From Planctomycetia bacterium (GTDB lineage: Bacteria; Planctomycetota; Phycisphaerae; UBA1845; UTPLA1): a DNA stretch of 64,000 nt. Below, piece after piece: positions 1 through 64,000 of this stretch (positions are counted from its first letter, which is position 1; every line of letters begins with the position of its first letter). Made by a program: the position numbers and the translations under genes. The stretch is from assembly GCA_015200345.1 (NCBI GenBank), contig CP054187.1, positions 2,030,470 to 2,094,469 of the forward strand. The letters run 5' to 3'. The notes under the pieces were generated by a model. It made no database searches. It saw nothing but the letters and a program-made list of their open reading frames with translations, and had not been told where the DNA came from.

Positions 1-1430
<1,430 letters not shown>

Positions 1431-1431
<1 letters not shown>

Positions 1432-1673
1432 TACTCGTTCCCGAGACTGACGCTCCGGGCCTCGCCCTTGCGGACGCTCAATCGATAACCACGCACATCC
1501 AGCTCGATGGGATCGCCCAGCGGCGCGACGCGCACCAGACGCACCGCCGTGCCGCGCGTCAGCCCCATCTCGAGCAACCGCATGCGAACTTCGGGTACGC
1601 CTTCCACGCGAGCAATATGACCGGACTCGCCGGGGAGCAGATCGGCCAGGCTTCGAAACGTTTGGGCTACCAT
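1431..1673 (-). CDS. feoA: FeoA SH3-like ferrous iron transport accessory protein
   Basis: An 80-residue cytoplasmic FeoA-domain protein that supports FeoB. It has the family pattern: [17 protein letters not shown], then [18 protein letters not shown], then [21 protein letters not shown] chose the ATG at 1673. The frame stays open to a TTG at 1718, but that would add 15 residues unusual for FeoA and lies very close to the predicted transcription start. A GAGG-like Shine-Dalgarno precedes the ATG. The stop overlaps the feoB start by one base. Confidence 0.93.
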
Positions 1674-1737
1674 GATGAACCGCGCCTCGTCGTGGTCAAC
1701 GAGTCGGGGCCTTCCCAAGCCCGCAGCTCGTTGTAAT

Positions 1738-1752
1738 TGAGACTCAATTTCA
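1738..1752. promoter_or_regulatory. Fur-box-like operator of feoAB
   Basis: TGAGACTCAATTTCA fits the Fur 7-1-7 pattern TGATAATNATTATCA at 11 of 14 defined positions. It sits in an A/T-rich patch and contains a perfect ATTGAG-A-CTCAAT inverted repeat (1736-1748). It lies just downstream of the -10 and over the predicted start site, where bound Fur-Fe(II) would block transcription. Position and gene content (feoAB) agree; Fur binding is inferred. Confidence 0.7.
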
Positions 1753-1756
1753 ATTA

Positions 1757-1785
1757 AATCTAGCGGGCTGGAAAGCCCATGTCAA
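1757..1785 (-). promoter_or_regulatory. feoA: Sigma70-type promoter of feoAB
   Basis: On the minus strand a perfect -35 TTGACA (1785-1780) is followed by a 17-bp spacer and a -10 TAGATT (1762-1757). The expected transcription start is near 1750, about 75 nt before the feoA ATG. Confidence 0.75.
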
Positions 1786-1957
1786 ACTAAAACGCACCCC
1801 TGCTAAGCTGAATTTCGAGCTGGTAGGCGGTTGTTGAATCCGCAACCTGGCCGGTTGCTCCTTTGCCAAAAAAAGGCATGCATCCGAAGGATTTCTGATC
1901 TTCTCTTATGTCATTGTTTGGTACAGGGTTATGCGCAGGTATTGGCAGGAATGGCCA

Positions 1958-2293
1958 TCAGGTGCTCGACGGAGTGGGCGACGGGCGGGAATTTCCGCTT
2001 CCATCATGATCCATGCCGAGTTTCATCTTCATGACGCGGCCGACCTTGAACTTTACGGTTCGCTTCTGTGGAACCTCGACGCGCTCGAGCGTCTTGGGAT
2101 TCTGGGCGGTGCGTGCCGCACGGACCTTGCTCTCAAACACGCCGAAGTCACGGAATTCCAAGCGGTTGCCGCGACCCAGCTCATCGATGATGTCATCCAG
2201 AAAGCCCTGAATAATGCGCTTCACCACGACACGCTTCTGGCCGGTCTTATCCGCAAGTCGGTCAATCAGGTCCTTCTTGGTGATCGTGTTCAT
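1958..2293 (-). CDS. HU/IHF-family DNA-binding protein
   Basis: A 111-residue nucleoid protein of the bacterial histone-like family, which binds and bends DNA as a dimer. It opens with MNTITKKDLIDRLADKTGQ and has the beta-arm region RLEFRDFGVFESKVRAAR followed by NPKTLERVEVPQKRTVKFKVGR, matching the HU/IHF fold. The last ~16 residues (DHDGSGNSRPSPTPSST) form a short polar tail beyond the usual ~90-95-residue domain. The ATG at 2293 is preceded by CAGGTG; an upstream in-frame extension lacks family similarity. HU versus IHF cannot be decided by eye. Confidence 0.92.
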   Translation of the reverse strand: MNTITKKDLIDRLADKTGQKRVVVKRIIQGFLDDIIDELGRGNRLEFRDFGVFESKVRAARTAQNPKTLERVEVPQKRTVKFKVGRVMKMKLGMDHDGSGNSRPSPTPSST

Positions 2294-2454
2294 GGCAAAG
2301 CACCTGCAAACGTGGCGACACGAGAGACCATCAAACTGCGTGCGTCTCGCCAGAGCGCAACGCACAATCTGCTGAAACATTCACAGTGCGCTCGGACCTA
2401 TGCGGACGTTTCGGAAAAACGAATCCTCGAGGCGGCCAAACGCTCATAACCTAT

Positions 2455-2482
2455 CCTATAGCAACTAGTTGATGACTTGCAA
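2455..2482 (-). promoter_or_regulatory. Putative promoter of the HU-like gene
   Basis: Minus-strand -35 TTGCAA (2482-2477), 16-bp spacer, -10 TATAGG (2460-2455). The leader would be about 150 nt. The -35 lies inside one of two CTTGCAAG palindromes. Confidence 0.35.
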
Positions 2483-2525
2483 GCATTCTGTGCCCTCCAG
2501 AGTTGGCTCACAACGCTTGCAAGTC
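2474..2525. repeat. Paired palindromes CTTGCAAG, 40 bp apart
   Basis: GACTTGCAAGC (2474-2484) and its exact reverse complement GCTTGCAAGTC (2515-2525) form an 11-bp inverted repeat. Each arm carries the perfect palindrome CTTGCAAG, and the two palindromes are 40 bp centre to centre, close to four helical turns. One covers the predicted -35 of the HU-like gene. An operator pair is inferred. Confidence 0.45.
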
Positions 2526-2626
2526 TTGCGATACCACAAAGATAGGTAAATTCAGGACATCCGCCCAGGATAGGGAATTCCCCCGACCCACATCCCTAAC
2601 ATACTGCAATATAACAACTTAAGTTG

Positions 2627-3130
2627 CTAACCAGCGTGCGAGGCGTTGAATCGGTTGGCACGTTGGATTTCCACCCCCATTTCCTTGTGAAAAACTGCTG
2701 TAGTTCCTACAGCCGGCGGACCCAGCCGGATGGCGAACCCGGCTTGATCGAAGCGCGCGGCAGCGCGGGAGTGACATAAATATGACACCCATCGCACCGG
2801 GCAACCGCGTCGACATTCGATGATCAGCCAGGTCAGCCTCATCAAAAGCGGCTCGCCGATCGCCCGTGCGCCGGAGAGATCGGCAAGGCTGGAGATTGCC
2901 GGGGCGTCGGGGTGCGAATGGTAGATGGTCGTGATGGGGTCCGCGGTGGATTGCGATTCAAACAGAACAAGGACATCGTCGGCGGAGAACTCGAAGCGGT
3001 CGGGCCGCGGGTCGATGTTTCGGCAGGGCCGCACACGCCCGGATTGGTGAATCATACCGCAGCATTCGCGCGGATATTCCGCGGCAGCGTGATCGCAAAG
3101 TTCGGCCAGGGTGGAAGCGGTGAGATTCAT
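2627..3130 (-). CDS. JAMM/MPN-fold metalloprotease-like protein
   Basis: A 167-residue protein with the complete JAMM zinc signature: Glu22 (in EYPRECCG), His71 and His73 in HSHPDAPAISSLAD, Ser81 and Asp84 (HxH-x7-SxxD). Bacterial JAB proteins of this size often remove C-terminal residues from ubiquitin-like or ThiS/MoaD-like sulfur carriers, or act as isopeptidases. No such carrier is in this window, so the substrate is unknown. The core fold should end near residue 120; the last ~45 residues match no pattern I recognise and could be an extension or the result of a late frameshift. The ATG at 3130 was chosen because the longer frame adds nothing family-like. It lies 61 bp downstream of the ABC permease gene on the same strand. 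Confidence 0.85.
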   Translation of the reverse strand: MNLTASTLAELCDHAAAEYPRECCGMIHQSGRVRPCRNIDPRPDRFEFSADDVLVLFESQSTADPITTIYHSHPDAPAISSLADLSGARAIGEPLLMRLTWLIIECRRGCPVRWVSYLCHSRAAARFDQAGFAIRLGPPAVGTTAVFHKEMGVEIQRANRFNASHAG

Positions 3131-3191
3131 CTTGGCACTCGGTGCCGAGCAAGCTCGGCGGCTGAATGAAACGCCATTGCACCCGTTGGGG

Positions 3192-5987
3192 TTAGAGGCT
3201 TGATAACACCGCCACAACGTTTGAACGGCTGGCGAGCCGCGCCGGCACCAGCGCCGCCAGCAGGCACAGCGTCGTCGACAGCGCCGCGCTGGCGGCGACC
3301 AGTGCCCACGGAATCTGAAATGGCGGCTGGAATCCCGAGAGCAGGTACGTCATGTGATTGCTCGTCCGACCCAGCAGCATTCCCAACGCCAGCCCCATCG
3401 CGCTGCCGAGCAGCCCGAGCACCATCGCCTCACCCATGACGATGCGCAACACCTGGCTGCGCGTCGTGCCCAGCGAGCGCAGCACGGCGATCTGCCTGGA
3501 ACGGCTGGAGACATTGGCTGCCATCAGATTGGCAAGCCCCAGCGCCGCCACGACCAGCCCGACGAACGGAATCGCCGAGAGCAGGAGCGTGACGCGGTCG
3601 ATGTTGCGGTCGATCTGCTGCTTCAGCTCGCGCGCGGTAACGAAGGCTTTTGACGGATAGCCAAGGCGCTCGAGCATTTGATTGACGATGCGCTCTTCGG
3701 GTCCGTCGCCGGGGATCGGCCCGGGACCGAGCGAGAAATTCGGCCGGGCGCCGGGCTTCACATCCGACTGGCGGACGACGGCGGGGGTGCCACCGGCGAC
3801 GCGCGAGGAATCGTTCGCGGCGAAATCGAAGTTGAAGAGCATCAGCTTGCCGTAGCGCCGGCCGAACTTCGCCTGGGCGTCGGCTTGTGTCAGAATCATT
3901 GCACCAACCGCGTAGAACTGGAAGTATTCGCTGGCGTTGAAGAAACTGATGGCGATGTCCAGCCCGGGCGAGGCGATGACGCCGGCGATCGTGAAGGTCG
4001 CCTTGATTTCATCCACCCAGATGGTGACGCGGTCGCCGAGGTGCTTTCGCCGCGCCTGGGCGAACTCGCGCGTGACGAGCGCGTGCCCGCCGGCTTTGAG
4101 CTTCTCCAGCGCGTCGGCTTCGCTCCCCTCCAGAAAGGTCAGCTTCACGATTCGAAACCCTTCTTCCGGCTCGATCGCGAGGCAGCGCTGGCTCGGGTCC
4201 ATCTGCTGCATGGCGCGGAAGAGGCTCAATCGGCTCGGCTTGGTGAACGTAAACGCAAAATCGTCGGCGACCGTGAACTTCGTGATGCCCGGCATCGTCG
4301 CCAGCGCCCGGACCTCGTCCAGCGGCAGCGAATCGTAGCTGTACAGCAGCGCGTCGGGGAACTCCTTGGGAAATTCCCAGCCCGCCTTCACACTCCGCGC
4401 CCAGACGACCAGCCCGACAATAAGCGAAAGACCGACCATCAGGCCGCAGCAGACGGCGGCCGAGCGTATCGGCGCTTTGTCGATTTCATCGCCGAGCAAC
4501 TGGGGGCGCAATCGCAGCGCGAGCGCGGCGACGTGAACAAAGAGCCGGCCGACCAGCGCGACGCAGATGGGCGCGATCAGGGCGAAGCCGGCGTAGAGCG
4601 CCAGCAGCGATGCGAGCGCCAAAGCATCGAACGCCCCTGCGGCATTGCCCGCGTCGGTTGGAATACGCGTCTTGATCAGCTCTTGTGCCGCGATCAACAC
4701 CGCGCCGAAGACGGCCAGAACCACGAGCAACCGAGGAGTCGTGTGCGTTGCCTGCGGGCGCGTGGCATCGACGGGCGAGACGAGAAACGCGCCGACTGCC
4801 GGCACCGCGCCGCCCAGGACGGTCGCGCCGAGTCCGCCCGCGACCGCCAGGGCCAGCCCCCAGCCACTTATAGCCATTTGTCCAAGATAATCGCTCGCGA
4901 CCTGCACCGTGATCCATTGGAGCGCCAAGCCGAGCGGAAGACCGACCAGCGTACCGATCAGGCCGATCGGCAGCGTCTGACAAAGCACAAGCATCGCCGC
5001 CTGCATGCGCGTCACCCCCACGCACCGGAGCAGACCCAGCTCGGTGATCTGCTCGGTGACCCCCATGCCCATCGAAGCAAGAATGATGAACAGTGCCGTG
5101 AGCAGCACGACGCAACCGAGCAGCATCATGATGAATTGAAGCAGACCGCGGGCCGCGCCGAGTCGCTGATGCTGTGCCTCGGTGGTTTTCACTTCCAGCG
5201 ATTCGACGGAGGCATTTGCGCCGGCGGCTGCTTTGAGTTTCTTGTCGCGCTCGGCGAGGCGCGATCGAATCACGTCAGCCGTCGCACGGATGTTCGCCAG
5301 CGAGTCGTCGTGGAGCATGATGTCCACGCCTTTGATTTTCCCCGGCAGCGTGCAAAGCGCCTGCACGTCTTTCAGGGCCGCCCACGTCATGACGGCCTGG
5401 TTCAGGCTCGCCCGACGGCGGTCGACGAGGCCGACGATTTTAAACGGCGTCGGCGGACCGGGCGGATCGTTGTCGCGCAGAAAGATCGCGTCGCCCAGGC
5501 CGAGCTTGAATTCGTCCGCGATAAGCTTCTCGACGAGGATCTCGCCGCGCGCGGCGGGGTCAAGAAACCGCCCGGCGGCGAGCTTGTACGTGCGGAACGT
5601 GAGTTCCTTCTCCGGTGCGACGCCGGTTACTTCGATGCGGATGAACTGGTCATCGCTCGGCGCGCGGCCGGTGGCACGATCGGGCGGCGCGGCGTAGACA
5701 TACTCGCGCGTGCGCACGGTCGTCGCCTTCACGCCGGGAACCTGCGCGGCGATCGACTCGACCTCCTCCCCGAAGAACGCCCACACGCCCTCGGTCGCCT
5801 CAATGATGACGTGGCTGCGGCCGATCCACTCCAGAACGACGTGCGTGACGCTGCGCTGCACCGATTCGTAGCAACAGGTGACCCACGCAACGACGCCGAC
5901 GCCCAGCGCCACGGCCAGCGTCGCCAGCGCTGCGCGTCCGGGCCTAGCCCGCCAGTTGCGTGTAGCGATCTGCAACCAATGCTGCAT
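3192..5987 (-). CDS. ABC exporter permease with two FtsX/MacB-type domains
   Basis: A 931-residue inner-membrane permease. An N-terminal helix (residues ~20-38) is followed by a MacB-like extracytoplasmic domain, a first FtsX unit near 280-395 (with EQITELGLLRCVGVTRMQ), further central helices, a second extracytoplasmic region, and a C-terminal FtsX unit near 800-915 (with RSRQIAVLRSLGTTRSQV). This layout fits exporters that move lipoproteins, lipids or peptides. The ATG at 5987 has a good Shine-Dalgarno (AAGGAG) and lies 44 bp inside the 3' end of the ATPase gene. Substrate unknown. Confidence 0.9.
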   Translation of the reverse strand: MQHWLQIATRNWRARPGRAALATLAVALGVGVVAWVTCCYESVQRSVTHVVLEWIGRSHVIIEATEGVWAFFGEEVESIAAQVPGVKATTVRTREYVYAAPPDRATGRAPSDDQFIRIEVTGVAPEKELTFRTYKLAAGRFLDPAARGEILVEKLIADEFKLGLGDAIFLRDNDPPGPPTPFKIVGLVDRRRASLNQAVMTWAALKDVQALCTLPGKIKGVDIMLHDDSLANIRATADVIRSRLAERDKKLKAAAGANASVESLEVKTTEAQHQRLGAARGLLQFIMMLLGCVVLLTALFIILASMGMGVTEQITELGLLRCVGVTRMQAAMLVLCQTLPIGLIGTLVGLPLGLALQWITVQVASDYLGQMAISGWGLALAVAGGLGATVLGGAVPAVGAFLVSPVDATRPQATHTTPRLLVVLAVFGAVLIAAQELIKTRIPTDAGNAAGAFDALALASLLALYAGFALIAPICVALVGRLFVHVAALALRLRPQLLGDEIDKAPIRSAAVCCGLMVGLSLIVGLVVWARSVKAGWEFPKEFPDALLYSYDSLPLDEVRALATMPGITKFTVADDFAFTFTKPSRLSLFRAMQQMDPSQRCLAIEPEEGFRIVKLTFLEGSEADALEKLKAGGHALVTREFAQARRKHLGDRVTIWVDEIKATFTIAGVIASPGLDIAISFFNASEYFQFYAVGAMILTQADAQAKFGRRYGKLMLFNFDFAANDSSRVAGGTPAVVRQSDVKPGARPNFSLGPGPIPGDGPEERIVNQMLERLGYPSKAFVTARELKQQIDRNIDRVTLLLSAIPFVGLVVAALGLANLMAANVSSRSRQIAVLRSLGTTRSQVLRIVMGEAMVLGLLGSAMGLALGMLLGRTSNHMTYLLSGFQPPFQIPWALVAASAALSTTLCLLAALVPARLASRSNVVAVLSSL

Positions 5988-6684
5988 CGCCGGCTCCTTG
6001 TGATTCGATGACGCCGGTGAATCGGCCTTCGCGCAGGACATGAACCCGGTCGGCGTACGCAGCGGCGGCCGGCTCGTGCGTAACCATGAGCACCGTGGTG
6101 GCGGTTTGCAAAGCCAGGTCGCGCAGCAGCCGCCAGATTTCCTCGGACGAGGTCGGATCGAGATTGCCCGTCGGCTCATCGGCGAGAATGACATCCGGCT
6201 CGTTCATGAGCGCGCGGGCAATGGCGACGCGCTGCTGCTCCCCGCCGGAAAGGATGGCCGGGCGATGGCGCAGGCGATGTTCGAGGCGCACGGTCTTGAG
6301 TAATTCGCGGGCACGAGATTCGGCGCGGGAGGCCGGCACGCCGTCGATGAGCAGCGGCAGCATGACGTTCTCAAGCGAGGTAAGCGTGGGCAGAAGGTTG
6401 AACGCTTGAAACACGATGCCCAGCCTCCGGCGGCGAAAGAGCGTTCGGGCCTCATCGGATAAGCGCGAAAGCTGTTGCTCGGCGACGATGATCTCGCCCT
6501 GATCCGGAAGATCGAGACCTCCAACCAGATGCAGAAGCGTCGTCTTGCCGGACCCGCTGGCGCCCATGATGGCAACGAATTCGCCACGATTGATCGACAG
6601 GCTGACGCCTTGCAAGGCGCGGATGGCTTCGTCGCCGAGGTGATAGGTCTTGTGAACGTCGGCGATGGCAATGACCTGGGCCAT
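5944..6684 (-). CDS. ABC transporter ATPase, LolD/MacB type
   Basis: A 246-residue ATPase that powers the overlapping permease. Walker A GASGSGKT is at residues 41-48, the Q-loop Gln near 93, the signature LSGGEQ at 145-150, Walker B VILADE at 165-170 and the D-loop GNLD just after. The H-loop histidine is in MVTHEPA. Family members usually have LSGGQ/E here, so catalytic competence is expected. Its last 14 codons overlap the permease start in another frame, which suggests tight translational coupling. It is the first gene of a likely ATPase-permease-JAMM transcription unit. Confidence 0.94.
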   Translation of the reverse strand: MAQVIAIADVHKTYHLGDEAIRALQGVSLSINRGEFVAIMGASGSGKTTLLHLVGGLDLPDQGEIIVAEQQLSRLSDEARTLFRRRRLGIVFQAFNLLPTLTSLENVMLPLLIDGVPASRAESRARELLKTVRLEHRLRHRPAILSGGEQQRVAIARALMNEPDVILADEPTGNLDPTSSEEIWRLLRDLALQTATTVLMVTHEPAAAAYADRVHVLREGRFTGVIESQGAGDAALVADRYTQLAG

Positions 6685-6693
6685 GGGGTCGCG

Positions 6694-6723
6694 TTGTCGG
6701 GGGCTTTTGTCGGCGGCTATGAT
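6694..6723 (+). promoter_or_regulatory. Putative promoter of the phosphoesterase-protease-kinase genes
   Basis: -35 TTGTCG (6694-6699), 18-bp spacer, -10 TATGAT (6718-6723), in the 75-bp gap between divergent genes. The leader would be about 30 nt. Confidence 0.45.
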
Positions 6724-6759
6724 GGGATTACCTGCCGATCAAACGGGCGTTTGGGAACC

Positions 6760-7698
6760 ATGCGCATCCTTTTCACGTCGGACCTGCACTACAACATCGC
6801 GCGAAGCCAGGAGCCGACGCGTGACGTGGCGCGCCGAATTTGTCAGGCCGGGGGCGACTGCCTCGTCTTCGTAGGAGACAGCGCCTCGTGCAACCTTGCG
6901 ATTCTAGACGAGGTATTCGGACTTTTCGAGGCGTTCCCGGGGCTGCGCCTCGCCGTCGCGGGCAATCACGAGCTGTGGGTGCCGCGCGGGCGCGTCGCAG
7001 CCGGCAAGGGTACCAGCGGTAACGGCAATGGACAGAACGGCGCGAGCGCTGTGCCTGGAGGCGACTCGCTGCACCGGTATGAGAATGAGATCGCCGAGGC
7101 CTGTGCACGGAGCGGCGTGCATTACCTCGATGCGGCGCCGTTTTATCTGGGCGACGTGGCGATCGTCGGGAACGTCGGCTGGTACGATTTTTCCTACCGG
7201 CCCAGCGCGATGCGCGTGCCGTTGCGCTTCTACCAGAACAAGGTCGCGCCGGGTGCGGCGGCGTATTTCGAGGAGCATCGGCATCTGCTCGAAGGGCGCG
7301 AGGACGTCGGCCCGATCGCACGCGAGATCACCTGCCGCTGGATGGATGGCGTGCACGTGAAGCTGCCGATGAGCGACGTGGCGTTCACGCAGCACCTGGC
7401 GGAGAAGTTGCGGCGACATCTGGAAGAGGCGTCGGCGCGAGCGAGCCGGATCATTGCGGCGGTGCATCATCTTCCGTTCGCCGAGCTTGTGCCGCACAGC
7501 CCGATCCCGAACTGGGAGTTCGCGACGGGGTTTCTGGGAAGCGAATTGTTCGGCGAACTGCTGCTGGAACATCCGAAGGTGTCGCACGCGTTTTGCGGCC
7601 ATTCGCACCGTTCGCGCCGGTGTCGCAAGCAGGGGCTGGAATGCGTGAGCATCGGTTCGACGTATCGTGAGAAACAGTACGAGGTGCTTGAGATATGA
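6760..7698 (+). CDS. Calcineurin-like metallophosphoesterase
   Basis: A 312-residue cytosolic metallophosphoesterase. It shows the dimetal signature in order: D8 and H10 (SDLH), GD at 39-40, GNHE at 68-71, a histidine in the AAVHHLPF segment, and GHSH near the C-terminus. A Gly/Asn-rich insert (GKGTSGNGNGQNG) follows the GNHE region. The ATG at 6760 directly precedes the first beta-strand (MRILFTSDLH); the longer open frame is not family-like. Its stop overlaps the next gene's start as ATGA. Substrate (nucleotide, phosphoprotein or phosphodiester) cannot be told. Confidence 0.9.
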   Translation: MRILFTSDLHYNIARSQEPTRDVARRICQAGGDCLVFVGDSASCNLAILDEVFGLFEAFPGLRLAVAGNHELWVPRGRVAAGKGTSGNGNGQNGASAVPGGDSLHRYENEIAEACARSGVHYLDAAPFYLGDVAIVGNVGWYDFSYRPSAMRVPLRFYQNKVAPGAAAYFEEHRHLLEGREDVGPIAREITCRWMDGVHVKLPMSDVAFTQHLAEKLRRHLEEASARASRIIAAVHHLPFAELVPHSPIPNWEFATGFLGSELFGELLLEHPKVSHAFCGHSHRSRRCRKQGLECVSIGSTYREKQYEVLEI

Positions 7699-9227
7699 AT
7701 GGCATAGCGCGAAATGCAAGTTGCATCGTGCACATGGCGAGCAGCGAATTGCAGCAAGCAGGCAGCAAAAGGAGCGCCTTCGATTTCAAAGCCGTTGCGC
7801 CCGCTCCGATCCATCGAGCGGCGCGAGCTTGGCTTGGCCGTTTGGCGGGCTGCGCGCTCGCGATGCTGACGGTTAGCGCGCCCGGGCAGATCGCTCCGGC
7901 CCGCGCGCAATCCGCCGATCGCACGCGAGATCGGAATCGCGCGGCCCGTGAGACGCCGGTGTCGCGCGTCTTCGCGCAGGCCAGCCCAGCGGTGGTGAAC
8001 CTCTCCACGACGCAGATCGTCACGGTGCGCGACCCGCTCGACGAGATCTTCAACATGCCGATGTTTGCGCCGCGCCGCTACCAGACGCACTCCGTCGGAT
8101 CGGGGTTCATCATTCATCCCGACGGGTTTCTCGTGACCAACGCGCACGTCGTCGCGCAGGCCGCCGAGTGCAAGGCGCTCTTTGCTGACGGTCGCGAGCT
8201 GCCCGTGGAAGAAGTCGCCATCGACCGCGCACACGATATCGCCGTGATGCGCGTGCGCGCCGAGCAGCCGCTGCCGGCGCTGCGACTGGGCCGCAGCGAC
8301 GATCTGATGCCTGGCGAGACAGTTGTCGCGATTGGAAATCCGATGGGCCTGGGCCACACGGTGACGACCGGCATCGTCAGCGCGCTGAACCGCGAGCTGA
8401 AGTTCGGCCGCGGCGTAACGTATGACGGCCTGATCCAGATCGACGCGCCGATCAACCCCGGCAACTCCGGCGGGCCGTTGCTGAACGTGCTGGGTGAAGT
8501 CGTCGGCGTGAACTCGGCCATCCGCGGCGACGCGCAGAACATCGGCTTTGCGATTCCCGCAGATCGCGTGCGCGCGCTGCTGCCGGAGCTGCTCGACGTT
8601 GAGCGCGTGCGCGGCGTGGCGCTCGGCGCGAAGTTCGAGGGACAAGTCGGCCTCACAACGCTCGCGGGATCGACGACCGACGCCGCGCACGGCGTGCGCG
8701 TGCGCGCCGTGGAGCCGGGTTCGCCGGCGGCGAAGGCCGGACTGGCGGCGGGCGACGTGATCACCGAGATCGACGGGACTGCGACTCACGACTACATCGA
8801 CGCATTCGGCGTGCTGCGCACCGCCCCGACCGGCCGCGCGCTGCCGTTGCGCGTGCTGCGCGACGGGAAGCCGCGGCTGATGAAGCTATCGCTTGAACCG
8901 CAAAGCGGCATTGAGACGCAAAAAGTACTCTGGGCGCGGTTCGGTCTGCGTCTGGCGGACCTGAAGGCCGACGAACTCAAGCGGCTGGGCATGAGCCGGC
9001 CGCTGGGACTATTGGTGAAGGACGTTCAGAACGGTTCGCCCGCGGCGCGCGTGGGGATCGCTCCGGGGCATGTCATTACCATGTTCGGCGGCTGGCCCGT
9101 TGAGTCGCTGGATAAGCTCGCGCCGCTGCTGGCGCAGGTCAATCGCGGCGACGGCATTCCGTTTCGTGTGTTGCAGATCACGGCCGAAGGCTGGTCGCGC
9201 GACGATGTTGTCGTCGTCGCAAGGTAG
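7695..9227 (+). CDS. HtrA/Deg-like serine protease with two PDZ domains
   Basis: A 510-residue exported or membrane-anchored quality-control protease. A hydrophobic signal or anchor is at about residues 44-70 (ending APARAQ). The trypsin-like domain has the triad His151 (TNAHVV), Asp181 (AHDIAV) and Ser258 (GNSGGP). PDZ1 covers about 315-390 and PDZ2 about 435-505. The long N-terminal stretch before the signal makes an internal start possible (ATG 7734). The first ATG overlaps the phosphoesterase stop (ATGA). Confidence 0.93.
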   Translation: MNGIARNASCIVHMASSELQQAGSKRSAFDFKAVAPAPIHRAARAWLGRLAGCALAMLTVSAPGQIAPARAQSADRTRDRNRAARETPVSRVFAQASPAVVNLSTTQIVTVRDPLDEIFNMPMFAPRRYQTHSVGSGFIIHPDGFLVTNAHVVAQAAECKALFADGRELPVEEVAIDRAHDIAVMRVRAEQPLPALRLGRSDDLMPGETVVAIGNPMGLGHTVTTGIVSALNRELKFGRGVTYDGLIQIDAPINPGNSGGPLLNVLGEVVGVNSAIRGDAQNIGFAIPADRVRALLPELLDVERVRGVALGAKFEGQVGLTTLAGSTTDAAHGVRVRAVEPGSPAAKAGLAAGDVITEIDGTATHDYIDAFGVLRTAPTGRALPLRVLRDGKPRLMKLSLEPQSGIETQKVLWARFGLRLADLKADELKRLGMSRPLGLLVKDVQNGSPAARVGIAPGHVITMFGGWPVESLDKLAPLLAQVNRGDGIPFRVLQITAEGWSRDDVVVVAR

Positions 9228-9236
9228 GCGCCGCCC

Positions 9237-10343
9237 ATGCACGTCGTCATCGCGCCGGACAAGTTCAAGGGCGTGCTTTCGGCGCGGGAAGCGGCCGCTG
9301 CGATCGCCGCGGGGGTGCGTCGCGCGCAGCCCGATGCGACGCTGACGCTGCGACCGATGGCCGACGGCGGCGAGGGGACGCTGGATATCCTCGTTGACGC
9401 GGCGCGGGGGAATCGGCGTCAGGTGGAGGCGCACGGCCCGCTGGGCGATCCAGTCACCGTGGTCGTGGGGCTGGTGGACCAGGCGTCGCGCGCGGTGGTG
9501 GAGCTGGCGCGGGTGAGCGGATTGTCGCTCGTGCCGCCGGCGCGGCGCGACGTGATGCGCGCGAGCACGTTCGGCCTGGGCGAAGTGCTGCGCCGGGTTG
9601 TGGAGAGCGGCCTGGACCGGGTGACGCTGGCCGTCGGCGGCAGCGCGACGGTCGACGGCGGCGCGGGCATGATGCAGGCGCTGGGGGCGACGTTCTACGA
9701 CCATCGCGGGCATGTGATCGAGCGGCCGATCGGCGGGGGCGATTTATTAGACATACGTCGCTTTGTGTGGGACCGCGCCCCGGAGGGGATCGCGGACGTG
9801 GCCTTCACGATCGCCGTTGACGTGCTCAACCCCGCAACAGGACCGGGCGGCGCGGCGGCGGTGTTCGCGCCACAGAAGGGCGCCGACGCCGACGGCGTGA
9901 AGCGCCTCGAGGCGGGCCTGACGCATTGGGCTGACCTTCTGGCGGAGGCGACCGGGCGCGACGGGCGACACGAACCCGGCACCGGGGCGGCCGGCGGCGT
10001 GGCGCTGCCGTTGCTGGCGCTTTGCTCGGCGCAGATCGAGCCGGGAATCGACCTCGTGATGGAAGCGACGCAGTTCGCGGCGGCGCTATCGACGGCCGAC
10101 CTGCTGATCACGGGCGAGGGCCGGCTGGATCGGCAGTCGACGATGGGCAAGGTGGTGGGGACGCTGGCTCGGACGGCGCGGGCCGCGGGTGTGCCGGTGG
10201 CGGCGATTGTCGGCGCGGTGGGCGAGGGGGCGGAAGAATGCCGGGCGATGCTGGATGGATGCTACGAACTGGGCGGGCCGCTGGAGGAAACGGCAGAGCG
10301 CTTGGCGGCGATGGGCCGGCGCGCGGCGCAAGAAATGTTGTGA
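9237..10343 (+). CDS. Glycerate kinase, GarK/GlxK family
   Basis: A 368-residue type I glycerate kinase, which phosphorylates D-glycerate with ATP. It opens with MHVVIAPDKFKGVLSAREAA, the family's N-terminal hallmark, and carries MADGGEGTLDIL, TLAVGGSATVDGGAGM and the later LLITGEGRLDRQSTMGK block. Length matches the family. It starts 9 bp after the protease stop and ends at a hairpin terminator. Symbol left open because GarK and GlxK make different phosphoglycerates. Confidence 0.94.
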   Translation: MHVVIAPDKFKGVLSAREAAAAIAAGVRRAQPDATLTLRPMADGGEGTLDILVDAARGNRRQVEAHGPLGDPVTVVVGLVDQASRAVVELARVSGLSLVPPARRDVMRASTFGLGEVLRRVVESGLDRVTLAVGGSATVDGGAGMMQALGATFYDHRGHVIERPIGGGDLLDIRRFVWDRAPEGIADVAFTIAVDVLNPATGPGGAAAVFAPQKGADADGVKRLEAGLTHWADLLAEATGRDGRHEPGTGAAGGVALPLLALCSAQIEPGIDLVMEATQFAAALSTADLLITGEGRLDRQSTMGKVVGTLARTARAAGVPVAAIVGAVGEGAEECRAMLDGCYELGGPLEETAERLAAMGRRAAQEML

Positions 10344-10381
10344 ATCAAGCACGAACTTCATGTGGCAAATAGCGAAAACGG

Positions 10382-10417
10382 AAAGGCCCGACGACGCGCG
10401 AACGCCGACGGGCCTTT
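10382..10417. terminator. Bidirectional intrinsic terminator
   Basis: AAAGGCCCG (10382-10390) pairs with CGGGCCTTT (10409-10417), flanked by A and T tracts. It lies between the convergent glycerate kinase and DUF1579 genes and would serve both. Confidence 0.8.
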
Positions 10418-10454
10418 TTCGGATGGTCATACATGGAGAAGGCGCAATGCGCAA

Positions 10455-11054
10455 TCAGGCCTTGCGCTTCGAAACGCCCTTGCCTTCCCAGCACTTGGTC
10501 TTCATGCCGAGGAAGCCGACCGTGGACTCGGTCATCTCCCAGTTCATTGTGTTGTTGTCGGGCATGGTGATGGTGCCGCAGAATTCGGTCGGCTCTCCGG
10601 TCATCGGGCTGATGTAATTCGCCTTCATGCACCAGCACTTCTTGGCTTCGTCCCACCACATCGTGCCCATGCTGGCCTCGCCCATGCTGCTGAACCAGGC
10701 CGTCTTGAACTTCTTCGTAACGGGGCAATATGTGAAGATGCCCATGCCCTGCATGGTGCCCATCTCACCCATCGAGAATGTGCTGCGCTCGATGACCACG
10801 CGCTTGTCGAGATCCCACGACGATTCCGACGATCCGGTGCCCGTCATCTTCTTGCCGTCGGGCATCGTCATCTCGGCCGTGGTCTCCCACTTGCCGACCC
10901 ACGGATTGAGCTGGTCCAGTTCGGCCGGGCGAGGCGGGGGCTGCATCGCCGAGGGGTCCATGTTGTTCATGCCCTGCTGCTGCTGCGAGCAGCCGGCGAG
11001 AACAGCGAAACTACAGGCGCAAGACAGCGCGAAGGCGGACAATCGTCTGGTCAT
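10455..11054 (-). CDS. DUF1579-family lipoprotein
   Basis: A 199-residue secreted protein of unknown function. A signal peptide ends in the lipobox VLAGC (Cys22), followed by a Gln/Met/Pro-rich linker, so it is probably lipid-anchored. The rest has the DUF1579 pattern: LNPWVGKWETTAEMTMPDG, a strand-rich middle, then KANYISPMTGEP. Family members are beta-barrel-like; no activity is known to me. A strong AAGGAG Shine-Dalgarno precedes the ATG at 11054. It shares the terminator with the glycerate kinase gene. Confidence 0.85.
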   Translation of the reverse strand: MTRRLSAFALSCACSFAVLAGCSQQQQGMNNMDPSAMQPPPRPAELDQLNPWVGKWETTAEMTMPDGKKMTGTGSSESSWDLDKRVVIERSTFSMGEMGTMQGMGIFTYCPVTKKFKTAWFSSMGEASMGTMWWDEAKKCWCMKANYISPMTGEPTEFCGTITMPDNNTMNWEMTESTVGFLGMKTKCWEGKGVSKRKA

Positions 11055-11160
11055 GGGGAAGGCTCCTTCGTTTGAAATGGGGTTTGAGAAAACATCGAAC
11101 AGCTCACCGGGGCCATAGTGTATCGCCGGCCGCGCGATTGCATAGGGCTTGCCGGGGCCG

Positions 11161-12396
11161 ATGGGCCTGTTTTCAATGCGCCTTATGCCGGATCGACCGT
11201 TTGATGCGATGGTCCTGGGAGTGGGCGCGATGGGGGCCGCCGCCTGCTACCACTTGGCCCAGCGAGGCTTGTGCGTCGTCGGCCTGGAGCAGTTTGACCT
11301 TTGTCACGACCGGGGGAGTTCGCAAGGCCGATCGCGCGTCTTTCGCAAGGCGTATTTTGAAGACCCGCGGTACGTGCCGCTGCTGCACGAGGCGTACGAA
11401 GCCTGGGGCCGGCTGGAGCGGGAGACCGGGCAGACGCTTCTCAATTTTGTCGGATGTCTCAATATTGGTCGCCCCGATCACCCGTGCATTCGCGGTGTGC
11501 GCGCCAGCGTCACGCAGCACGGACTGGCGCACGAGGTGCTTTCGGCCGAGGAAGTGCGCCGGCGGCATCCGGCGTTCGAACCGCCGCCCGACCACGTCGC
11601 GGTGTACGAGGCCGACGCGGGGTATCTCTGCCCGGAGGACTGCGTGCGCGCGATGGCGGACCTGGCGCGGCGCGCCGGCGCGGAGCTGCGCGAGCGAACG
11701 GTGGTGCGAAGTTGGCGCGCGCTTAAGCCAGTGGGCGCGGGCGGCGCTGACGTGCGCGTCGAGACCGACAACGGTCCGATCGAGGCGGGCGCGCTGGTCA
11801 TCACGGCCGGCGCGTGGCTGCCGACCGTGGCGGCGGAGCTGGGCCTGCCGCTGACCGTCGAGCGACAGGTGCAGGCGTGGTTCGCGCCGAAGATTCCGAC
11901 GCACTTTGTGCCGGAATCAATGCCCGTGTTCATTCACTTTCTCGATGGCGACGCGGCGGCCGGAGGGGGTGACATGCACATGCCAGGCGCCAACGCCAGG
12001 AACCTCGCCGGTGCGTTCTACGGTATTTGCGATCACGGCCACGGCGTGAAGATCGCCCGGCATCACGGCGGCGCGGCGACAACGGCCGACGCGGTCGATC
12101 GCGCCGTGCATCCCGCCGACGAGGCCGATATCCGGCGATACATCCGCGCGCACATGCCGACGGCCGACGGGCCGCTGCGCGACGCGCAGGTCTGCCTGTA
12201 CACCAACACACCCGACGATCATTTCATGATCGACCGTCACCCGTTGCACAAGAATGTGTTTATCGCCGGTGGCTTCAGCGGGCACGGGTTCAAGTTCGCC
12301 CCCGTCGTCGGCGAAGCACTGGCCGATCTGGTGACCATCGGCCGCTCGCGCCTGCCGGGGGAGTTGTTCGCGATCGGGCGATTTGCGGCGAAGTAG
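11161..12396 (+). CDS. FAD-dependent N-methyl-amino-acid oxidase (sarcosine/N-methyltryptophan oxidase family)
   Basis: A 411-residue flavoenzyme of the MSOX/SolA group, oxidising secondary N-methyl amines with O2 to give H2O2 and formaldehyde. The Rossmann motif (AMVLGVGAMGAAACYHLAQRG) is at the N-terminus, followed by RGSSQGRSRVFRKAYF. The cysteine in QVCLYTNTPDDHFMIDRHP is at the position of the covalent 8alpha-S-cysteinyl FAD site in this family. Substrate is not determinable. Starts at 11149 (TTG), 11176 and 11185 are also possible; none has a clear Shine-Dalgarno. Confidence 0.9.
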   Translation: MGLFSMRLMPDRPFDAMVLGVGAMGAAACYHLAQRGLCVVGLEQFDLCHDRGSSQGRSRVFRKAYFEDPRYVPLLHEAYEAWGRLERETGQTLLNFVGCLNIGRPDHPCIRGVRASVTQHGLAHEVLSAEEVRRRHPAFEPPPDHVAVYEADAGYLCPEDCVRAMADLARRAGAELRERTVVRSWRALKPVGAGGADVRVETDNGPIEAGALVITAGAWLPTVAAELGLPLTVERQVQAWFAPKIPTHFVPESMPVFIHFLDGDAAAGGGDMHMPGANARNLAGAFYGICDHGHGVKIARHHGGAATTADAVDRAVHPADEADIRRYIRAHMPTADGPLRDAQVCLYTNTPDDHFMIDRHPLHKNVFIAGGFSGHGFKFAPVVGEALADLVTIGRSRLPGELFAIGRFAAK

Positions 12397-12431
12397 CGAT
12401 CGGTGCTCGCGGATTGGATTAGATACTACGC

Positions 12432-12974
12432 TCACGGCTCCTTCCACATTCGCTCCACCCAGTAATCCAGCCCGAGGGACAGGGCCTTGCGAACCGGCGC
12501 GGTGACGAGATAGAGGCACAATGCCGAGGCTGCGATCAGGCTGCGTCCCAGCCACGGGCGCGACGGCGCGGGGAAGACCCAGAGCATCGCGATGAGATAC
12601 AGCCCGGTGATCAGCGCCATGCTGACGTACATGAAGAGCCACGTGTCCGGCTCGCGGCGGCGCAGCGGCAGGTCGCAGGCGAGGCAGTATTCGCGGACTG
12701 GATGATGCCACGCGAGGAGCCGCGGCCGCCGGCGTGGCGCACCGCTCGAAGATGACGGCAGATTGTTGGCGTCGTGTGCGCGGGGCGCTTGGGGTGCGTT
12801 GGTCCAAACGGGTGCGTTTGGCACATTGTTCGAATCGCGCGCGGCGGTTGCGTCCGTCGTTTCGTTCGGATCAAGCGCCTCGTGCGGGTCTTCGAAGATC
12901 GCGCCGCTCCCGCATCGCGGACAGCGCAGCCGCAGGCAATAGGTGAAGATTCGAACGGCGTCACGAAATGGCAT
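12432..12974 (-). CDS. DUF983-family zinc-ribbon membrane protein with a long insert
   Basis: A 180-residue protein with CPRC (residues 18-21), a second pair CLAC (97-100) and two C-terminal membrane helices (about 112-132 and 143-160). DUF983 proteins normally have the two Cys pairs about 20 residues apart. Here they are separated by about 75 residues rich in Asn, Pro, Ala and Ser. Function unknown; a metal-binding ribbon at the membrane is inferred. Confidence 0.75.
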   Translation of the reverse strand: MPFRDAVRIFTYCLRLRCPRCGSGAIFEDPHEALDPNETTDATAARDSNNVPNAPVWTNAPQAPRAHDANNLPSSSSGAPRRRPRLLAWHHPVREYCLACDLPLRRREPDTWLFMYVSMALITGLYLIAMLWVFPAPSRPWLGRSLIAASALCLYLVTAPVRKALSLGLDYWVERMWKEP

Positions 12975-13012
12975 GATGAGAATTCATTTGTACGGTGCAT
13001 CCCGGCCGCACC

Positions 13013-13768
13013 CTACGCCCACTTCCAGGCGCGCATTTTTTCCAACAGCGGCGCGTCGGTGAGGTTCAGGTGCAGCGGCGTGACGCACACGTAGCCCTGA
13101 CGCACGACGTGCAGGTCGGTCTCGATCGCGTCGTCCAGCTCGCCGAAATCGCCGCTTAGCCAGAAATACTCGCGGCCCGAGGGATCGGTCCGCCGCTCCA
13201 GCGTCTCCAGCGTTGACTGCGTGCTCTGCGGCGCGATGCGCACGCCGAGCGGCCAGCCCGGCCGCAGCTCGGGAATGTTCACGTTGAACACCTGCCGCGG
13301 AAGGGGCGACTTCGCGGCGATCTGCGCAATGATGTCCTTCGCGATGACGGCCGCGCGATCAAAGTCCATGTCACGATACAGCTTCAGCGAGACGGCCACG
13401 GCGGGCACGCCAAGAATTGCGCCCTCGATGGCTGCGGCGACCGTGCCGGAGTAGAGCACATGAATGCCGGTGTTCAACCCTGCGTTGATGCCGGAGACGA
13501 CGAGGTCCGGGCGTTGCGGCAGCAGCGCGTGCAGGGCGAGCTTTACGCAGTCGGCGGGCGTACCATGCACGCTGGTGCCTTCGAACTTGCCGCTGACGTG
13601 AACGCGCTGGCAGGTGAGGGGGCTGCGGATGGTGATGGCGTGCGAGCCGCCGGATTGGACGTTCTCCGGCGCGACGACGTCGACTTGATGCGACGCCGCG
13701 AGTTGCGCGTGCATGGCCATGATGCCGGGCGCGAAGATACCGTCGTCGTTGGTGAGCAGGATGCGCAT
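13013..13768 (-). CDS. surE: 5'/3'-nucleotidase SurE
   Basis: A 251-residue metal-dependent phosphatase acting on nucleoside monophosphates and short polyphosphates. It starts MRILLTNDDGIFAPGI with the metal-binding Asp8-Asp9, and contains VVAPENVQSGGSHAIT and VVSGINAGLNTGIHVLYSGTVAAA. The ATG at 13768 was chosen because it directly precedes the first strand; the frame continues upstream without family similarity. The predicted transcription start coincides with this ATG, so the mRNA may be leaderless. Confidence 0.95.
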   Translation of the reverse strand: MRILLTNDDGIFAPGIMAMHAQLAASHQVDVVAPENVQSGGSHAITIRSPLTCQRVHVSGKFEGTSVHGTPADCVKLALHALLPQRPDLVVSGINAGLNTGIHVLYSGTVAAAIEGAILGVPAVAVSLKLYRDMDFDRAAVIAKDIIAQIAAKSPLPRQVFNVNIPELRPGWPLGVRIAPQSTQSTLETLERRTDPSGREYFWLSGDFGELDDAIETDLHVVRQGYVCVTPLHLNLTDAPLLEKMRAWKWA

Positions 13769-13773
13769 GGGCG

Positions 13774-13805
13774 AATTGTAGGTCGCGCGGGGCGCGGCTA
13801 CAATT
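13774..13805. promoter_or_regulatory. Mirror-symmetric bidirectional promoter (surE / TM-TPR gene)
   Basis: AATTGTAG (13774-13781) and CTACAATT (13798-13805) are perfect inverted arms. Read on the plus strand they give -35 TTGTAG, 17 bp, -10 TACAAT; read on the minus strand they give exactly the same. Each arm therefore serves as the -10 of one direction and the -35 of the other. The spacer is almost pure G/C. The minus start falls on the surE ATG; the plus leader would be about 58 nt. Confidence 0.6.
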
Positions 13806-13868
13806 TTGACCGTCCGGCCAAGCTCATCACGCCGCGCCGTCGCCGGGCCGATCCCGATCTTCGACACC

Positions 13869-15830
13869 ATGGCAACTGATCCGCCGATTGCACGCCCGAT
13901 TTCAGCGCCGACCGTTCCGACGGCTGGTCTTCGGTTCCTGCCGGCTTTCCTCGGCGCGGCGATGATCGGCGCGGCCGTCTTCGCGGTGTTTCACCCCGCG
14001 CTGACCGCTGGGATGGTCGGTTCGGCCGACCGCGCGATCCTCGCGGAGTCGCAGCGCGATGCGTGGATGATGTGCTCGAACCCCAGACAATTCTTGCTTC
14101 ATCTCGTCTCGCCGCGCCGCACGGCCGTGTCGCTCTCGCCGCTGACGCGGGTGTCGTACGCCATGGACGCGTACCTGTCCGATACGCCGCTGGTGCAGCC
14201 GTTTCAAGTGCGGCTGACGAATCTGACCTTGCACGCGCTCAATGCGATCCTTGTGTTTGTCATCGCTGCGAGATTGTCAGGCCGCGTCTGGATCGGGCTG
14301 GCGGCAGGATTGCTTTTCGCGCTGCATCCGTTGCAGGCCGAGTCGGTTGCATCGTTCAGCCGGCGCGAAGTCCTGCTCGGCGGATTCTTCACGCTGCTGA
14401 TGGTCTCCGCGTACTTGCGGCTTGCCCGCAACGCACGACTGCGCTGGACGCTGCCGGTGTACGGCTGGTATCTGTTGGCGGCGCTGGCCAGCCCGTTGTA
14501 CGTGGCTGCGCCGCTGGTGCTGGTGTTGCTGGATGTGTGGCCGCTGCGACGAGCGGGGCTGCAAAGCCTGCTGGAAAAATCCCCGATGCTGGTGTTCCTC
14601 GGGACGTCGATCGCGGTGACCGCGTGGGGCGTATTGCCGGCAAGCGGCGCGGCGGCTCGGGAAATCGGCTGGGGCGAATGGCTGTCGATGAACGTCGTGT
14701 CGGCCCTGGGACGCGTGGTGTGGCCGGTGCGATTGTCGCCGTTCTATCCGTTGAATGAATCGGCGGGCGTGTGGCCGATGGTGACGGCGGCGGTGCTGGC
14801 GGCGGCATGGGTGATGACATTATTGAGGCATCGGCCATCGTTTGTGGCGGCGACGGGGTCTGTGGCGTTGACGGCGCCGGCGCTGTGGTGGAGCGCATCG
14901 GGCGGCGAGTTGTTACACGATGCATGGTTGTACGCGATCGCGGTGATCCCGCTTCTGTGCCTCGCAGCGGCCTGTCGAGCAAGGCCAGCGGACGAGTCAG
15001 GCCGCGCGCGCGCACAGGCGATGCGGAATGCCGGGTTGGCGCGCGTGGCGCCGCTCGCGACAGCGGCAGTGGTCATCACGTTCGGCGTGCTGGCCTACGG
15101 GCAGACGTTGATCTGGGACAACAGTCGCGATTTGTACGCGCAGGTGCTGGCGCGTTACCCGCGCTGGACCGGCGGCCACATCGGTCTGATCGAAGCCTGC
15201 ATCGACGAGAACGATCTGGACGGGGCCTTACGGCACGCGCGGCGCGCGGTCGATCTCGCGCCAACCGATCCGCAGACGCAATTTTATCTCGGCACGGTGC
15301 TGCTGCTGCACCGGGACCATCGCGCAGCGGAGGCGGTCGCGCCGTTGCGTCGCGCGCTGGAAAGCAATCGCGACTGGATCGCGTGTTTGCAGAACCTCGG
15401 TGTGGCGTTGGCGCGGACGGGCCAGACCGAGGATGCGATTCGCTTTCTGGAGCGGGCGCGCGATCTGGATCCGAACTCGGCAGCCATCCACGTCGGCCTG
15501 GGGCACGCCTACCTGCGCGTGGAGCGCGCGGCTTCGGCGCGGCGCGAGTTTCAGGAGGCGCTGCGGGTGCGCAGCGACTGGGTGGTGAACCTCGGCCTGG
15601 CGGCGGCATGGGCCATGAACGACAACATCGAGCTGGCGCGGCGGCATCTGGCGATGGCCGTCGCGCAGGAGCCGTCGGCCTCGGCGCGCGCAGCGACGTT
15701 TGACGCATTGCGCCGACTGCACGATCATCCGGGATTTGAAGAATTGATCGACTTGAGTGCCGCGCCGCCGACGGTGCTGGAAGGCGTCGAGTGGTTGCCG
15801 GCGACTGGTGCGCGGGGGCGTCAGGGATAG
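13869..15830 (+). CDS. Polytopic membrane protein with C-terminal TPR repeats (TMTC-like), copy 1
   Basis: A 653-residue protein. About ten hydrophobic helices occupy residues ~20-410, with LLFALHPLQAESVASFSRRE, a segment also present in the two similar proteins of this window. From about 430 to 640 there are TPR units (for example YLGTVLLLHRDHRAAEAVAPLRRALE, cut here across two helices). The architecture resembles TMTC/GT-C-type glycosyltransferases, but a catalytic acidic motif in the first loop is not evident in this copy. The ATG at 13869 follows the SurE divergent promoter. Activity unknown. Confidence 0.8.
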   Translation: MATDPPIARPISAPTVPTAGLRFLPAFLGAAMIGAAVFAVFHPALTAGMVGSADRAILAESQRDAWMMCSNPRQFLLHLVSPRRTAVSLSPLTRVSYAMDAYLSDTPLVQPFQVRLTNLTLHALNAILVFVIAARLSGRVWIGLAAGLLFALHPLQAESVASFSRREVLLGGFFTLLMVSAYLRLARNARLRWTLPVYGWYLLAALASPLYVAAPLVLVLLDVWPLRRAGLQSLLEKSPMLVFLGTSIAVTAWGVLPASGAAAREIGWGEWLSMNVVSALGRVVWPVRLSPFYPLNESAGVWPMVTAAVLAAAWVMTLLRHRPSFVAATGSVALTAPALWWSASGGELLHDAWLYAIAVIPLLCLAAACRARPADESGRARAQAMRNAGLARVAPLATAAVVITFGVLAYGQTLIWDNSRDLYAQVLARYPRWTGGHIGLIEACIDENDLDGALRHARRAVDLAPTDPQTQFYLGTVLLLHRDHRAAEAVAPLRRALESNRDWIACLQNLGVALARTGQTEDAIRFLERARDLDPNSAAIHVGLGHAYLRVERAASARREFQEALRVRSDWVVNLGLAAAWAMNDNIELARRHLAMAVAQEPSASARAATFDALRRLHDHPGFEELIDLSAAPPTVLEGVEWLPATGARGRQG

Positions 15831-17803
15831 TGCGCGTGAGTAGAGAGCATCGCAACGAGATCCCGTCGGCCCCGGTGGACGTGGGAACGCGCGGGTTAGC
15901 GCGGCGCATCGGCTGGGGGCTGGTCATCGCAACCCTGTTGATCTATGGAGCGTGCCTGCGATTTGATTTTGTGCGGCTGGACGACCATCAATACGTCGTG
16001 GAAAACCCGCGCGTGCGCGAACCGTCGCTCGACGGGCTGAAGGCGTTCTTTACCGAAGTGCTTCATCCGCAGACCGTCGACGGCTACTACCAGCCGCTGA
16101 CGATGGCCTCGCTGATGCTCGATTCGCTGATCGTGGGGCGCTCCGACGCCGGTCCGGGACTGTTTCACTTTACCAACGTCCTGATCCATGCGATCAACGC
16201 GGTGCTGGTCTTTGCCCTGCTGCGAACGGCCTTGACGCTTCATCGCACCCGTAGCGGCGCTGCGGACGGAAAGGAACCCTTGTTCGCGCCGGCCTTCGCT
16301 GCGGCGCTTTTCGCGTTGCACCCGGCGCAGGTCGAGGCCGTCTGCTGGATCTCGCAGCGCAAGACGGTGCTGGCGACGTTGTTTGCGATTCTGGCGATTC
16401 ACGCCTACCTGCGGCACGGCGCGCGGCGCGGCGGCGGGATCGCATGGGCGGCCTGCGGATGGTACGCACTGGCGACGCTTGCCAAGCCGACAACCGTCTT
16501 ACTCCCGCTCGTCTTCCCGCTGCTGGATCGCTGGCCGCTGCGAAGGCGGATCGCGCCGCACCTGACGTCGAAATGGCCTTTCGGCGTCTGGATGGTCGTG
16601 ACGGCCTGGGTCGCGTGGGAATCGCAGGCCTCCGCGCCCGACGCATTGGCCGTGCCGTCGGTACAGAATTGGGCGGTGATACTGCGTCTTGCCGGCCTGA
16701 TCGCGTACAACCTTATGCTCTATCTGGGCAATCTTGTCTGGCCGATGCATTTGTCGCCGTATCGCGCGATTCCGGAGGATCTGACGTTCTCCAATCCGGC
16801 GATCCTGGCGGGGGTGGCCTGCGCGGCGTCGATTGGTTTGCTCGTGCTGGCGGCGCGCCGGCGCTGGCCGCCGCTGTTCAGCGGTCTGGTTGCGTTTCTG
16901 TTGCTGCTGGCGCCGACGCTGGGCGGCATTCGTTTTACGGGAACCTGCGTCGCGGATCGGTTCCTCTATCTGCCGCTGATTTTTCTGCTGATGCCGCTGA
17001 CGGTCCTGCTCTGGCGCGGCGATCTTTTCATGCATCGACGCAACGGCGCGTATCGCGCTGCGGTCGCGCTCACGCTGATCCCCTTCATCATTCTCACCCG
17101 CGCGCAGCAGAACGTCTGGGCCGATTCCAAAACGCTTTACTCACAGATCACGCAGTCCGCTCCGCGCCAGGGAAAACCGTTCATGCACCTGGCCACCATC
17201 GCCATCGACGAGGACGACGCCGCCGAAGCGCTGCGTCTCTCCGCCCGCGCCGTCGAACTCCTGCCGACCGACAGCGAAGTCTGGGGCGTGTACGGTCTCG
17301 CGCTACGAATGCATGGGCGCCCGCGGGACAGTGTGACCGCGATCCGCCGCGCGCTGGAGACCGGCCTGGGACGAAACCAGTCGCGCGGCTGGATCGAGCT
17401 GGCCAAGTCGCACACACACCTGGGCGAACTGGATGCCGCACGGGCCGCCCTGCGCGAAGCGGTCGCCCTCGGCCGCAACCCGGCGGAGGTTCTGGCGGAG
17501 GTGGCCGACGAAGCCATGCACCGCGCGAAGCGTGCGGACCTTGCGTTGGTGCTTTATCGCGAGGCGATCGCGGCGGACCCCACCAACGCCACCGTCACCT
17601 GGAACCTCGGCACGGCGCTGGTCGCGACGGGGCAACCGGCTGAAGCGCTCGCGTGCTACGAGCGCGCCGTGTCATTGAGACGGCAGAAACGTCTTTCAAC
17701 CGCGGAGTTGGACGCAACGGTGGCACAACTTCGAGAAAAGGTGGCGTCCATGGGCTCGCCAACGTCCGCACCGGTTCGCGCGCCGGAGGCAGGTTCGCCA
17801 TGA
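15830..17803 (+). CDS. Polytopic membrane protein with C-terminal TPR repeats (TMTC-like), copy 2
   Basis: A 657-residue paralogue directly downstream of copy 1. GTG overlaps the previous stop as TAGTG; a second GTG at 15836 is equally possible. The first periplasmic loop has RLDDHQYVVENPRV, an Asp-Asp motif like that of TMTC-type GT-C mannosyltransferases, and ALFALHPAQVEAVCWISQRK follows. About ten helices end near residue 430; TPR units run from about 447 to 630. Its role may be protein or lipid glycosylation in the envelope (inference). Confidence 0.82.
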   Translation: MRVSREHRNEIPSAPVDVGTRGLARRIGWGLVIATLLIYGACLRFDFVRLDDHQYVVENPRVREPSLDGLKAFFTEVLHPQTVDGYYQPLTMASLMLDSLIVGRSDAGPGLFHFTNVLIHAINAVLVFALLRTALTLHRTRSGAADGKEPLFAPAFAAALFALHPAQVEAVCWISQRKTVLATLFAILAIHAYLRHGARRGGGIAWAACGWYALATLAKPTTVLLPLVFPLLDRWPLRRRIAPHLTSKWPFGVWMVVTAWVAWESQASAPDALAVPSVQNWAVILRLAGLIAYNLMLYLGNLVWPMHLSPYRAIPEDLTFSNPAILAGVACAASIGLLVLAARRRWPPLFSGLVAFLLLLAPTLGGIRFTGTCVADRFLYLPLIFLLMPLTVLLWRGDLFMHRRNGAYRAAVALTLIPFIILTRAQQNVWADSKTLYSQITQSAPRQGKPFMHLATIAIDEDDAAEALRLSARAVELLPTDSEVWGVYGLALRMHGRPRDSVTAIRRALETGLGRNQSRGWIELAKSHTHLGELDAARAALREAVALGRNPAEVLAEVADEAMHRAKRADLALVLYREAIAADPTNATVTWNLGTALVATGQPAEALACYERAVSLRRQKRLSTAELDATVAQLREKVASMGSPTSAPVRAPEAGSP

Positions 17804-18516
17804 ACCAGGAACTTCTGCTATCGCGCGAGCAGGTGCGGCGCGTTGATCAACGCGCGATCGAGGCTTACGGCGTTCCCGGGATCGTGCTGATGGAAAACGC
17901 CGGTCGCGGCGCGGCGGAGATCATTCGCCAAACATGCCCGTCCGCGCACGGCGCGATCATCGCCTGCGGCCCGGGCAACAACGGCGGAGACGGGTTCGTC
18001 ATCGCACGCCATCTTGCCAACGCCGGCTGGATGGTTGAACTGCTCCTCGCCTGCCCGGCCGATCGACTCACCGGCGACGCGCAGGTCAACTTCCGAATCA
18101 CGCAGCGCATGAACCTGCCCGGGACGGTGATCTCGCGTGCAAGCGATGCCGATGCCGCGCGGCAGCGATTCACACCCACCGGCGTCATCGTGGATGCGCT
18201 GCTGGGCACCGGAGCGAGCGGCCCTCCACGCGAACCAATCGCCTCGCTCATTCGAGCCATCAACTCACTGCGCACGGCTGACGCCACGCAGCCGCCGCAC
18301 ACCGTCTTCGCCGTGGACATCCCCTCTGGTCTGGACTGCGACACGGGCGACGCCGCCGATCCGACCGTGCGTGCGGATCACACCATCACGTTTGTTGCTC
18401 AAAAGATCGGTTTCAGGAATCCGGCCGCGCGAGATTGGCTAGGCCAGGTGCATGTGGTCGATATCGGCGCGCCGCGCGCGGCGATTCAGGATGCCTTGAC
18501 GGGCAAGTCCGGATGA
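17800..18516 (+). CDS. nnrE: NAD(P)H-hydrate epimerase
   Basis: A 238-residue YjeF N-terminal-domain protein, which epimerises damaged R-NAD(P)HX to the S form for repair. It contains VLMENAGRGAAEII, the GPGNNGGDGFVIARHL nucleotide-binding block, VDALLGTGASGPPREP and AVDIPSGLDCDTG. The C-terminal dehydratase domain found in fused forms is absent and is not encoded nearby. ATG overlaps the preceding stop (ATGA). Its 3' end overlaps the convergent hydrolase gene by 31 bp. Confidence 0.94.
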   Translation: MNQELLLSREQVRRVDQRAIEAYGVPGIVLMENAGRGAAEIIRQTCPSAHGAIIACGPGNNGGDGFVIARHLANAGWMVELLLACPADRLTGDAQVNFRITQRMNLPGTVISRASDADAARQRFTPTGVIVDALLGTGASGPPREPIASLIRAINSLRTADATQPPHTVFAVDIPSGLDCDTGDAADPTVRADHTITFVAQKIGFRNPAARDWLGQVHVVDIGAPRAAIQDALTGKSG

Positions 18517-19292
18517 AGAAACCGCCGCAGCCACGCCACGCTTCCCTCGATGATCTGCTCGGTCGCCACCACCGTGCGCATGCCGTGATCGCCCGACTCC
18601 ACTGAAACGAACTTCGCCTCAACCCCTCGCGCACGCGCCACGGCTTCGTACGCCTGACCCTGCTCCGGAGGCACGGCGTGGTCGTGACTGCCGTGATAGA
18701 TCAACAATGGCTTCATCCACGGGGCGAGGCGCGCCGGCCCGTTCTCGGTCGGCAGCGTGTCGAGAAAGCCCGCGCCGAGTTTTTGCCCGTGATGATCGAT
18801 CCAGCCCTGCTTCCGCACGAGCGCCCAGGCGGCCTCGTTCATGTCGCGCGCGATCAGTGCAGCCGGATCGGCCACCGGCGCGAGGAACACAAGACACCGC
18901 AAGCTGGGAATGCGATTGGCGCACATGGAGATGGTGAACGCGCCGAAGCTGCTGCCTATCATGCCGACGCAGGTCGGGTCGCAGTTGGGCAGGTGATCGA
19001 CCGCCGCCATGACGGCGAGCAAGTCGTCCTGCAACGACGCCGCTGTGACATCCTCAAAGCGACCGTCGCTCTCGCCGCAGCCGCGAAAGTCAAACCGAAG
19101 GCAGGCGATGTTCTCGGCGACCAGCCGGCGGGCGAGCGTGACGTAGCGATACGACGATCCGACGCGCGTGCCGGTCAGGCCGTGACAGCAGACAACCACC
19201 GGCGCGGCGATGGCCGACCTGCCGGGGTCGGGGCGGTGCAGACAGGCGGCGATCTTCTGCCGCCCGACGGAAATCTCCAGGTTGCTTTGCAT
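18486..19292 (-). CDS. Alpha/beta hydrolase
   Basis: A 268-residue serine hydrolase. The oxyanion region CCHGLTGTR is at 36-43, the nucleophile elbow GSSFG at 113-117 (Ser115), and the acid and base are probably Asp204 (YHGSHDHAVPPEQ) and His236 (ESGDHGM). FRGCGESDGRFED is typical of the dienelactone-hydrolase/peptidase S9-like group. Substrate unknown. The ATG at 19292 is favoured; upstream frame is not family-like. Confidence 0.88.
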   Translation of the reverse strand: MQSNLEISVGRQKIAACLHRPDPGRSAIAAPVVVCCHGLTGTRVGSSYRYVTLARRLVAENIACLRFDFRGCGESDGRFEDVTAASLQDDLLAVMAAVDHLPNCDPTCVGMIGSSFGAFTISMCANRIPSLRCLVFLAPVADPAALIARDMNEAAWALVRKQGWIDHHGQKLGAGFLDTLPTENGPARLAPWMKPLLIYHGSHDHAVPPEQGQAYEAVARARGVEAKFVSVESGDHGMRTVVATEQIIEGSVAWLRRFLHPDLPVKAS

Positions 19293-19360
19293 GCAAGACC
19301 TCGCGCGAGGAAGGGGCATTCTACATCGCGGCGGCGGGTTGGGAACAAGGCGCGTGGAAA

Positions 19361-19388
19361 TTGTGACCCGCCGCCGTTCATCTATAAT
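19361..19388 (+). promoter_or_regulatory. pdxJ: pdxJ promoter with consensus -10
   Basis: -35 TTGTGA (19361-19366), 16-bp spacer, perfect -10 TATAAT (19383-19388). The start codon at 19399 is only 10 bp beyond the -10, so the leader would be about 4 nt. Confidence 0.65.
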
Positions 19389-19398
19389 GCGGGGGACC

Positions 19399-20130
19399 AT
19401 GGCTCAACTCGGCGTCAACATCGATCACGTGGCGACCGTCCGCCAGGCCCGGCGCACCGACGAGCCCGACCCGGTCTGGGCGGCGGTCGAAGCTCAACTC
19501 GGCGGCGCGGCCTGCATCACCTTCCACCTGCGCGAGGACCGGCGGCACATCATCGATCGCGACGTGCCCGCGCTGAAAGAAGTCGTCAACGTCAAGCTGA
19601 ACATGGAGATGGCCATCGCGCCGGAAATCGTGGACATCGCGCTGCGCAATCGACCCACGCAGTGCACACTCGTGCCCGAACGGCGCGAGGAGATCACCAC
19701 CGAAGGCGGGCTGGACGTGGTTGGTCTCGGCGCGCGGCTCAAGAGCGTCGTCGATCGGCTGCGCGGCGCGGGGATTGTTTGCAGCGCGTACATCGAGCCG
19801 GTGGCGGATCAGATTCGCGCCTCGACCGACATGGGTTTCGAGGCGATTGAGCTTTGGACCGGCGGTTATGCCAACGCAAAAACCCCGGCCGAGCGGCAAA
19901 AGCGGCTCGCCGACTTGCAGGCAGGGCTCGAATTGGGATTGAAATCCCGCCTGGAGGTTCACGCCGGGCACGGTCTGACCTACCGCAACGTCGCGCCGGT
20001 CGCCGCGATGCGGGGCTTTTGCGAATTCAACATCGGCCATAGCATCATCGCGCGGGCGATCTTCACCGGATTGCGAGCGGCCGTCAGCGAAATGAATCAA
20101 CTGCTGTTGCAGCACAGCCCGAAGGGTTAG
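19399..20130 (+). CDS. pdxJ: Pyridoxine 5'-phosphate synthase
   Basis: A 243-residue PdxJ that condenses 1-deoxyxylulose 5-phosphate with 3-amino-2-oxopropyl phosphate, the last ring-forming step of DXP-dependent vitamin B6 synthesis. It opens with MAQLGVNIDHVATVRQAR and carries TFHLREDRRHI, LNMEMA, TLVPERREEITTEGG, EVHAGHGLTYRN and EFNIGHSIIARA. An in-frame ATG at 19387 overlaps the -10 element and cannot be in the transcript, which supports the 19399 start. dapA follows after 3 bp. Confidence 0.97.
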   Translation: MAQLGVNIDHVATVRQARRTDEPDPVWAAVEAQLGGAACITFHLREDRRHIIDRDVPALKEVVNVKLNMEMAIAPEIVDIALRNRPTQCTLVPERREEITTEGGLDVVGLGARLKSVVDRLRGAGIVCSAYIEPVADQIRASTDMGFEAIELWTGGYANAKTPAERQKRLADLQAGLELGLKSRLEVHAGHGLTYRNVAPVAAMRGFCEFNIGHSIIARAIFTGLRAAVSEMNQLLLQHSPKG

Positions 20131-20133
20131 GTC

Positions 20134-21027
20134 ATGTTCAAGGGAACGTATGTCGCGCTGGTCACGCCGTTCGCCGACGGAGCGGTCGATTTCCGCGCGC
20201 TGGACGAGCTGGTCGATTACGTCATCGCCGGCGGCGTCAGCGGTCTGGTACCGTGCGGCACGACGGGCGAATCGCCGACGCTCTCCGATGAAGAACAGGC
20301 GCAAATCATCGCTGCCGTCGTGAAGCGATCGCGCGGCCGCGTGCCCGTGCTGGCCGGTGCGGGCAGCAACTGCACCGAACACGCGCTGGCCCTGGCGCAG
20401 GCGGCGATGAAGGCCGGCGCGATGGGTGTCATGATTGTGTCGCCATATTACAACCGGCCCAGCCCGCGCGGGCTGTATCAGCATTTCAGCTACCTCGCCT
20501 CGGCCCTGGGCGCGCCGATGGTGTTGTACAACATTCCCGGGCGAACGGGCGTGGAGATTCCCGTCGAGACGATCGCGCGGCTGCGCGCCGATCATTCCAA
20601 CATCGTCGCCGTCAAGCACGCGACCGGTTCCATCGACGGCGCGAGCGAACTGGCCGCCGCGAGCGACATCGCGATCTTGAGCGGAGACGACACGCTGACC
20701 GCCTCCCTCATGGCGGTCGGCGCGGTCGGTTCCGTGAGCGTCGTTGCGAATCTCATGCCGCGCGAGACGGCGGCGCTCACGACCGCGGCGCTGGCGGGCG
20801 ATCTGAACGCGGCCCGCGCCGCGCATCAGAAACTGTTCCCCGTCGCTCGCGCGCTCATGCGCCTGGACACCAATCCCGTGCCGATCAAGACGGCCCTGGC
20901 CCTGGGTGGCATGATGGCCGAAGAGTTCCGCCTGCCGCTCTGCCCGATGGAGCCGGCCAGACGCCGCGAATTACAGACAATTGTCGCGCCTTTGCTCGGC
21001 GCCCTGCCCGCCCGGCAACCCGCGTGA
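20134..21027 (+). CDS. dapA: 4-hydroxy-tetrahydrodipicolinate synthase
   Basis: A 297-residue TIM-barrel aldolase that condenses pyruvate and aspartate semialdehyde in lysine/diaminopimelate synthesis. The Schiff-base lysine is Lys161 (AVKHATGSID), the catalytic tyrosine Tyr132 (LYNIPGRTG), and the pyruvate loop is CGTTGESPTL. Length matches the family. It lies 3 bp after pdxJ and ends in a GTGA overlap with the membrane protein gene. Confidence 0.96.
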   Translation: MFKGTYVALVTPFADGAVDFRALDELVDYVIAGGVSGLVPCGTTGESPTLSDEEQAQIIAAVVKRSRGRVPVLAGAGSNCTEHALALAQAAMKAGAMGVMIVSPYYNRPSPRGLYQHFSYLASALGAPMVLYNIPGRTGVEIPVETIARLRADHSNIVAVKHATGSIDGASELAAASDIAILSGDDTLTASLMAVGAVGSVSVVANLMPRETAALTTAALAGDLNAARAAHQKLFPVARALMRLDTNPVPIKTALALGGMMAEEFRLPLCPMEPARRRELQTIVAPLLGALPARQPA

Positions 21028-21983
21028 TCAAGGCCCTCACCATGACCGACGTCTCGCCCGCGACCGCCGACCCTGTTCCCAGCGCCGGCCGCACCTTGAT
21101 TCGACAAATTCGTTTGCTGTCCGGCCTCGCCGTCGCCGCAGCCATCTTCTGGTACGTCGGCCCGTGGGCGCTGGGACATGTCGATCCCGGCGGCCCGGTC
21201 TCGCTGATTGATGTCCCCAGCGGGCTGATCACCATGGCCGAGTTGCTTGGCCTGGCGATTGTTTCGAGCGGGCTGGCCGTGGCGATCGCCGGCGCCGGCA
21301 CGGCCGCGCGCGGTCCGCTGGCGGTGGCGGTCGGCCTCGCGACGCTCGCCGCGCGCGGGGCGCAGATGGACAAACTCATCCTCCACCGTGTCAGTATTGT
21401 GGCATCATCCGCGGCCGCCGGCGCCGAGGGATCGCTCCCGGACCCCTACCCCACGTGGGGACTCGCCGCCGAAACCTGGCTCTGGCTCGGCCTGATCGCC
21501 GTCGGATACGTTGCCGGTCGCTGGGTCGACGGCTGGTTCGAGACCCGCCCCGCCGAGTCCAGACCCGTCGGACCCTCGGACATCCGCCAGTCGGCCGGCG
21601 CGATCGCGATCTCGACCGTTGTCGCGTGGCTGGTCATCTCCTTTGCCATCGGCCGGGAGAACTCCCCAATCTTCCGCGGCCAGGTCTACTTTGCCGTCGC
21701 CTTCGGCTTTGTCACGGCGGCGCTCGTTGCCCACGCCTGCTTCGATCTGCGCTCGAACCTCTGGACGCTGCTTTGCGTGGGAATCGTCGCGACCGTGGCA
21801 TACGTCGTCGGCGCGCCCAGCAGCGCGGCCGTCGCGCAATCGGTCAAGACCGGCAGCTACCTGGTGCTCCGCCCGATGACCCGCCCGCTGCCCATCGAAT
21901 ACGCCGCCCTCGGCGCGATCGGCGCGCTGATCCAGCACGACGCCCGCGCCGTCCTCCGCGCGACCTTCGGCATGAATGCGTAA
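21024..21983 (+). CDS. Unknown polytopic membrane protein
   Basis: A 319-residue protein I do not recognise, with about seven hydrophobic segments (residues ~30-48, 70-90, 95-113, 152-170, 195-215, 225-240, 248-268). GTG overlaps the dapA stop (GTGA); an ATG at 21042 is also possible. It is in the pdxJ-dapA transcription unit, but nothing in the sequence ties it to either pathway. Confidence 0.7.
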   Translation: MIKALTMTDVSPATADPVPSAGRTLIRQIRLLSGLAVAAAIFWYVGPWALGHVDPGGPVSLIDVPSGLITMAELLGLAIVSSGLAVAIAGAGTAARGPLAVAVGLATLAARGAQMDKLILHRVSIVASSAAAGAEGSLPDPYPTWGLAAETWLWLGLIAVGYVAGRWVDGWFETRPAESRPVGPSDIRQSAGAIAISTVVAWLVISFAIGRENSPIFRGQVYFAVAFGFVTAALVAHACFDLRSNLWTLLCVGIVATVAYVVGAPSSAAVAQSVKTGSYLVLRPMTRPLPIEYAALGAIGALIQHDARAVLRATFGMNA

Positions 21984-22047
21984 GGCGGAATGTCTTGGCT
22001 CGCAGTTCAACATCCGGAATCTCCGGACGGTATTTCGTGAGAGTTCC

Positions 22048-22110
22048 GTAGGGTCCGCTGTACGGACCGAAATGGTGAATGAGGTCAGAGGTCCGCATAG
22101 CGGACCCTAC
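22048..22110. repeat. Nested inverted-repeat element (REP/MITE-like)
   Basis: Two 21-bp arms, 22048-22068 and 22090-22110, are reverse complements with two mismatches. Each arm contains its own small palindrome (GGTCCG...CGGACC, GGTCCGC...GCGGACC). The element lies in a 415-bp gap between convergent genes. This form is typical of dispersed palindromic repeats. Confidence 0.6.
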
Positions 22111-22141
22111 AATTGAAGCGACGACGCAAGGACGTGTGTGG

Positions 22142-22432
22142 ATGGCGATGACCGATACCTGCGAATGGGACGGCGGTCCAAAGAACCCGCCAACCGATCA
22201 CGTGAAGCTTTCGGCGCGGGAGTCCCACTACCATCCCGGCCGGGCGCGGTATCTGATGCGTGACCGCGATCCGGAGACGCTCGCGCCGACGAGCACTCGA
22301 TCCAAGCCGCGCGGCTCGGAAAGCAAAACCCGCCCCCTCACGGTGGCGGCTCTGAAACATCGCGCCACGGGACCGTCGAATCGGCGTTTGTCGTTTTGTC
22401 AGCTCTTCACCGCCGGGCGGCCGATCGAGTAA
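22142..22432 (+). CDS. Doubtful small open frame, no recognised family
   Basis: A 96-codon frame, hydrophilic, beginning MAMTDTCEWDGGPKNPPTDH, with AAGGA 9 bp before the ATG and a moderately G/C-biased third position. It overlaps the 3' end of ugd by 34 bp. No domain is visible. It may be a small orphan gene or chance; the gap 21984-22398 otherwise holds only the palindromic repeat. Confidence 0.2.
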   Translation: MAMTDTCEWDGGPKNPPTDHVKLSARESHYHPGRARYLMRDRDPETLAPTSTRSKPRGSESKTRPLTVAALKHRATGPSNRRLSFCQLFTAGRPIE

Positions 22433-23712
22433 TACGAAAACCCCAGCCGCTTGAGATAGGCCGGGTCGTACAGATTGCGCCCGTCAAAGATGACCGGTGA
22501 CTTGAGCGATGACTTGATGCGATCGAAATCCGGCGTGCGGTACTCGTTCCACTCGGTGCAGATCACCAGCGCGTCGGCGCCCGTCAGTGCGTCGTAGGCG
22601 TCTCCGCAATATGCGATCTTGTCGCCGAACTCCTTGCGAAGATTGTCCAGCGATTTCGGATCGGCCGCGCGAACCTTCGCCCCGGCCGACAGCAGAATTT
22701 CAATGATCCGCAGCGCTGGCGCCTCGCGGATGTCATCGGTGCGCGGCTTGAACGCGATGCCCCACACGGCGAAGGTCTTGCCCGCGAGCGCGTTCCCGAA
22801 GTGCGAGCGTATCCGATCCGCCAACAGCGTTTTCTGCCGTTCATTGATCGCGTGCACGATCTCCAGCAGCTCACCGTCCGCGCCGGCCTCCCGCGCGACG
22901 TGCGCCAGCGCCTGCACGTCCTTCGGGAAGCAACTGCCGCCGTAGCCGATGCCGGGGTACATGAAATGCGAGCCGATGCGCACGTCGTAGCCGATGCCCT
23001 GGCGCACTTCGTTCACGTCGATGCCGAGCTTCTCGCAGATGTTGGCGATGTGATTGATGAAGCTGATGCGCGTGGCGAGGTAGCAGTTCGCCGCGTACTT
23101 GATCATCTCCGATGCGGCCCGCCGCACGATGATGATCGGATGATTGTTTCGCACAAACGGCTGGTACAACTGCTGCATCACGGCTGCCGCGTCGGCGTCC
23201 TCGGTGCCGATCACGACGCGATCGGGTTTCTGAAAATCGTTGACCGCCGTGCCTTCTTTCAGGAACTCCGGATTGCTGATGACGGTGATCGGGTGCTTCG
23301 CCAGCGGCGCGACCAGCTTCTCCACCCATTGGCTCGTCCCGACCGGCACCGTCGACTTCATCACGAGAATGGTTTTTTTGTTCACCGCCCGCGCGATGTC
23401 CTGTACCGCCGTTTCGATGTGCGACAGATCGGCCGAGCCGTCGGCCTTCGGCGGCGTGCCGATGCAGATGAAAATGACTTCGGCGTGATGAACCGCCTCG
23501 ATCAGATTCGTCGTCAGCTTGAAGCGTCCGGCGGCAAGATTGGCGACGAGCAGATCGGTCAGTCCCGGCTCGAAGATGGTGCACTCACCGCGCGACAGCC
23601 GCGCAACCTTGTCCGGGTCGACATCCAACCCCACGACGTGATTGCCCGTGTCCGCAAGACAGACTCCTGTCACCAACCCGACGTACCCGGTTCCGACAAC
23701 GGTGATTTTCAC
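22399..23712 (-). CDS. ugd: UDP-glucose 6-dehydrogenase
   Basis: A 437-residue NAD-dependent enzyme oxidising UDP-glucose to UDP-glucuronate for surface polysaccharides. It has the Rossmann start MKITVVGTGYVGLVTGVCLA, TVPVGTS, SNPEFLKEGTA and the catalytic Cys261 in GYGGSCFPKD, followed by AVWGIAFKPRTDDIREAP. The ATG at 23712 has no competitor. It is 110 bp downstream of the FAD/NAD(P)-binding gene on the same strand. Confidence 0.97.
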   Translation of the reverse strand: MKITVVGTGYVGLVTGVCLADTGNHVVGLDVDPDKVARLSRGECTIFEPGLTDLLVANLAAGRFKLTTNLIEAVHHAEVIFICIGTPPKADGSADLSHIETAVQDIARAVNKKTILVMKSTVPVGTSQWVEKLVAPLAKHPITVISNPEFLKEGTAVNDFQKPDRVVIGTEDADAAAVMQQLYQPFVRNNHPIIIVRRAASEMIKYAANCYLATRISFINHIANICEKLGIDVNEVRQGIGYDVRIGSHFMYPGIGYGGSCFPKDVQALAHVAREAGADGELLEIVHAINERQKTLLADRIRSHFGNALAGKTFAVWGIAFKPRTDDIREAPALRIIEILLSAGAKVRAADPKSLDNLRKEFGDKIAYCGDAYDALTGADALVICTEWNEYRTPDFDRIKSSLKSPVIFDGRNLYDPAYLKRLGFSYYSIGRPAVKS

Positions 23713-23822
23713 GTCGATACTTCCCTGCCTGATTCATACACACAGCCCGAATGGCTGGCCCCATTATCGAGCACATCGGCACCACAATCCAGTGAGTTCA
23801 CCGAGTCCTGCGAAGCACCGTA

Positions 23823-25229
23823 TTATTGGAACAGGTCGAAAAGCACGTTCGCCAGGTCCGCCGCCTGGTGGCGCAGTTCGGGCACGGCCGTGCTTTCCCA
23901 CGTGAGCGGTTTTCGTGGCGGGCCGACGGTGAAAAGGATTGTGGAAGGAGCCCCGTCGCGGTTGATCAGCGCGCCGCGCGGCGTGCTGTCCAGGCCGATC
24001 CGCAGGGGATCGGGGCGGATCCATCCGTCGGCGAGCAGTTGACGAATAAGCGGATCGACCACGCGCGTGAAATCGGCGTTCGGACCCGTGCAATTGATGA
24101 CGCGATGAACGTCCAGCGTGATCGGTGATCGCTCGTGCCCTGCGCGGGGATGAATTTCCACGGCCACGCCGTCGGGCTTGAGACGATACGCCGCGATGCG
24201 CGCAGCGTGAACCTGCACGCGTCCGCTCTGCACAAGATCATTGAAGACCGCCGCCACATCCGGCGCGATGCGATGGCGATGAATCTCCCAGAAGTGACGC
24301 AGGTGCCGGAAGAACTGCCGACGCTGATCCAGCGTGAAACGCTGCCAGACGGCCGCCGTCGGGCCGCGCAGACCGTCGACCACCGCGCGCCAATCTCCGC
24401 CGCACTGCTCCACCTCGCGCACGCGCCGGCGAACCGCGCGGAGCAGGGACCGCGGCGCGGCCGGAAGTTCCTCGATCGCTGACGGCATCGGTGCAACGGG
24501 GGTGCGCCGATGTGCCTGCGGCATCAGACCGTGGCGGCTGACGGCGTGAATCGTGCCGGTGTGCCCGCTTGCGGCCAGTCGCAGCACGATGTCCACGGCG
24601 GTCAGGCCGGTGCCGATGATCAGCACCGGCCGTGCGGGGTCGATTCGCCGGCAGCGCGCGTCGTCCCACGGATCGCGTATATAGTAATCTGTCTCATAAA
24701 TAGCATCGCCGGCGGCGCGCACGTCCAGCGGCGCGTAGTTGCCCGGCGCCAGCACGACGCGATCCGCGTTCATCGGCGGCGAATCGGCAAACTCCACCCG
24801 CGCCGAAGATTCGCCCTCATCCGGCCGCACGCTGCGAACCTCGTCCTTCAGCAACACCACGTCGATCTGCGGGCAGGCCCGACGTGCGCCGGCGAGCAAC
24901 TGCTCGATGTACTCTCGGTACGTCCGCCGCGGAAGAAACGAATACCCCTCGATGCCCGGTTGCCGGCGGCGGGCCCAGTTGAGAAAATCGTCCGGCTCGT
25001 CGGGAAACGCGCTCATCCGCGCCGTCGGCACGTTCAACAAGTGCTCGTAGTGGTTGGTGCCGTACGCGACGCCCGCGCCGAATCGCCCCGTTCGCTCGAC
25101 GAGTACCAATCGCAAGGGCCGGTGCACTGGCGGACTGCCCTCGGCAACCGCCCGCGCGGCTCGACGCAGCAGATTGACCGCTGTCAGCGTGCCGCTGAAT
25201 CCCGCCCCGACGATGACGATGGTTCGCAT
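23823..25229 (-). CDS. FAD/NAD(P)-binding protein (NAD_binding_9 type)
   Basis: A 468-residue flavoprotein-like enzyme. A first dinucleotide site is at MRTIVIVGAGFSGTLTAV, followed by VERTGRFGAGVAYGTNHYEHLLNVP split over a loop, typical of the YdhS-like family. A second site, VLIIGTGLTAVDIVL, lies near residue 195. The C-terminal INCTGPNADFTRV also fits. Members are often encoded beside cysteine dioxygenase or rhodanese genes; here it follows cysteine dioxygenase by 24 bp, so a role in organosulfur redox is plausible but not shown. ATG 25229 is preferred over the TTG at 25241. Confidence 0.85.
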   Translation of the reverse strand: MRTIVIVGAGFSGTLTAVNLLRRAARAVAEGSPPVHRPLRLVLVERTGRFGAGVAYGTNHYEHLLNVPTARMSAFPDEPDDFLNWARRRQPGIEGYSFLPRRTYREYIEQLLAGARRACPQIDVVLLKDEVRSVRPDEGESSARVEFADSPPMNADRVVLAPGNYAPLDVRAAGDAIYETDYYIRDPWDDARCRRIDPARPVLIIGTGLTAVDIVLRLAASGHTGTIHAVSRHGLMPQAHRRTPVAPMPSAIEELPAAPRSLLRAVRRRVREVEQCGGDWRAVVDGLRGPTAAVWQRFTLDQRRQFFRHLRHFWEIHRHRIAPDVAAVFNDLVQSGRVQVHAARIAAYRLKPDGVAVEIHPRAGHERSPITLDVHRVINCTGPNADFTRVVDPLIRQLLADGWIRPDPLRIGLDSTPRGALINRDGAPSTILFTVGPPRKPLTWESTAVPELRHQAADLANVLFDLFQ

Positions 25230-25253
25230 GTGGCCGCTCAAGGGTGTGCTCGA

Positions 25254-25889
25254 TCAGCCTCGGCGCGCCTTCGACGCACGGATGGATGCTGCGAGCGGTC
25301 GCTTGACGCGCTTGCTGACGCCTCGGACGGGTGCAATGGAAGCCAACGCGGATTGGCGCGACCGGCTTGGCGACACCTTCACCACCAGTTCCTCGGGATA
25401 AAACTTCATGCCGGTCAGCGCCGGCGAATAGATATGAAGCGACACGAGATCCTCCGCCGCATCGGCCATGCAGCCCATCGTGTGGACATCCTGATCAACC
25501 GATGCAATAACGGTCCCGACCGAATGGGTAAAAGTTTTTCCGCGCACCAGCCGCCCGTCGCGCCGCTTGCGAAAGACCGTCTCCGCAGCGACGCCTTGTA
25601 TGATTCGAACACCGCAGGCCGAGCCGCTGTGGTCATGAATCGGGCTGAACTGCCCCCGCTTCCAGCAAAGCAGCCACGCCTGGTAGCCGGGGCCGGTGTG
25701 GATCAGGTTGCGTCGGTAGCCCCCGCGGCTGAACGCCTGGTACTTCGCCAGCTCATCACGATTCGGCTTGTAGCGCTCGAGTGCGGCGAACAGACCAGGC
25801 GGTGGAACTGGCCCGCCAGCTTGATCGAGCAAATCAAGGAGCCTTTTAAGAGTGCAAATTGCCTTGAGCGTCCTTTTATCTGACACCAT
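25254..25889 (-). CDS. Cysteine dioxygenase
   Basis: A 211-residue cupin that oxidises cysteine to cysteine sulfinate with O2 and Fe(II). The expected residues are present: Arg60 (YRRNLI), His85 and His87 (SPIHDHSGSACG), His136 (QDVHTMG) and Tyr154 (SLHIYSP). Cys92 falls five residues after the second His, the position of human Cys93, which crosslinks to Tyr157; most bacterial enzymes have Gly there. The ~40 C-terminal residues are basic and Ser/Arg-rich. AGGAG precedes the ATG and lies inside one of the recurring 13-mers. Confidence 0.92.
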   Translation of the reverse strand: MVSDKRTLKAICTLKRLLDLLDQAGGPVPPPGLFAALERYKPNRDELAKYQAFSRGGYRRNLIHTGPGYQAWLLCWKRGQFSPIHDHSGSACGVRIIQGVAAETVFRKRRDGRLVRGKTFTHSVGTVIASVDQDVHTMGCMADAAEDLVSLHIYSPALTGMKFYPEELVVKVSPSRSRQSALASIAPVRGVSKRVKRPLAASIRASKARRG

Positions 25890-26202
25890 ACGCTCCTATA
25901 AGAGCTTCAATCAATGTATCCAAGCGATCTAAGGCGATCCTTTACAGCCTTTGATGCTTCTATAGGAGTGTCACTCGCCGCGGAGTCCAGGCTGCCGTTC
26001 GACGCAACATCTCGCAGAACATGAATCGCGAACTCCGTGACACTCCTGAAACCTGTGCCTGCAATCAATCGAGCGAGATTCTCGTAAAGCTCCACCGGAA
26101 TCTTAAGTGTGACTGTCCGGACCGGGTTTCCCTTGCGAACGATCGAAGGCATGTCGCACTCCTTTAAGAGAAGCAGTACTAATGCAGGCTCTATTAGGAG
26201 TC
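25841..26202. repeat. Recurring near-palindromic 13-mer around the RHH gene
   Basis: Five related copies of ACTCCTWTAAGAG occur within 362 bp: 25841-25852 (weaker), 25893-25904, 25956-25970 (inverted), 26157-26174 and 26188-26202 (inverted). The 25893 copy covers the Shine-Dalgarno of cysteine dioxygenase. The 26157 copy covers that of the RHH gene and forms an inverted pair with 26188. Candidate operators for the RHH protein (inference). Confidence 0.5.
25907..26152 (-). CDS. Ribbon-helix-helix (CopG-like) DNA-binding protein
   Basis: An 81-residue protein. Residues 12-48 fit an RHH domain: a basic strand (VRTVTLKIPVELYENLARL) and a second helix with SVTEFAIHVLRD. The tail ends KAVKDRLRSLGYID. 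RHH dimers usually bind paired short operators, often their own promoter. It is the first gene of a unit with cysteine dioxygenase (17 bp gap) and the FAD/NAD(P)-binding protein. A good AAAGGAG precedes the ATG. Confidence 0.8.
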   Translation of the reverse strand: MPSIVRKGNPVRTVTLKIPVELYENLARLIAGTGFRSVTEFAIHVLRDVASNGSLDSAASDTPIEASKAVKDRLRSLGYID

Positions 26203-26262
26203 AATAGCCTGTTTCGCTTCCATTCTTCAAGCAAAGATACTCCCACTCGAAAGCCAGCCGGT

Positions 26263-26291
26263 TTGAATCCAGAGCAGCCACAGGCTTTAAT
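26263..26291 (+). promoter_or_regulatory. Putative promoter of the nucleotide-sugar operon
   Basis: -35 TTGAAT (26263-26268), 17-bp spacer, -10 TTTAAT (26286-26291), 53 bp before the first start codon. Confidence 0.45.
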
Positions 26292-26343
26292 TCCCCATCG
26301 TACAGCGGGTCTCGCCCCTCTGCCACAATAAAAAAGGACACGC

Positions 26344-26889
26344 ATGGCTATTAGCCCTTCTTCCGCCAATGAGCCCCAGCCGCTACGGGTCGTTTTTCAG
26401 GATGAGGGGTTGCTGGTTCGTGGGACCGCTCGCCTGATCGACGGGGTTGCGGCGAGGCGGGCCAAGGTCATCCCGGATGAGCGCGGTCGACTCGGGGAAA
26501 TCCTCCGGGCAGACGACCCGTGGTTCACCAAGTTCGGCCAGGTTTACTTCACCACCACCTACCCCGGCGTCGTGAAGGCATGGCACTTCCACAAGCTTCA
26601 GACCGACCATTTTTACTGCCTGCGCGGGACGATCAAGCTGGCGTTGTACGACGCGCGCGAAGGGTCCAAAACGCGCGGCGAAGTGAATGAACTCTACTTG
26701 AGCGAACATCTTCCGGCCTTGGTTCGCGTGCCGCCGGGGGTCTACCACGGCTGGATGTGCGCGTCGGACACCGAGGCGATGGTGATCAACGTGACGACGG
26801 AGTGCTACAACTACGCGCAGCCGGACGAATACCGCGCGGCCCCGCACGGCGGGGAGATTCCCTACGTCTGGGCGCGCCGCGACGGGTGA
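26344..26889 (+). CDS. dTDP-4-dehydrorhamnose 3,5-epimerase-like cupin
   Basis: A 181-residue cupin of the RmlC superfamily. PGVVKAWHFHKLQTDHFYCL holds the strand with the likely active-site histidine, and VRVPPGVYHGWMC the second conserved block. It differs from standard RmlC (RGLHxQ, then GFA), so the product may be a sugar other than rhamnose. AAGGA precedes the ATG. It is followed by rmlA-like and rmlB genes; no rmlD is in the window. Confidence 0.8.
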   Translation: MAISPSSANEPQPLRVVFQDEGLLVRGTARLIDGVAARRAKVIPDERGRLGEILRADDPWFTKFGQVYFTTTYPGVVKAWHFHKLQTDHFYCLRGTIKLALYDAREGSKTRGEVNELYLSEHLPALVRVPPGVYHGWMCASDTEAMVINVTTECYNYAQPDEYRAAPHGGEIPYVWARRDG

Positions 26890-26941
26890 GGCAGACGCAG
26901 ATTCCGAGGAGACGATTGCGCCGGCAATCGAACGAACCAGA

Positions 26942-27673
26942 ATGGAAGCCTACATGCTGCGCGGCGTTGTACTCGCGGGGGGAACCGGCAGTCGGCTCTT
27001 GCCGCTGACCAAGGTGACGAACAAGCACCTGCTGCCGGTCGGCCGCAAGCCGATGATCTATCACCCGATCGAGAAGCTGCGCGGCGCGGGGATCGAAGAG
27101 ATCCTCATCGTCACAGGCGTCGAGCACATGGGCGACATGGTGGAGCTGCTCGGTTCGGGGCGCGAGTTCGGCGTGCGGTTCACCTACAAGATTCAGGATG
27201 AGGCCGGCGGCATCGCGCAGGCGTTGGGCCTGGCGGAGCATTTCTGTGCCGGCGGGCGGCTGGCGGTGATCCTCGGCGACAACATCTTTGAGGACGAGCT
27301 GGCGAGCGAAGCGGCGAAGTATCGCGCGCAACAGCGGGGAGCGCGCTTGTTGCTGAAGGAAGTTCCGGACCCGCAGCGGTTCGGCGTGGCGGACGTGATG
27401 GGTGACAAGATCGTGTCCATCGAGGAGAAGCCCAAGTCGCCCAGGTCTCGCCTCGCGGTGACGGGGATTTACTTTTTCGACGCCGCGGTGTTTGACATCA
27501 TCCGCACACTGAAGCCGTCGGGTCGCGGCGAACTGGAAATCACCGACGTAAACAACGCCTATCTGAAGCGCGGGGAACTGACGTTCGGAATGCTCAAGGG
27601 GTGGTGGAGCGACGCGGGGACGTTTGAATCGTTCGCCCGCGTGCAGCAACTGGTGATGGGGGGCGGCGCGTGA
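26942..27673 (+). CDS. rmlA: Glucose-1-phosphate thymidylyltransferase-like, short form
   Basis: A 243-residue sugar-phosphate nucleotidyltransferase making dTDP-glucose. It contains VVLAGGTGSRLLPLTKVTNK, HLLPVGRKPMIYHPIEKL, VILGDNIFED and WWSDAGTFES. It lacks the C-terminal ~45 residues of the 290-residue enterobacterial enzymes. ATG 26942 or the ATG 12 bp later can start it. Its stop overlaps rmlB (GTGA). Confidence 0.88.
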   Translation: MEAYMLRGVVLAGGTGSRLLPLTKVTNKHLLPVGRKPMIYHPIEKLRGAGIEEILIVTGVEHMGDMVELLGSGREFGVRFTYKIQDEAGGIAQALGLAEHFCAGGRLAVILGDNIFEDELASEAAKYRAQQRGARLLLKEVPDPQRFGVADVMGDKIVSIEEKPKSPRSRLAVTGIYFFDAAVFDIIRTLKPSGRGELEITDVNNAYLKRGELTFGMLKGWWSDAGTFESFARVQQLVMGGGA

Positions 27674-28788
27674 GCGATGCCGGAGAGTCGAATTCATCGC
27701 GCCATCCCGCGAGCGGCGGTGAGGCGTTTGTTCCGCGCGTCGTGATGGTCACCGGCGGGGCGGGGTTCATCGGCTCGAACTTTGTGCGGATGATGCTGAA
27801 AGGGGAATTGGGCGACGGGCCGGTCGCGCGCGTCGTGAACGTCGACGCGCTGACTTACGCCGGCAACCTGGAGAATCTCGCCGACGTGGCCCGCGACGCG
27901 CGGCATACCTTTATCCGCGCCGACATCTGCGACACCGAGGCGATGACGGCCGCCTGCCGCGCGCAAGATGTGGAGGCGATCATCAACTTCGCCGCCGAGA
28001 GCCACGTTGATCGGTCGATCACCGGGCCCCGTGCCTTTGTCAAGACAAACGTAGAAGGAACATTGTCGCTTCTGCTGGCGGCGCGCGACGCGGGTGTGAA
28101 GCGCTTCGTGCAGATCAGCACCGACGAGGTCTATGGCTCGCTCGGCGAGACGGGCACATTCACCGAGGAGACGCCGCTGGATCCGCACTCGCCCTACAGC
28201 GCGTCGAAGGCCGGGGCCGATCATCTCGTGCTGGCCTTCGGCACGACCTACGGCCTGCCCGTGCAGATCACGCGCTGCTCGAACAACTACGGCCCGTATC
28301 AGTTTCCCGAGAAGATGATCCCGCTGATGATCCACAACGCGCGGCAGAACAAACCGCTGCCGGTTTATGGCGACGGGAGAAACGTGCGCGACTGGATTCA
28401 CGTGGAGGACCATTGCCGGGCAATCTGGGCGGTGCTGACGCGGGGCCGGGCGCAGCGGGTGTACAACATCGGCGGCAGCGGCGAACGCGGGCGCAATGAG
28501 CGCGGAAGCAGCGAACGGTCGAATCTGGAGGTCGTGCGGGCGATCCTGTCGGCGATGGGCAAGCCGGAGAGCTTGTTGACGTTTGTCAAAGATCGACCGG
28601 GGCACGATTTTCGCTACGCGATTGATTCCTCACGCGTGCGCAGCGAAACGGGCTGGTCGCCGATGGTGGATTTTGAAACGGGCCTGGCGCGGACGATCGA
28701 GTGGTACTTGAGCAACACGCCGTGGCTGGACCATGTCACCAGCGGGGCATATCAGCGGTACTACGAGCAGATGTACGCGGGGCGGTAG
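27670..28788 (+). CDS. rmlB: dTDP-glucose 4,6-dehydratase
   Basis: A 372-residue extended SDR converting dTDP-glucose to dTDP-4-keto-6-deoxyglucose. A 23-residue extension precedes MVTGGAGFIGSNFVRMML. It has STDEVYGSLGE, the YSASK catalytic pair, RCSNNYGPYQFPEKMIP and GDGRNVRDWIHVEDH. A Gly/Arg/Glu/Ser-rich insert of ~11 residues (SGERGRNERGSSER) follows VYNIGG. GTG start overlaps the rmlA stop. Confidence 0.95.
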   Translation: MSDAGESNSSRHPASGGEAFVPRVVMVTGGAGFIGSNFVRMMLKGELGDGPVARVVNVDALTYAGNLENLADVARDARHTFIRADICDTEAMTAACRAQDVEAIINFAAESHVDRSITGPRAFVKTNVEGTLSLLLAARDAGVKRFVQISTDEVYGSLGETGTFTEETPLDPHSPYSASKAGADHLVLAFGTTYGLPVQITRCSNNYGPYQFPEKMIPLMIHNARQNKPLPVYGDGRNVRDWIHVEDHCRAIWAVLTRGRAQRVYNIGGSGERGRNERGSSERSNLEVVRAILSAMGKPESLLTFVKDRPGHDFRYAIDSSRVRSETGWSPMVDFETGLARTIEWYLSNTPWLDHVTSGAYQRYYEQMYAGR

Positions 28789-28805
28789 GGCGGGCAACAC
28801 CCAGC

Positions 28806-29891
28806 CTACGGTTGGCCCGGCGATTGAATCGCGTCAAGCAGCCGGCGAGCCACGGACTCCTCCGATTCGTCGGCGGTCACATCCACCCAGCGGGTCATCG
28901 GAAACTTGCGGAACCACGTGCGCTGGTGCTTGGCGAGCCGCCGCGTGTTGATCTTGATCTGTTCGATGGCGTCGTCCAGCGAGCATTCGCCACGAAGGTG
29001 CGCGAGGATCTCCGCGTAGCCGACGGCCTGGCGGGCCTGGTCGCTTAGCGCTGCCATCGGTCCTCTCCCCCCTTGGGAGAGAGGGTTGGGTGAGGAGGAA
29101 GCGATGCCGGTTGTGTCGTGAGCTTGACCCTCACCCCGGCCCTCTCCCTTGAAGGGAGAGGGTGTTGTTGCAAGGCTCACTTCCTGGGAGGGAGAGGGTG
29201 TTGCATCATCGCGCTGCTCACCCAGCAGCGCGCGCACCTCGTCAACAAGACCCGCGTCGAACATCTGCCGCACGCGCTGATTGATTCGACGCGACGTATC
29301 CTCTTTCTCGCGCCGGATGCCGACCACCACGGCCGGGTAGCGCAGATGGGCCGCGTCCCACTGGGTCTGCATGGCGCTAAGCGGCCGGCCGGTGAGGCGA
29401 TGGACTTCCAGCGCTCGTTCGATGCGTTTGAGATCGTTGGGGTGAATCCGGGCCGCGGCGGCCGAGTCGATGGCCGCCAATTCCGCGTGCAGGGCCGGCG
29501 TGCCTTCGCGCGCGGCTCGCTCGCGCAGCGCCACGCGAAACGCCTCATCGGCCGACGGCCCCTCGAACATCCCATACATGAGTCCCATCAGGTAGAGCGG
29601 CGTGCCGGCGACGGCCAGCACGGTCTTGCCCCGCGCCGTGATGTCTGCAATGGCCGCGTCGGCCAGTTCCACGAATCGCGCGACGCTGAACGATTCGCTC
29701 GGCTCGACCACGTCGATCAGGTGATGCCGCACAGCGGCGCGTTCGGCAGGCGTCGGCTTGGCCGTGCCGATGTCCATGCGGCGATAGACCTGCATGGAGT
29801 CGATGCTGACGATTTCGGCGTTCAGAAGCGGTGCAAGGGTGAGGGCGGCGGCGGTCTTGCCGCTGGCGGTGGTTCCCAGCAGTAGGACCAT
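28806..29891 (-). CDS. miaA: tRNA dimethylallyltransferase with an in-frame repeat insertion
   Basis: MiaA transfers dimethylallyl to A37 of tRNAs reading UNN codons. From the ATG at 29891 it has 361 residues: P-loop GTTASGKT, IVSIDSMQVYRRMDIGTAKP, GTPLYLMGLMYG, and the C-terminal QAVGYAEILAHL and TRRLAKHQRTWFRKF. About 52 residues (226-277) between VDEVRALLGEQ and SDQARQAVGY are translated dispersed-repeat DNA (TPSPFKGEGRGEG, SSPNPLSQGGRG) absent from the family. The frame stays open through it. A GTG at 29933, only 8 bp beyond a TATAGT -10-like box, could be an alternative start. Confidence 0.92.
   Translation of the reverse strand: MVLLLGTTASGKTAAALTLAPLLNAEIVSIDSMQVYRRMDIGTAKPTPAERAAVRHHLIDVVEPSESFSVARFVELADAAIADITARGKTVLAVAGTPLYLMGLMYGMFEGPSADEAFRVALRERAAREGTPALHAELAAIDSAAAARIHPNDLKRIERALEVHRLTGRPLSAMQTQWDAAHLRYPAVVVGIRREKEDTSRRINQRVRQMFDAGLVDEVRALLGEQRDDATPSPSQEVSLATTPSPFKGEGRGEGQAHDTTGIASSSPNPLSQGGRGPMAALSDQARQAVGYAEILAHLRGECSLDDAIEQIKINTRRLAKHQRTWFRKFPMTRWVDVTADESEESVARRLLDAIQSPGQP
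29060..29213. repeat. Dispersed CTCTCCC/GGGAGAG repeat inside miaA
   Basis: About 154 bp with two hairpins: CCTCTCCCCCCTTGGGAGAGAGG region (29062-29084) and CCCTCTCCCTTGAAGGGAGAGGG region (29140-29162), plus a third partial copy GGGAGGGAGAGGGTG (29186-29200). Both families of translated product are known from many bacterial genomes as REP-like dispersed elements. It interrupts miaA without breaking its frame. Confidence 0.75.
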
Positions 29892-29933
29892 GCGAAGTCG
29901 GGACACGTCGGAGTTGGGGAACTGGGCGGTCAC

Positions 29934-30303
29934 AAGCGTGAACTATAAAGTCCGCTGATCTCATGAGATAGTGACGCTCGACCGGGGCGGGAGGAATCTG
30001 GTGGCGAAAGCAAATGCTAAGGCTGAAATGAGGAATAAGCCGGGCGAAGGGGTGGTTTTATTAGTCGGGTGGTCGAATCCCGCAGGGCGGGCACGAACTT
30101 GTTGCAGGATTGTTTCACAGGGTGTTGGCGAAACCGGGGGCAGGATCGTAACGTATGAGTCTCCAGGAGTGTCGCGGGGCTGCGGGCCGGCTGACGGGGC
30201 GCTCGGGTACGAAATGGAAATCAGGCGAGGGATGACAAGCGGCTGCGTGGCCGCGGGGAAGCCCCTGCCGTCGGGAATGCGAGTCGAAAACGGGAGTTCA
30301 ACG
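29934..30303. other. Leader region of the cysteine-rich gene
   Basis: About 370 bp between divergent miaA and the cysteine-rich gene. It contains a perfect 12-bp palindrome ATCTCATGAGAT (29958-29969) and a CCCGC-AGG-GCGGG hairpin (30078-30090). The frame of the downstream gene stays open through it, but the translation has no family features and precedes a clear signal peptide. A long untranslated leader is possible; I recognise no known riboswitch. Confidence 0.4.
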
Positions 30304-31239
30304 ATGATGAAGCGAATGGTCTGTGGGATGCTGGCTGTGGCGATCGTGTGTTGTCTGAGCACGATGACGATGGCCGGGCCGGGTTGCTGCAAGGACAAAG
30401 AGGGCGCCAAAGGGACAACGGCCGCGGCCAAACAGGGCTGCTGCAAGGACGCGGTGAAGGTGACGATGGCGTCGATGAAGGAAGGCTGCTGCTCGAAGAC
30501 GGGCATGCCGACGATGGTGATGAAGGTCGGCGACAAGACGTACAACTGCCCGATGGAGGCCGGCAAGGCGGCCGAGGCGGCCAAGAGCAAGATCGTGTAC
30601 GTCGTGGCCGGTGAAACGTACGACAGCAAGGACAAGGCCGAAGCGGCGCTGGTTGCGGCGTCGGAGGAGTTCATCAGCAAGTTCACGACGATCGCCTGCG
30701 TGAAGGATGGCGAGATCCGCTACTGCAACGACAAGCAAATGGCGTCGTGCAGCAAGACGAAGGCCGCATCCGCCTCCTGCTCGAAGTCGGGCGAGAGCGA
30801 GCCGGCTGTCCAGACGACGAAGGTGAACATGGCGGCGGTGACGGGCAACACCGAGCCGGGCACGTGCAACAAGAACAAGAGTTCGGCGGACGTGAAGAAC
30901 CGCCCGGGCACATTCGTGGCAACCGGCGAGTCGAGCTGCTCGAAGGACAAGGGCATGAAGTTCATGGTGGCGGGCCGGATGTTCGACACGATGGAAGAGG
31001 CGCAGAAGGCGCGTGAGATGGTGCTGGCGGCGATCAAGCCGGTGTCGATGAAGTACATCGTGGACGGCAAGGAAGTGGATTGCGCGTCGAAGGTCTGCCC
31101 GAAGGCGAAGGCCGAGGGGAAGGTGACCTTTGTCGTGAAGAACGAGAAGCTGACCTGCGAGACGTCGGCCCGAATGGCGCTGGTGAAGGCGCAGTACGAG
31201 GCGGCGATGGCGGCGGCGGAGAAGGTGACGAAGAGCTAA
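30304..31239 (+). CDS. Secreted cysteine-rich protein with internal repeats, unknown function
   Basis: A 311-residue exported protein. The signal peptide is MMKRMVCGMLAVAIVCCLST to about Ala24. The mature part has 16 Cys, with three CC pairs in 35 residues (28-29, 46-47, 62-63; the first two followed by KD). Two related blocks recur: VVAGETYDSKDKAEAA (100-115) against MVAGRMFDTMEEAQKA (221-236), and MKVGDKTYNCPMEAGKA (73-89) against VVKNEKLTCETSARMA (277-292). Lys is abundant. Secreted metal binding or redox buffering is a guess. GGGAG precedes the ATG. Confidence 0.8.
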   Translation: MMKRMVCGMLAVAIVCCLSTMTMAGPGCCKDKEGAKGTTAAAKQGCCKDAVKVTMASMKEGCCSKTGMPTMVMKVGDKTYNCPMEAGKAAEAAKSKIVYVVAGETYDSKDKAEAALVAASEEFISKFTTIACVKDGEIRYCNDKQMASCSKTKAASASCSKSGESEPAVQTTKVNMAAVTGNTEPGTCNKNKSSADVKNRPGTFVATGESSCSKDKGMKFMVAGRMFDTMEEAQKAREMVLAAIKPVSMKYIVDGKEVDCASKVCPKAKAEGKVTFVVKNEKLTCETSARMALVKAQYEAAMAAAEKVTKS

Positions 31240-31300
31240 GTCCGTCGTCGCAGTGAGCGCCGGATGAAGCATTCGGCGCAGTCGAGACGATTGAACCCAG

Positions 31301-31341
31301 CGCCCGCGGCGTCGTATGCACGTCGCGGGCGTTTTCTTTTT
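31301..31341 (+). terminator. Intrinsic terminator after the cysteine-rich gene
   Basis: CGCCCGCGGCG (31301-31311) pairs with CGTCGCGGGCG (31321-31331), one mismatch, followed by TTTTCTTTTT. Confidence 0.8.
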
Positions 31342-31457
31342 CTCGAATCCCGCCGTGGGCGCGGGCGACCCGCGCGGCAGGGTTGAAGGCTATCTGTCCT
31401 GCGAATAGCATTCGGCCCGGCGCGGCAACCCGGAACCGTCATCGTCCTTATTCGTCC

Positions 31458-32960
31458 ATGAGCGATCAATACTACGAAGACCGTCTGAAGAAACTGCATC
31501 AGCACATCGAGCGCGGCGTGGACCCCTATGGCGCGCGCTTTGAGGGCGTGATCAGCGCGGCCGATGTCCGGTCGCGCGTCGAGGCGGCGAAGCTGGAGGC
31601 TGGTCAAACCGATCCGGGGAGCAAGCTGCGCACGGCGGGCCGCATCGCGCTGCGGCGCGTGATGGGCAAGCTGGCGTTCCTGACGTTGCGAGACTCGACG
31701 GGCGACGTGCAGATCGGAATTTCGAAGGCGACCGTGGGCGACGCCGCATGGGAGGGCGTCGCGCTGCTGGACCTGGGCGATATCCTCGGCGTGGACGGCT
31801 CGCCCGGCCGAACGAAGACGGGCGAGGTGACCGTGTGGGCCGATTCGTTGACGCTGCTGTGCAAGGCGCTGCGACCGCCGCCGGAAAAATGGCACGGCCT
31901 GACCGACACCGATCAGCGCTATCGTCAGCGCTACGTAGATTTGTTCTCCAACCCCGAGGTGATGGCGACGTTCAAGGCGCGGTGCCGGATCATCGACGCC
32001 GTGCGCGATTTTCTGCGCGGCCGCGGCTTTCTGGAAGTGGAGACGCCGATGTTGCAGCCGATCTACGGCGGGGCGGCGGCGCGGCCGTTCACGACGCATC
32101 ACAACACGCTGGACATGGACCTGTACCTGCGGATCAGTCCGGAGCTGTACTTGAAGCGGCTTCTCGTCGGCGGCATGGAGCGGGTGTTTGAGATCAACCG
32201 CAACTTCCGCAACGAGGGGATCAGCACGCAGCACAACCCCGAGTTCACGATGATGGAGTGTTACCAGGCCTACGGCGACTTGTCCGATATGATGGAGATC
32301 GTCGAGGGGTTGTGCGCGGCGTCGATCGTGGCAACGGGAGGAAACTACAAGCGTCAATTTCGCGGGCACGAGGTGGATTTCACGCCGCCCTGGCCGCGGC
32401 GGAGGTATTACGATCTGCTGGCCGAGCACGCCGGCGTCGATGGTCGTGACGCGGCGGCGGTTCGGAAGCGCGCGGCGCAGATCGGCATCGAAGCGCCGGG
32501 AATGGACGACGCGATCCTCGCCAACAAGCTGTTCGAGGCAACGGTCGAGGAAAAGCTGATCGGCCCGCTGTTCGTCACCGAGTACCCGGCGGCCCTGTGC
32601 CCGCTGACGCGCCGAAAGAAGGACGACCCCGGCCTCGCGCTGCGCTTCGAGGCCTACGTCGCCGGCATGGAACTGGCCAACGCCTACACCGAGTTAAACG
32701 ATCCGGCCGTGCAGCGCGAGACGCTCTCGGCGCAGGTCAAGGGCGAGGGCGACGAGACCATGCGCGTGATGGATGATGATTTTATCACGGCGCTAGAGTA
32801 CGGCATGCCACCGGCCGGCGGGCTGGGCGTCGGCATTGACCGGCTGGTGATGGTGATGACCGGCGCGGCGAGCATCCGGGATGTGATCCTGTTTCCGCTT
32901 CAACGGCCCGCGGGCGGCGCGTCGGCATCGGCTGACATGCGAATCTCGGGCAAGGAATAG
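31458..32960 (+). CDS. lysS: Lysyl-tRNA synthetase, class II
   Basis: A 500-residue enzyme charging tRNA-Lys. It has the OB-fold anticodon domain (RVMGKLAFLTLRDSTGDVQI), class II motif 1 near FLEVETPMLQPIYGGAAARP, motif 2 in FEINRNFRNEGISTQHNPEF and motif 3 in PAGGLGVGIDRLVM. ATG 31458 follows a short spacer after the upstream terminator. Two bases separate its stop from the permease GTG. Confidence 0.97.
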   Translation: MSDQYYEDRLKKLHQHIERGVDPYGARFEGVISAADVRSRVEAAKLEAGQTDPGSKLRTAGRIALRRVMGKLAFLTLRDSTGDVQIGISKATVGDAAWEGVALLDLGDILGVDGSPGRTKTGEVTVWADSLTLLCKALRPPPEKWHGLTDTDQRYRQRYVDLFSNPEVMATFKARCRIIDAVRDFLRGRGFLEVETPMLQPIYGGAAARPFTTHHNTLDMDLYLRISPELYLKRLLVGGMERVFEINRNFRNEGISTQHNPEFTMMECYQAYGDLSDMMEIVEGLCAASIVATGGNYKRQFRGHEVDFTPPWPRRRYYDLLAEHAGVDGRDAAAVRKRAAQIGIEAPGMDDAILANKLFEATVEEKLIGPLFVTEYPAALCPLTRRKKDDPGLALRFEAYVAGMELANAYTELNDPAVQRETLSAQVKGEGDETMRVMDDDFITALEYGMPPAGGLGVGIDRLVMVMTGAASIRDVILFPLQRPAGGASASADMRISGKE

Positions 32961-32962
32961 CC

Positions 32963-35617
32963 GTGCCCTCGCGACTTGCGCTGATACTGTTCATCCTGTT
33001 CGCGCCCATTACGGTCCCGGTCTATCTTCTCTTTCTGGTTGGCGCCAATCTCATCGCGGGAGCGTTCTACATTGTCATCGAAGCGGCACTGGCTCCGCTG
33101 CTGGGCCGGCCGATTGCGCTGTCGCGCGGCGCGATGGCGCTGCTGACGGTGCCGGTGTTGATCGCGGCGCCGCTGGTTGCCATCGCGCTGATGGTGCTGG
33201 GCCTGATCCGCTGGATGGTGAAGGCGCTGGCGGCGCTGGGCCGGTGGCAAGCCGGGGCTTCGAGGCGCGGCAGCGCGGTGGCGGCTGGGTTTGTTTGGTT
33301 CGTGGTTGCGTTGTGGACAACCATCGCGTGCATGAACGCGGCATGGGGCGGATCGTTGATCGGGCGGCCGATACAGGGGCGCGAGTTGTTGATCGAACAC
33401 GCATCGCGCGGGCGGATGCTGCGACAGATGCCGGAATCGATGCAGGCGAAGCGGCGTGAATTGATCGCGCATTTGAAAGAGCACCAATCGGCTGCGCATT
33501 GGGAATGGCGCTACCTGCTGGCAGATTTGGAAGATGATCAGGCGCCGTTCAGCGCACTGACGCAGACCGTGCAGAAACGGCTGACGGGGATGGCGTGGTA
33601 TTTCATCCCCGGAGAAATGTCGAGCGATGGGCAGGATCACAGCCTGTTGTTGCTGGGAGCGATGCTCTTTGCCTGGATGCTGCTGATTCGCTGGCCCGGG
33701 TTGTTCGGCGTGGCGCGGCGGAGATGGTCGCGCTGGTGCCTGTATGCGCTGCGCGTGGGAGCGGCAGCCTGTGCGATCTACTCGCTGCTGACGTGGGAAC
33801 CCACGACGCTGTATCACCGGTTCTACTTTGGTGATTCGTCAATCCCTCCCCTTTCGTTTCGCGTGTTCAGCCCGGCGTGGTGGCTGGGGCTGGATTGCCA
33901 ATCGTTCGTGCGCCTGGAGTGGTACTACTTCAACGCGGCGCTGTGGCTGGTGCTGATCGGCGTGGCGGCGTTGATCTGGTGGCTGTCGTGGCGGGTGAGT
34001 CCGTTTCTGGGTTGGCCGCGATTTTATGTTGCGTTTCTGGCGGCGCGGTTGTTGCAGCGCAAGCGGATCGCGTTCTTTTCCGTCGGTGCGGTGACGCTGT
34101 GCGTCGCGATGATGATCATCGTCATCAGCGTGATGGGCGGTTTTGTCGACAGCATTCGCGAGAAGGCGCACGGCCTGCTCGGCGATCTGGTGATGGACGG
34201 CAGCCTTCAGGGATTTCCGTACTACCAGGGCTTCATTGAGCGCATCAGCAAGCTGATCGATCCGAAAACGGGCAAGCCGATCGTCGTGCAGGCGACGCCG
34301 CTGGTGCGCACGGTGGGGATTCTGCAATTCCCCGCGAGCAAGAGCGCGCGGAACGTGGGCATCCTCGGTATTCGTCTCGATGAATACGTGCGCGTCACGC
34401 AATTCGGGAGCGACCTGTTCTACCACACGCGCTTCGGCGGTACGACGCTGGGCAAACAGGGGCAACCGTTTTACGGATTCGACGAGTCCGGCGTGGCGGC
34501 GCTGCCCGGCGACATGGATGCCCGATGGAACGCCTATCTCGCGAGCCTTCCGCCCATGGCACGGCGCGACGAGACGCAACGATACACGCGCCGGCCGGGC
34601 GATCTCTTCCCCGGTCCCGGCGTGTTCGCCGGGCCGAAGGAGAAGCCGGTCGTCGAAGGCGCCCAGTGGCCGGGCATCATCATCGGGCGGTCGATCGTGG
34701 CGCGGCGGCTGCCGACGGGCGACTATCAGCGGTCGCCGAATCTGCCGCGGGGCGAGCGCGTCATGCTGACGATCGTGCCGCTGACGCGCAGCGGTGACAT
34801 CAGCACCGAGCCGCCCCCCAAGGCGGTGTTTCGTTACGTCGACGACTCGCGCACAGGCATTCACGAGATCGACTCGCAAAACGTGTACGTCGATTTCGAT
34901 GAATTGCAGCGGCTGCTCTCGATGGAGCCGCAGAAGCGATCGGATGGCACGACGGCGTCGGCGCGGTGCAGCCAGATCCTGATCAATCTGGATGAGCCGT
35001 TCAGCCGCGACCGGCAAACGCTGGGGCAATACAAGGCGCTGATCGAATCGGAATGGCTGAAGTATCTCGACACGCTTCAGCCCGATGCGATGGAAGTGGC
35101 GATGCTGACAAATGTCGGCATACAGACCTGGGAGGAGATGCAGGCGACGTACATCTCGGCAATTGAGAAGGAAAAATTCCTCGTGCTGATCATGTTCGGC
35201 GTCATCAGCATGGTCGCGGTGTTTCTGATTCTGTGCATCTTTTACATGATCGTTCAGGAGAAGACGCGCGACATCGGCATCATCAAGAGCCTCGGCGGCA
35301 GCGCCGCGGGCGTGTCGGCGGTGTTCCTGGCGTACGGCGCGGCCATCGGGCTGGTCGGGTGCATCCTCGGTTCGATTCTGGGGATTTCCTTCATCGATCA
35401 CATCAACGAGATTCAGGACTGGCTGGCGCGATTGAACCCCGAATGGCGCGTGTGGAGCCCAGAGACGTACTCGTTCGACAAGATTCCCAGCGCGTGGAAA
35501 TGGTCGGAAGTCATCGGGATCGGCATTTTGTCCATCGTGTCGTCCGTGCTGGGGGCGCTGTTCCCGGCGGTGCGGGCCGGACGAACCTGGCCGGTGGAGA
35601 CGCTGCGCTATGAATAG
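32963..35617 (+). CDS. LolC/E-like ABC permease with a long N-terminal membrane extension
   Basis: An 884-residue permease. From about residue 365 it matches the LolC/E plan: ARLLQRKRIAFFSVGAVTLC and a first helix, a large periplasmic domain (400-730), then FtsX helices near 738-765, 775-800 and 855-875 with EKTRDIGIIKSLGG. LolCE with LolD releases lipoproteins from the inner membrane. The first ~350 residues are not part of LolC/E: six or seven hydrophobic helices (7-48, 57-87, 108-125, 230-248, 262-280, 325-345) around a soluble loop. GTG start, 2 bp after lysS. Confidence 0.85.
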   Translation: MPSRLALILFILFAPITVPVYLLFLVGANLIAGAFYIVIEAALAPLLGRPIALSRGAMALLTVPVLIAAPLVAIALMVLGLIRWMVKALAALGRWQAGASRRGSAVAAGFVWFVVALWTTIACMNAAWGGSLIGRPIQGRELLIEHASRGRMLRQMPESMQAKRRELIAHLKEHQSAAHWEWRYLLADLEDDQAPFSALTQTVQKRLTGMAWYFIPGEMSSDGQDHSLLLLGAMLFAWMLLIRWPGLFGVARRRWSRWCLYALRVGAAACAIYSLLTWEPTTLYHRFYFGDSSIPPLSFRVFSPAWWLGLDCQSFVRLEWYYFNAALWLVLIGVAALIWWLSWRVSPFLGWPRFYVAFLAARLLQRKRIAFFSVGAVTLCVAMMIIVISVMGGFVDSIREKAHGLLGDLVMDGSLQGFPYYQGFIERISKLIDPKTGKPIVVQATPLVRTVGILQFPASKSARNVGILGIRLDEYVRVTQFGSDLFYHTRFGGTTLGKQGQPFYGFDESGVAALPGDMDARWNAYLASLPPMARRDETQRYTRRPGDLFPGPGVFAGPKEKPVVEGAQWPGIIIGRSIVARRLPTGDYQRSPNLPRGERVMLTIVPLTRSGDISTEPPPKAVFRYVDDSRTGIHEIDSQNVYVDFDELQRLLSMEPQKRSDGTTASARCSQILINLDEPFSRDRQTLGQYKALIESEWLKYLDTLQPDAMEVAMLTNVGIQTWEEMQATYISAIEKEKFLVLIMFGVISMVAVFLILCIFYMIVQEKTRDIGIIKSLGGSAAGVSAVFLAYGAAIGLVGCILGSILGISFIDHINEIQDWLARLNPEWRVWSPETYSFDKIPSAWKWSEVIGIGILSIVSSVLGALFPAVRAGRTWPVETLRYE

Positions 35618-35730
35618 CGAACGGCAAATTGCGAAAGGCGAACGCGGCACGCCCGCTGACACCCGGTGTGGCGGCACGCTCGCGGCTCGCCGCTTTTTTT
35701 CGCTATTCGCCATTGGCTATTCGCAATTTG
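35612..35730. repeat. Inverted dispersed-repeat remnant between permease and ATPase
   Basis: GAATAGCGAA (35612-35621) recurs inverted as TTCGCTATTC (35699-35708), and CAAATTGCGAA (35625-35635) as TTCGCAATTTG (35720-35730). The repeated theme GCGAATAGCGAA/TTCGCTATTCGCCA is typical of dispersed palindromic DNA. It begins inside the last codons of the permease gene. Confidence 0.5.
35671..35700 (+). terminator. Possible intrinsic terminator after the LolC-like gene
   Basis: GCGGC (35671-35675) can pair with GCCGC (35689-35693), followed directly by TTTTTTT. It lies within the repeat remnant, so it could limit readthrough into the ATPase gene. Confidence 0.45.
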
Positions 35731-35766
35731 TCAGAATCAAGGAATGGACGCTTCGGAGACCTGGCC

Positions 35767-36597
35767 ATGGCTGACCCCATCCTCCGCTGCGAGGGCGTTC
35801 ACAAGACCTATCGGCTTGGGCGAACGGAGTTGCCGGTCCTGCGCGGGGTGGATGTGCGTATTGCGGCCGGCCGGTTTGTCGTGATTACCGGAAGTAGTGG
35901 CAGCGGCAAGAGCACCCTGCTGCACGTGATGAGCGGGCTGGATGTCCCGCAGCGCGGGCAGGTGTACTTTCGGCGGCAGCCGCTGTTTGAGCCGGAGAGC
36001 CTGCGGAAGATTCCGAAGGGCCGCGAGGAAGGTTTCGCGACGGCGGTCGAACCAGCCCGTGGCGGCGGCGTAAGGGCTGGGGCGGCGGCTGGTTCGACTT
36101 CGCATGGGGCGATGCTGGGGCAGCCGCACCGCTTCCTGGAGCAGCAGCGGGACCATTGGCTGAACACGGCGTTCGGATTCGTGTTTCAGTTTTATCACCT
36201 GCTTCCGGAATGCGACGTGCTGGAGAATGTCCTGCTGCCGGCGATGGTCGGCCGGCCGATCAGTCACTGGCTGGCGGATCGGTGCGGGGCCGAGACGCGG
36301 GCGCGTACGCTCCTGGAGCGCGTCGGCCTGAAGGCACGGTTGCGGCATCGTCCGAATGAGTTGTCCGGCGGCGAGCGGCAGCGCGTGGCGATTTGTCGCG
36401 CGCTGATGAACGAGCCGGCGGTGTTGTTTGCGGACGAGCCGACGGGGAATCTGGACGCCAAGACGGGCCGAGAGATTCTGGACCTGCTCCGCGAGTTGAA
36501 TCGGGGAGGCCAAACGCTGGTGATGGTGACCCACGACCGGGACCTGGCCCGCTCGGCCGACGAGGTGGTGCATTTGGTCGACGGTCGGGTAGAATAA
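35767..36597 (+). CDS. lolD: LolD-like ABC ATPase with an insert
   Basis: A 276-residue ATPase, probably the partner of the LolC-like permease. Walker A GSSGSGKST is at 42-50, Gln141 in the LolD-typical GFVFQFYHLLPE, signature LSGGE at 199-203, Walker B VLFADEP near 219-225, GNLD after it. Residues ~80-125 (Gly/Ala/Arg-rich) replace the ~20 residues normally found between the A-loop strand and the Q-loop. The ATG at 35767 is chosen over longer frames that run back into the repeat. Confidence 0.88.
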   Translation: MADPILRCEGVHKTYRLGRTELPVLRGVDVRIAAGRFVVITGSSGSGKSTLLHVMSGLDVPQRGQVYFRRQPLFEPESLRKIPKGREEGFATAVEPARGGGVRAGAAAGSTSHGAMLGQPHRFLEQQRDHWLNTAFGFVFQFYHLLPECDVLENVLLPAMVGRPISHWLADRCGAETRARTLLERVGLKARLRHRPNELSGGERQRVAICRALMNEPAVLFADEPTGNLDAKTGREILDLLRELNRGGQTLVMVTHDRDLARSADEVVHLVDGRVE

Positions 36598-36836
36598 ATC
36601 GGTGTTCTGTGGCCCGTTGTGCGAGACCAGTCGTTTGCAGCCGGATCAGTTGAATTGGCCAACTAGCCGGTGAGCTTGCTCGCCGTTCGAGATCCTGTCG
36701 CACGTTGTTCATCCGCAGGAACCTGATCGCCCGTGCGATCAAGACGAAAGAAAGCGAGGCGGGTACCATGAGCGTTTTGGAAAGTTCAAGGCGCGTAGCC
36801 AGAATCGATCACGTCCGACCCAAGGGAGGCGCCACG

Positions 36837-37733
36837 ATGGCCGAAGACTATACGCCAAACCCGAATCTCAAGATCTGGCTGAACGGCGAGCTGGTGCCGA
36901 CGGCCGAAGCGCGCATCAGCGTCTTCTCGCACGGTCTGTTATATGGCGACGGCGTGTTCGAGGGCATCCGCGTTTACAACGGGAAGATCTTCGAATGCCG
37001 TGCGCACATGCAGCGCTGGGACGCCAGCCTGAAGGCAATCCGCCTGTCATTGCCGTGGACTTCCGATCAACTCGTCGACGCGATGAAGGCGACGATCAAG
37101 GCGAACAACTGCAAGGATGGGTACATCCGGCTGGTCGGCCTGCGCGGGGCGGGCACGCTGGGAATTCATCCGTTCCGGACGGTCCAGGGCGAGGCGTTCA
37201 TCATTGTCGACAAGATTCAAATGTACCCGCCCGAGTTGTACGACAAGGGCCTGAAGATTGTCACCGCGGCGACGATCCGCAACCACCCGCAGGCCCTTTC
37301 GCCGCAGATCAAGAGCCTGAACTATCTGAACAATATTCTGGCGAAGATCGAGGCGATCGACGCGGGCTGCCTCGAAGCCGTCATGCTCAATCACGAGGGC
37401 TACGTCGCCGAATGCACGGGCGACAACATTTTCATCGTGACCCGCGGCAAGCTGCGCACGCCCGCGCCGCACTGCGGTCTGCTCGGCGGGGTGACCCGGC
37501 GGCTGGTGATGGCCTTCGCCCAGAAGCGCGGGATCGCGGTCGAGGAGACGACGCTGACGCGGACCGATTTGTATTACGCCGATGAGATGTTCATCACCGG
37601 CACCGGCGCCGAGGTCTGCCCGATCAACGAGATCGACAAGCGACCGGTCGGCGACGGAACGCCCGGGCCGATCACAAAGCAGCTCATCGCCGACTTCCGC
37701 GCGCACATCCAGAGCGGCGAGGAATTGCTATAG
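36837..37733 (+). CDS. ilvE: Branched-chain amino acid aminotransferase
   Basis: A 298-residue fold-type IV PLP enzyme for the last step of Val, Leu and Ile synthesis. It opens with LKIWLNGELVPTAEARISV and SHGLLYGDGVFEGIRVY. The PLP lysine is Lys159 (SPQIKSLNYLNNILAK), and ECTGDNIFIV is the conserved glutamate block. AGGGAGG precedes the ATG. The preceding 239 bp hold no gene I can support. Its TAG overlaps the psd GTG. Confidence 0.93.
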   Translation: MAEDYTPNPNLKIWLNGELVPTAEARISVFSHGLLYGDGVFEGIRVYNGKIFECRAHMQRWDASLKAIRLSLPWTSDQLVDAMKATIKANNCKDGYIRLVGLRGAGTLGIHPFRTVQGEAFIIVDKIQMYPPELYDKGLKIVTAATIRNHPQALSPQIKSLNYLNNILAKIEAIDAGCLEAVMLNHEGYVAECTGDNIFIVTRGKLRTPAPHCGLLGGVTRRLVMAFAQKRGIAVEETTLTRTDLYYADEMFITGTGAEVCPINEIDKRPVGDGTPGPITKQLIADFRAHIQSGEELL

Positions 37734-38404
37734 TGCCGATCGCACGCGAAGGGTTCCGCGAAATCGCCCTGGCGACTTTGTTCTGTGGCGTACCCGGGGC
37801 GGCGGGCGTCTATCTCGCCGTCACGGGCCATCCCTGGTATCTGCTGCTCGCGCCGCTGTTGGCGGTGTGGGTCTTTGTGCTGGCCTTCTTTCGCGACCCG
37901 CGGCGTGCGATTCCCTCGGAGCCGGGTGTACTGGTTTCGCCGGCAGACGGCCGTGTCACCGAATCGACACGCCTCGAGCGGTATGACGGGTTCGACGGTC
38001 CGGTTTTGAAGATCAGCATTTTCCTCTCGGTGTTCAACGTTCACGTGAATCGCATGCCCTGCGGCGGGCGCATCGAATCGGTGACGCACAAGCCGGGGGA
38101 GTTTCTCGATGCGCGGCATCCCGAATGCGGCGTGCGAAACGAATCGTGCACAACCGTGATCGCCCCCGACGACGGCACGCCAGGCCCGGTAATCGTGCGC
38201 CAGATCGCGGGGCTGATCGCGCGGCGGATCATCTGCCACGCGGCCGCGGGCGATCACGTGACGCGCGGGCATCGCTACGGATTGATCAAATTCGGCTCGC
38301 GAACCGATGTGATCGTGCCGGCGGATCGAGGCCTGGAGCTGGCCGTCAAAGTCAACGATTCGGTGCGCGGCGGCAGCGATATAATCCTGCGGCGGCGCGG
38401 GTAA
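37733..38404 (+). CDS. psd: Phosphatidylserine decarboxylase proenzyme, short form
   Basis: A 223-residue pyruvoyl enzyme making phosphatidylethanolamine. A hydrophobic N-terminus (residues 12-52, two membrane segments) precedes FFRDPRR and VSPADGRVTE; ISIFLSVFNVHVNR follows. Self-cleavage should occur at Gly188-Ser189 (LIKFGSRTD), leaving the pyruvoyl group on Ser189. The length is that of the short bacterial class. GTG overlaps the ilvE stop (TAGTG); pssA follows 49 bp later. Confidence 0.93.
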   Translation: MPIAREGFREIALATLFCGVPGAAGVYLAVTGHPWYLLLAPLLAVWVFVLAFFRDPRRAIPSEPGVLVSPADGRVTESTRLERYDGFDGPVLKISIFLSVFNVHVNRMPCGGRIESVTHKPGEFLDARHPECGVRNESCTTVIAPDDGTPGPVIVRQIAGLIARRIICHAAAGDHVTRGHRYGLIKFGSRTDVIVPADRGLELAVKVNDSVRGGSDIILRRRG

Positions 38405-38453
38405 GCATCGGTTCGATTGCTTACGCAATCGGCTCCTTGAGAAGCATCGTATC

Positions 38454-39458
38454 ATGCGCATCGTCAAGCTCGGCCCCGAACAGAAGCGCGCCCGTCGGCG
38501 GGAGCGCGCGCTCAAGACCGTGGCCGTGTTGCCGTCGCTGGCGACGCTGGGCAATCTCATCTGTGGCGTCGGTGCGATCTACATGTGTCTGCTGTCGATC
38601 CACGCGGCCGGCGGCGATCGCGAGATCCTCGCCATGGGGAGCGAGCGGCTTGAGCGCGTCTTCCCCACGTTTCTGTCGATCGGAGCGTATTTGATCGTCC
38701 TGTCGATGTTCTTTGACGGGATCGACGGCCGCCTTGCGCGCTTCACGCGCAAGACGAGCGAATTCGGCGCGCAGCTGGACAGCCTCGCCGACGTGGTGAG
38801 CTTCGGCGTCGCACCGGCGATGCTGGTCATCACCATCGCCCATCCGGGACAAATTTCGGAATTGTCGCGATTGCAACTGATTTACTGGCGGGCCGAGTGG
38901 GTCATGGCAGCGGTGTTTGTCTGTTGCGCCGCGCTGCGCCTGGCTCGCTTCAACGTGGAGAACGTGCAGGATGAATCCGCGCACATGGGCTTCCGCGGGC
39001 TGCCGTCGCCCGGAGCGGCCGGCGCGATCGTCGGACTGGTGATTTTTCATCAGGACACGCTGCGCGACCTGCGCGAGTTCGCGCCGCTTTGGGCGTCGCA
39101 GGCCCTGGCGCTGCTGATGCCGCCGTTCGCGATGCTGCTGGGCCTGCTCATGGTCAGCCGGTTCCGCTATCCGCACATCGTGAATGCCGTCTTGCGCGGG
39201 CGCAGACCCTTCCGACAGGTCGTGGCGCTGGTGATCGTGCTGCTGATCGGTTTCGTCGTGCAGCCTCAATTCACGCTCGCACTGACAACTGCGGCATATG
39301 CCTTGAGCGGGCCGATCGCTGCCGCCTGGCGGCGATTCACAACCGATGCGACTGCGGCGTCGACGCAGACCGCACCGGCCGCGACGGATTCGGTCGTGCC
39401 GGCCGAAAACGACGACTCACGCGATGAGTTTGAGGACTCGGCTCGCCACGCGGGGTGA
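38454..39458 (+). CDS. pssA: CDP-diacylglycerol-serine O-phosphatidyltransferase
   Basis: A 334-residue integral-membrane CDP-alcohol transferase that makes phosphatidylserine, the substrate of Psd upstream. The catalytic motif is complete: Asp91-Gly92, Ala95-Arg96, Gly105, Asp109 and Asp113 (FDGIDGRLAR...FGAQLDSLAD). About eight helices end near residue 280. A hydrophilic Ala/Thr-rich tail of ~45 residues follows. It is convergent with the third TM/TPR gene, 5 bp apart. Confidence 0.94.
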   Translation: MRIVKLGPEQKRARRRERALKTVAVLPSLATLGNLICGVGAIYMCLLSIHAAGGDREILAMGSERLERVFPTFLSIGAYLIVLSMFFDGIDGRLARFTRKTSEFGAQLDSLADVVSFGVAPAMLVITIAHPGQISELSRLQLIYWRAEWVMAAVFVCCAALRLARFNVENVQDESAHMGFRGLPSPGAAGAIVGLVIFHQDTLRDLREFAPLWASQALALLMPPFAMLLGLLMVSRFRYPHIVNAVLRGRRPFRQVVALVIVLLIGFVVQPQFTLALTTAAYALSGPIAAAWRRFTTDATAASTQTAPAATDSVVPAENDDSRDEFEDSARHAG

Positions 39459-39463
39459 TGCGT

Positions 39464-41227
39464 TCAATCCATCGCGCGGTTGGACGTGGTCGGCGGTTTC
39501 GAAAACTGCGATAGATAATCGATCATCTTCTGCGCCGGCGCAAAACCCATCTCGCGCGCGAGGAGCGTGTGCTTCCACGCAAGATCGTCCTTTCGCAAGC
39601 CCGCGTACGCCGCACCGAGCGCCGCGTGCGTTCGCGCTCTGTCCAGACCGGTCAGCGACGGCGAGGCGGCCAGCGCGCGTTCCAATGACTCAACCGCCGT
39701 CACGGTATCACCGCGCGCGAACTGAACCACACCGAGATTTGACCACGCGAAGGACAGGGTCGGATCGATCTCGATCGCGCGACGCAACGCCAGCTCGGCC
39801 GCACCGTGCTTCGACGCCTGCAACTGCGCTTCGCCGAGATTGCACTGCGCCACGGCGCATTCGGGGTCCAGTTCCACTGCGCGCGACCAGAGTGCCACCC
39901 CATCGCGCCAGATTGCCGACTGCTTCCGCGTGATCGGCCATAGCACCGCACAGGCGGCAAGCACCGCGACCAATCCGCTCCACCACATCGTCCTTGAATT
40001 GCGAGACAGGCTCGCCAGCCCCGCGGCGAGCAGGACAATCAACGGCATCGTCGCCAGGTAAGTGTAACGGTCGGCCGTCAGTTGCTGGCTGATCTGAATC
40101 AACCCGGCGTTGGGCAGCAGGATGATGAGGTATGCCAGCCAAGCCGCGAGACATTGCGGCCCGCGGCGGAGAGATCGAATGCACCAATACGTAACAAGCA
40201 ACACGGTCACCGCGCACGCCGCATAGGGCATCCGAATGATGGAGAGGTTCGCGGGAAGGCGGACGTACGGCGTCAGGCGCTTGGGCAGGATCGTTTGAAT
40301 TACCCCTGCGGCATATGCATACGATGCGTTGGCGATTCGCGCCAAGGCGTTGAACTCCGCCAGCGGCGCGCGCGATTCGTTGAAATCCTTGGCCTGCGCG
40401 GCGTAGATGGACACGACAACGGCAATGATGACGAACGGCACCTTCTCCATCACCAGAACAGGGCGTGATATTCGCCGCGACGGCTCACTCGCATTCTGTT
40501 CCGTCGTGCAACGGATGAACAACCAGTCGAGTATCAGCAGCACGGCCGGAAACGACACCGCGACGGCCTTGAACAACACCGCCACGACGTAACAGGCGAA
40601 GCACACCGTGAGCCACGTGTTGCGCCGCCCGTGCGCCGCCAGCCGCCAGGCGCGCAGATACGCTCCGATCGCCAGTAGAAAAAATAGCGCCGCCGGGAGA
40701 TACGGTTGACACGATGCCCATGCGACTGCTTCCACGCGCAGCGGATGCACCGCGAACGCCAGCGTTGCGACGGCCGCCGCAACGCGAAGTCGATCCACCG
40801 TCGCGTCGCGCGGCCCGTGCGCGCGCAGCAAGGCGAACATCACGCCATACAGCACGGCGCACGTCACGCCATGCAGGACGATGCTGACCAGGTGATAGCC
40901 GCGCGGGTCCAGGCCGAACCATTTGTACTCCGCGCCGAGCAGCATCCACGCGGCCGGCTGCCAGACACCGAGGTGATAGGTTCGCCACGCCCAGCGAAGC
41001 GGCTCAAGTCCGACGCCGCGATAGGCTTCGTTCTGGACGAAGTTGCGATCATCGTCCCAGTTGACGAAGTCGTTGTTCGCACAGTCCCAGAACGCCGCGA
41101 CGGTCACCAGTGCGACGGCGATGCCCAGGGCGAGCGTCATCCGAGGCCGGTTCGGCTCCGCGTGGTCGCGGTTGTGTGATGAGCTTTGCCATGCTGTTGC
41201 AGCAGGGGCCGCGTTCATGGGCGACAT
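39464..41227 (-). CDS. Polytopic membrane protein with C-terminal TPR repeats (TMTC-like), copy 3
   Basis: A 587-residue relative of the two proteins at 13869-17803. The first periplasmic loop has NDFVNWDDDRNFVQNEAYRG with the Asp cluster of GT-C enzymes, followed by AFAVHPLRVEAVAWASCQPY. About ten helices end near residue 430, and three TPR units run from about 442 to 560. Starts at 41299 and 41218 are also possible. It is about 22 kb from the other two copies. Confidence 0.82.
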   Translation of the reverse strand: MSPMNAAPAATAWQSSSHNRDHAEPNRPRMTLALGIAVALVTVAAFWDCANNDFVNWDDDRNFVQNEAYRGVGLEPLRWAWRTYHLGVWQPAAWMLLGAEYKWFGLDPRGYHLVSIVLHGVTCAVLYGVMFALLRAHGPRDATVDRLRVAAAVATLAFAVHPLRVEAVAWASCQPYLPAALFFLLAIGAYLRAWRLAAHGRRNTWLTVCFACYVVAVLFKAVAVSFPAVLLILDWLFIRCTTEQNASEPSRRISRPVLVMEKVPFVIIAVVVSIYAAQAKDFNESRAPLAEFNALARIANASYAYAAGVIQTILPKRLTPYVRLPANLSIIRMPYAACAVTVLLVTYWCIRSLRRGPQCLAAWLAYLIILLPNAGLIQISQQLTADRYTYLATMPLIVLLAAGLASLSRNSRTMWWSGLVAVLAACAVLWPITRKQSAIWRDGVALWSRAVELDPECAVAQCNLGEAQLQASKHGAAELALRRAIEIDPTLSFAWSNLGVVQFARGDTVTAVESLERALAASPSLTGLDRARTHAALGAAYAGLRKDDLAWKHTLLAREMGFAPAQKMIDYLSQFSKPPTTSNRAMD

Positions 41228-41518
41228 CGTCGGGCGCGATGCATCAGAAGACAAATGCCGCCTCGACGCACTTGGCACGTTGCATTTGGGAAGCGTCATG
41301 TTGTTGACGGTCAACGCGCGGACGCCGGCGTGGGATGTCAAATCGGACCTGTGCCGACTCGTGAAGCCTCCGGGTCGGAATTCTCGCCCCCCGAGCACGA
41401 CCCCAGACCGATCGCGGCCCGGCACACTGGTTGCTCCAACGCTCGGCGGTCAAGAGACGGGCGAAGCGGGGTCGCCCGGAGAGGGATTCGCCGCGAGGCG
41501 AGGGGGAGGAGAGAGGCC

Positions 41519-41785
41519 GTGGACGAAAATTCATTCCAGAAGAAGCTGGCCGAACTGGTGCAGGAGATCGGGAATCTGCCGGAGTCGGAGAAGTCAAAGT
41601 TCACGGCGCTGGCCGAGCAGACCAAGGAGCGACACGAGAAGCTGCGCAAGACCGTGAGCAGCCTTCAGGATTCGATCGATTACCTGCGGCTGTCGATCAA
41701 GTACTTGCTCTTCGATCTGGAGGCGACGCGGCGCGAGAACGCGTATCTGCGCAAGATGCTGGAAGAACAATCAGGCAATCAGTGA
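41519..41785 (+). CDS. Small coiled-coil protein, unknown function
   Basis: An 88-residue, highly charged, mostly helical protein (QKKLAELVQEIGNLPESEKS, later DYLRLSIKYLLFDLEATRRE) with likely coiled coils at 5-45 and 50-85. GTG is chosen because of a very strong GGGGAGGAGAG before it. The ~290-bp gap to the divergent TM/TPR gene has a perfect GTTGAC-G-GTCAAC palindrome (41303-41315). I think it is a conserved planctomycetal protein, but cannot verify that here. Confidence 0.75.
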   Translation: MDENSFQKKLAELVQEIGNLPESEKSKFTALAEQTKERHEKLRKTVSSLQDSIDYLRLSIKYLLFDLEATRRENAYLRKMLEEQSGNQ

Positions 41786-41821
41786 ATCCGCTCATCCACC
41801 GCATTCGTTCATTCAAAAAGC

Positions 41822-41863
41822 TCAATGCGCATTGAAGCCGACGGATGGCGATCCGACGGCTTC
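41822..41863 (-). terminator. Hairpin pair after serA and the coiled-coil gene
   Basis: GAAGCCGACGGAT (41834-41846) pairs with ATCCGACGGCTTC (41851-41863), 12 of 13 bases. A perfect palindrome TCAATGCGCATTGA (41822-41835) adjoins it. On the minus strand this ends in GCTTTTT (41821-41815), so it suits termination of serA. Confidence 0.55.
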
Positions 41864-41922
41864 CGCGCGCGGAGCACAGCGCGGTAACGATCGAGGTTCG
41901 GCATGTGAATCGTCAACGGAGA

Positions 41923-43524
41923 TCATCGCAGCGGCGGGAGCGCGACGGTCTGAACCGACACAATTGCCGCATGGGCGCGCAGCGCATCGAGCACGTGCGC
42001 CGGCGGCTGGGCATCGAGCCGCAGAACCATCAGCGCCGTTCGATCGCGGCGTGACAGGAACATGTCCGCGATGTTGATCTGCCGATCGCCGAAGAGCGTC
42101 CCCACCACGCCGATCACGCCGGGCCGATCATCGTTGAAGATCAGGACGAGCGGCCCCTCGGGCACCATTTCCATGCGATAGCCGTCGATGGCGAGGATGC
42201 GCGGGCGACCGTCGACGAACACGGCCCCTTCGACGGCGTGCTTCGCGCCGCGCCGCTCGATCTCGATGGTGACGGTTTCGAGGTAATCCCGCTGGGCGGA
42301 GTGTGCCGCGTTCTGCACGTCGATGCCGCGCTGCCGGGCGAAGGCGGCGGCGTTCACGAGGTTCAGCCGCCCCTCGATGTGCGGACTCATCAGTTCGGCG
42401 AGGGCCTGTAACGCGAGCGTCGGACACAACGCGGTGAGATGCTGCTCGCCATGTGTCGCAAGTAAGACACGATCCACGCCGTCGGCGCAGAACGGCGCCA
42501 GCACGGCGGCCATCCGCGCGGTCAGATCGAGATACGCCCGGTCGCGGTCGGTCAGATTGGCCGGCAAACCGGCGACGTTCACCGCCCCGCGGATGCGCCC
42601 GTGCAGCAGGTAATCGAGCAGTTCATCGACCGCGTCGGTGGACACGGCGGTTTGTGCTTCGGCGGTAGATGCGCCCAAGTGCGGCGTGAGAACAATGTTC
42701 TTCGCGCCTGGCAGCGGGCTGCCGACCGGCGGCTCGTTGGCGAAGACGTCGATCGCGGCCCCTGCAAGCCGGCCGCTGTTCAATGCGTCGGCCAGCGCGG
42801 ACTCGTCCACCAGCGCGCCGCGGGCACAGTTGACCAGCACGGCCGACGGTTTCATTCGGGCGAGCTGCGCCGCGCCGATCAGATGTTTGTTGTCGCCCGT
42901 GAGCGCGGCGTGCAGCGTCAGACAATCGACGCGACCGAGCAGATCGTCCAGGCTCGGCGCGATCCGCACCGCGCCGTCCAGCGCCGTCTCGCCGCTGACA
43001 AACGGGTCAAACGCCCACACGTCCATTCCGAACGCCAGCGCCCGCTCGGCCACCGCCCGGCCCACGCGACCCAAACCGACGATGCCGAGCGTCTTGCCGG
43101 CCAGTTGCCGCCCGACGAAGGCCGCCCGATCCCACGCGCCATTGCGCACGTGCGCGTGCGCATCCGGGATGCGGTGCATCAACGCGAGCAGCATCGCCAT
43201 CGTGTGCTCGGCCGTGGAGATCGTGTTGGCGTCGGGCGTGTTCATCACGAGCACGCCGGCCGCCGTCGCCGCGGGCACGTCGACGTTGTCGACACCGACT
43301 CCGGCACGCGCGATGACGCGCAGCCGACCGGGTTTGGCGAACACCTCGGCGGTGACTTTCACACCCGAGCGAATGATGAGACCGTCGTAATCGCCGACGA
43401 TCGCCGCAAGATCGGCCGGCGACAGTCCGGTGCGCACGTCGACCAAAAGACCCTGCGTGGCGCGCAGGCGGGCGAGGCCTTCTTCGGCGATCTTGTCGGC
43501 GACGAGTACTTTCAAATCCGCCAT
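41923..43524 (-). CDS. serA: D-3-phosphoglycerate dehydrogenase, long form with ACT domain
   Basis: A 533-residue enzyme for the first step of serine synthesis. It has IIRSGVKVTAEVF, ARAGVGVDNVDVPAATAAG, the NAD motif GIVGLGRVGRAVAERAL, NCARGALVDESALADAL, FANEPP and TPHLGASTAEAQ. An intervening domain (about 320-450) and a C-terminal ACT domain (about 455-533, VLIFNDDRPGVIGVVGTLFG) follow. The ATG at 43524 is preferred to the TTG nine bases upstream. It lies 100 bp downstream of a second phosphoglycerate-dehydrogenase-like gene. Confidence 0.93.
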   Translation of the reverse strand: MADLKVLVADKIAEEGLARLRATQGLLVDVRTGLSPADLAAIVGDYDGLIIRSGVKVTAEVFAKPGRLRVIARAGVGVDNVDVPAATAAGVLVMNTPDANTISTAEHTMAMLLALMHRIPDAHAHVRNGAWDRAAFVGRQLAGKTLGIVGLGRVGRAVAERALAFGMDVWAFDPFVSGETALDGAVRIAPSLDDLLGRVDCLTLHAALTGDNKHLIGAAQLARMKPSAVLVNCARGALVDESALADALNSGRLAGAAIDVFANEPPVGSPLPGAKNIVLTPHLGASTAEAQTAVSTDAVDELLDYLLHGRIRGAVNVAGLPANLTDRDRAYLDLTARMAAVLAPFCADGVDRVLLATHGEQHLTALCPTLALQALAELMSPHIEGRLNLVNAAAFARQRGIDVQNAAHSAQRDYLETVTIEIERRGAKHAVEGAVFVDGRPRILAIDGYRMEMVPEGPLVLIFNDDRPGVIGVVGTLFGDRQINIADMFLSRRDRTALMVLRLDAQPPAHVLDALRAHAAIVSVQTVALPPLR

Positions 43525-43624
43525 GAGCTGCAAGCCTTACGCCTTGAACCGATCCGATTGCTCGCGCGATCGGCTTATTGAATGACGCATCACGCCGTCG
43601 TACTTCGATTGGTTCGACGCGTCC

Positions 43625-44827
43625 CTAATCGACGTTCTTTGCTTCGACCTTGATGACCATATCGTGCATCGCGGCGATCTCGGCCACCAGTTCCGCCGTG
43701 GGCTTGTCGCCCAACTGGATCGTCGCCACGGCGGCCTTGGCCCCCTGAAAGACCGTGTTGTTCATCCCTTCGACGTTGATGTTCGCCCGGCGCAGCTTGT
43801 CCAGCACAGCCGCCAGCACGCCGACCTTGTCGTAGTGCCGCACGACGAGGTGGCACTTCACCGGCGGGTTCGGCTCGATGTTCACGCAGTTCGGCGCTTC
43901 GCCCGTAGTCATGAAACACTTCACGATGCGAACGGCCTCATCGGCGATGGCGCTTTGCGCCTGCTCGGTCGATGCGCCGATGTGGTGCGTGCCGACCAGC
44001 CCGGGCAGGTCGAGAATCTCATCGGCGAAGGCTTCCTTTCCGCCGGCCGGCTCGGGGTCGAAGACATCCAGGCCGGCGCGAAGACCGCGCGTCTTCATCG
44101 CGTCGATCAGCGCTTTTTGATCCACCACGCCGCCACGCGACGTGTTGAGAAAGATCGCGCCAGGCTTCATCGCCGCGAACATCTCGGCGTTGAACAGTTT
44201 TTTCGTCTCCGCGGTCTGCGCCAGATGCACCGACACCACGTCGGCCTTCTGGCACAATTCGCGCACGGTTTCGCACCGGCCGATACCCAATTCCTCCGCG
44301 CGCAACGGCGTCAGCGAACGCGACCATGCAATGACCGGCATCTCGAACGCCCTGGCCCGCCGCGCGACGGCCTCGCCGATCTGTCCCATGCCGACGATGC
44401 CGAAAACCTTGCCTTTCAACCCGTCGGCCTTCGAATACTCCTTCTTGTTCCACTGGTGCGCCCGCAGATCGGCCGTGTTCTGCGGGATGCGCCGATCAAT
44501 CGCCAGCAGCAGGCCCATCGTCAGCTCCGCGACGGCGACTGCGTTCTTGCCGGGGCAGTTCGCGACGAAAATCCCCCGGCGGCTGGCGGCGGCCACGTCG
44601 ATCGTGTTCACGCCCGCGCCCGCGCGGATGATCAGTGCGAGATGCTTTCCGGCGTCGATCACCTCGGCCGGCACTTCCCGGCCGCGCACCACGAGGATGT
44701 CCGCATCGGCGACGGCCCGGGTCAGTTGCTCCAGCGTCAGATCGGGCTGGTAGGTGGTTTGCAGACCCAGCTCGCGAAAGGCCGCCAGCTTGTCTTCGGG
44801 AAACTTTTCTGCAATCAGCAGCCGCAT
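43625..44827 (-). CDS. Second phosphoglycerate-dehydrogenase-type 2-hydroxyacid dehydrogenase
   Basis: A 400-residue D-2-hydroxyacid dehydrogenase with a C-terminal ACT domain. It has IIRAGAGVNTIDVAAASRRG, the NAD motif GIVGMGQIGEAVARRA, LNTSRGGVVDQKALIDA, a DPEP glutamate and GTHHIGAST. The last ~80 residues (HYDKVGVLAAVLDKLRRANI) form the ACT domain. It lacks the intervening domain of the neighbouring SerA, so the two are different PGDH types side by side. ATG 44827 directly precedes the first strand. Confidence 0.9.
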   Translation of the reverse strand: MRLLIAEKFPEDKLAAFRELGLQTTYQPDLTLEQLTRAVADADILVVRGREVPAEVIDAGKHLALIIRAGAGVNTIDVAAASRRGIFVANCPGKNAVAVAELTMGLLLAIDRRIPQNTADLRAHQWNKKEYSKADGLKGKVFGIVGMGQIGEAVARRARAFEMPVIAWSRSLTPLRAEELGIGRCETVRELCQKADVVSVHLAQTAETKKLFNAEMFAAMKPGAIFLNTSRGGVVDQKALIDAMKTRGLRAGLDVFDPEPAGGKEAFADEILDLPGLVGTHHIGASTEQAQSAIADEAVRIVKCFMTTGEAPNCVNIEPNPPVKCHLVVRHYDKVGVLAAVLDKLRRANINVEGMNNTVFQGAKAAVATIQLGDKPTAELVAEIAAMHDMVIKVEAKNVD

Positions 44828-44887
44828 GGTGAACCCCGTGGCGTCGTGCAGTGCCCCGCGACGCTTTGTCGCGTGAAAACGGGGTTC

Positions 44888-44938
44888 ATTGTGCCGCGCG
44901 GCACGAAGTCGCACAACCGAGCGATTGGATCGTATAAT
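44888..44938. promoter_or_regulatory. Divergent promoter region between the second PGDH gene and the small-protein/regulator unit
   Basis: Minus strand: -35 TTGTGC (44916-44911), 17 bp, -10 CACAAT (44893-44888), with a perfect 14-bp palindrome GTGCCGCGCGGCAC (44891-44904) reaching from the spacer into the -10. Plus strand: a perfect TATAAT at 44933-44938 but only a weak -35, 62 bp before the small gene. Confidence 0.35.
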
Positions 44939-44999
44939 AAACCGGAGCGAGGCATCGCGGCCGAACCACGGCGTGACCGCGTCGCATGGAAGGGTTGAA

Positions 45000-45248
45000 A
45001 TGAAGCCATTGCGGGAAGCACTGGAAGACGCGCTGGGCGCTCGCCCGTTCCAGCCGATCGAGGTCGTGCTGAAGGGCGGTCGCCGGTTTGAGATTCGTCA
45101 TCCCGAAGCGCTGGCGCTGGAGGCCGGCAGCCAGGCGGGTGAAATCATGACGCCCGACGGCGAGACGCACGACTTTGACGCGTCGCAGTTGACAACGGTC
45201 CGCCGGCTGAAGGCGTCGTCGCCCGGAGAGCCGGGTCGCGCGAGTTAA
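45000..45248 (+). CDS. Small protein of unknown function
   Basis: An 82-residue protein with the pattern ARPFQPIEVVLKGGRRFEIR, then HPEALALEAG, and an acidic/polar tail. The layout (PF-x-P followed by a strand with GGR-x-F-x-I and HPE) looks like a known type of small bacterial protein, but I cannot name a domain. It starts 34 bp before the sigma54-type regulator gene on the same strand. Confidence 0.7.
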   Translation: MKPLREALEDALGARPFQPIEVVLKGGRRFEIRHPEALALEAGSQAGEIMTPDGETHDFDASQLTTVRRLKASSPGEPGRAS

Positions 45249-45282
45249 TCGACGGGAATCCCTTCGAGGCACGAAAGATCGC

Positions 45283-46650
<1,368 letters not shown>

Positions 46651-46747
46651 GATGCGTCCCGGACGCATCGGAAATCGCGCGACAATAATTCTTGCTGGCG
46701 CAGGGTGGGCATGGCCCGCCTTTTCTCTCACGGTTCACAGCGATCGC

Positions 46748-47860
46748 ATGCACTCTCCACGTGACGCACAACTCATGCAGCGTGCCCTGGAACTCGCACG
46801 GTGCGGCGAGGGATTCGTCGAGCCGAACCCGATGGTCGGCTGTGTGATCGTGCGAAGCGGGCGGATCGTCGGCGAGGGATATCACCGCCGATTCGGCGGT
46901 CCGCACGCCGAGGTCTTCGCCCTGCGGCAGGCCGGCAAGAGGGCACGCGGCGCGACCGCGTACGTCACGCTTGAACCGTGCAGTCATTTCGGCAAAACGC
47001 CGCCCTGTGCCGACGCGTTGATCGACGCCGGCGTGAAGCGCGTCATCGTGGCAACGTGCGATCCGAACCCGCGCGTCAGCGGCCGCGGATTGAAAAAGCT
47101 GCGAGCGGCCGACATCGACGTGCGCATCGGCCTGCTGGAGGCAGAGGCGCAGCGTCTCATCGCACCGTTTGCGAAACTCATCCGCCGGCGCACGCCGTAT
47201 GTCATCCTCAAGTGGGCGCAATCCTTGGACGGGAGATTGGCTACGCACCGCGGCGATTCAAAGTGGATCACGTGCGAGGCCAGCCGCGCGGCGGCCCATG
47301 CCATTCGCGCCCGCGTCGATGCGGTGCTGGTGGGCATTGAGACCGTTCTCGCGGATGACCCCGACCTGACGGCGCGGCATGTCCGGCCGCGGCGCGTGGC
47401 CACGCGGGTGGTGTTGGACAGCCGTCTGCGCACGCCGCCGAGGTGCCGGCTGGTCCGTACCGCGCGGCGTGCGCCGGTGCTGATCGTGACATCCACCGCG
47501 CGCGCACGGGATCGCGCGGCAGTCGCGCGGTGGTCGCGAGCAGGGTGCGAGGTAATCGGCGTGCCGGTTCGCGGCGGGCGGCTGGACCTGCGGCGGGTGC
47601 TGTTGGAACTGGGCCGCCGCAGCATGACGAATGTCATGGTCGAAGGCGGCCCGAAGGTGCTTGGAGCGTTCCTGTCGGCCGGGCTGGTCGACGAGGGGCG
47701 GGTGTTCGTCTCGCCGAAATTGCTGGGTGGCGAGGGACCGCACGGGCCGATGGGAGAGTTCGCCGTGCCGGCCGTCCGCCGGGCGCTGTCTCCCCGCGTT
47801 GAGCGGATCGAGGCAATTGGCGAGGATTTGTGTTATATTATGAGCTTTCGCGGCGGCTGA
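46748..47860 (+). CDS. ribD: Bifunctional riboflavin deaminase/reductase
   Basis: A 370-residue RibD for steps 2 and 3 of riboflavin synthesis. The N-terminal deaminase has EPNPMVGCVIV, zinc ligands His53 (HAE), Cys78 (EPCSHFGKTPPC) and Cys87. The C-terminal reductase has ILKWAQSLDGRLAT, IRARVDAVLVGIETVLADDP and MVEGGPKVLGAFL. The ATG at 46748 is preferred; the frame upstream is not family-like. No FMN riboswitch fits the 97-bp gap before it. Confidence 0.95.
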   Translation: MHSPRDAQLMQRALELARCGEGFVEPNPMVGCVIVRSGRIVGEGYHRRFGGPHAEVFALRQAGKRARGATAYVTLEPCSHFGKTPPCADALIDAGVKRVIVATCDPNPRVSGRGLKKLRAADIDVRIGLLEAEAQRLIAPFAKLIRRRTPYVILKWAQSLDGRLATHRGDSKWITCEASRAAAHAIRARVDAVLVGIETVLADDPDLTARHVRPRRVATRVVLDSRLRTPPRCRLVRTARRAPVLIVTSTARARDRAAVARWSRAGCEVIGVPVRGGRLDLRRVLLELGRRSMTNVMVEGGPKVLGAFLSAGLVDEGRVFVSPKLLGGEGPHGPMGEFAVPAVRRALSPRVERIEAIGEDLCYIMSFRGG

Positions 47861-47892
47861 TGGTCGCCGTTCGCCGGACAAGGTCAACCGCC

Positions 47893-49122
47893 ATGCAAAC
47901 CATTCATCGACGCGCTGCCGCGGCGCTGGTGGGCAGTCTGCTTGTTGCCACGAACGTCGCCTCGGGGCAGGTCGCGCCCGAGGCGGCCGAGATTCTGCGC
48001 AAAGCCGCCCAGGTCGCCGCATCCCTGAAGTCGATCGGCTATTCCGCCAAGTATGTACCCGAATCACAAGATAAAACGGGCTTGCCGGCCATCGATGCAA
48101 CGGTCATTGCCACGCGCGGTTCAAGTTCATCATCTCACCGCATTTCCATCATGGGCACGACCCAATCACCCCACCAGCCACGGCAAGCCGCCTTCGCCTA
48201 TGCCTGCGACGGTGCAACCGTGTACTGGGTCGATCACAACGAAAAGAAGTTCTCCTTCGCTCCGGCGGCGCAATCCTACTTTATTGAGCGTCAGGCCGTG
48301 TTCCCGGAGCACTATTTTTCCGCCGACGCGTACGAGCAGGAATTGAAAGCGCCGCGCGTGAACCTGCAGCCGTCGCAAACAATAGGCCAAGTGCCCTGCC
48401 ACGTTGTTAAGATTGAATACGATCCGCGAGGGCAGGCGTCTGCGGTGTTCTTTCTCGGGCAACGGGACTTCATCCTGCGACGGATCGAGCGGCGGTCCAA
48501 CCAGCCCGGCATCGGACAGTCACAAGGGAGTGTTTTTTCCGTCTCGTCCATGCAAATCAACCCGACAATCTCCGATGAGGTCTTCACGCCCAAGCCTCCC
48601 GAAGGCTTCAACGAACAACCGATGCCGGCAGCGCGCGTGCGACCCGCACCGCCGCCCGAAACATCGACCAATGGCAAGCACGCCGACCGCACCGCGACCG
48701 GTCCCCTCGCTCCGGATTGGACGCTCAAGTCGATGGACGGGCGCGACGTGCGGCTGGCCGATCTGCGCGGGCGCGTCGTGCTGCTGGATTTCTGGGCGAC
48801 CTGGTGCGGGCCGTGCCGGATGGCCATGCCGGGCGTGCAGCGACTGCACAACAAGTTCGCCGGAAAGCCCGTGAGCATTTTCGGCGTGAACTGCCTGGAG
48901 CGCGGCGGCACCGATCGCGCGGTGCAGTTCATCCGGGACAAGGGCTACACCTACCCGCAATTGATCGACAACGGATTCGTGGCCAATGCTTACGGCGTGC
49001 GCGGAATTCCTACTTTTGTCGTGATCGGCCCTGACGGCCGAATTCTCTTCCGCGGCAGCGGTTACAGTCCGCAGCAGGAAGAAAAGATCGAGTCCATCAT
49101 CGAAAGCGCCATTCCCAACTAG
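47893..49122 (+). CDS. Secreted TlpA-like thioredoxin with an N-terminal LolA-like domain, copy 1
   Basis: A 409-residue exported protein. A signal peptide (1-26, ending ASG) is followed by an N-terminal domain of about 30-245 (LLKS-like start, then QVPCHVVKIEYDPRGQ) resembling LolA/DUF2092 folds, a Pro/Ala linker, and a TlpA-like thioredoxin (270-409). The redox motif WCGPC is at 304-308 in LDFWATWCGPCRMAMPGVQR, cis-Pro in GIPTFVVIG. Envelope thiol-disulfide reduction is likely. It is a paralogue of the gene at 51168. Confidence 0.88.
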   Translation: MQTIHRRAAAALVGSLLVATNVASGQVAPEAAEILRKAAQVAASLKSIGYSAKYVPESQDKTGLPAIDATVIATRGSSSSSHRISIMGTTQSPHQPRQAAFAYACDGATVYWVDHNEKKFSFAPAAQSYFIERQAVFPEHYFSADAYEQELKAPRVNLQPSQTIGQVPCHVVKIEYDPRGQASAVFFLGQRDFILRRIERRSNQPGIGQSQGSVFSVSSMQINPTISDEVFTPKPPEGFNEQPMPAARVRPAPPPETSTNGKHADRTATGPLAPDWTLKSMDGRDVRLADLRGRVVLLDFWATWCGPCRMAMPGVQRLHNKFAGKPVSIFGVNCLERGGTDRAVQFIRDKGYTYPQLIDNGFVANAYGVRGIPTFVVIGPDGRILFRGSGYSPQQEEKIESIIESAIPN

Positions 49123-49215
49123 CGCCTGCGTGGTCGCGGCGAAAACCACGATCGCGGGAGCGAACCGCCCGATCCCCCTTGAGGCCGCGAGCGTCCTGAT
49201 CCAGACTTGCGGCCC

Positions 49216-50994
49216 GTGAAGATACCGCAATCCGATTCACCGCATCCCGATCCTGGCTCGCGCGCACGGTACGGTCGTTCGCTTCACCTCGCGTTCTGGC
49301 TGATCCTTGTCGGGGCGGCCGTGGTGCGCTGCGCCGGATTGGGCAGCTTGCCCCCGCCGCTCAACCAGGACGAAGCATCGCGCGGCTACGACGCATGGGC
49401 TCTGCTGGAAACCGGGGCCGACCGCCACGGTGCGGCGTGGCCCTTCTTCCTTCGCAGCTTCGGGCCGGGCGATTACACCGCAGCCCTGTCAACGTACCTG
49501 ACGATGCCCTTCGTGGCGATCCTCGGGCCTACTCCGACCGCAATACGCCTGCCCACGGCGATCCTGTCGGTCTGCACGGTCGCCATGCTGTTCGCACTCG
49601 TTCGACGGCGCCTGGGGGACGGCCCGGCGCTGGTTGCTGCCTCGATTCTGGCACTTGATCCGTGGCACGTCGGCCTGTCGCGCACGGCGCACGAAGCAGG
49701 CTTTGCGCCGTTCTTTCTCATTCTCGCGCTGCTCGGGCTGGACCGCGCCGGCTTGTGGCCGGCGGACACGGAATCATCGGCGAAGCCAATCAACCCATCG
49801 GCGTCACGACGGGAGCAATGGGTCGCCGCGGCCTTTGCCGGCCTCGGACTGGCCTGTCACGCCTGGGTGTATCCCGCGACGCGGCTCTTTACGCCGCTGT
49901 TCCTCGCTGCGTATGCGATCCTCTACCGACGCCCCCTCAAGCGTATGTTGGACTCTCCCTCGCAACGCGTCATCGTGATGGCGGGGTTCGCCGGGCTGAT
50001 CGCGGGTACCACGCCCTTGTGCATGACGGCCATCACGCACCCCGAGCAACTGGCGGCCCGTGCGCAAACCGTACTGCTTGATCCCGCTGCGGGCAGGTGG
50101 CCGATGCTGCGCAATTTCACTCTGAACTTCGCATCCGATTTTTCGCCGCGTTCGCTCTTCTGGCACAGTGATGACGTGACCGGGGTCTCGTTGCCGGGTG
50201 TGGGGCGGCACCTGCCGATCACCGCGCCGCTGGCCCTGGCCGGGCTGCTGGGCATCGTTGCTCAACTGCGACGCGATTGCACGGCGCGGCTGCTGTTCGC
50301 CTGGCTGTTGCTTTATCCGGTCCCTGCGGCGATCTGCGGCGACTGGAATCCACACCCGTTGCGATCGGTGGGCGGCGTGCTGCTGTATCCGGTGATGTGC
50401 GCAATGGGCGTTGCCGTGTTCACAAGGCGGCGCGTTCCATTCACCGCGGACCGGCTCGCTCGACGCCGGCGCGCGGCGTGGCGCACGATCGCCGCGCTGG
50501 CGCTGACTGTGAATGGCGCAGACGCCGCGCGGCGCTACGTCCGGGCGCTGACGGGCGACGGCGCAGTCGGATATCAGGCGGCGCTGCATCGGGCGATGGC
50601 CTTTGTCGCCCGGCACGGGCAGGATGCCGATTTTGTTCTGGTCACAAATCGATGTGTACAACCGTATATTTATGCGCTGTGGGTCGAACCGATCGCGCCG
50701 AATGCCCTGCGTGGGATGGACTTCGCCGCGGTGCCGGGGGTAAAAGGGTTTGACAACGTCGTCCGGGTCGGTCGCTATTATTTTGTCCCCAAGGACCCCC
50801 GCGACGCGGCCGAGGCGGCAGCGCTGTTTCGCAAGCACTGGGACAAGGTGCCGCGAACGGCGATCGGATTGATCATCGCACGTTGCGACGAGGCAGGAAC
50901 AGGGACGCTTCTGGCGACGTTTCAGACCGGTTCGCCGGACCAAGGGGACTGCTTTGGGATATGGCGGGCGAGCCGGTCAGCCATAACTGATTGA
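49216..50994 (+). CDS. GT-C-type (GT39-like) membrane glycosyltransferase
   Basis: A 592-residue integral-membrane protein with about eleven helices. The first loop has PPPLNQDEASRGYDAWALLE with the Asp-Glu pair typical of ArnT/PMT-type GT-C enzymes, and ALDPWHVGLSRTAHEAGFAP, another mark of the family. These enzymes use polyprenyl-phosphate sugars and modify lipids or proteins outside the cytoplasm. The sequence downstream of the helices is a soluble ~120-residue domain. GTG 49216 is taken over the TTG at 49207. It lies between two TlpA-like genes. Confidence 0.8.
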   Translation: MKIPQSDSPHPDPGSRARYGRSLHLAFWLILVGAAVVRCAGLGSLPPPLNQDEASRGYDAWALLETGADRHGAAWPFFLRSFGPGDYTAALSTYLTMPFVAILGPTPTAIRLPTAILSVCTVAMLFALVRRRLGDGPALVAASILALDPWHVGLSRTAHEAGFAPFFLILALLGLDRAGLWPADTESSAKPINPSASRREQWVAAAFAGLGLACHAWVYPATRLFTPLFLAAYAILYRRPLKRMLDSPSQRVIVMAGFAGLIAGTTPLCMTAITHPEQLAARAQTVLLDPAAGRWPMLRNFTLNFASDFSPRSLFWHSDDVTGVSLPGVGRHLPITAPLALAGLLGIVAQLRRDCTARLLFAWLLLYPVPAAICGDWNPHPLRSVGGVLLYPVMCAMGVAVFTRRRVPFTADRLARRRRAAWRTIAALALTVNGADAARRYVRALTGDGAVGYQAALHRAMAFVARHGQDADFVLVTNRCVQPYIYALWVEPIAPNALRGMDFAAVPGVKGFDNVVRVGRYYFVPKDPRDAAEAAALFRKHWDKVPRTAIGLIIARCDEAGTGTLLATFQTGSPDQGDCFGIWRASRSAITD

Positions 50995-51167
50995 ATGACA
51001 GTTGGTTACAAGCCGATCTCAGTTGTCCCGAGGCCGAATGGAATGATTGAGGACCGAGTTTCGTTAAAGAGTATTGTGGAGACCGAGGCTCGCACGGCGC
51101 GGGCGGGTTCCAGCGGGTGGATCACGGCGCGGGGTGCGGACCTTGTGCGCAAAGGAGTCGGACCGGC

Positions 51168-52388
51168 ATGGTCAATTTAATTAAATCGTCTATTTTAATC
51201 GTGGTGCTGGGCGCCGGACTGGGGGCGCGTGCTTCGTTCGCCGTTGCGGGCGAACCGGACGCCATGGAGATTTTGAAGAAGGCCGATGAAGCGACCAAGG
51301 AACTGACCGAAGTCAGCTATGACGCCGAATACTTCGGCGAAGGCGCCTATGCGAAGCGCGTGCCGCGCGTGACGGGCAAGGCGATGCTGCGCGAAGGCAA
51401 GACGAGCATGCTCGGCGCGCTGTTCGGCGGCAGCCGGCAATTGATTCGTTTCGAGGGCGAGTTCAGCCCGCCGGATTCATCGGTGAAGCAGCCGTTCCTC
51501 GTGGCGAGCGACGGCAAGCGTGTGTACAGCCTGGATCCGAGCGAGAAAACGTACACGTCGGCGGAACTGGCCAGCGGCGGCGACATCCTGCTGCGCCAGG
51601 GCGCGACCCTCTTCATGCGCGAGTACGTTCACCCGACGCCGTTCAGCGATGAGATCAACGCAACGGTGCAGCGCTACGAAGGCGAGAAGGAAATCGGTGG
51701 CGAACCGTGTCACGTGGTCTTTGTGGAATACAGCGGCAACCAGGGCCAGGCCCGATGGTACTTCAGCAAGAATGATTACCTGCCGCGGCGCGTCGATCGC
51801 ATCAGCAAATCGCGCGACGGCAAAGAGGCCGCCACCGTCCTGTCGGTCAGCAACTTGAACGTCCATCCGAAGCTGACCAGCGATTTGTTCGCGCCGACCA
51901 AGCCCGAGGGCTACGTCACCAAGAGCTTCGAGGAAGCCGACGACGAGCCGGAAATGCTGAAGATCGGCACCGCCGCGCCGGACTTTGCCCTCAAGACGCC
52001 CGGCGGTGAGAACGTGTCGCTGGCGGGCCTGCGCGGCAACGTCGTCGTGCTGGATTTCTGGGCAACGTGGTGCGGGCCGTGCAAGATGGCCATGCCGGGC
52101 GTGCAGCGGCTGCACGAAAAGTTCGCCGGCAAACCGGTGCGCGTCTTCGGGGTGAACTGCTGGGAGCGCGACGGCGACCCGGTGCAGTTCATGAAGGACA
52201 AGAAATACACCTACGGCCTGCTGCTCGAGGGCGACGACGTGGCCGAGAAGTTCAAGGTGCGGGCCATTCCGACGTTCTACGTAATCGACCGCGCCGGCAA
52301 AATCGCATACGCCGGCTTTTACAAACCGGGCCATGAAGACGAGCTGACCGCCGTCATCGAAAAGGCACTGAAGCAGCCGGAGCTGTAA
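51168..52388 (+). CDS. Secreted TlpA-like thioredoxin with an N-terminal LolA-like domain, copy 2
   Basis: A 406-residue paralogue of the 47893 gene with the same architecture: signal peptide (1-28), N-terminal LolA/DUF2092-like domain (30-250, with EPCHVVFVEYSGNQGQARWY), then thioredoxin (260-406). The redox motif WCGPC is at 301-305 in LDFWATWCGPCKMAMPGVQR. AAAGGAG precedes the ATG. The preceding 173 bp hold no gene I can support. Confidence 0.9.
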   Translation: MVNLIKSSILIVVLGAGLGARASFAVAGEPDAMEILKKADEATKELTEVSYDAEYFGEGAYAKRVPRVTGKAMLREGKTSMLGALFGGSRQLIRFEGEFSPPDSSVKQPFLVASDGKRVYSLDPSEKTYTSAELASGGDILLRQGATLFMREYVHPTPFSDEINATVQRYEGEKEIGGEPCHVVFVEYSGNQGQARWYFSKNDYLPRRVDRISKSRDGKEAATVLSVSNLNVHPKLTSDLFAPTKPEGYVTKSFEEADDEPEMLKIGTAAPDFALKTPGGENVSLAGLRGNVVVLDFWATWCGPCKMAMPGVQRLHEKFAGKPVRVFGVNCWERDGDPVQFMKDKKYTYGLLLEGDDVAEKFKVRAIPTFYVIDRAGKIAYAGFYKPGHEDELTAVIEKALKQPEL

Positions 52389-52430
52389 ACGCGAATCAAC
52401 CAATCGCCGACCATCTCATGCAAGGTCGAG

Positions 52431-54524
52431 CTACCCTGTATGAACGAGCTGAAGCGCGTCGCGATGCCGCTCATGCAGGGCTGCGCGCAACGCCGCGTGC
52501 GCCGGCTTGGCCAGCGCCGGATCGCCCCGCAAGATATCATCGGCGTCCTGCTGGGCCAGCCGAAGCAGCGCCGCGTCCCCGATCAAATCGGCTGCGTGCA
52601 ACGCAGGCAACCCATGCTGCCTCGCGCCGATCAATTCTCCCGGTCCGCGCAGTCGCAAGTCCTCCTCCGCGATTTTGAAGCCATCCTGCGTCGATTCCAT
52701 GATGCGCAGCCGCTCGTTGTCCGCTGCGGCACGCGAGTCGGTCATCAGCAGGCATGTCCCCGGCTTCGCTCCACGACCAATTCGCCCGCGCAACTGGTGA
52801 AGCTGCGAAAGGCCGTAGCGCTCGGCGTGCTCAATCACCATCACGGTGGCGTTGGGCACGTCGATGCCGACTTCGATCACGGTCGTGGCCACGAGCACGT
52901 CGATCCGCCGGGCGAGGAATTCCTTCATGACGCGATCGCGCTCGTCGGCGGCGAGGCGCCCGTGCAGCAATCCGACGGCGCGGCCGGGAAAGACCTCCTG
53001 CGCCAGCCGCTGGGACTCGCGCGAGGCCGCTCGAATTTGCTGCGTGTCGGACTCGTCGATGACGGGATAGACCACGTAGGCCTGTTCGCCGGCTGCGAGG
53101 CACTGATTGACGAACCGCCACGCAGCCTCGCGCCCGACGGGTGTCACGACGCGCGTCTGAATCGGTGACCGCCCCGGGGGCAACCCCTGTATCGTGGTGA
53201 CGTCCAGATCCCCGAAGACGGTCATCGCCAGGGTGCGCGGGATGGGCGTCGCCGTCATGACGAGGTAGTGAGGAGACAGCCCCTTCTGACGGAGCACCGC
53301 GCGCTGGCGCACGCCGAAACGATGCTGCTCGTCGATGATGACCAACCCCAGGCATTTGAACGTCACGTCGGATTGAATCAGCGCGTGCGTGCCAACGACG
53401 AGATCGATCTCTCCAGCGGCCAGCGCACGAAGGGTCGCCGCACGATCGGCCTTGCGCATCCCGCCCGTGAGGCGCGCGAACCGCACGCGGCTGCCTTCGA
53501 GGTAGCGCGTGATCGATCGCAGGTGCTGCTCGGCGAGCAGTTCGGTCGGCGCCATGATTGCCGCTTGGGTTCGATTGGCGACGGCGAGCAGCGCGGCGTA
53601 CAACGCAACAACGGTCTTGCCACAGCCCACGTCCCCCTGAAGCAGTCGGTGCATCGGCCGACGGCGGGCCAGATCGGCGGTGAGCGCGCGAATCGCTCGA
53701 TCCTGCCCCGGCGTGAGCATGAAGGGAAAGCGGCGTCGTATCCGCGCGTCGATCTCCGGCGTAGACGGCAGCGGCCGCGCCGTATCGCCGGCGCGCGTCG
53801 CACGCCGGCGACCGACGGCAAGCTGGAGCAGCAGCAGCTCGTCGTATGCGAGCCGGCGCCGTGCCTGAATCGATTCGCCATCGCTTCGCGGGCGATGCAT
53901 CCCGCGCAACGCGGCGGCCAGCCCGATCAGCCCGCGGCGCTTCAGGTGATCGGGCGGCAGCGGATCGCGCACCAGCGACAGAAGTCGATCCAGGTGTGCA
54001 TGAATCAGTCTCGCGATGACCGGCGCCGGCAACTCCTGCGACGCGGGGTAGACCGCCTCGAATCGGGCGGGAGCCGATTCATCCACGGGTGGCGCATCCG
54101 CCCCCAGCACCTCGATCTTCGGGTTCACGAGTTGCGGCAAACGCTGAAACTCCGTGACCTTGCCGCTGGCGCGCACGACGTCGCCGCGGCGAATCTTGTC
54201 CGCCATCCAGGGCGCGTTGAACCACACGAGGCTGCATCGGCCGGTGTTGTCGATCAAGGTGGCCGTGGTGCGTCCGCCGCGCCAGCGACCCTCGGTCCGC
54301 ACGGCGGTGACGCGCCCGACGACGGTGGCGCTGGTGTCGTAATCGAGGTGGATGATCGTGCGCGCTTCGTTGCGCTCGTGTCGATGCGGCAGATGGTAAA
54401 GCAGATCGCCACAGGTGCGAATGCCCAGCCGCTCCAGGGCCGCGGCGCGCTTCGGACCGACGCCGGGCAGAAACTGGACCTGGTCGGTCAGCGAGGGCGC
54501 GGAGCGGGCGGCAGCAGTGCTCAT
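52431..54524 (-). CDS. recG: ATP-dependent DNA helicase RecG
   Basis: A 697-residue helicase that remodels stalled forks and Holliday junctions. A wedge/OB domain (FLPGVGPKRAAALERLGIRT, about 15-200) is followed by two RecA-like domains: Walker A GDVGCGKT near 300, DEQH near 395 (RecG uses DEQH), TATPIPRTLAMTVFGDLD, then AERYGLSQLHQLRGRIGRG and SRAAADNERLRIM. Length matches the family. ATG overlaps the LysM gene stop (ATGA). Confidence 0.97.
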   Translation of the reverse strand: MSTAAARSAPSLTDQVQFLPGVGPKRAAALERLGIRTCGDLLYHLPHRHERNEARTIIHLDYDTSATVVGRVTAVRTEGRWRGGRTTATLIDNTGRCSLVWFNAPWMADKIRRGDVVRASGKVTEFQRLPQLVNPKIEVLGADAPPVDESAPARFEAVYPASQELPAPVIARLIHAHLDRLLSLVRDPLPPDHLKRRGLIGLAAALRGMHRPRSDGESIQARRRLAYDELLLLQLAVGRRRATRAGDTARPLPSTPEIDARIRRRFPFMLTPGQDRAIRALTADLARRRPMHRLLQGDVGCGKTVVALYAALLAVANRTQAAIMAPTELLAEQHLRSITRYLEGSRVRFARLTGGMRKADRAATLRALAAGEIDLVVGTHALIQSDVTFKCLGLVIIDEQHRFGVRQRAVLRQKGLSPHYLVMTATPIPRTLAMTVFGDLDVTTIQGLPPGRSPIQTRVVTPVGREAAWRFVNQCLAAGEQAYVVYPVIDESDTQQIRAASRESQRLAQEVFPGRAVGLLHGRLAADERDRVMKEFLARRIDVLVATTVIEVGIDVPNATVMVIEHAERYGLSQLHQLRGRIGRGAKPGTCLLMTDSRAAADNERLRIMESTQDGFKIAEEDLRLRGPGELIGARQHGLPALHAADLIGDAALLRLAQQDADDILRGDPALAKPAHAALRAALHERHRDALQLVHTG

Positions 54525-54895
54525 GGAATAATGAGCTTCATGCCCACGGGGAGATTCCGCGGGTCTTTCAGGCGGTTTCGATTCGCGACAAGAATACGAT
54601 TGTATTTTAGACCGCTTCCGTAATAGCGCACGGCGAGGCTGTACAGCGTGTCGCCCGGCTCAACGATGTGGACGCGACCGGGCACTTCACCGGGCTGCAC
54701 GTAGTCCGCCGCCTCATCCGAACCGCCCAGGGTCGCTGATCTGGCGTCAACCTCATCGCTGGCCGCCGGCTGCGACGTCGTTCGTTCCGGAGCAGGGCAC
54801 CCCGAAAGCGTGATCCACATCGCCGCGCACCAAACGGCCCCCACCGCCGTCGAAACACGGGAGCGCGAGAAGCGAAATGGGTAGCGTGTCGCCAT
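54521..54895 (-). CDS. LysM-domain lipoprotein
   Basis: A 124-residue protein with a signal ending in ITLSGC (Cys33 lipobox), a short Ser/Asp linker, then one LysM domain (about 74-123: VHIVEPGDTLYSLAVRYYGS and LPVGMKLIIP) that binds peptidoglycan. The ATG at 54895 is preferred to a longer frame. It lies between the CNNM-type gene and recG and overlaps recG (ATGA), so these three genes probably share a transcript. Confidence 0.88.
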   Translation of the reverse strand: MATRYPFRFSRSRVSTAVGAVWCAAMWITLSGCPAPERTTSQPAASDEVDARSATLGGSDEAADYVQPGEVPGRVHIVEPGDTLYSLAVRYYGSGLKYNRILVANRNRLKDPRNLPVGMKLIIP

Positions 54896-54930
54896 GGCTG
54901 TGAAATTGTCGTCTGCGCACGCGGGCGCTG

Positions 54931-56010
54931 TCAACGCGGGCGGCGGATCGGCCATTGGCGCGTCTCGCTGCGAATGTCGCCGACAATCGACGCGAGAATA
55001 TCTTCCAGCGTCACGATGCCGAGTTCGTTACCGGTTTTGTCGCGAACCACGGCGAGATGCTGGCGGCTGGTGCGCAGATCCTCCAATGCGTCGATCAAAG
55101 GCTCGTCCGGATCGAGGTAACGCACCGGCGTGGCGAGATCGTGGAGAATCACGGCCTGTCCCGCGGCAATCGCGTTGGCATACAGCGCCATCTTCACGTT
55201 GACGACGCCGTTCACCTTGCCGGTGGCCGGGTCGCGGATCGGCCAGCGCGTGTAAGGCCGCTCGTGCAGGTAGGCGGCGAGTTCCTCGACGGTCCAGTTG
55301 CTCGGCGCGACGCCCGCGGAATGCATCGGAATCATGACATGCCGAACCGTAAGATCGGCGAAGTCGAAGGCCCGCCGGAGCAGTTCGCCGTGCTCCTCCT
55401 GGAACTCACCGGCGTCATCGGCGCGATCGACCATGATCTCCAACTCGTCCTCGGTCGGCACCGGCTCCTCGATCCTGATGCGACCGAGGCCAAGCATGCG
55501 GACGATGCCGTTGCCGGTCCAGTTCATCACGCGCACCAGCGGCAGGCAGACGATGTGGCAAAGCTGAATCGGGCGAGCCACGAACAGCGCGATGCGCTCG
55601 GTGTATTGCAAGGTCAGCGCCTTGGGCAGCAATTCACTTAACACGACCGTCAGGAAAGTGACGATCAGCAGGCCGGTGATGAGTCCGATGGGCCGCGCAT
55701 AGGACGCGGGCAGAATGAAATTGAGCGGCTGAAGCAGCCAGACGATGAGTCGCGTCATGCTCGGCTCGGTGACGGCGCCGATGAGAAGATTGGTGGCCGT
55801 GATGCAGATTTGAATGGTGGCCAGCGAGCCGCTGACGTCCTCCTTCAGACGCGACAACAGCAAGGCGGCTTCGATGCCCTGGCGCCGCAATTCCTCAATT
55901 CGCGTGCCGCGCATCGTGACCACGGCGTACTCGGCAGCCACAAAAAAAGCATTCACGCCGATGAGAATCGGCACCAGGAGCAATTGTAGAAACAGGGAAG
56001 GCTCGTGCAT
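54931..56010 (-). CDS. CNNM/HlyC-type DUF21-CBS membrane protein lacking the CorC domain
   Basis: A 359-residue protein. A DUF21 membrane domain (1-195; ANAFFVAAEYAVVTMR region and LSELLPKAL) is followed by a pair of CBS domains (about 215-350). The sequence ends with TLEDILASIVGDI, without the CorC_HlyC domain that usually follows. Family members are linked to Mg2+/Co2+ transport. The ATG at 56010 fits the family start (MHEPSLFLQLLLVPILIG). Confidence 0.88.
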   Translation of the reverse strand: MHEPSLFLQLLLVPILIGVNAFFVAAEYAVVTMRGTRIEELRRQGIEAALLLSRLKEDVSGSLATIQICITATNLLIGAVTEPSMTRLIVWLLQPLNFILPASYARPIGLITGLLIVTFLTVVLSELLPKALTLQYTERIALFVARPIQLCHIVCLPLVRVMNWTGNGIVRMLGLGRIRIEEPVPTEDELEIMVDRADDAGEFQEEHGELLRRAFDFADLTVRHVMIPMHSAGVAPSNWTVEELAAYLHERPYTRWPIRDPATGKVNGVVNVKMALYANAIAAGQAVILHDLATPVRYLDPDEPLIDALEDLRTSRQHLAVVRDKTGNELGIVTLEDILASIVGDIRSETRQWPIRRPR

Positions 56011-56134
56011 GGATCGAAAATAACCTACGCGGAGGCGGTCGGATTCGCAAAAATGAGCGAAAGCTCCCGAAGTGAGCAGCGCCCGGCGATCAGGCCGCGT
56101 TGGACGCACGACCTACCGACCGTCACGAATTCAT

Positions 56135-56560
56135 TCACACGCCCGGCCTATGCTCGCGATAGATCCAAGCCCCGAGCACCGTCGCGATGCACACTTCCAC
56201 CAGGCTCCATGGCGCGGCCACCCACAGCCGCCATCCCGTCAGTACATCGAGGTTGCTTAATGTCATCGTCATCACCAGTCCGGAGAGCAGCCACGTAACG
56301 GTGCCGGCGAGGACAGCCGTGCGCGGGCCGGCGCCGAAGCGCGTGCGAAAGCCGACGTAGATAAATACCGCCAGAAACCCGATGAGAAATCGCAGTCCCA
56401 GATGCTCGAACATCGACGCAGGCGTCATCGGAATCCTGGATTTGAATCGCTCGAAGTATTCCGGGCCCAGCACGAAATGTGCCAGGCAGATTCCGCTCAC
56501 GTTTACAAACAGCCCTGCCGCCAGGCCGCCAAGAACGAGTCGAGATCGATTGATGGCCAT
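56135..56560 (-). CDS. Small membrane protein, unknown
   Basis: A 141-residue protein with four hydrophobic segments (about 8-30, 56-76, 80-102, 112-134). I recognise no family. It starts at ATG 56560; the longer frame reaches 56590. It diverges from sdhA. Confidence 0.65.
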   Translation of the reverse strand: MAINRSRLVLGGLAAGLFVNVSGICLAHFVLGPEYFERFKSRIPMTPASMFEHLGLRFLIGFLAVFIYVGFRTRFGAGPRTAVLAGTVTWLLSGLVMTMTLSNLDVLTGWRLWVAAPWSLVEVCIATVLGAWIYREHRPGV

Positions 56561-56698
56561 GTGAATAGCCCCGCCTGATGTGCTGCCCACGGCTCATCTT
56601 AATCGCGGAAGCAAACGGCGTAGCGTCCCGATCACGGGAACGACAATGGCTGCTGATCCCGGCATTGAGACCCTTTGCCGATGTCTGATTGCTCACGC

Positions 56699-56728
56699 TT
56701 GCCGCCCCTACGCCGTGCGACGTAGAAT
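56699..56728 (+). promoter_or_regulatory. sdhA: Putative promoter of sdhA
   Basis: -35 TTGCCG (56699-56704), 18-bp spacer, -10 TAGAAT (56723-56728), 47 bp before the start codon. Confidence 0.4.
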
Positions 56729-56775
56729 CGCCTCCGCGCGGACGTGCAGTGCCGCGATGAAGGATGACAACAGGC

Positions 56776-58755
56776 ATGGCAAAGCAACGAGTGGCGATGA
56801 TCGGCGGCGGGTTGGCGGGGTTGGCCGGGGCGATGAAGCTGGCCGAAGAGGGCGTGGCCGTCGATCTGGTCAGCATGGTGCCGGTGAAGCGATCGCACAG
56901 CGTCTGCGCGCAGGGCGGCATCAACAGCGTGAACACCGTGACGCGCTCGCAGGGCGACAGCGAGTGGAAGCACCTCGATGACACGGTCTACGGCGGCGAC
57001 TTTCTCAATCATCAGCCGCCGGTGAAGGAGATGACCGACTGGGGGCCGAAAATCATCGACCTGCTCGATCGACTCGGCGTGCCGTTCAACCGCACCCCCG
57101 AAGGAAATCTCGACCGTCGTCGATTTGGTGGCACGCTCTACAAGCGCACGGCTTTCGCCGGCGCGACGACCGGCCAGCAATTGCTGTACGCGCTGGATGA
57201 GCAGGTGCGCCGATGGGAGACCGAGGGGCTGATCACCAAATACGAACACTGGGAGTTTCTGGGACTGATTCTCGACGACGCCGGCGTCTGCAAGGGCTGC
57301 GTCATTCAGGACATGTTCTCGATGCAGCTGAAAGCGCTTCGGGCCGACGCGGTCGTGATGGCGACCGGCGGTTGCGGGCTGATCTTCGGCAAGAGCACCA
57401 TGTCGATGATCTGCACCGGCGGCGCCAACGCGCGGGCCTTCCAGGAAGGCGTGAAGTACGCCAACGGCGAATTCATCCAGGTGCATCCGACGGCGATTCC
57501 CGGGGCCGACAAGCTGCGACTCATGAGCGAGAGCGCCCGCGGCGAGGGCGGCCGCGTCTGGGTCCCGCGCAAGCCGCAGGATCCGCGCGATCCGATGACG
57601 ATTCCCGAAAGCGAGCGCTACTATTTCCTCGAAGAGCGTTACCCGACCTACGGCAACCTCGTCCCGCGCGACATCGCCACGCGGGAAATTTTCGACGTGT
57701 GCGTCAACGGCGGCCTGTCGGTGGAGAAGGAAGACCTCTGCGTCTATCTCGATCTGACGCACCTCCCCCCCACCGCCCATCACAAACTCGAAGGCATCCT
57801 GGAGATTTACGAAAAGTTCGCCGGCGGCGACCCGCGCACGACGCCCATGAAAATCTTCCCCGCCGTGCACTACTCCATGGGCGGCCTCTGGGTCGATTAC
57901 GAGAAGGACGCAAAGACCGGCGGGCTGGCGCTCGGCTCGCCGCGCAACCAGATGACCAACGTGCCGGGTGTGTATGCCATCGGCGAGGCGGATTATCAGT
58001 ATCACGGCGCGAACCGCCTCGGCGCGAACTCGCTGCTTTCGTGCATCTTCGCCGGGCTGATCACGGCCCCCTCGATCATCAACTACTTCAAAGGCTGTAA
58101 ATCGGCCGCTGCCGATGCCCCAGCCCCCCTGTTTGACGGTGCCGTCAAACGGCACCATGACAAGTTCAAGGCGCTGGCCGCGCGAACCGGCGAGGAAAAC
58201 GCTTATGAACTGCACCAGGAACTGGGCCGCACGATGACGGCGAACTGCACGGTGGTGCGTTACAACGACAAGATCAAGCAGACGCTGGCGAAGCTCGACG
58301 AGCTGGCCGAACGGTACCAGAAGGCCCCGCTATCGGACACGGGCCAATGGACGAATCAGAATCTGTCCTTCGTGCGGGCGCTGGGCGACATGATCGTGCT
58401 CGCCAGGGTCATCGCGCTGGGTGCCTTGCAGCGCGACGAATGCCGCGGCGCACACTACAAACCGGACTTTGAAATCAGCGGCCTGGACCCGACCGCCGGC
58501 GACATGACGGCGCAGGCGCGCAAATGGTGCCAGCTCTTCAAAAAGCGTAACGACGACTGGCTCAAGACAACCATCGCCGAACACACGCCGTCCGGACCGA
58601 AGATGTCCTACGAGGCGGTGGACGTCAGCCTGATTCCGCCGCGACCGCGAACGTACGGCCTGAAGGGCGCGGAGGAAATCGAGCGCATCTGGAAGACGGA
58701 ATTCTCCGCCGGCAGCGCGGGCACGGAGAAGAAACAGGCTCCGGTCGCCGTTTGA
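56776..58755 (+). CDS. sdhA: Succinate dehydrogenase/fumarate reductase flavoprotein subunit
   Basis: A 659-residue flavoprotein of the TCA cycle and respiratory chain (complex II). It has MIGGGLAGLAGAMKLAEEG, His41 in KRSHSVCAQGGIN for covalent FAD, GEFIQVHPTAIPG, HYSMGGLWVDY, YGANRLGANSLLSC-like HGANRLGANSLLSC and RALGDMI. It is the Bacillus/Epsilonproteobacteria-like class. ATG 56776 is preferred; an ATG at 56764 has no spaced Shine-Dalgarno. Neither the iron-sulfur nor the cytochrome b subunit gene is adjacent. Confidence 0.95.
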   Translation: MAKQRVAMIGGGLAGLAGAMKLAEEGVAVDLVSMVPVKRSHSVCAQGGINSVNTVTRSQGDSEWKHLDDTVYGGDFLNHQPPVKEMTDWGPKIIDLLDRLGVPFNRTPEGNLDRRRFGGTLYKRTAFAGATTGQQLLYALDEQVRRWETEGLITKYEHWEFLGLILDDAGVCKGCVIQDMFSMQLKALRADAVVMATGGCGLIFGKSTMSMICTGGANARAFQEGVKYANGEFIQVHPTAIPGADKLRLMSESARGEGGRVWVPRKPQDPRDPMTIPESERYYFLEERYPTYGNLVPRDIATREIFDVCVNGGLSVEKEDLCVYLDLTHLPPTAHHKLEGILEIYEKFAGGDPRTTPMKIFPAVHYSMGGLWVDYEKDAKTGGLALGSPRNQMTNVPGVYAIGEADYQYHGANRLGANSLLSCIFAGLITAPSIINYFKGCKSAAADAPAPLFDGAVKRHHDKFKALAARTGEENAYELHQELGRTMTANCTVVRYNDKIKQTLAKLDELAERYQKAPLSDTGQWTNQNLSFVRALGDMIVLARVIALGALQRDECRGAHYKPDFEISGLDPTAGDMTAQARKWCQLFKKRNDDWLKTTIAEHTPSGPKMSYEAVDVSLIPPRPRTYGLKGAEEIERIWKTEFSAGSAGTEKKQAPVAV

Positions 58756-58804
58756 ATTGCGCGACGAGGGGCCGCGTTTTCACCACATCGTCCTGACTCG
58801 GACC

Positions 58805-61435
58805 CTATCCAGCAATCGCAGCACGCGACCGCTCCGAGTGGGAGAAGATAAAACCGTCCCCGCCGACATCGACCGTCACGCTATGGCCCGGCGCAAAATC
58901 GCCTGACAAAAGGTGCCGCGCCAGCGGATTCTCCACCTCCTGCTGGATGAGCCGCTTGAGCGGTCGCGCGCCGTAGATCGGGTCGTACCCGTCGCTCGCC
59001 AGCTTGTCCACCGCCTTGGGGGTGAGCGTCAGCGTGATGCCGCGTTCGGCGAGCCGATCGCGCAAGTGTTTGAGCTGAATGTCCACGATCGACCGCAGGT
59101 GTTCGCGCCCCAGACGATGGAAGATGATCGTCTCGTCCACGCGGTTGAGAAACTCCGGCCGGAAGTGCCGCTTGAGATCCTCGCGCACGGCGTGCTCGAT
59201 CTCCACCTCGGCCGCGCCCGATTCGCTCAACCGCTGGATGTGCTCGCTGCCGATGTTGCTTGTCATTGCGACAATCGTATTTCTAAAGTCGACCGTCCGG
59301 CCGTGACCGTCGGTCAGGCGACCGTCGTCCAGCACTTGCAACAGCACGTTGAACACATCGCGATGGGCTTTCTCGATCTCGTCCAGCAGGATCACCGAGT
59401 ACGGCTTGCGATGCACGGCCTCCGTCAGCCGACCGCCCTCCTCGTAACCGACGTAGCCCGGCGGCGCGCCGATCAACCGCGCAACGCTGTGCTGCTCCAT
59501 GAACTCGCTCATGTCGATGCGGATGAACGCCGATTCGTCGTCAAACAGAAACGCCGCCAGCGCCTTGCACAACTCCGTCTTGCCCACGCCCGTCGGACCC
59601 AGGAACAGGAACGAGCCGATCGGCCGATTCGGATCGCCCAGACCGGCGCGACTTCGCCGAACCGCATCGGCCACGGCGCGCACGGCGTCGTCCTGACCGA
59701 CGACGCGCTCGTGCAGCCGGTCCTCCATCTTCAGCAGCTTTTCCTTCTCGCCTTCGAGCATCCGTGCGACTGGAATGCCCGTCCACTTGCTGACGATCTC
59801 GGCGATCTCCTCGGCCGTTACCTCCTCGCGCAGCAGGCCGCCGCCCTCGCGGTGCAGCGCCGCCAGCTTTTCCTCCGCCTCGTGCATCTGCTTCTGTGCT
59901 TCAGGCAGTTCGCCATAGCGGATGCGCGCGGCTTTCTCCAGTTCGCCGCGGCGCTGCGCCTCATCCAACTCGGTCTGCAAAGTCTCGATCCGCTGACGCA
60001 CCGCCTTGATCGATTCAATCTGTCGTTTCTCGTTCTCCCATGCAGCCGTCAGCGCGGTGTTCCGCTCCTTCAGCTCCGCCAGGTGCTTCTCGTTCGCCGC
60101 GAGCTGCTTGCGGCTGGCGTCGTCCTTTTCCTTCTTCAGCGCCTCGCGCTCGATCTCCAGCTGCATGATGCGACGCCGCAGTTCGTCCAACTCCGCCGGC
60201 AAACTGTCGTTCTCGATCCGCAGACGCGACGCCGCCTCGTCCATCAGGTCGATGGCCTTGTCCGGCAAATGCCGATCCGCGATGTAGCGATGCGAGAGCG
60301 TGGCGGCTGCGACGATGGCGGAGTCCTGAATGCGCACCGCGTGGTGCGTTTCGTACTTGGGCTTCAACCCGCGCAGGATGGCGATCGTGTCTTCCACGCT
60401 CGGCTCGCCGACGTACACCGTCTGGAACCGCCGCTCCAGCGCCTTGTCTTTCTCGATGTGCTTGCGGTACTCCTCCAGCGTCGTCGCGCCGATGCATCGC
60501 AACTCGCCCCGCGCCAAGGCCGGCTTCAGCAGATTGCCAGCGTCCATCGAGCCTTCCGTCCTGCCCGCGCCGACCACCGTGTGCAGCTCATCCACAAACA
60601 GAATGATCGCACCGGCCGACTCGACGACTTCGCGCACGACGGCCTTGAGCCGCTCTTCGAACTCGCCGCGATACTTCGCGCCGGCGATCAACGCCCCCAT
60701 GTCCAGCGAGACGACGCGCTTGTTCTTGAGCGCTTCCGGCACGTCGCCGGCAAGGATACGCTGCGCCAGCCCCTCGACGATGGCCGTCTTGCCGACCCCC
60801 GGCTCGCCGATCAGCACGGGGTTGTTCTTCGTACGCCGCGCCAGCACTTGAATGCAACGGCGGATCTCCTCGTCGCGCCCGATGACCGGATCGAGCTTGC
60901 CCTTGCGCGCCAGTTCCACGAGATCGTGCCCGTACTTCTCAAGTGCCTGAAACGTGTCTTCGGGATTCTGCGACGTGACGCGCGCGCCGCCGCGCAACTC
61001 GCCCAGCGCCTTCTCGATGGCGGATCGTCCCGCGCCGCTGACCGTGAGAATCTCCCGCGCTTCGCTTTTCACGTCCGCCAGCGCCAGCAGCAAGTGCTCC
61101 GTGGAGATGTACTCGTCCTTCATCTTCTCCGCGATCGACTGTGCCGTTTCGATCACGTCCTGCAACGCGCGCGACGGCGACGGCGACGAACCGCTGACCT
61201 TCGGCAGTCGACCCAGCTCGGATTGTGCGATCGAGCGAATCTGATTGACGTTTGCTCCGGCCTTCTGCAACAACGGCACAACCATGCCGCCGTCCGCCGC
61301 GCTGCCGTGCGCGTCCTCGACGAGTGCGGCCAAGAGATGCAACGGCGAAAGCTCCGGATGGCCCTGCCGGCGCGCGAGCGACTCGGCGCCCTGCAAAGCC
61401 TCCATCGCCTTGATGGTAAACTGATCCTGTCTCAT
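58805..61435 (-). CDS. clpB: ClpB disaggregase (Hsp100)
   Basis: An 876-residue AAA+ chaperone that resolves protein aggregates with DnaK. The N-domain is followed by NBD1 with Walker A GEPGVGKT (about 205-212), the coiled-coil middle domain (about 410-530, [17 protein letters not shown]) that distinguishes it from ClpC/ClpA, and NBD2 with Walker A GPTGVGKT (about 609-616). The sensor [11 protein letters not shown] is near the end. No downstream terminator was seen in the 49-bp gap to sdhA. Confidence 0.97.
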
Positions 61436-61795
61436 GCTTTTTTCTCCGCTGGCGCGGCCCGCCTGTTACTCCAAAGCGCCGCCCCCGCAGGTTATACACG
61501 CCGTGTTCCCACAACCCCTGTAATCACAACTCTTTTACAGGCAATTAGTTACGCGGGCGTGGCGGCGCTCGGGCTGTCAGCATGGCAGACTGTTTTTGAC
61601 AGGTGGCAAACGGGGCGAGGCGGCTGCACGCTCCCCGACGCGCCGAACAGGCGACGGTGTGCGATACTTCCTCAACGCCGCAACGTTAAATGGATGCGGA
61701 AATGCCTCGTTGTCCCAGGCTGGTGCCGGGGCCGGGTTCCAAATAAGCGGCCTGACGATTTCACGCCACGGCCCATCGACGACAAGGAGTTCACC
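61436..61795. other. Intergenic region between clpB and the M16 peptidase gene
   Basis: About 360 bp between divergent genes. It contains the CCTGTAA inverted repeat and a TTGACA at 61597-61602 with no fitting -10. I see no gene or RNA. Confidence 0.55.
61517..61541. promoter_or_regulatory. Inverted repeat CCTGTAA-N11-TTACAGG upstream of clpB
   Basis: Perfect 7-bp arms with an 11-bp spacer, 82-106 bp upstream of the clpB start. It resembles a regulator site in layout, but not CIRCE (TTAGCACTC-N9-GAGTGCTAA). A minus-strand TATAAC (61497-61492) lies just downstream. Confidence 0.45.
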
Positions 61796-64000
61796 ATGCG
61801 ACGCACACTGCTGGTCGGCTTTCTTTTCGGCGCGCTGATCACGCCGGCCCTCGCCGCCGAGCGCCAGTACGCTTTCGAGCAGATCGAACTCTCCAACGGC
61901 ATGAAGGTCATCTCGCTGGAGGATTTCTCCTGCCCCATCGTCGCCGTGCAGGTCTGGTATCACGTCGGCGCGAAGAACGAGGAAGAGGGGCGGCAGGGCT
62001 TCGCCCACATGTTCGAACACATGATGTTCCGCGGGACCGACCGCCTCAACGAGACGGCGCACTTCGACAACATTCGTCGCGTCGGAGGCGATTGCAACGC
62101 CTACACTTCGTTTGACCAAACCGTCTACGTTCAGGAAGTGCCGTCGAACCAGCTTGAACTCGTCCTCTGGCTTGAGTCCGAACGCATGGCGTTTCTCAAG
62201 ATCGATCAGAACGGATTCGACACCGAGCGCAAAGTCGTGGAAGAAGAACTGCGCCAGGGTCACAACCGACCCTACGGCCGAGTCCCCGAAAAACTCCTCG
62301 CCGAAATCTACGGCGACAAGCCCTACGGCTGGACGCCCGGTGGGCAGATTTCGCACCTGCGCAAGACGCCGCTGGAGGACATCTCCGCGTTCTGGGACAA
62401 GTACTACCTTCCGAGCAATGCGACGCTCGTCGTCGTCGGCGCGGTGAAGCACGCCGAGGTGCAGGGGCTAGCGAAAAAGTATTTTGACTGGATCCCCGGC
62501 GGGCCGAAGCCCAAGCCGGTGATGGCGCCGCCGATCAAGCAGTCCAAACCGCGCGCCGTGACCATCAAGGAAGACAAAGGACCGTTGCCGATCCTCGGCA
62601 CGGTTTATCGCACCGTGCCGATGACCCATCCCGACGCCCTGCCGTTGCAGATGTGCCTGGGCATTCTCGGCGGCGGTGAATCGAGCCGCCTTTACCAGGA
62701 CATCGTGAAGGACAAAAAGATCGCGCAGGTGGCGCTGGGCGGCGCGTTCGCGCTGGAAGCCGACGGCTTCGCCGGCGCGGGCGGTGTGCTGCTGCCGCTG
62801 GTCGGCAAGAAGAAAGAGCTTATGCAGACCATCCGCGAGCACATCAAAAAGATTCGCAGCGAGCCGGTCACCGAGGAAGAACTCACGAAAATGAAGAACC
62901 AGATGCGCCGCGGAGAGATCGCCGGCGCGCTCACCGTCGCCAGCAAGGCCGGCCAACTCGGCAGCTACGCCGTCCTCTACGGCGATGCCGAGCGAATCAA
63001 CAAACGCCTCGCGGAGATCGACGCCGTCACCGTGGCGGACATTCAGCGCGTCGCGAAGAAATACCTGATCGACAAGCATCGCATTGACATCACCGTCGAG
63101 CCGAACGTCGCCGGCGCCCTCGGGTCGCTGTTCGGCGGCAAGGGCAGCGAGGACGAAGGGCCCGAGCCGCCCAAGCTCGAGAACCGCATTGCCAAGCGCA
63201 CCGGTCCCAAGGCCGAGGCGAAGCGGCCAGAAGGTTTCCCCGACCAGCCGCCCGCCGGAAAGATGATGGACGATCTGCCGCCGATTCCGTACACCGAGAA
63301 GAAACTCGACAATGGTCTGCGTGTTGCGGTCGTGGCGAACCACGAAGTGCCGATGGTCACGATGGTCCTCGGCATCAAGAGCGGCGCCTGGACCGAGAAA
63401 CTCCCCGGCACGGCCATGACCGCCATGGCCATGCTGACCCACGGCACCAAGACGCGCACGGCCAAGCAGCTCGCCGAGACGCTTGAGTTCAACGCCATCT
63501 CGCTCGGCGGATCGGCCGATATGGACACGGCGCGGCTCACCTGCTCGGCGATGCTGCCGCAACTGGACCTGGCAGGCGAACTGCTCGCCGACGTGCTGCG
63601 CAACCCGACCTTCCCGAAGGACGAGTTCACCATCATGCAGCAGCAGCAGAAGATGGGCATGCTCATCTCCACGAAAACGCCCGAGTACCTCGCCGAACGC
63701 GAAATGCGCCGGCAGATGTACGGCAGCCATCCCTACTCCCGCACGCCCTCGGGCGAGTTGGAAGACCTCGACGCCGTCACGATCGAAGCCCTGCGCGAAT
63801 GGTGGGCCGAGCATGTGCGACCGGAGAATTGCGTCCTGTACTTCGCCGGGGACATCACGCCGGACGACGCCTTCAAGCTGGCCGCCAAGCACCTGGGCGA
63901 TTGGAAGGTCGAGGGCACGTTCACGCCGCCGACTCTGCCAGAGGCCCCCGGCCCCAAGCAGACCCATATCTACCTCGTCGATCGCCCCGGCAGCGTGCAG
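61796..64000 (+). CDS. M16-family (insulinase-like) zinc peptidase, 5' part
   Basis: 735 codons are visible; the gene runs off the right edge. A signal peptide (about 1-20, TPALA) makes it exported. The first M16 domain carries the inverted zinc motif HMFEH (71-75) and the downstream glutamate in EELRQGH. A linker (about 440-490, Pro/Lys-rich) joins a second M16 domain (from about 500, LDNGLRVAVVANHEVP) that lacks HxxEH, the usual inactive half. The ATG at 61796 has AAGGAG before it. Confidence 0.93.
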   Translation, partial: MRRTLLVGFLFGALITPALAAERQYAFEQIELSNGMKVISLEDFSCPIVAVQVWYHVGAKNEEEGRQGFAHMFEHMMFRGTDRLNETAHFDNIRRVGGDCNAYTSFDQTVYVQEVPSNQLELVLWLESERMAFLKIDQNGFDTERKVVEEELRQGHNRPYGRVPEKLLAEIYGDKPYGWTPGGQISHLRKTPLEDISAFWDKYYLPSNATLVVVGAVKHAEVQGLAKKYFDWIPGGPKPKPVMAPPIKQSKPRAVTIKEDKGPLPILGTVYRTVPMTHPDALPLQMCLGILGGGESSRLYQDIVKDKKIAQVALGGAFALEADGFAGAGGVLLPLVGKKKELMQTIREHIKKIRSEPVTEEELTKMKNQMRRGEIAGALTVASKAGQLGSYAVLYGDAERINKRLAEIDAVTVADIQRVAKKYLIDKHRIDITVEPNVAGALGSLFGGKGSEDEGPEPPKLENRIAKRTGPKAEAKRPEGFPDQPPAGKMMDDLPPIPYTEKKLDNGLRVAVVANHEVPMVTMVLGIKSGAWTEKLPGTAMTAMAMLTHGTKTRTAKQLAETLEFNAISLGGSADMDTARLTCSAMLPQLDLAGELLADVLRNPTFPKDEFTIMQQQQKMGMLISTKTPEYLAEREMRRQMYGSHPYSRTPSGELEDLDAVTIEALREWWAEHVRPENCVLYFAGDITPDDAFKLAAKHLGDWKVEGTFTPPTLPEAPGPKQTHIYLVDRPGSVQ

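Follow-up and report, generated by a model that had tools for sequence, protein, structure and literature searches.

A secreted, cysteine-rich protein family with a six-unit hairpin-helix repeat in one planctomycete order, tentatively read as an envelope component

The gene at positions 30304-31239 (+) of a 64,000-nucleotide stretch of planctomycete DNA, here called the window, encodes a 311-residue protein. An earlier note had described it as a secreted, cysteine-rich protein of no recognised family, built from short strand-helix units and possibly engaged in metal capture or redox buffering outside the cytoplasm. The questions raised by this locus are what the protein is built from, how widely it occurs, and which role is most consistent with its features.

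The gene, the six-unit repeat and the linkers

The open reading frame is genuine: the frame is open over 311 residues, dN/dS is 0.20 against the sister-species orthologue (87% identity), and homologues are present in 16 of the 17 genomes of the source's own family. Constraint relative to the sister species is seen in every segment, including the linkers (dN/dS 0.18). Although the same frame stays open in the 5' direction as far as a GTG at 29971, it is the ATG at 30304 that opens a clear signal peptide. Cleavage is predicted between MMKRMVCGMLAVAIVCCLSTMTMA and GPGCC, and a site of the form xxA/G (cut at the slash) is common to the orthologues as well, which bears out the claim of secretion. 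An antisense frame at 30298-31272 (-) was considered and is regarded as a shadow ORF opposite the gene.

The features referred to in the text are the following, with their window coordinates, strand and, in brackets, the basis of the assignment.

28806-29933, minus strand: miaA (likewise at L034, L038, L041, L042 and L044)
30108-30162, plus strand: upstream block of about 55 nt, candidate promoter or leader element (alignment; near-identical in the sister species)
30304-30375, plus strand: signal peptide, residues 1-24 (sequence; xxA/G pattern in orthologues)
30376-30504, plus strand: N-terminal cysteine-rich linker, residues 25-67, three CC pairs (pLDDT below 50 for residues 1-65; Cys positions)
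30505-30591, plus strand: unit 1, residues 68-96, hairpin and helix, C82 (model, alignment, unit-versus-unit comparison)
30592-30687, plus strand: unit 2, residues 97-128, hairpin and long helix (model, alignment, unit-versus-unit comparison)
30688-30744, plus strand: unit 3, residues 129-147, hairpin and shortened helix, C141 (model, alignment)
30745-30951, plus strand: middle cysteine-rich linker, residues 148-216, predicted to be disordered (pLDDT below 50 for residues 144-211; length varies among relatives)
30952-31044, plus strand: unit 4, residues 217-247 (model, alignment, unit-versus-unit comparison)
31045-31122, plus strand: unit 5, residues 248-273, C260 and C265 (model, alignment, unit-versus-unit comparison)
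31123-31236, plus strand: unit 6, residues 274-311, long C-terminal helix, C285 (model, alignment, unit-versus-unit comparison)
31299-31333, plus strand: hairpin of 14 pairs with a T-rich tail, resembling an intrinsic terminator (consensus scan; by itself no evidence of function)

The upstream block is almost unchanged in the sister species, compared with about one quarter of the gene's synonymous sites being different. No leader RNA family came near its gathering score in a comparison with Rfam.

On the basis of AlphaFold models and an alignment of 28 homologues, by which the units were defined, the folded part consists of six beta-hairpin plus helix units of about 30 residues each, arranged as three two-unit repeats. 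The unit pattern in this alignment is roughly xYxV-x-G-x-x-[FY]-x-[C/x]-x3-A. AlphaFold2 gives the same six beta-beta-alpha units for the window protein and for an orthologue (L056), with pLDDT mostly 80-93 and values below 50 for the linkers in both models; the input was shallow and shared, the same six sequences being used in both runs with a different one placed first. The units are also similar to each other in hhalign, where seven controlled pairs score 20-45 versus maxima of 10-16 after shuffling (40 column shuffles per pair).

The internal symmetry is thus greater than had been claimed, and the two pairs of related blocks that had been pointed out belong to four of the six units. The VAG-x-x-[YF]-D-[ST] block is present at 101 and 222 as described (units 2 and 4). 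The second block, given as K-x-x-C-x3-A (units 1 and 6), is found in this form at 282-289, but residues 78-86 read K-x3-C-x3-A, so that C-x3-A is what the two have in common.

The six units are uninterrupted in the order's other families; in the window's own family a cysteine-rich linker follows the shortened unit 3. A different arrangement is seen in the genus g228 (L141 and L143), where a cysteine-rich repeat linker comes after unit 4; unit 5 and all of unit 6 but its last helix seem to have given way to it.

The mature window protein contains 16 cysteines (a density of 5.6%), with CC pairs at 28-29, 46-47 and 62-63, in agreement by position with the earlier count. It contains neither His nor Trp, and 16 Met follow the signal region. 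In ten members from the order, three cysteines are invariant, one each where the hairpin of unit 1, unit 3 and unit 5 ends (C15, C74 and C131 of alignment A4). Within the window's own family (ten members compared), the cysteines conserved throughout after the signal peptide are two in the linker (C28 and C46) and one each in unit 1 (C82), unit 5 (C265) and unit 6 (C285); the hairpin cysteines of units 3 and 5 are lost in some members there.

The linkers of the 28 homologues, when pooled, are composed of 18% Ala, 17% Lys, 14% Ser and 9% Cys, and the Cys-Cys distances are mainly 1 and 14-18. Their length is highly variable between relatives, the variation arising by tandem repeats, many of which are visible in the DNA (with periods of, for example, 45, 54, 96, 102 and 108 bp). 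An extreme expansion is found at L137 (G489:C201), where a 231-bp tandem repeat lies in the N-terminal linker of a member with 31 cysteines in a 616-residue frame. The total number of cysteines per mature chain ranges from 14 to 39 and is odd in 8 of 14 family members, which means that not all chains close every thiol internally.

Distribution and the VWA-linked form

By profile search the family is present in 71 of the order's 114 genomes and in 50 of the 65 that are of good quality. In a phylum-wide sample it was present in 3 of 392 genomes, the source genome included, and one of the others is the VWA-linked form described below (in G020). The survey of planctomycetes that the earlier note had recommended thus gives a family nearly confined to one planctomycete order. 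A contig scan with the alignment-based profile retrieved five named Planctomycetota metagenome genomes, one of them labelled Phycisphaerae; a single-protein scan of the same genome contigs gave no match, and a search for plasmid carriage gave no plasmid match to the family. The window protein itself was recovered by both halves of the search with alignment A4 (E 7e-15 and 5e-14).

Some secreted proteins of the same order, of about 600 residues, carry a VWA domain followed by a C-terminal domain related to the unit domain of the window protein, for which no family name was found. This form has neither the unit cysteines nor the cysteine-rich linkers. Its carriers are G020, which lies outside the order, and six genomes that all belong to a single family of the order (the loci are L132, L133, L134, L135, L138, L139 and L140). 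Comparison of the stand-alone (A4) and VWA-linked (A5) domains by hhalign gives a probability of 98.3 and an E value of 2.2e-14 over 127 columns, and judged by this profile-profile similarity the two are one six-unit family. Since the VWA-linked domain lacks the unit cysteines, the hairpin-helix domain is an independent module that does not depend on them, and its existence counts against the fold itself being a metal site.

Sequence searches of Pfam, NCBIfam and the PDB, both with single proteins and with alignments, gave no credible match to a characterised family; with this result and the internal symmetry of the models, both conditions that the earlier note had named as refuting it turned out in its favour. 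For the two models, Foldseek against the PDB (best E 2.4 and 3.0) and VIA-align (best Z 2.8 and 2.9) returned nothing usable, and the best E value in a viral structure library was 0.87. The fold searches covered the PDB and viral libraries, and their outcome does not in itself prove the fold to be new. As modelled, the repeat that makes up the folded part seems to be an uncatalogued one.

Expression signals and possible roles

The codon adaptation index (CAI) of the gene, 0.775, is above those of all 19 ribosomal proteins of the same genome that served as reference (0.58-0.75) and of all 43 other ORFs in the window, but codon adaptation serves as a proxy only, and part of it follows GC3, which is 0.91 here compared to 0.82 in the ribosomal proteins. 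An exact TATAAT occurs upstream in 7 of 13 orthologues, versus 0.5 expected; it is absent upstream of the window gene itself. Judging from these signals, the protein is probably made in large amount.

The gene stands alone, and its neighbours differ between loci with the exception of miaA, which adjoins it in six family genomes (confirmed with Pfam) and is mostly transcribed divergently. As a tRNA-modification gene, miaA offers no functional hint and no obvious link. Across the loci inspected, no shared operon partner was seen and, with the neighbours read by eye, no metal-handling gene (transporter or regulator) was noticed beside the gene.

The reading that we tentatively favour, while giving it somewhat less than an even chance, is that of a constitutive, strongly made, exported and thiol-cross-linked structural protein of the envelope or of an extracellular layer. 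It is the best fit to a protein that is exported, probably abundant, found in nearly all genomes of the family and equipped with flexible, evolvable cysteine-rich linkers; the often odd cysteine numbers, the absence of operon partners and the sister form with a VWA domain also stand behind it. The distribution, with 16 of 17 genomes in the family and 50 of the 65 good ones in the order, is like that of a housekeeping part. In this case the folded six-unit domain would serve for assembly or interaction, while disulfides between chains, formed by the linker cysteines (often CC pairs, spaced by about 15 residues), could yield a cross-linked layer. It is important to point out that the CC pairs and the conserved odd-unit cysteines would be suited to soft-metal binding as well, and that the dependence of the CAI on GC3 and the missing TATAAT of the window gene also weigh against this proposal.

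The main alternative, though a somewhat unlikely one, is a secreted trap for soft metals, with Cu(I), Zn, Cd, Hg or As(III) being caught outside the cytoplasm by the paired and hairpin-end cysteines and with a possible trigonal thiolate site made up of the conserved cysteines of units 1, 3 and 5. The invariance of these three cysteines in the ten order members speaks for such a site, but the window's own family sometimes loses those of units 3 and 5, and the domain also occurs without them in the VWA form. Similarly, the 16 cysteines with their three CC pairs, the Lys-rich surroundings of the linker cysteines and the 16 Met would be suitable for soft metals, whereas the mature protein has no His. 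The gene context argues against this role too, since no metal transporter or regulator was noticed nearby and the codon and promoter signals are strong and constitutive-looking, unlike those of a resistance operon. Nor is there a profile link with the metal-binding YHS/TRASH domains.

It is quite improbable that the protein is an extracytoplasmic thiol buffer, or a disulfide-exchange substrate, guarding the envelope from oxidants. While its high thiol content, export and probable abundance agree with this, it has no thioredoxin-like or CxxC active-site motif, and a sacrificial pool needs no conserved six-unit fold under purifying selection.

Comparison with known systems

The YHS/TRASH domains (PF04945) resemble the units in having a hairpin followed by a Cys at the helix start with similar spacing, and they too can occur in tandem in secreted proteins. 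The units differ from them in having a single hairpin-end Cys, followed by x3-A, in place of the three-Cys metal motif C...C-x3-C, and in lacking the DPVCGM part; unit 5 carries C-x4-C where YHS domains have C-x3-C. Membership was rejected, as the profile score of 11.3 lies below the shuffled maximum of 12.2, the profile alignment falls in a different register, and there is no Pfam hit. With this score and register, and in view of the missing DPVCGM part at the N terminus and the missing second Cys of YHS, a degenerate tandem YHS/TRASH protein that retains a metal-binding role is very improbable, despite a G-x-K-x3-C-x3-A spacing reminiscent of the YHS G-K-x-Y-x-F-C-x3-C and the presence of a secreted five-YHS protein in the same genome.

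The latter protein, of 297 residues with five tandem YHS domains (NCBIfam NF041384, 2.3e-45), is encoded at L066:3409-4302 (-), corresponding to about 322.9-323.8 kb of C1 in the source genome. Its neighbours, read by eye, are aquaporin-, methyltransferase- and MerT/HMA-like genes and a MerR-type regulator gene, and the locus is possibly a metal or arsenic resistance island.

The UPF0339 (DUF1508) proteins have a tandem beta-beta-alpha arrangement, as is predicted for the window protein. The VIA-align match to PDB 2k49 is weak (Z 2.4, rmsd 8-10 A over 62-74 residues), and there is no Pfam hit. Metallothioneins are likewise rich in Cys, with CC and CK contexts, but they are small, with very high cysteine density and clustered CxC/CC motifs, and the window protein is unlike them in its 311 residues, its export, its large folded domain and its cysteine density of 5.6%. 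In its linkers, most cysteines stand alone or in pairs at intervals of about 15 residues, in contrast to metallothionein clusters.

An unusual richness in protein and cysteine has long been attributed to planctomycete envelopes. The closest functional parallel may be the YTV proteins (PF07639), which are secreted, cysteine-rich, planctomycete-specific and repeat-built like the window protein, but have a different repeat unit and no sequence match to it. PF07639 was not found in the window protein (searched to E 10) or in 10 members from the order (to E 1). Cysteine-rich proteins are reported from planctomycete walls, YTV only in the Planctomycetales (PMC8567305), and a passage in PMC2754498 cites a protein sacculus with disulfide bonds. 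Among 41 relatives, YTV is present in one, which belongs to family f97; the hairpin-helix family, for its part, has no match in the f97 genomes listed by the family search. This contrast is suggestive, although it comes from one genome. The present family could be a functional counterpart to the YTV wall proteins of the Planctomycetales, a group of proteins almost missing from this order. A more far-reaching version, namely that an undescribed six-unit, pseudo-threefold repeat with odd-unit junction cysteines and expanding linkers forms an order-specific cross-linked layer replacing YTV, we consider unlikely. What the family does provide, as a conserved, probably abundant and cysteine-rich secreted one, is a concrete candidate for a YTV-equivalent component in another planctomycete order.
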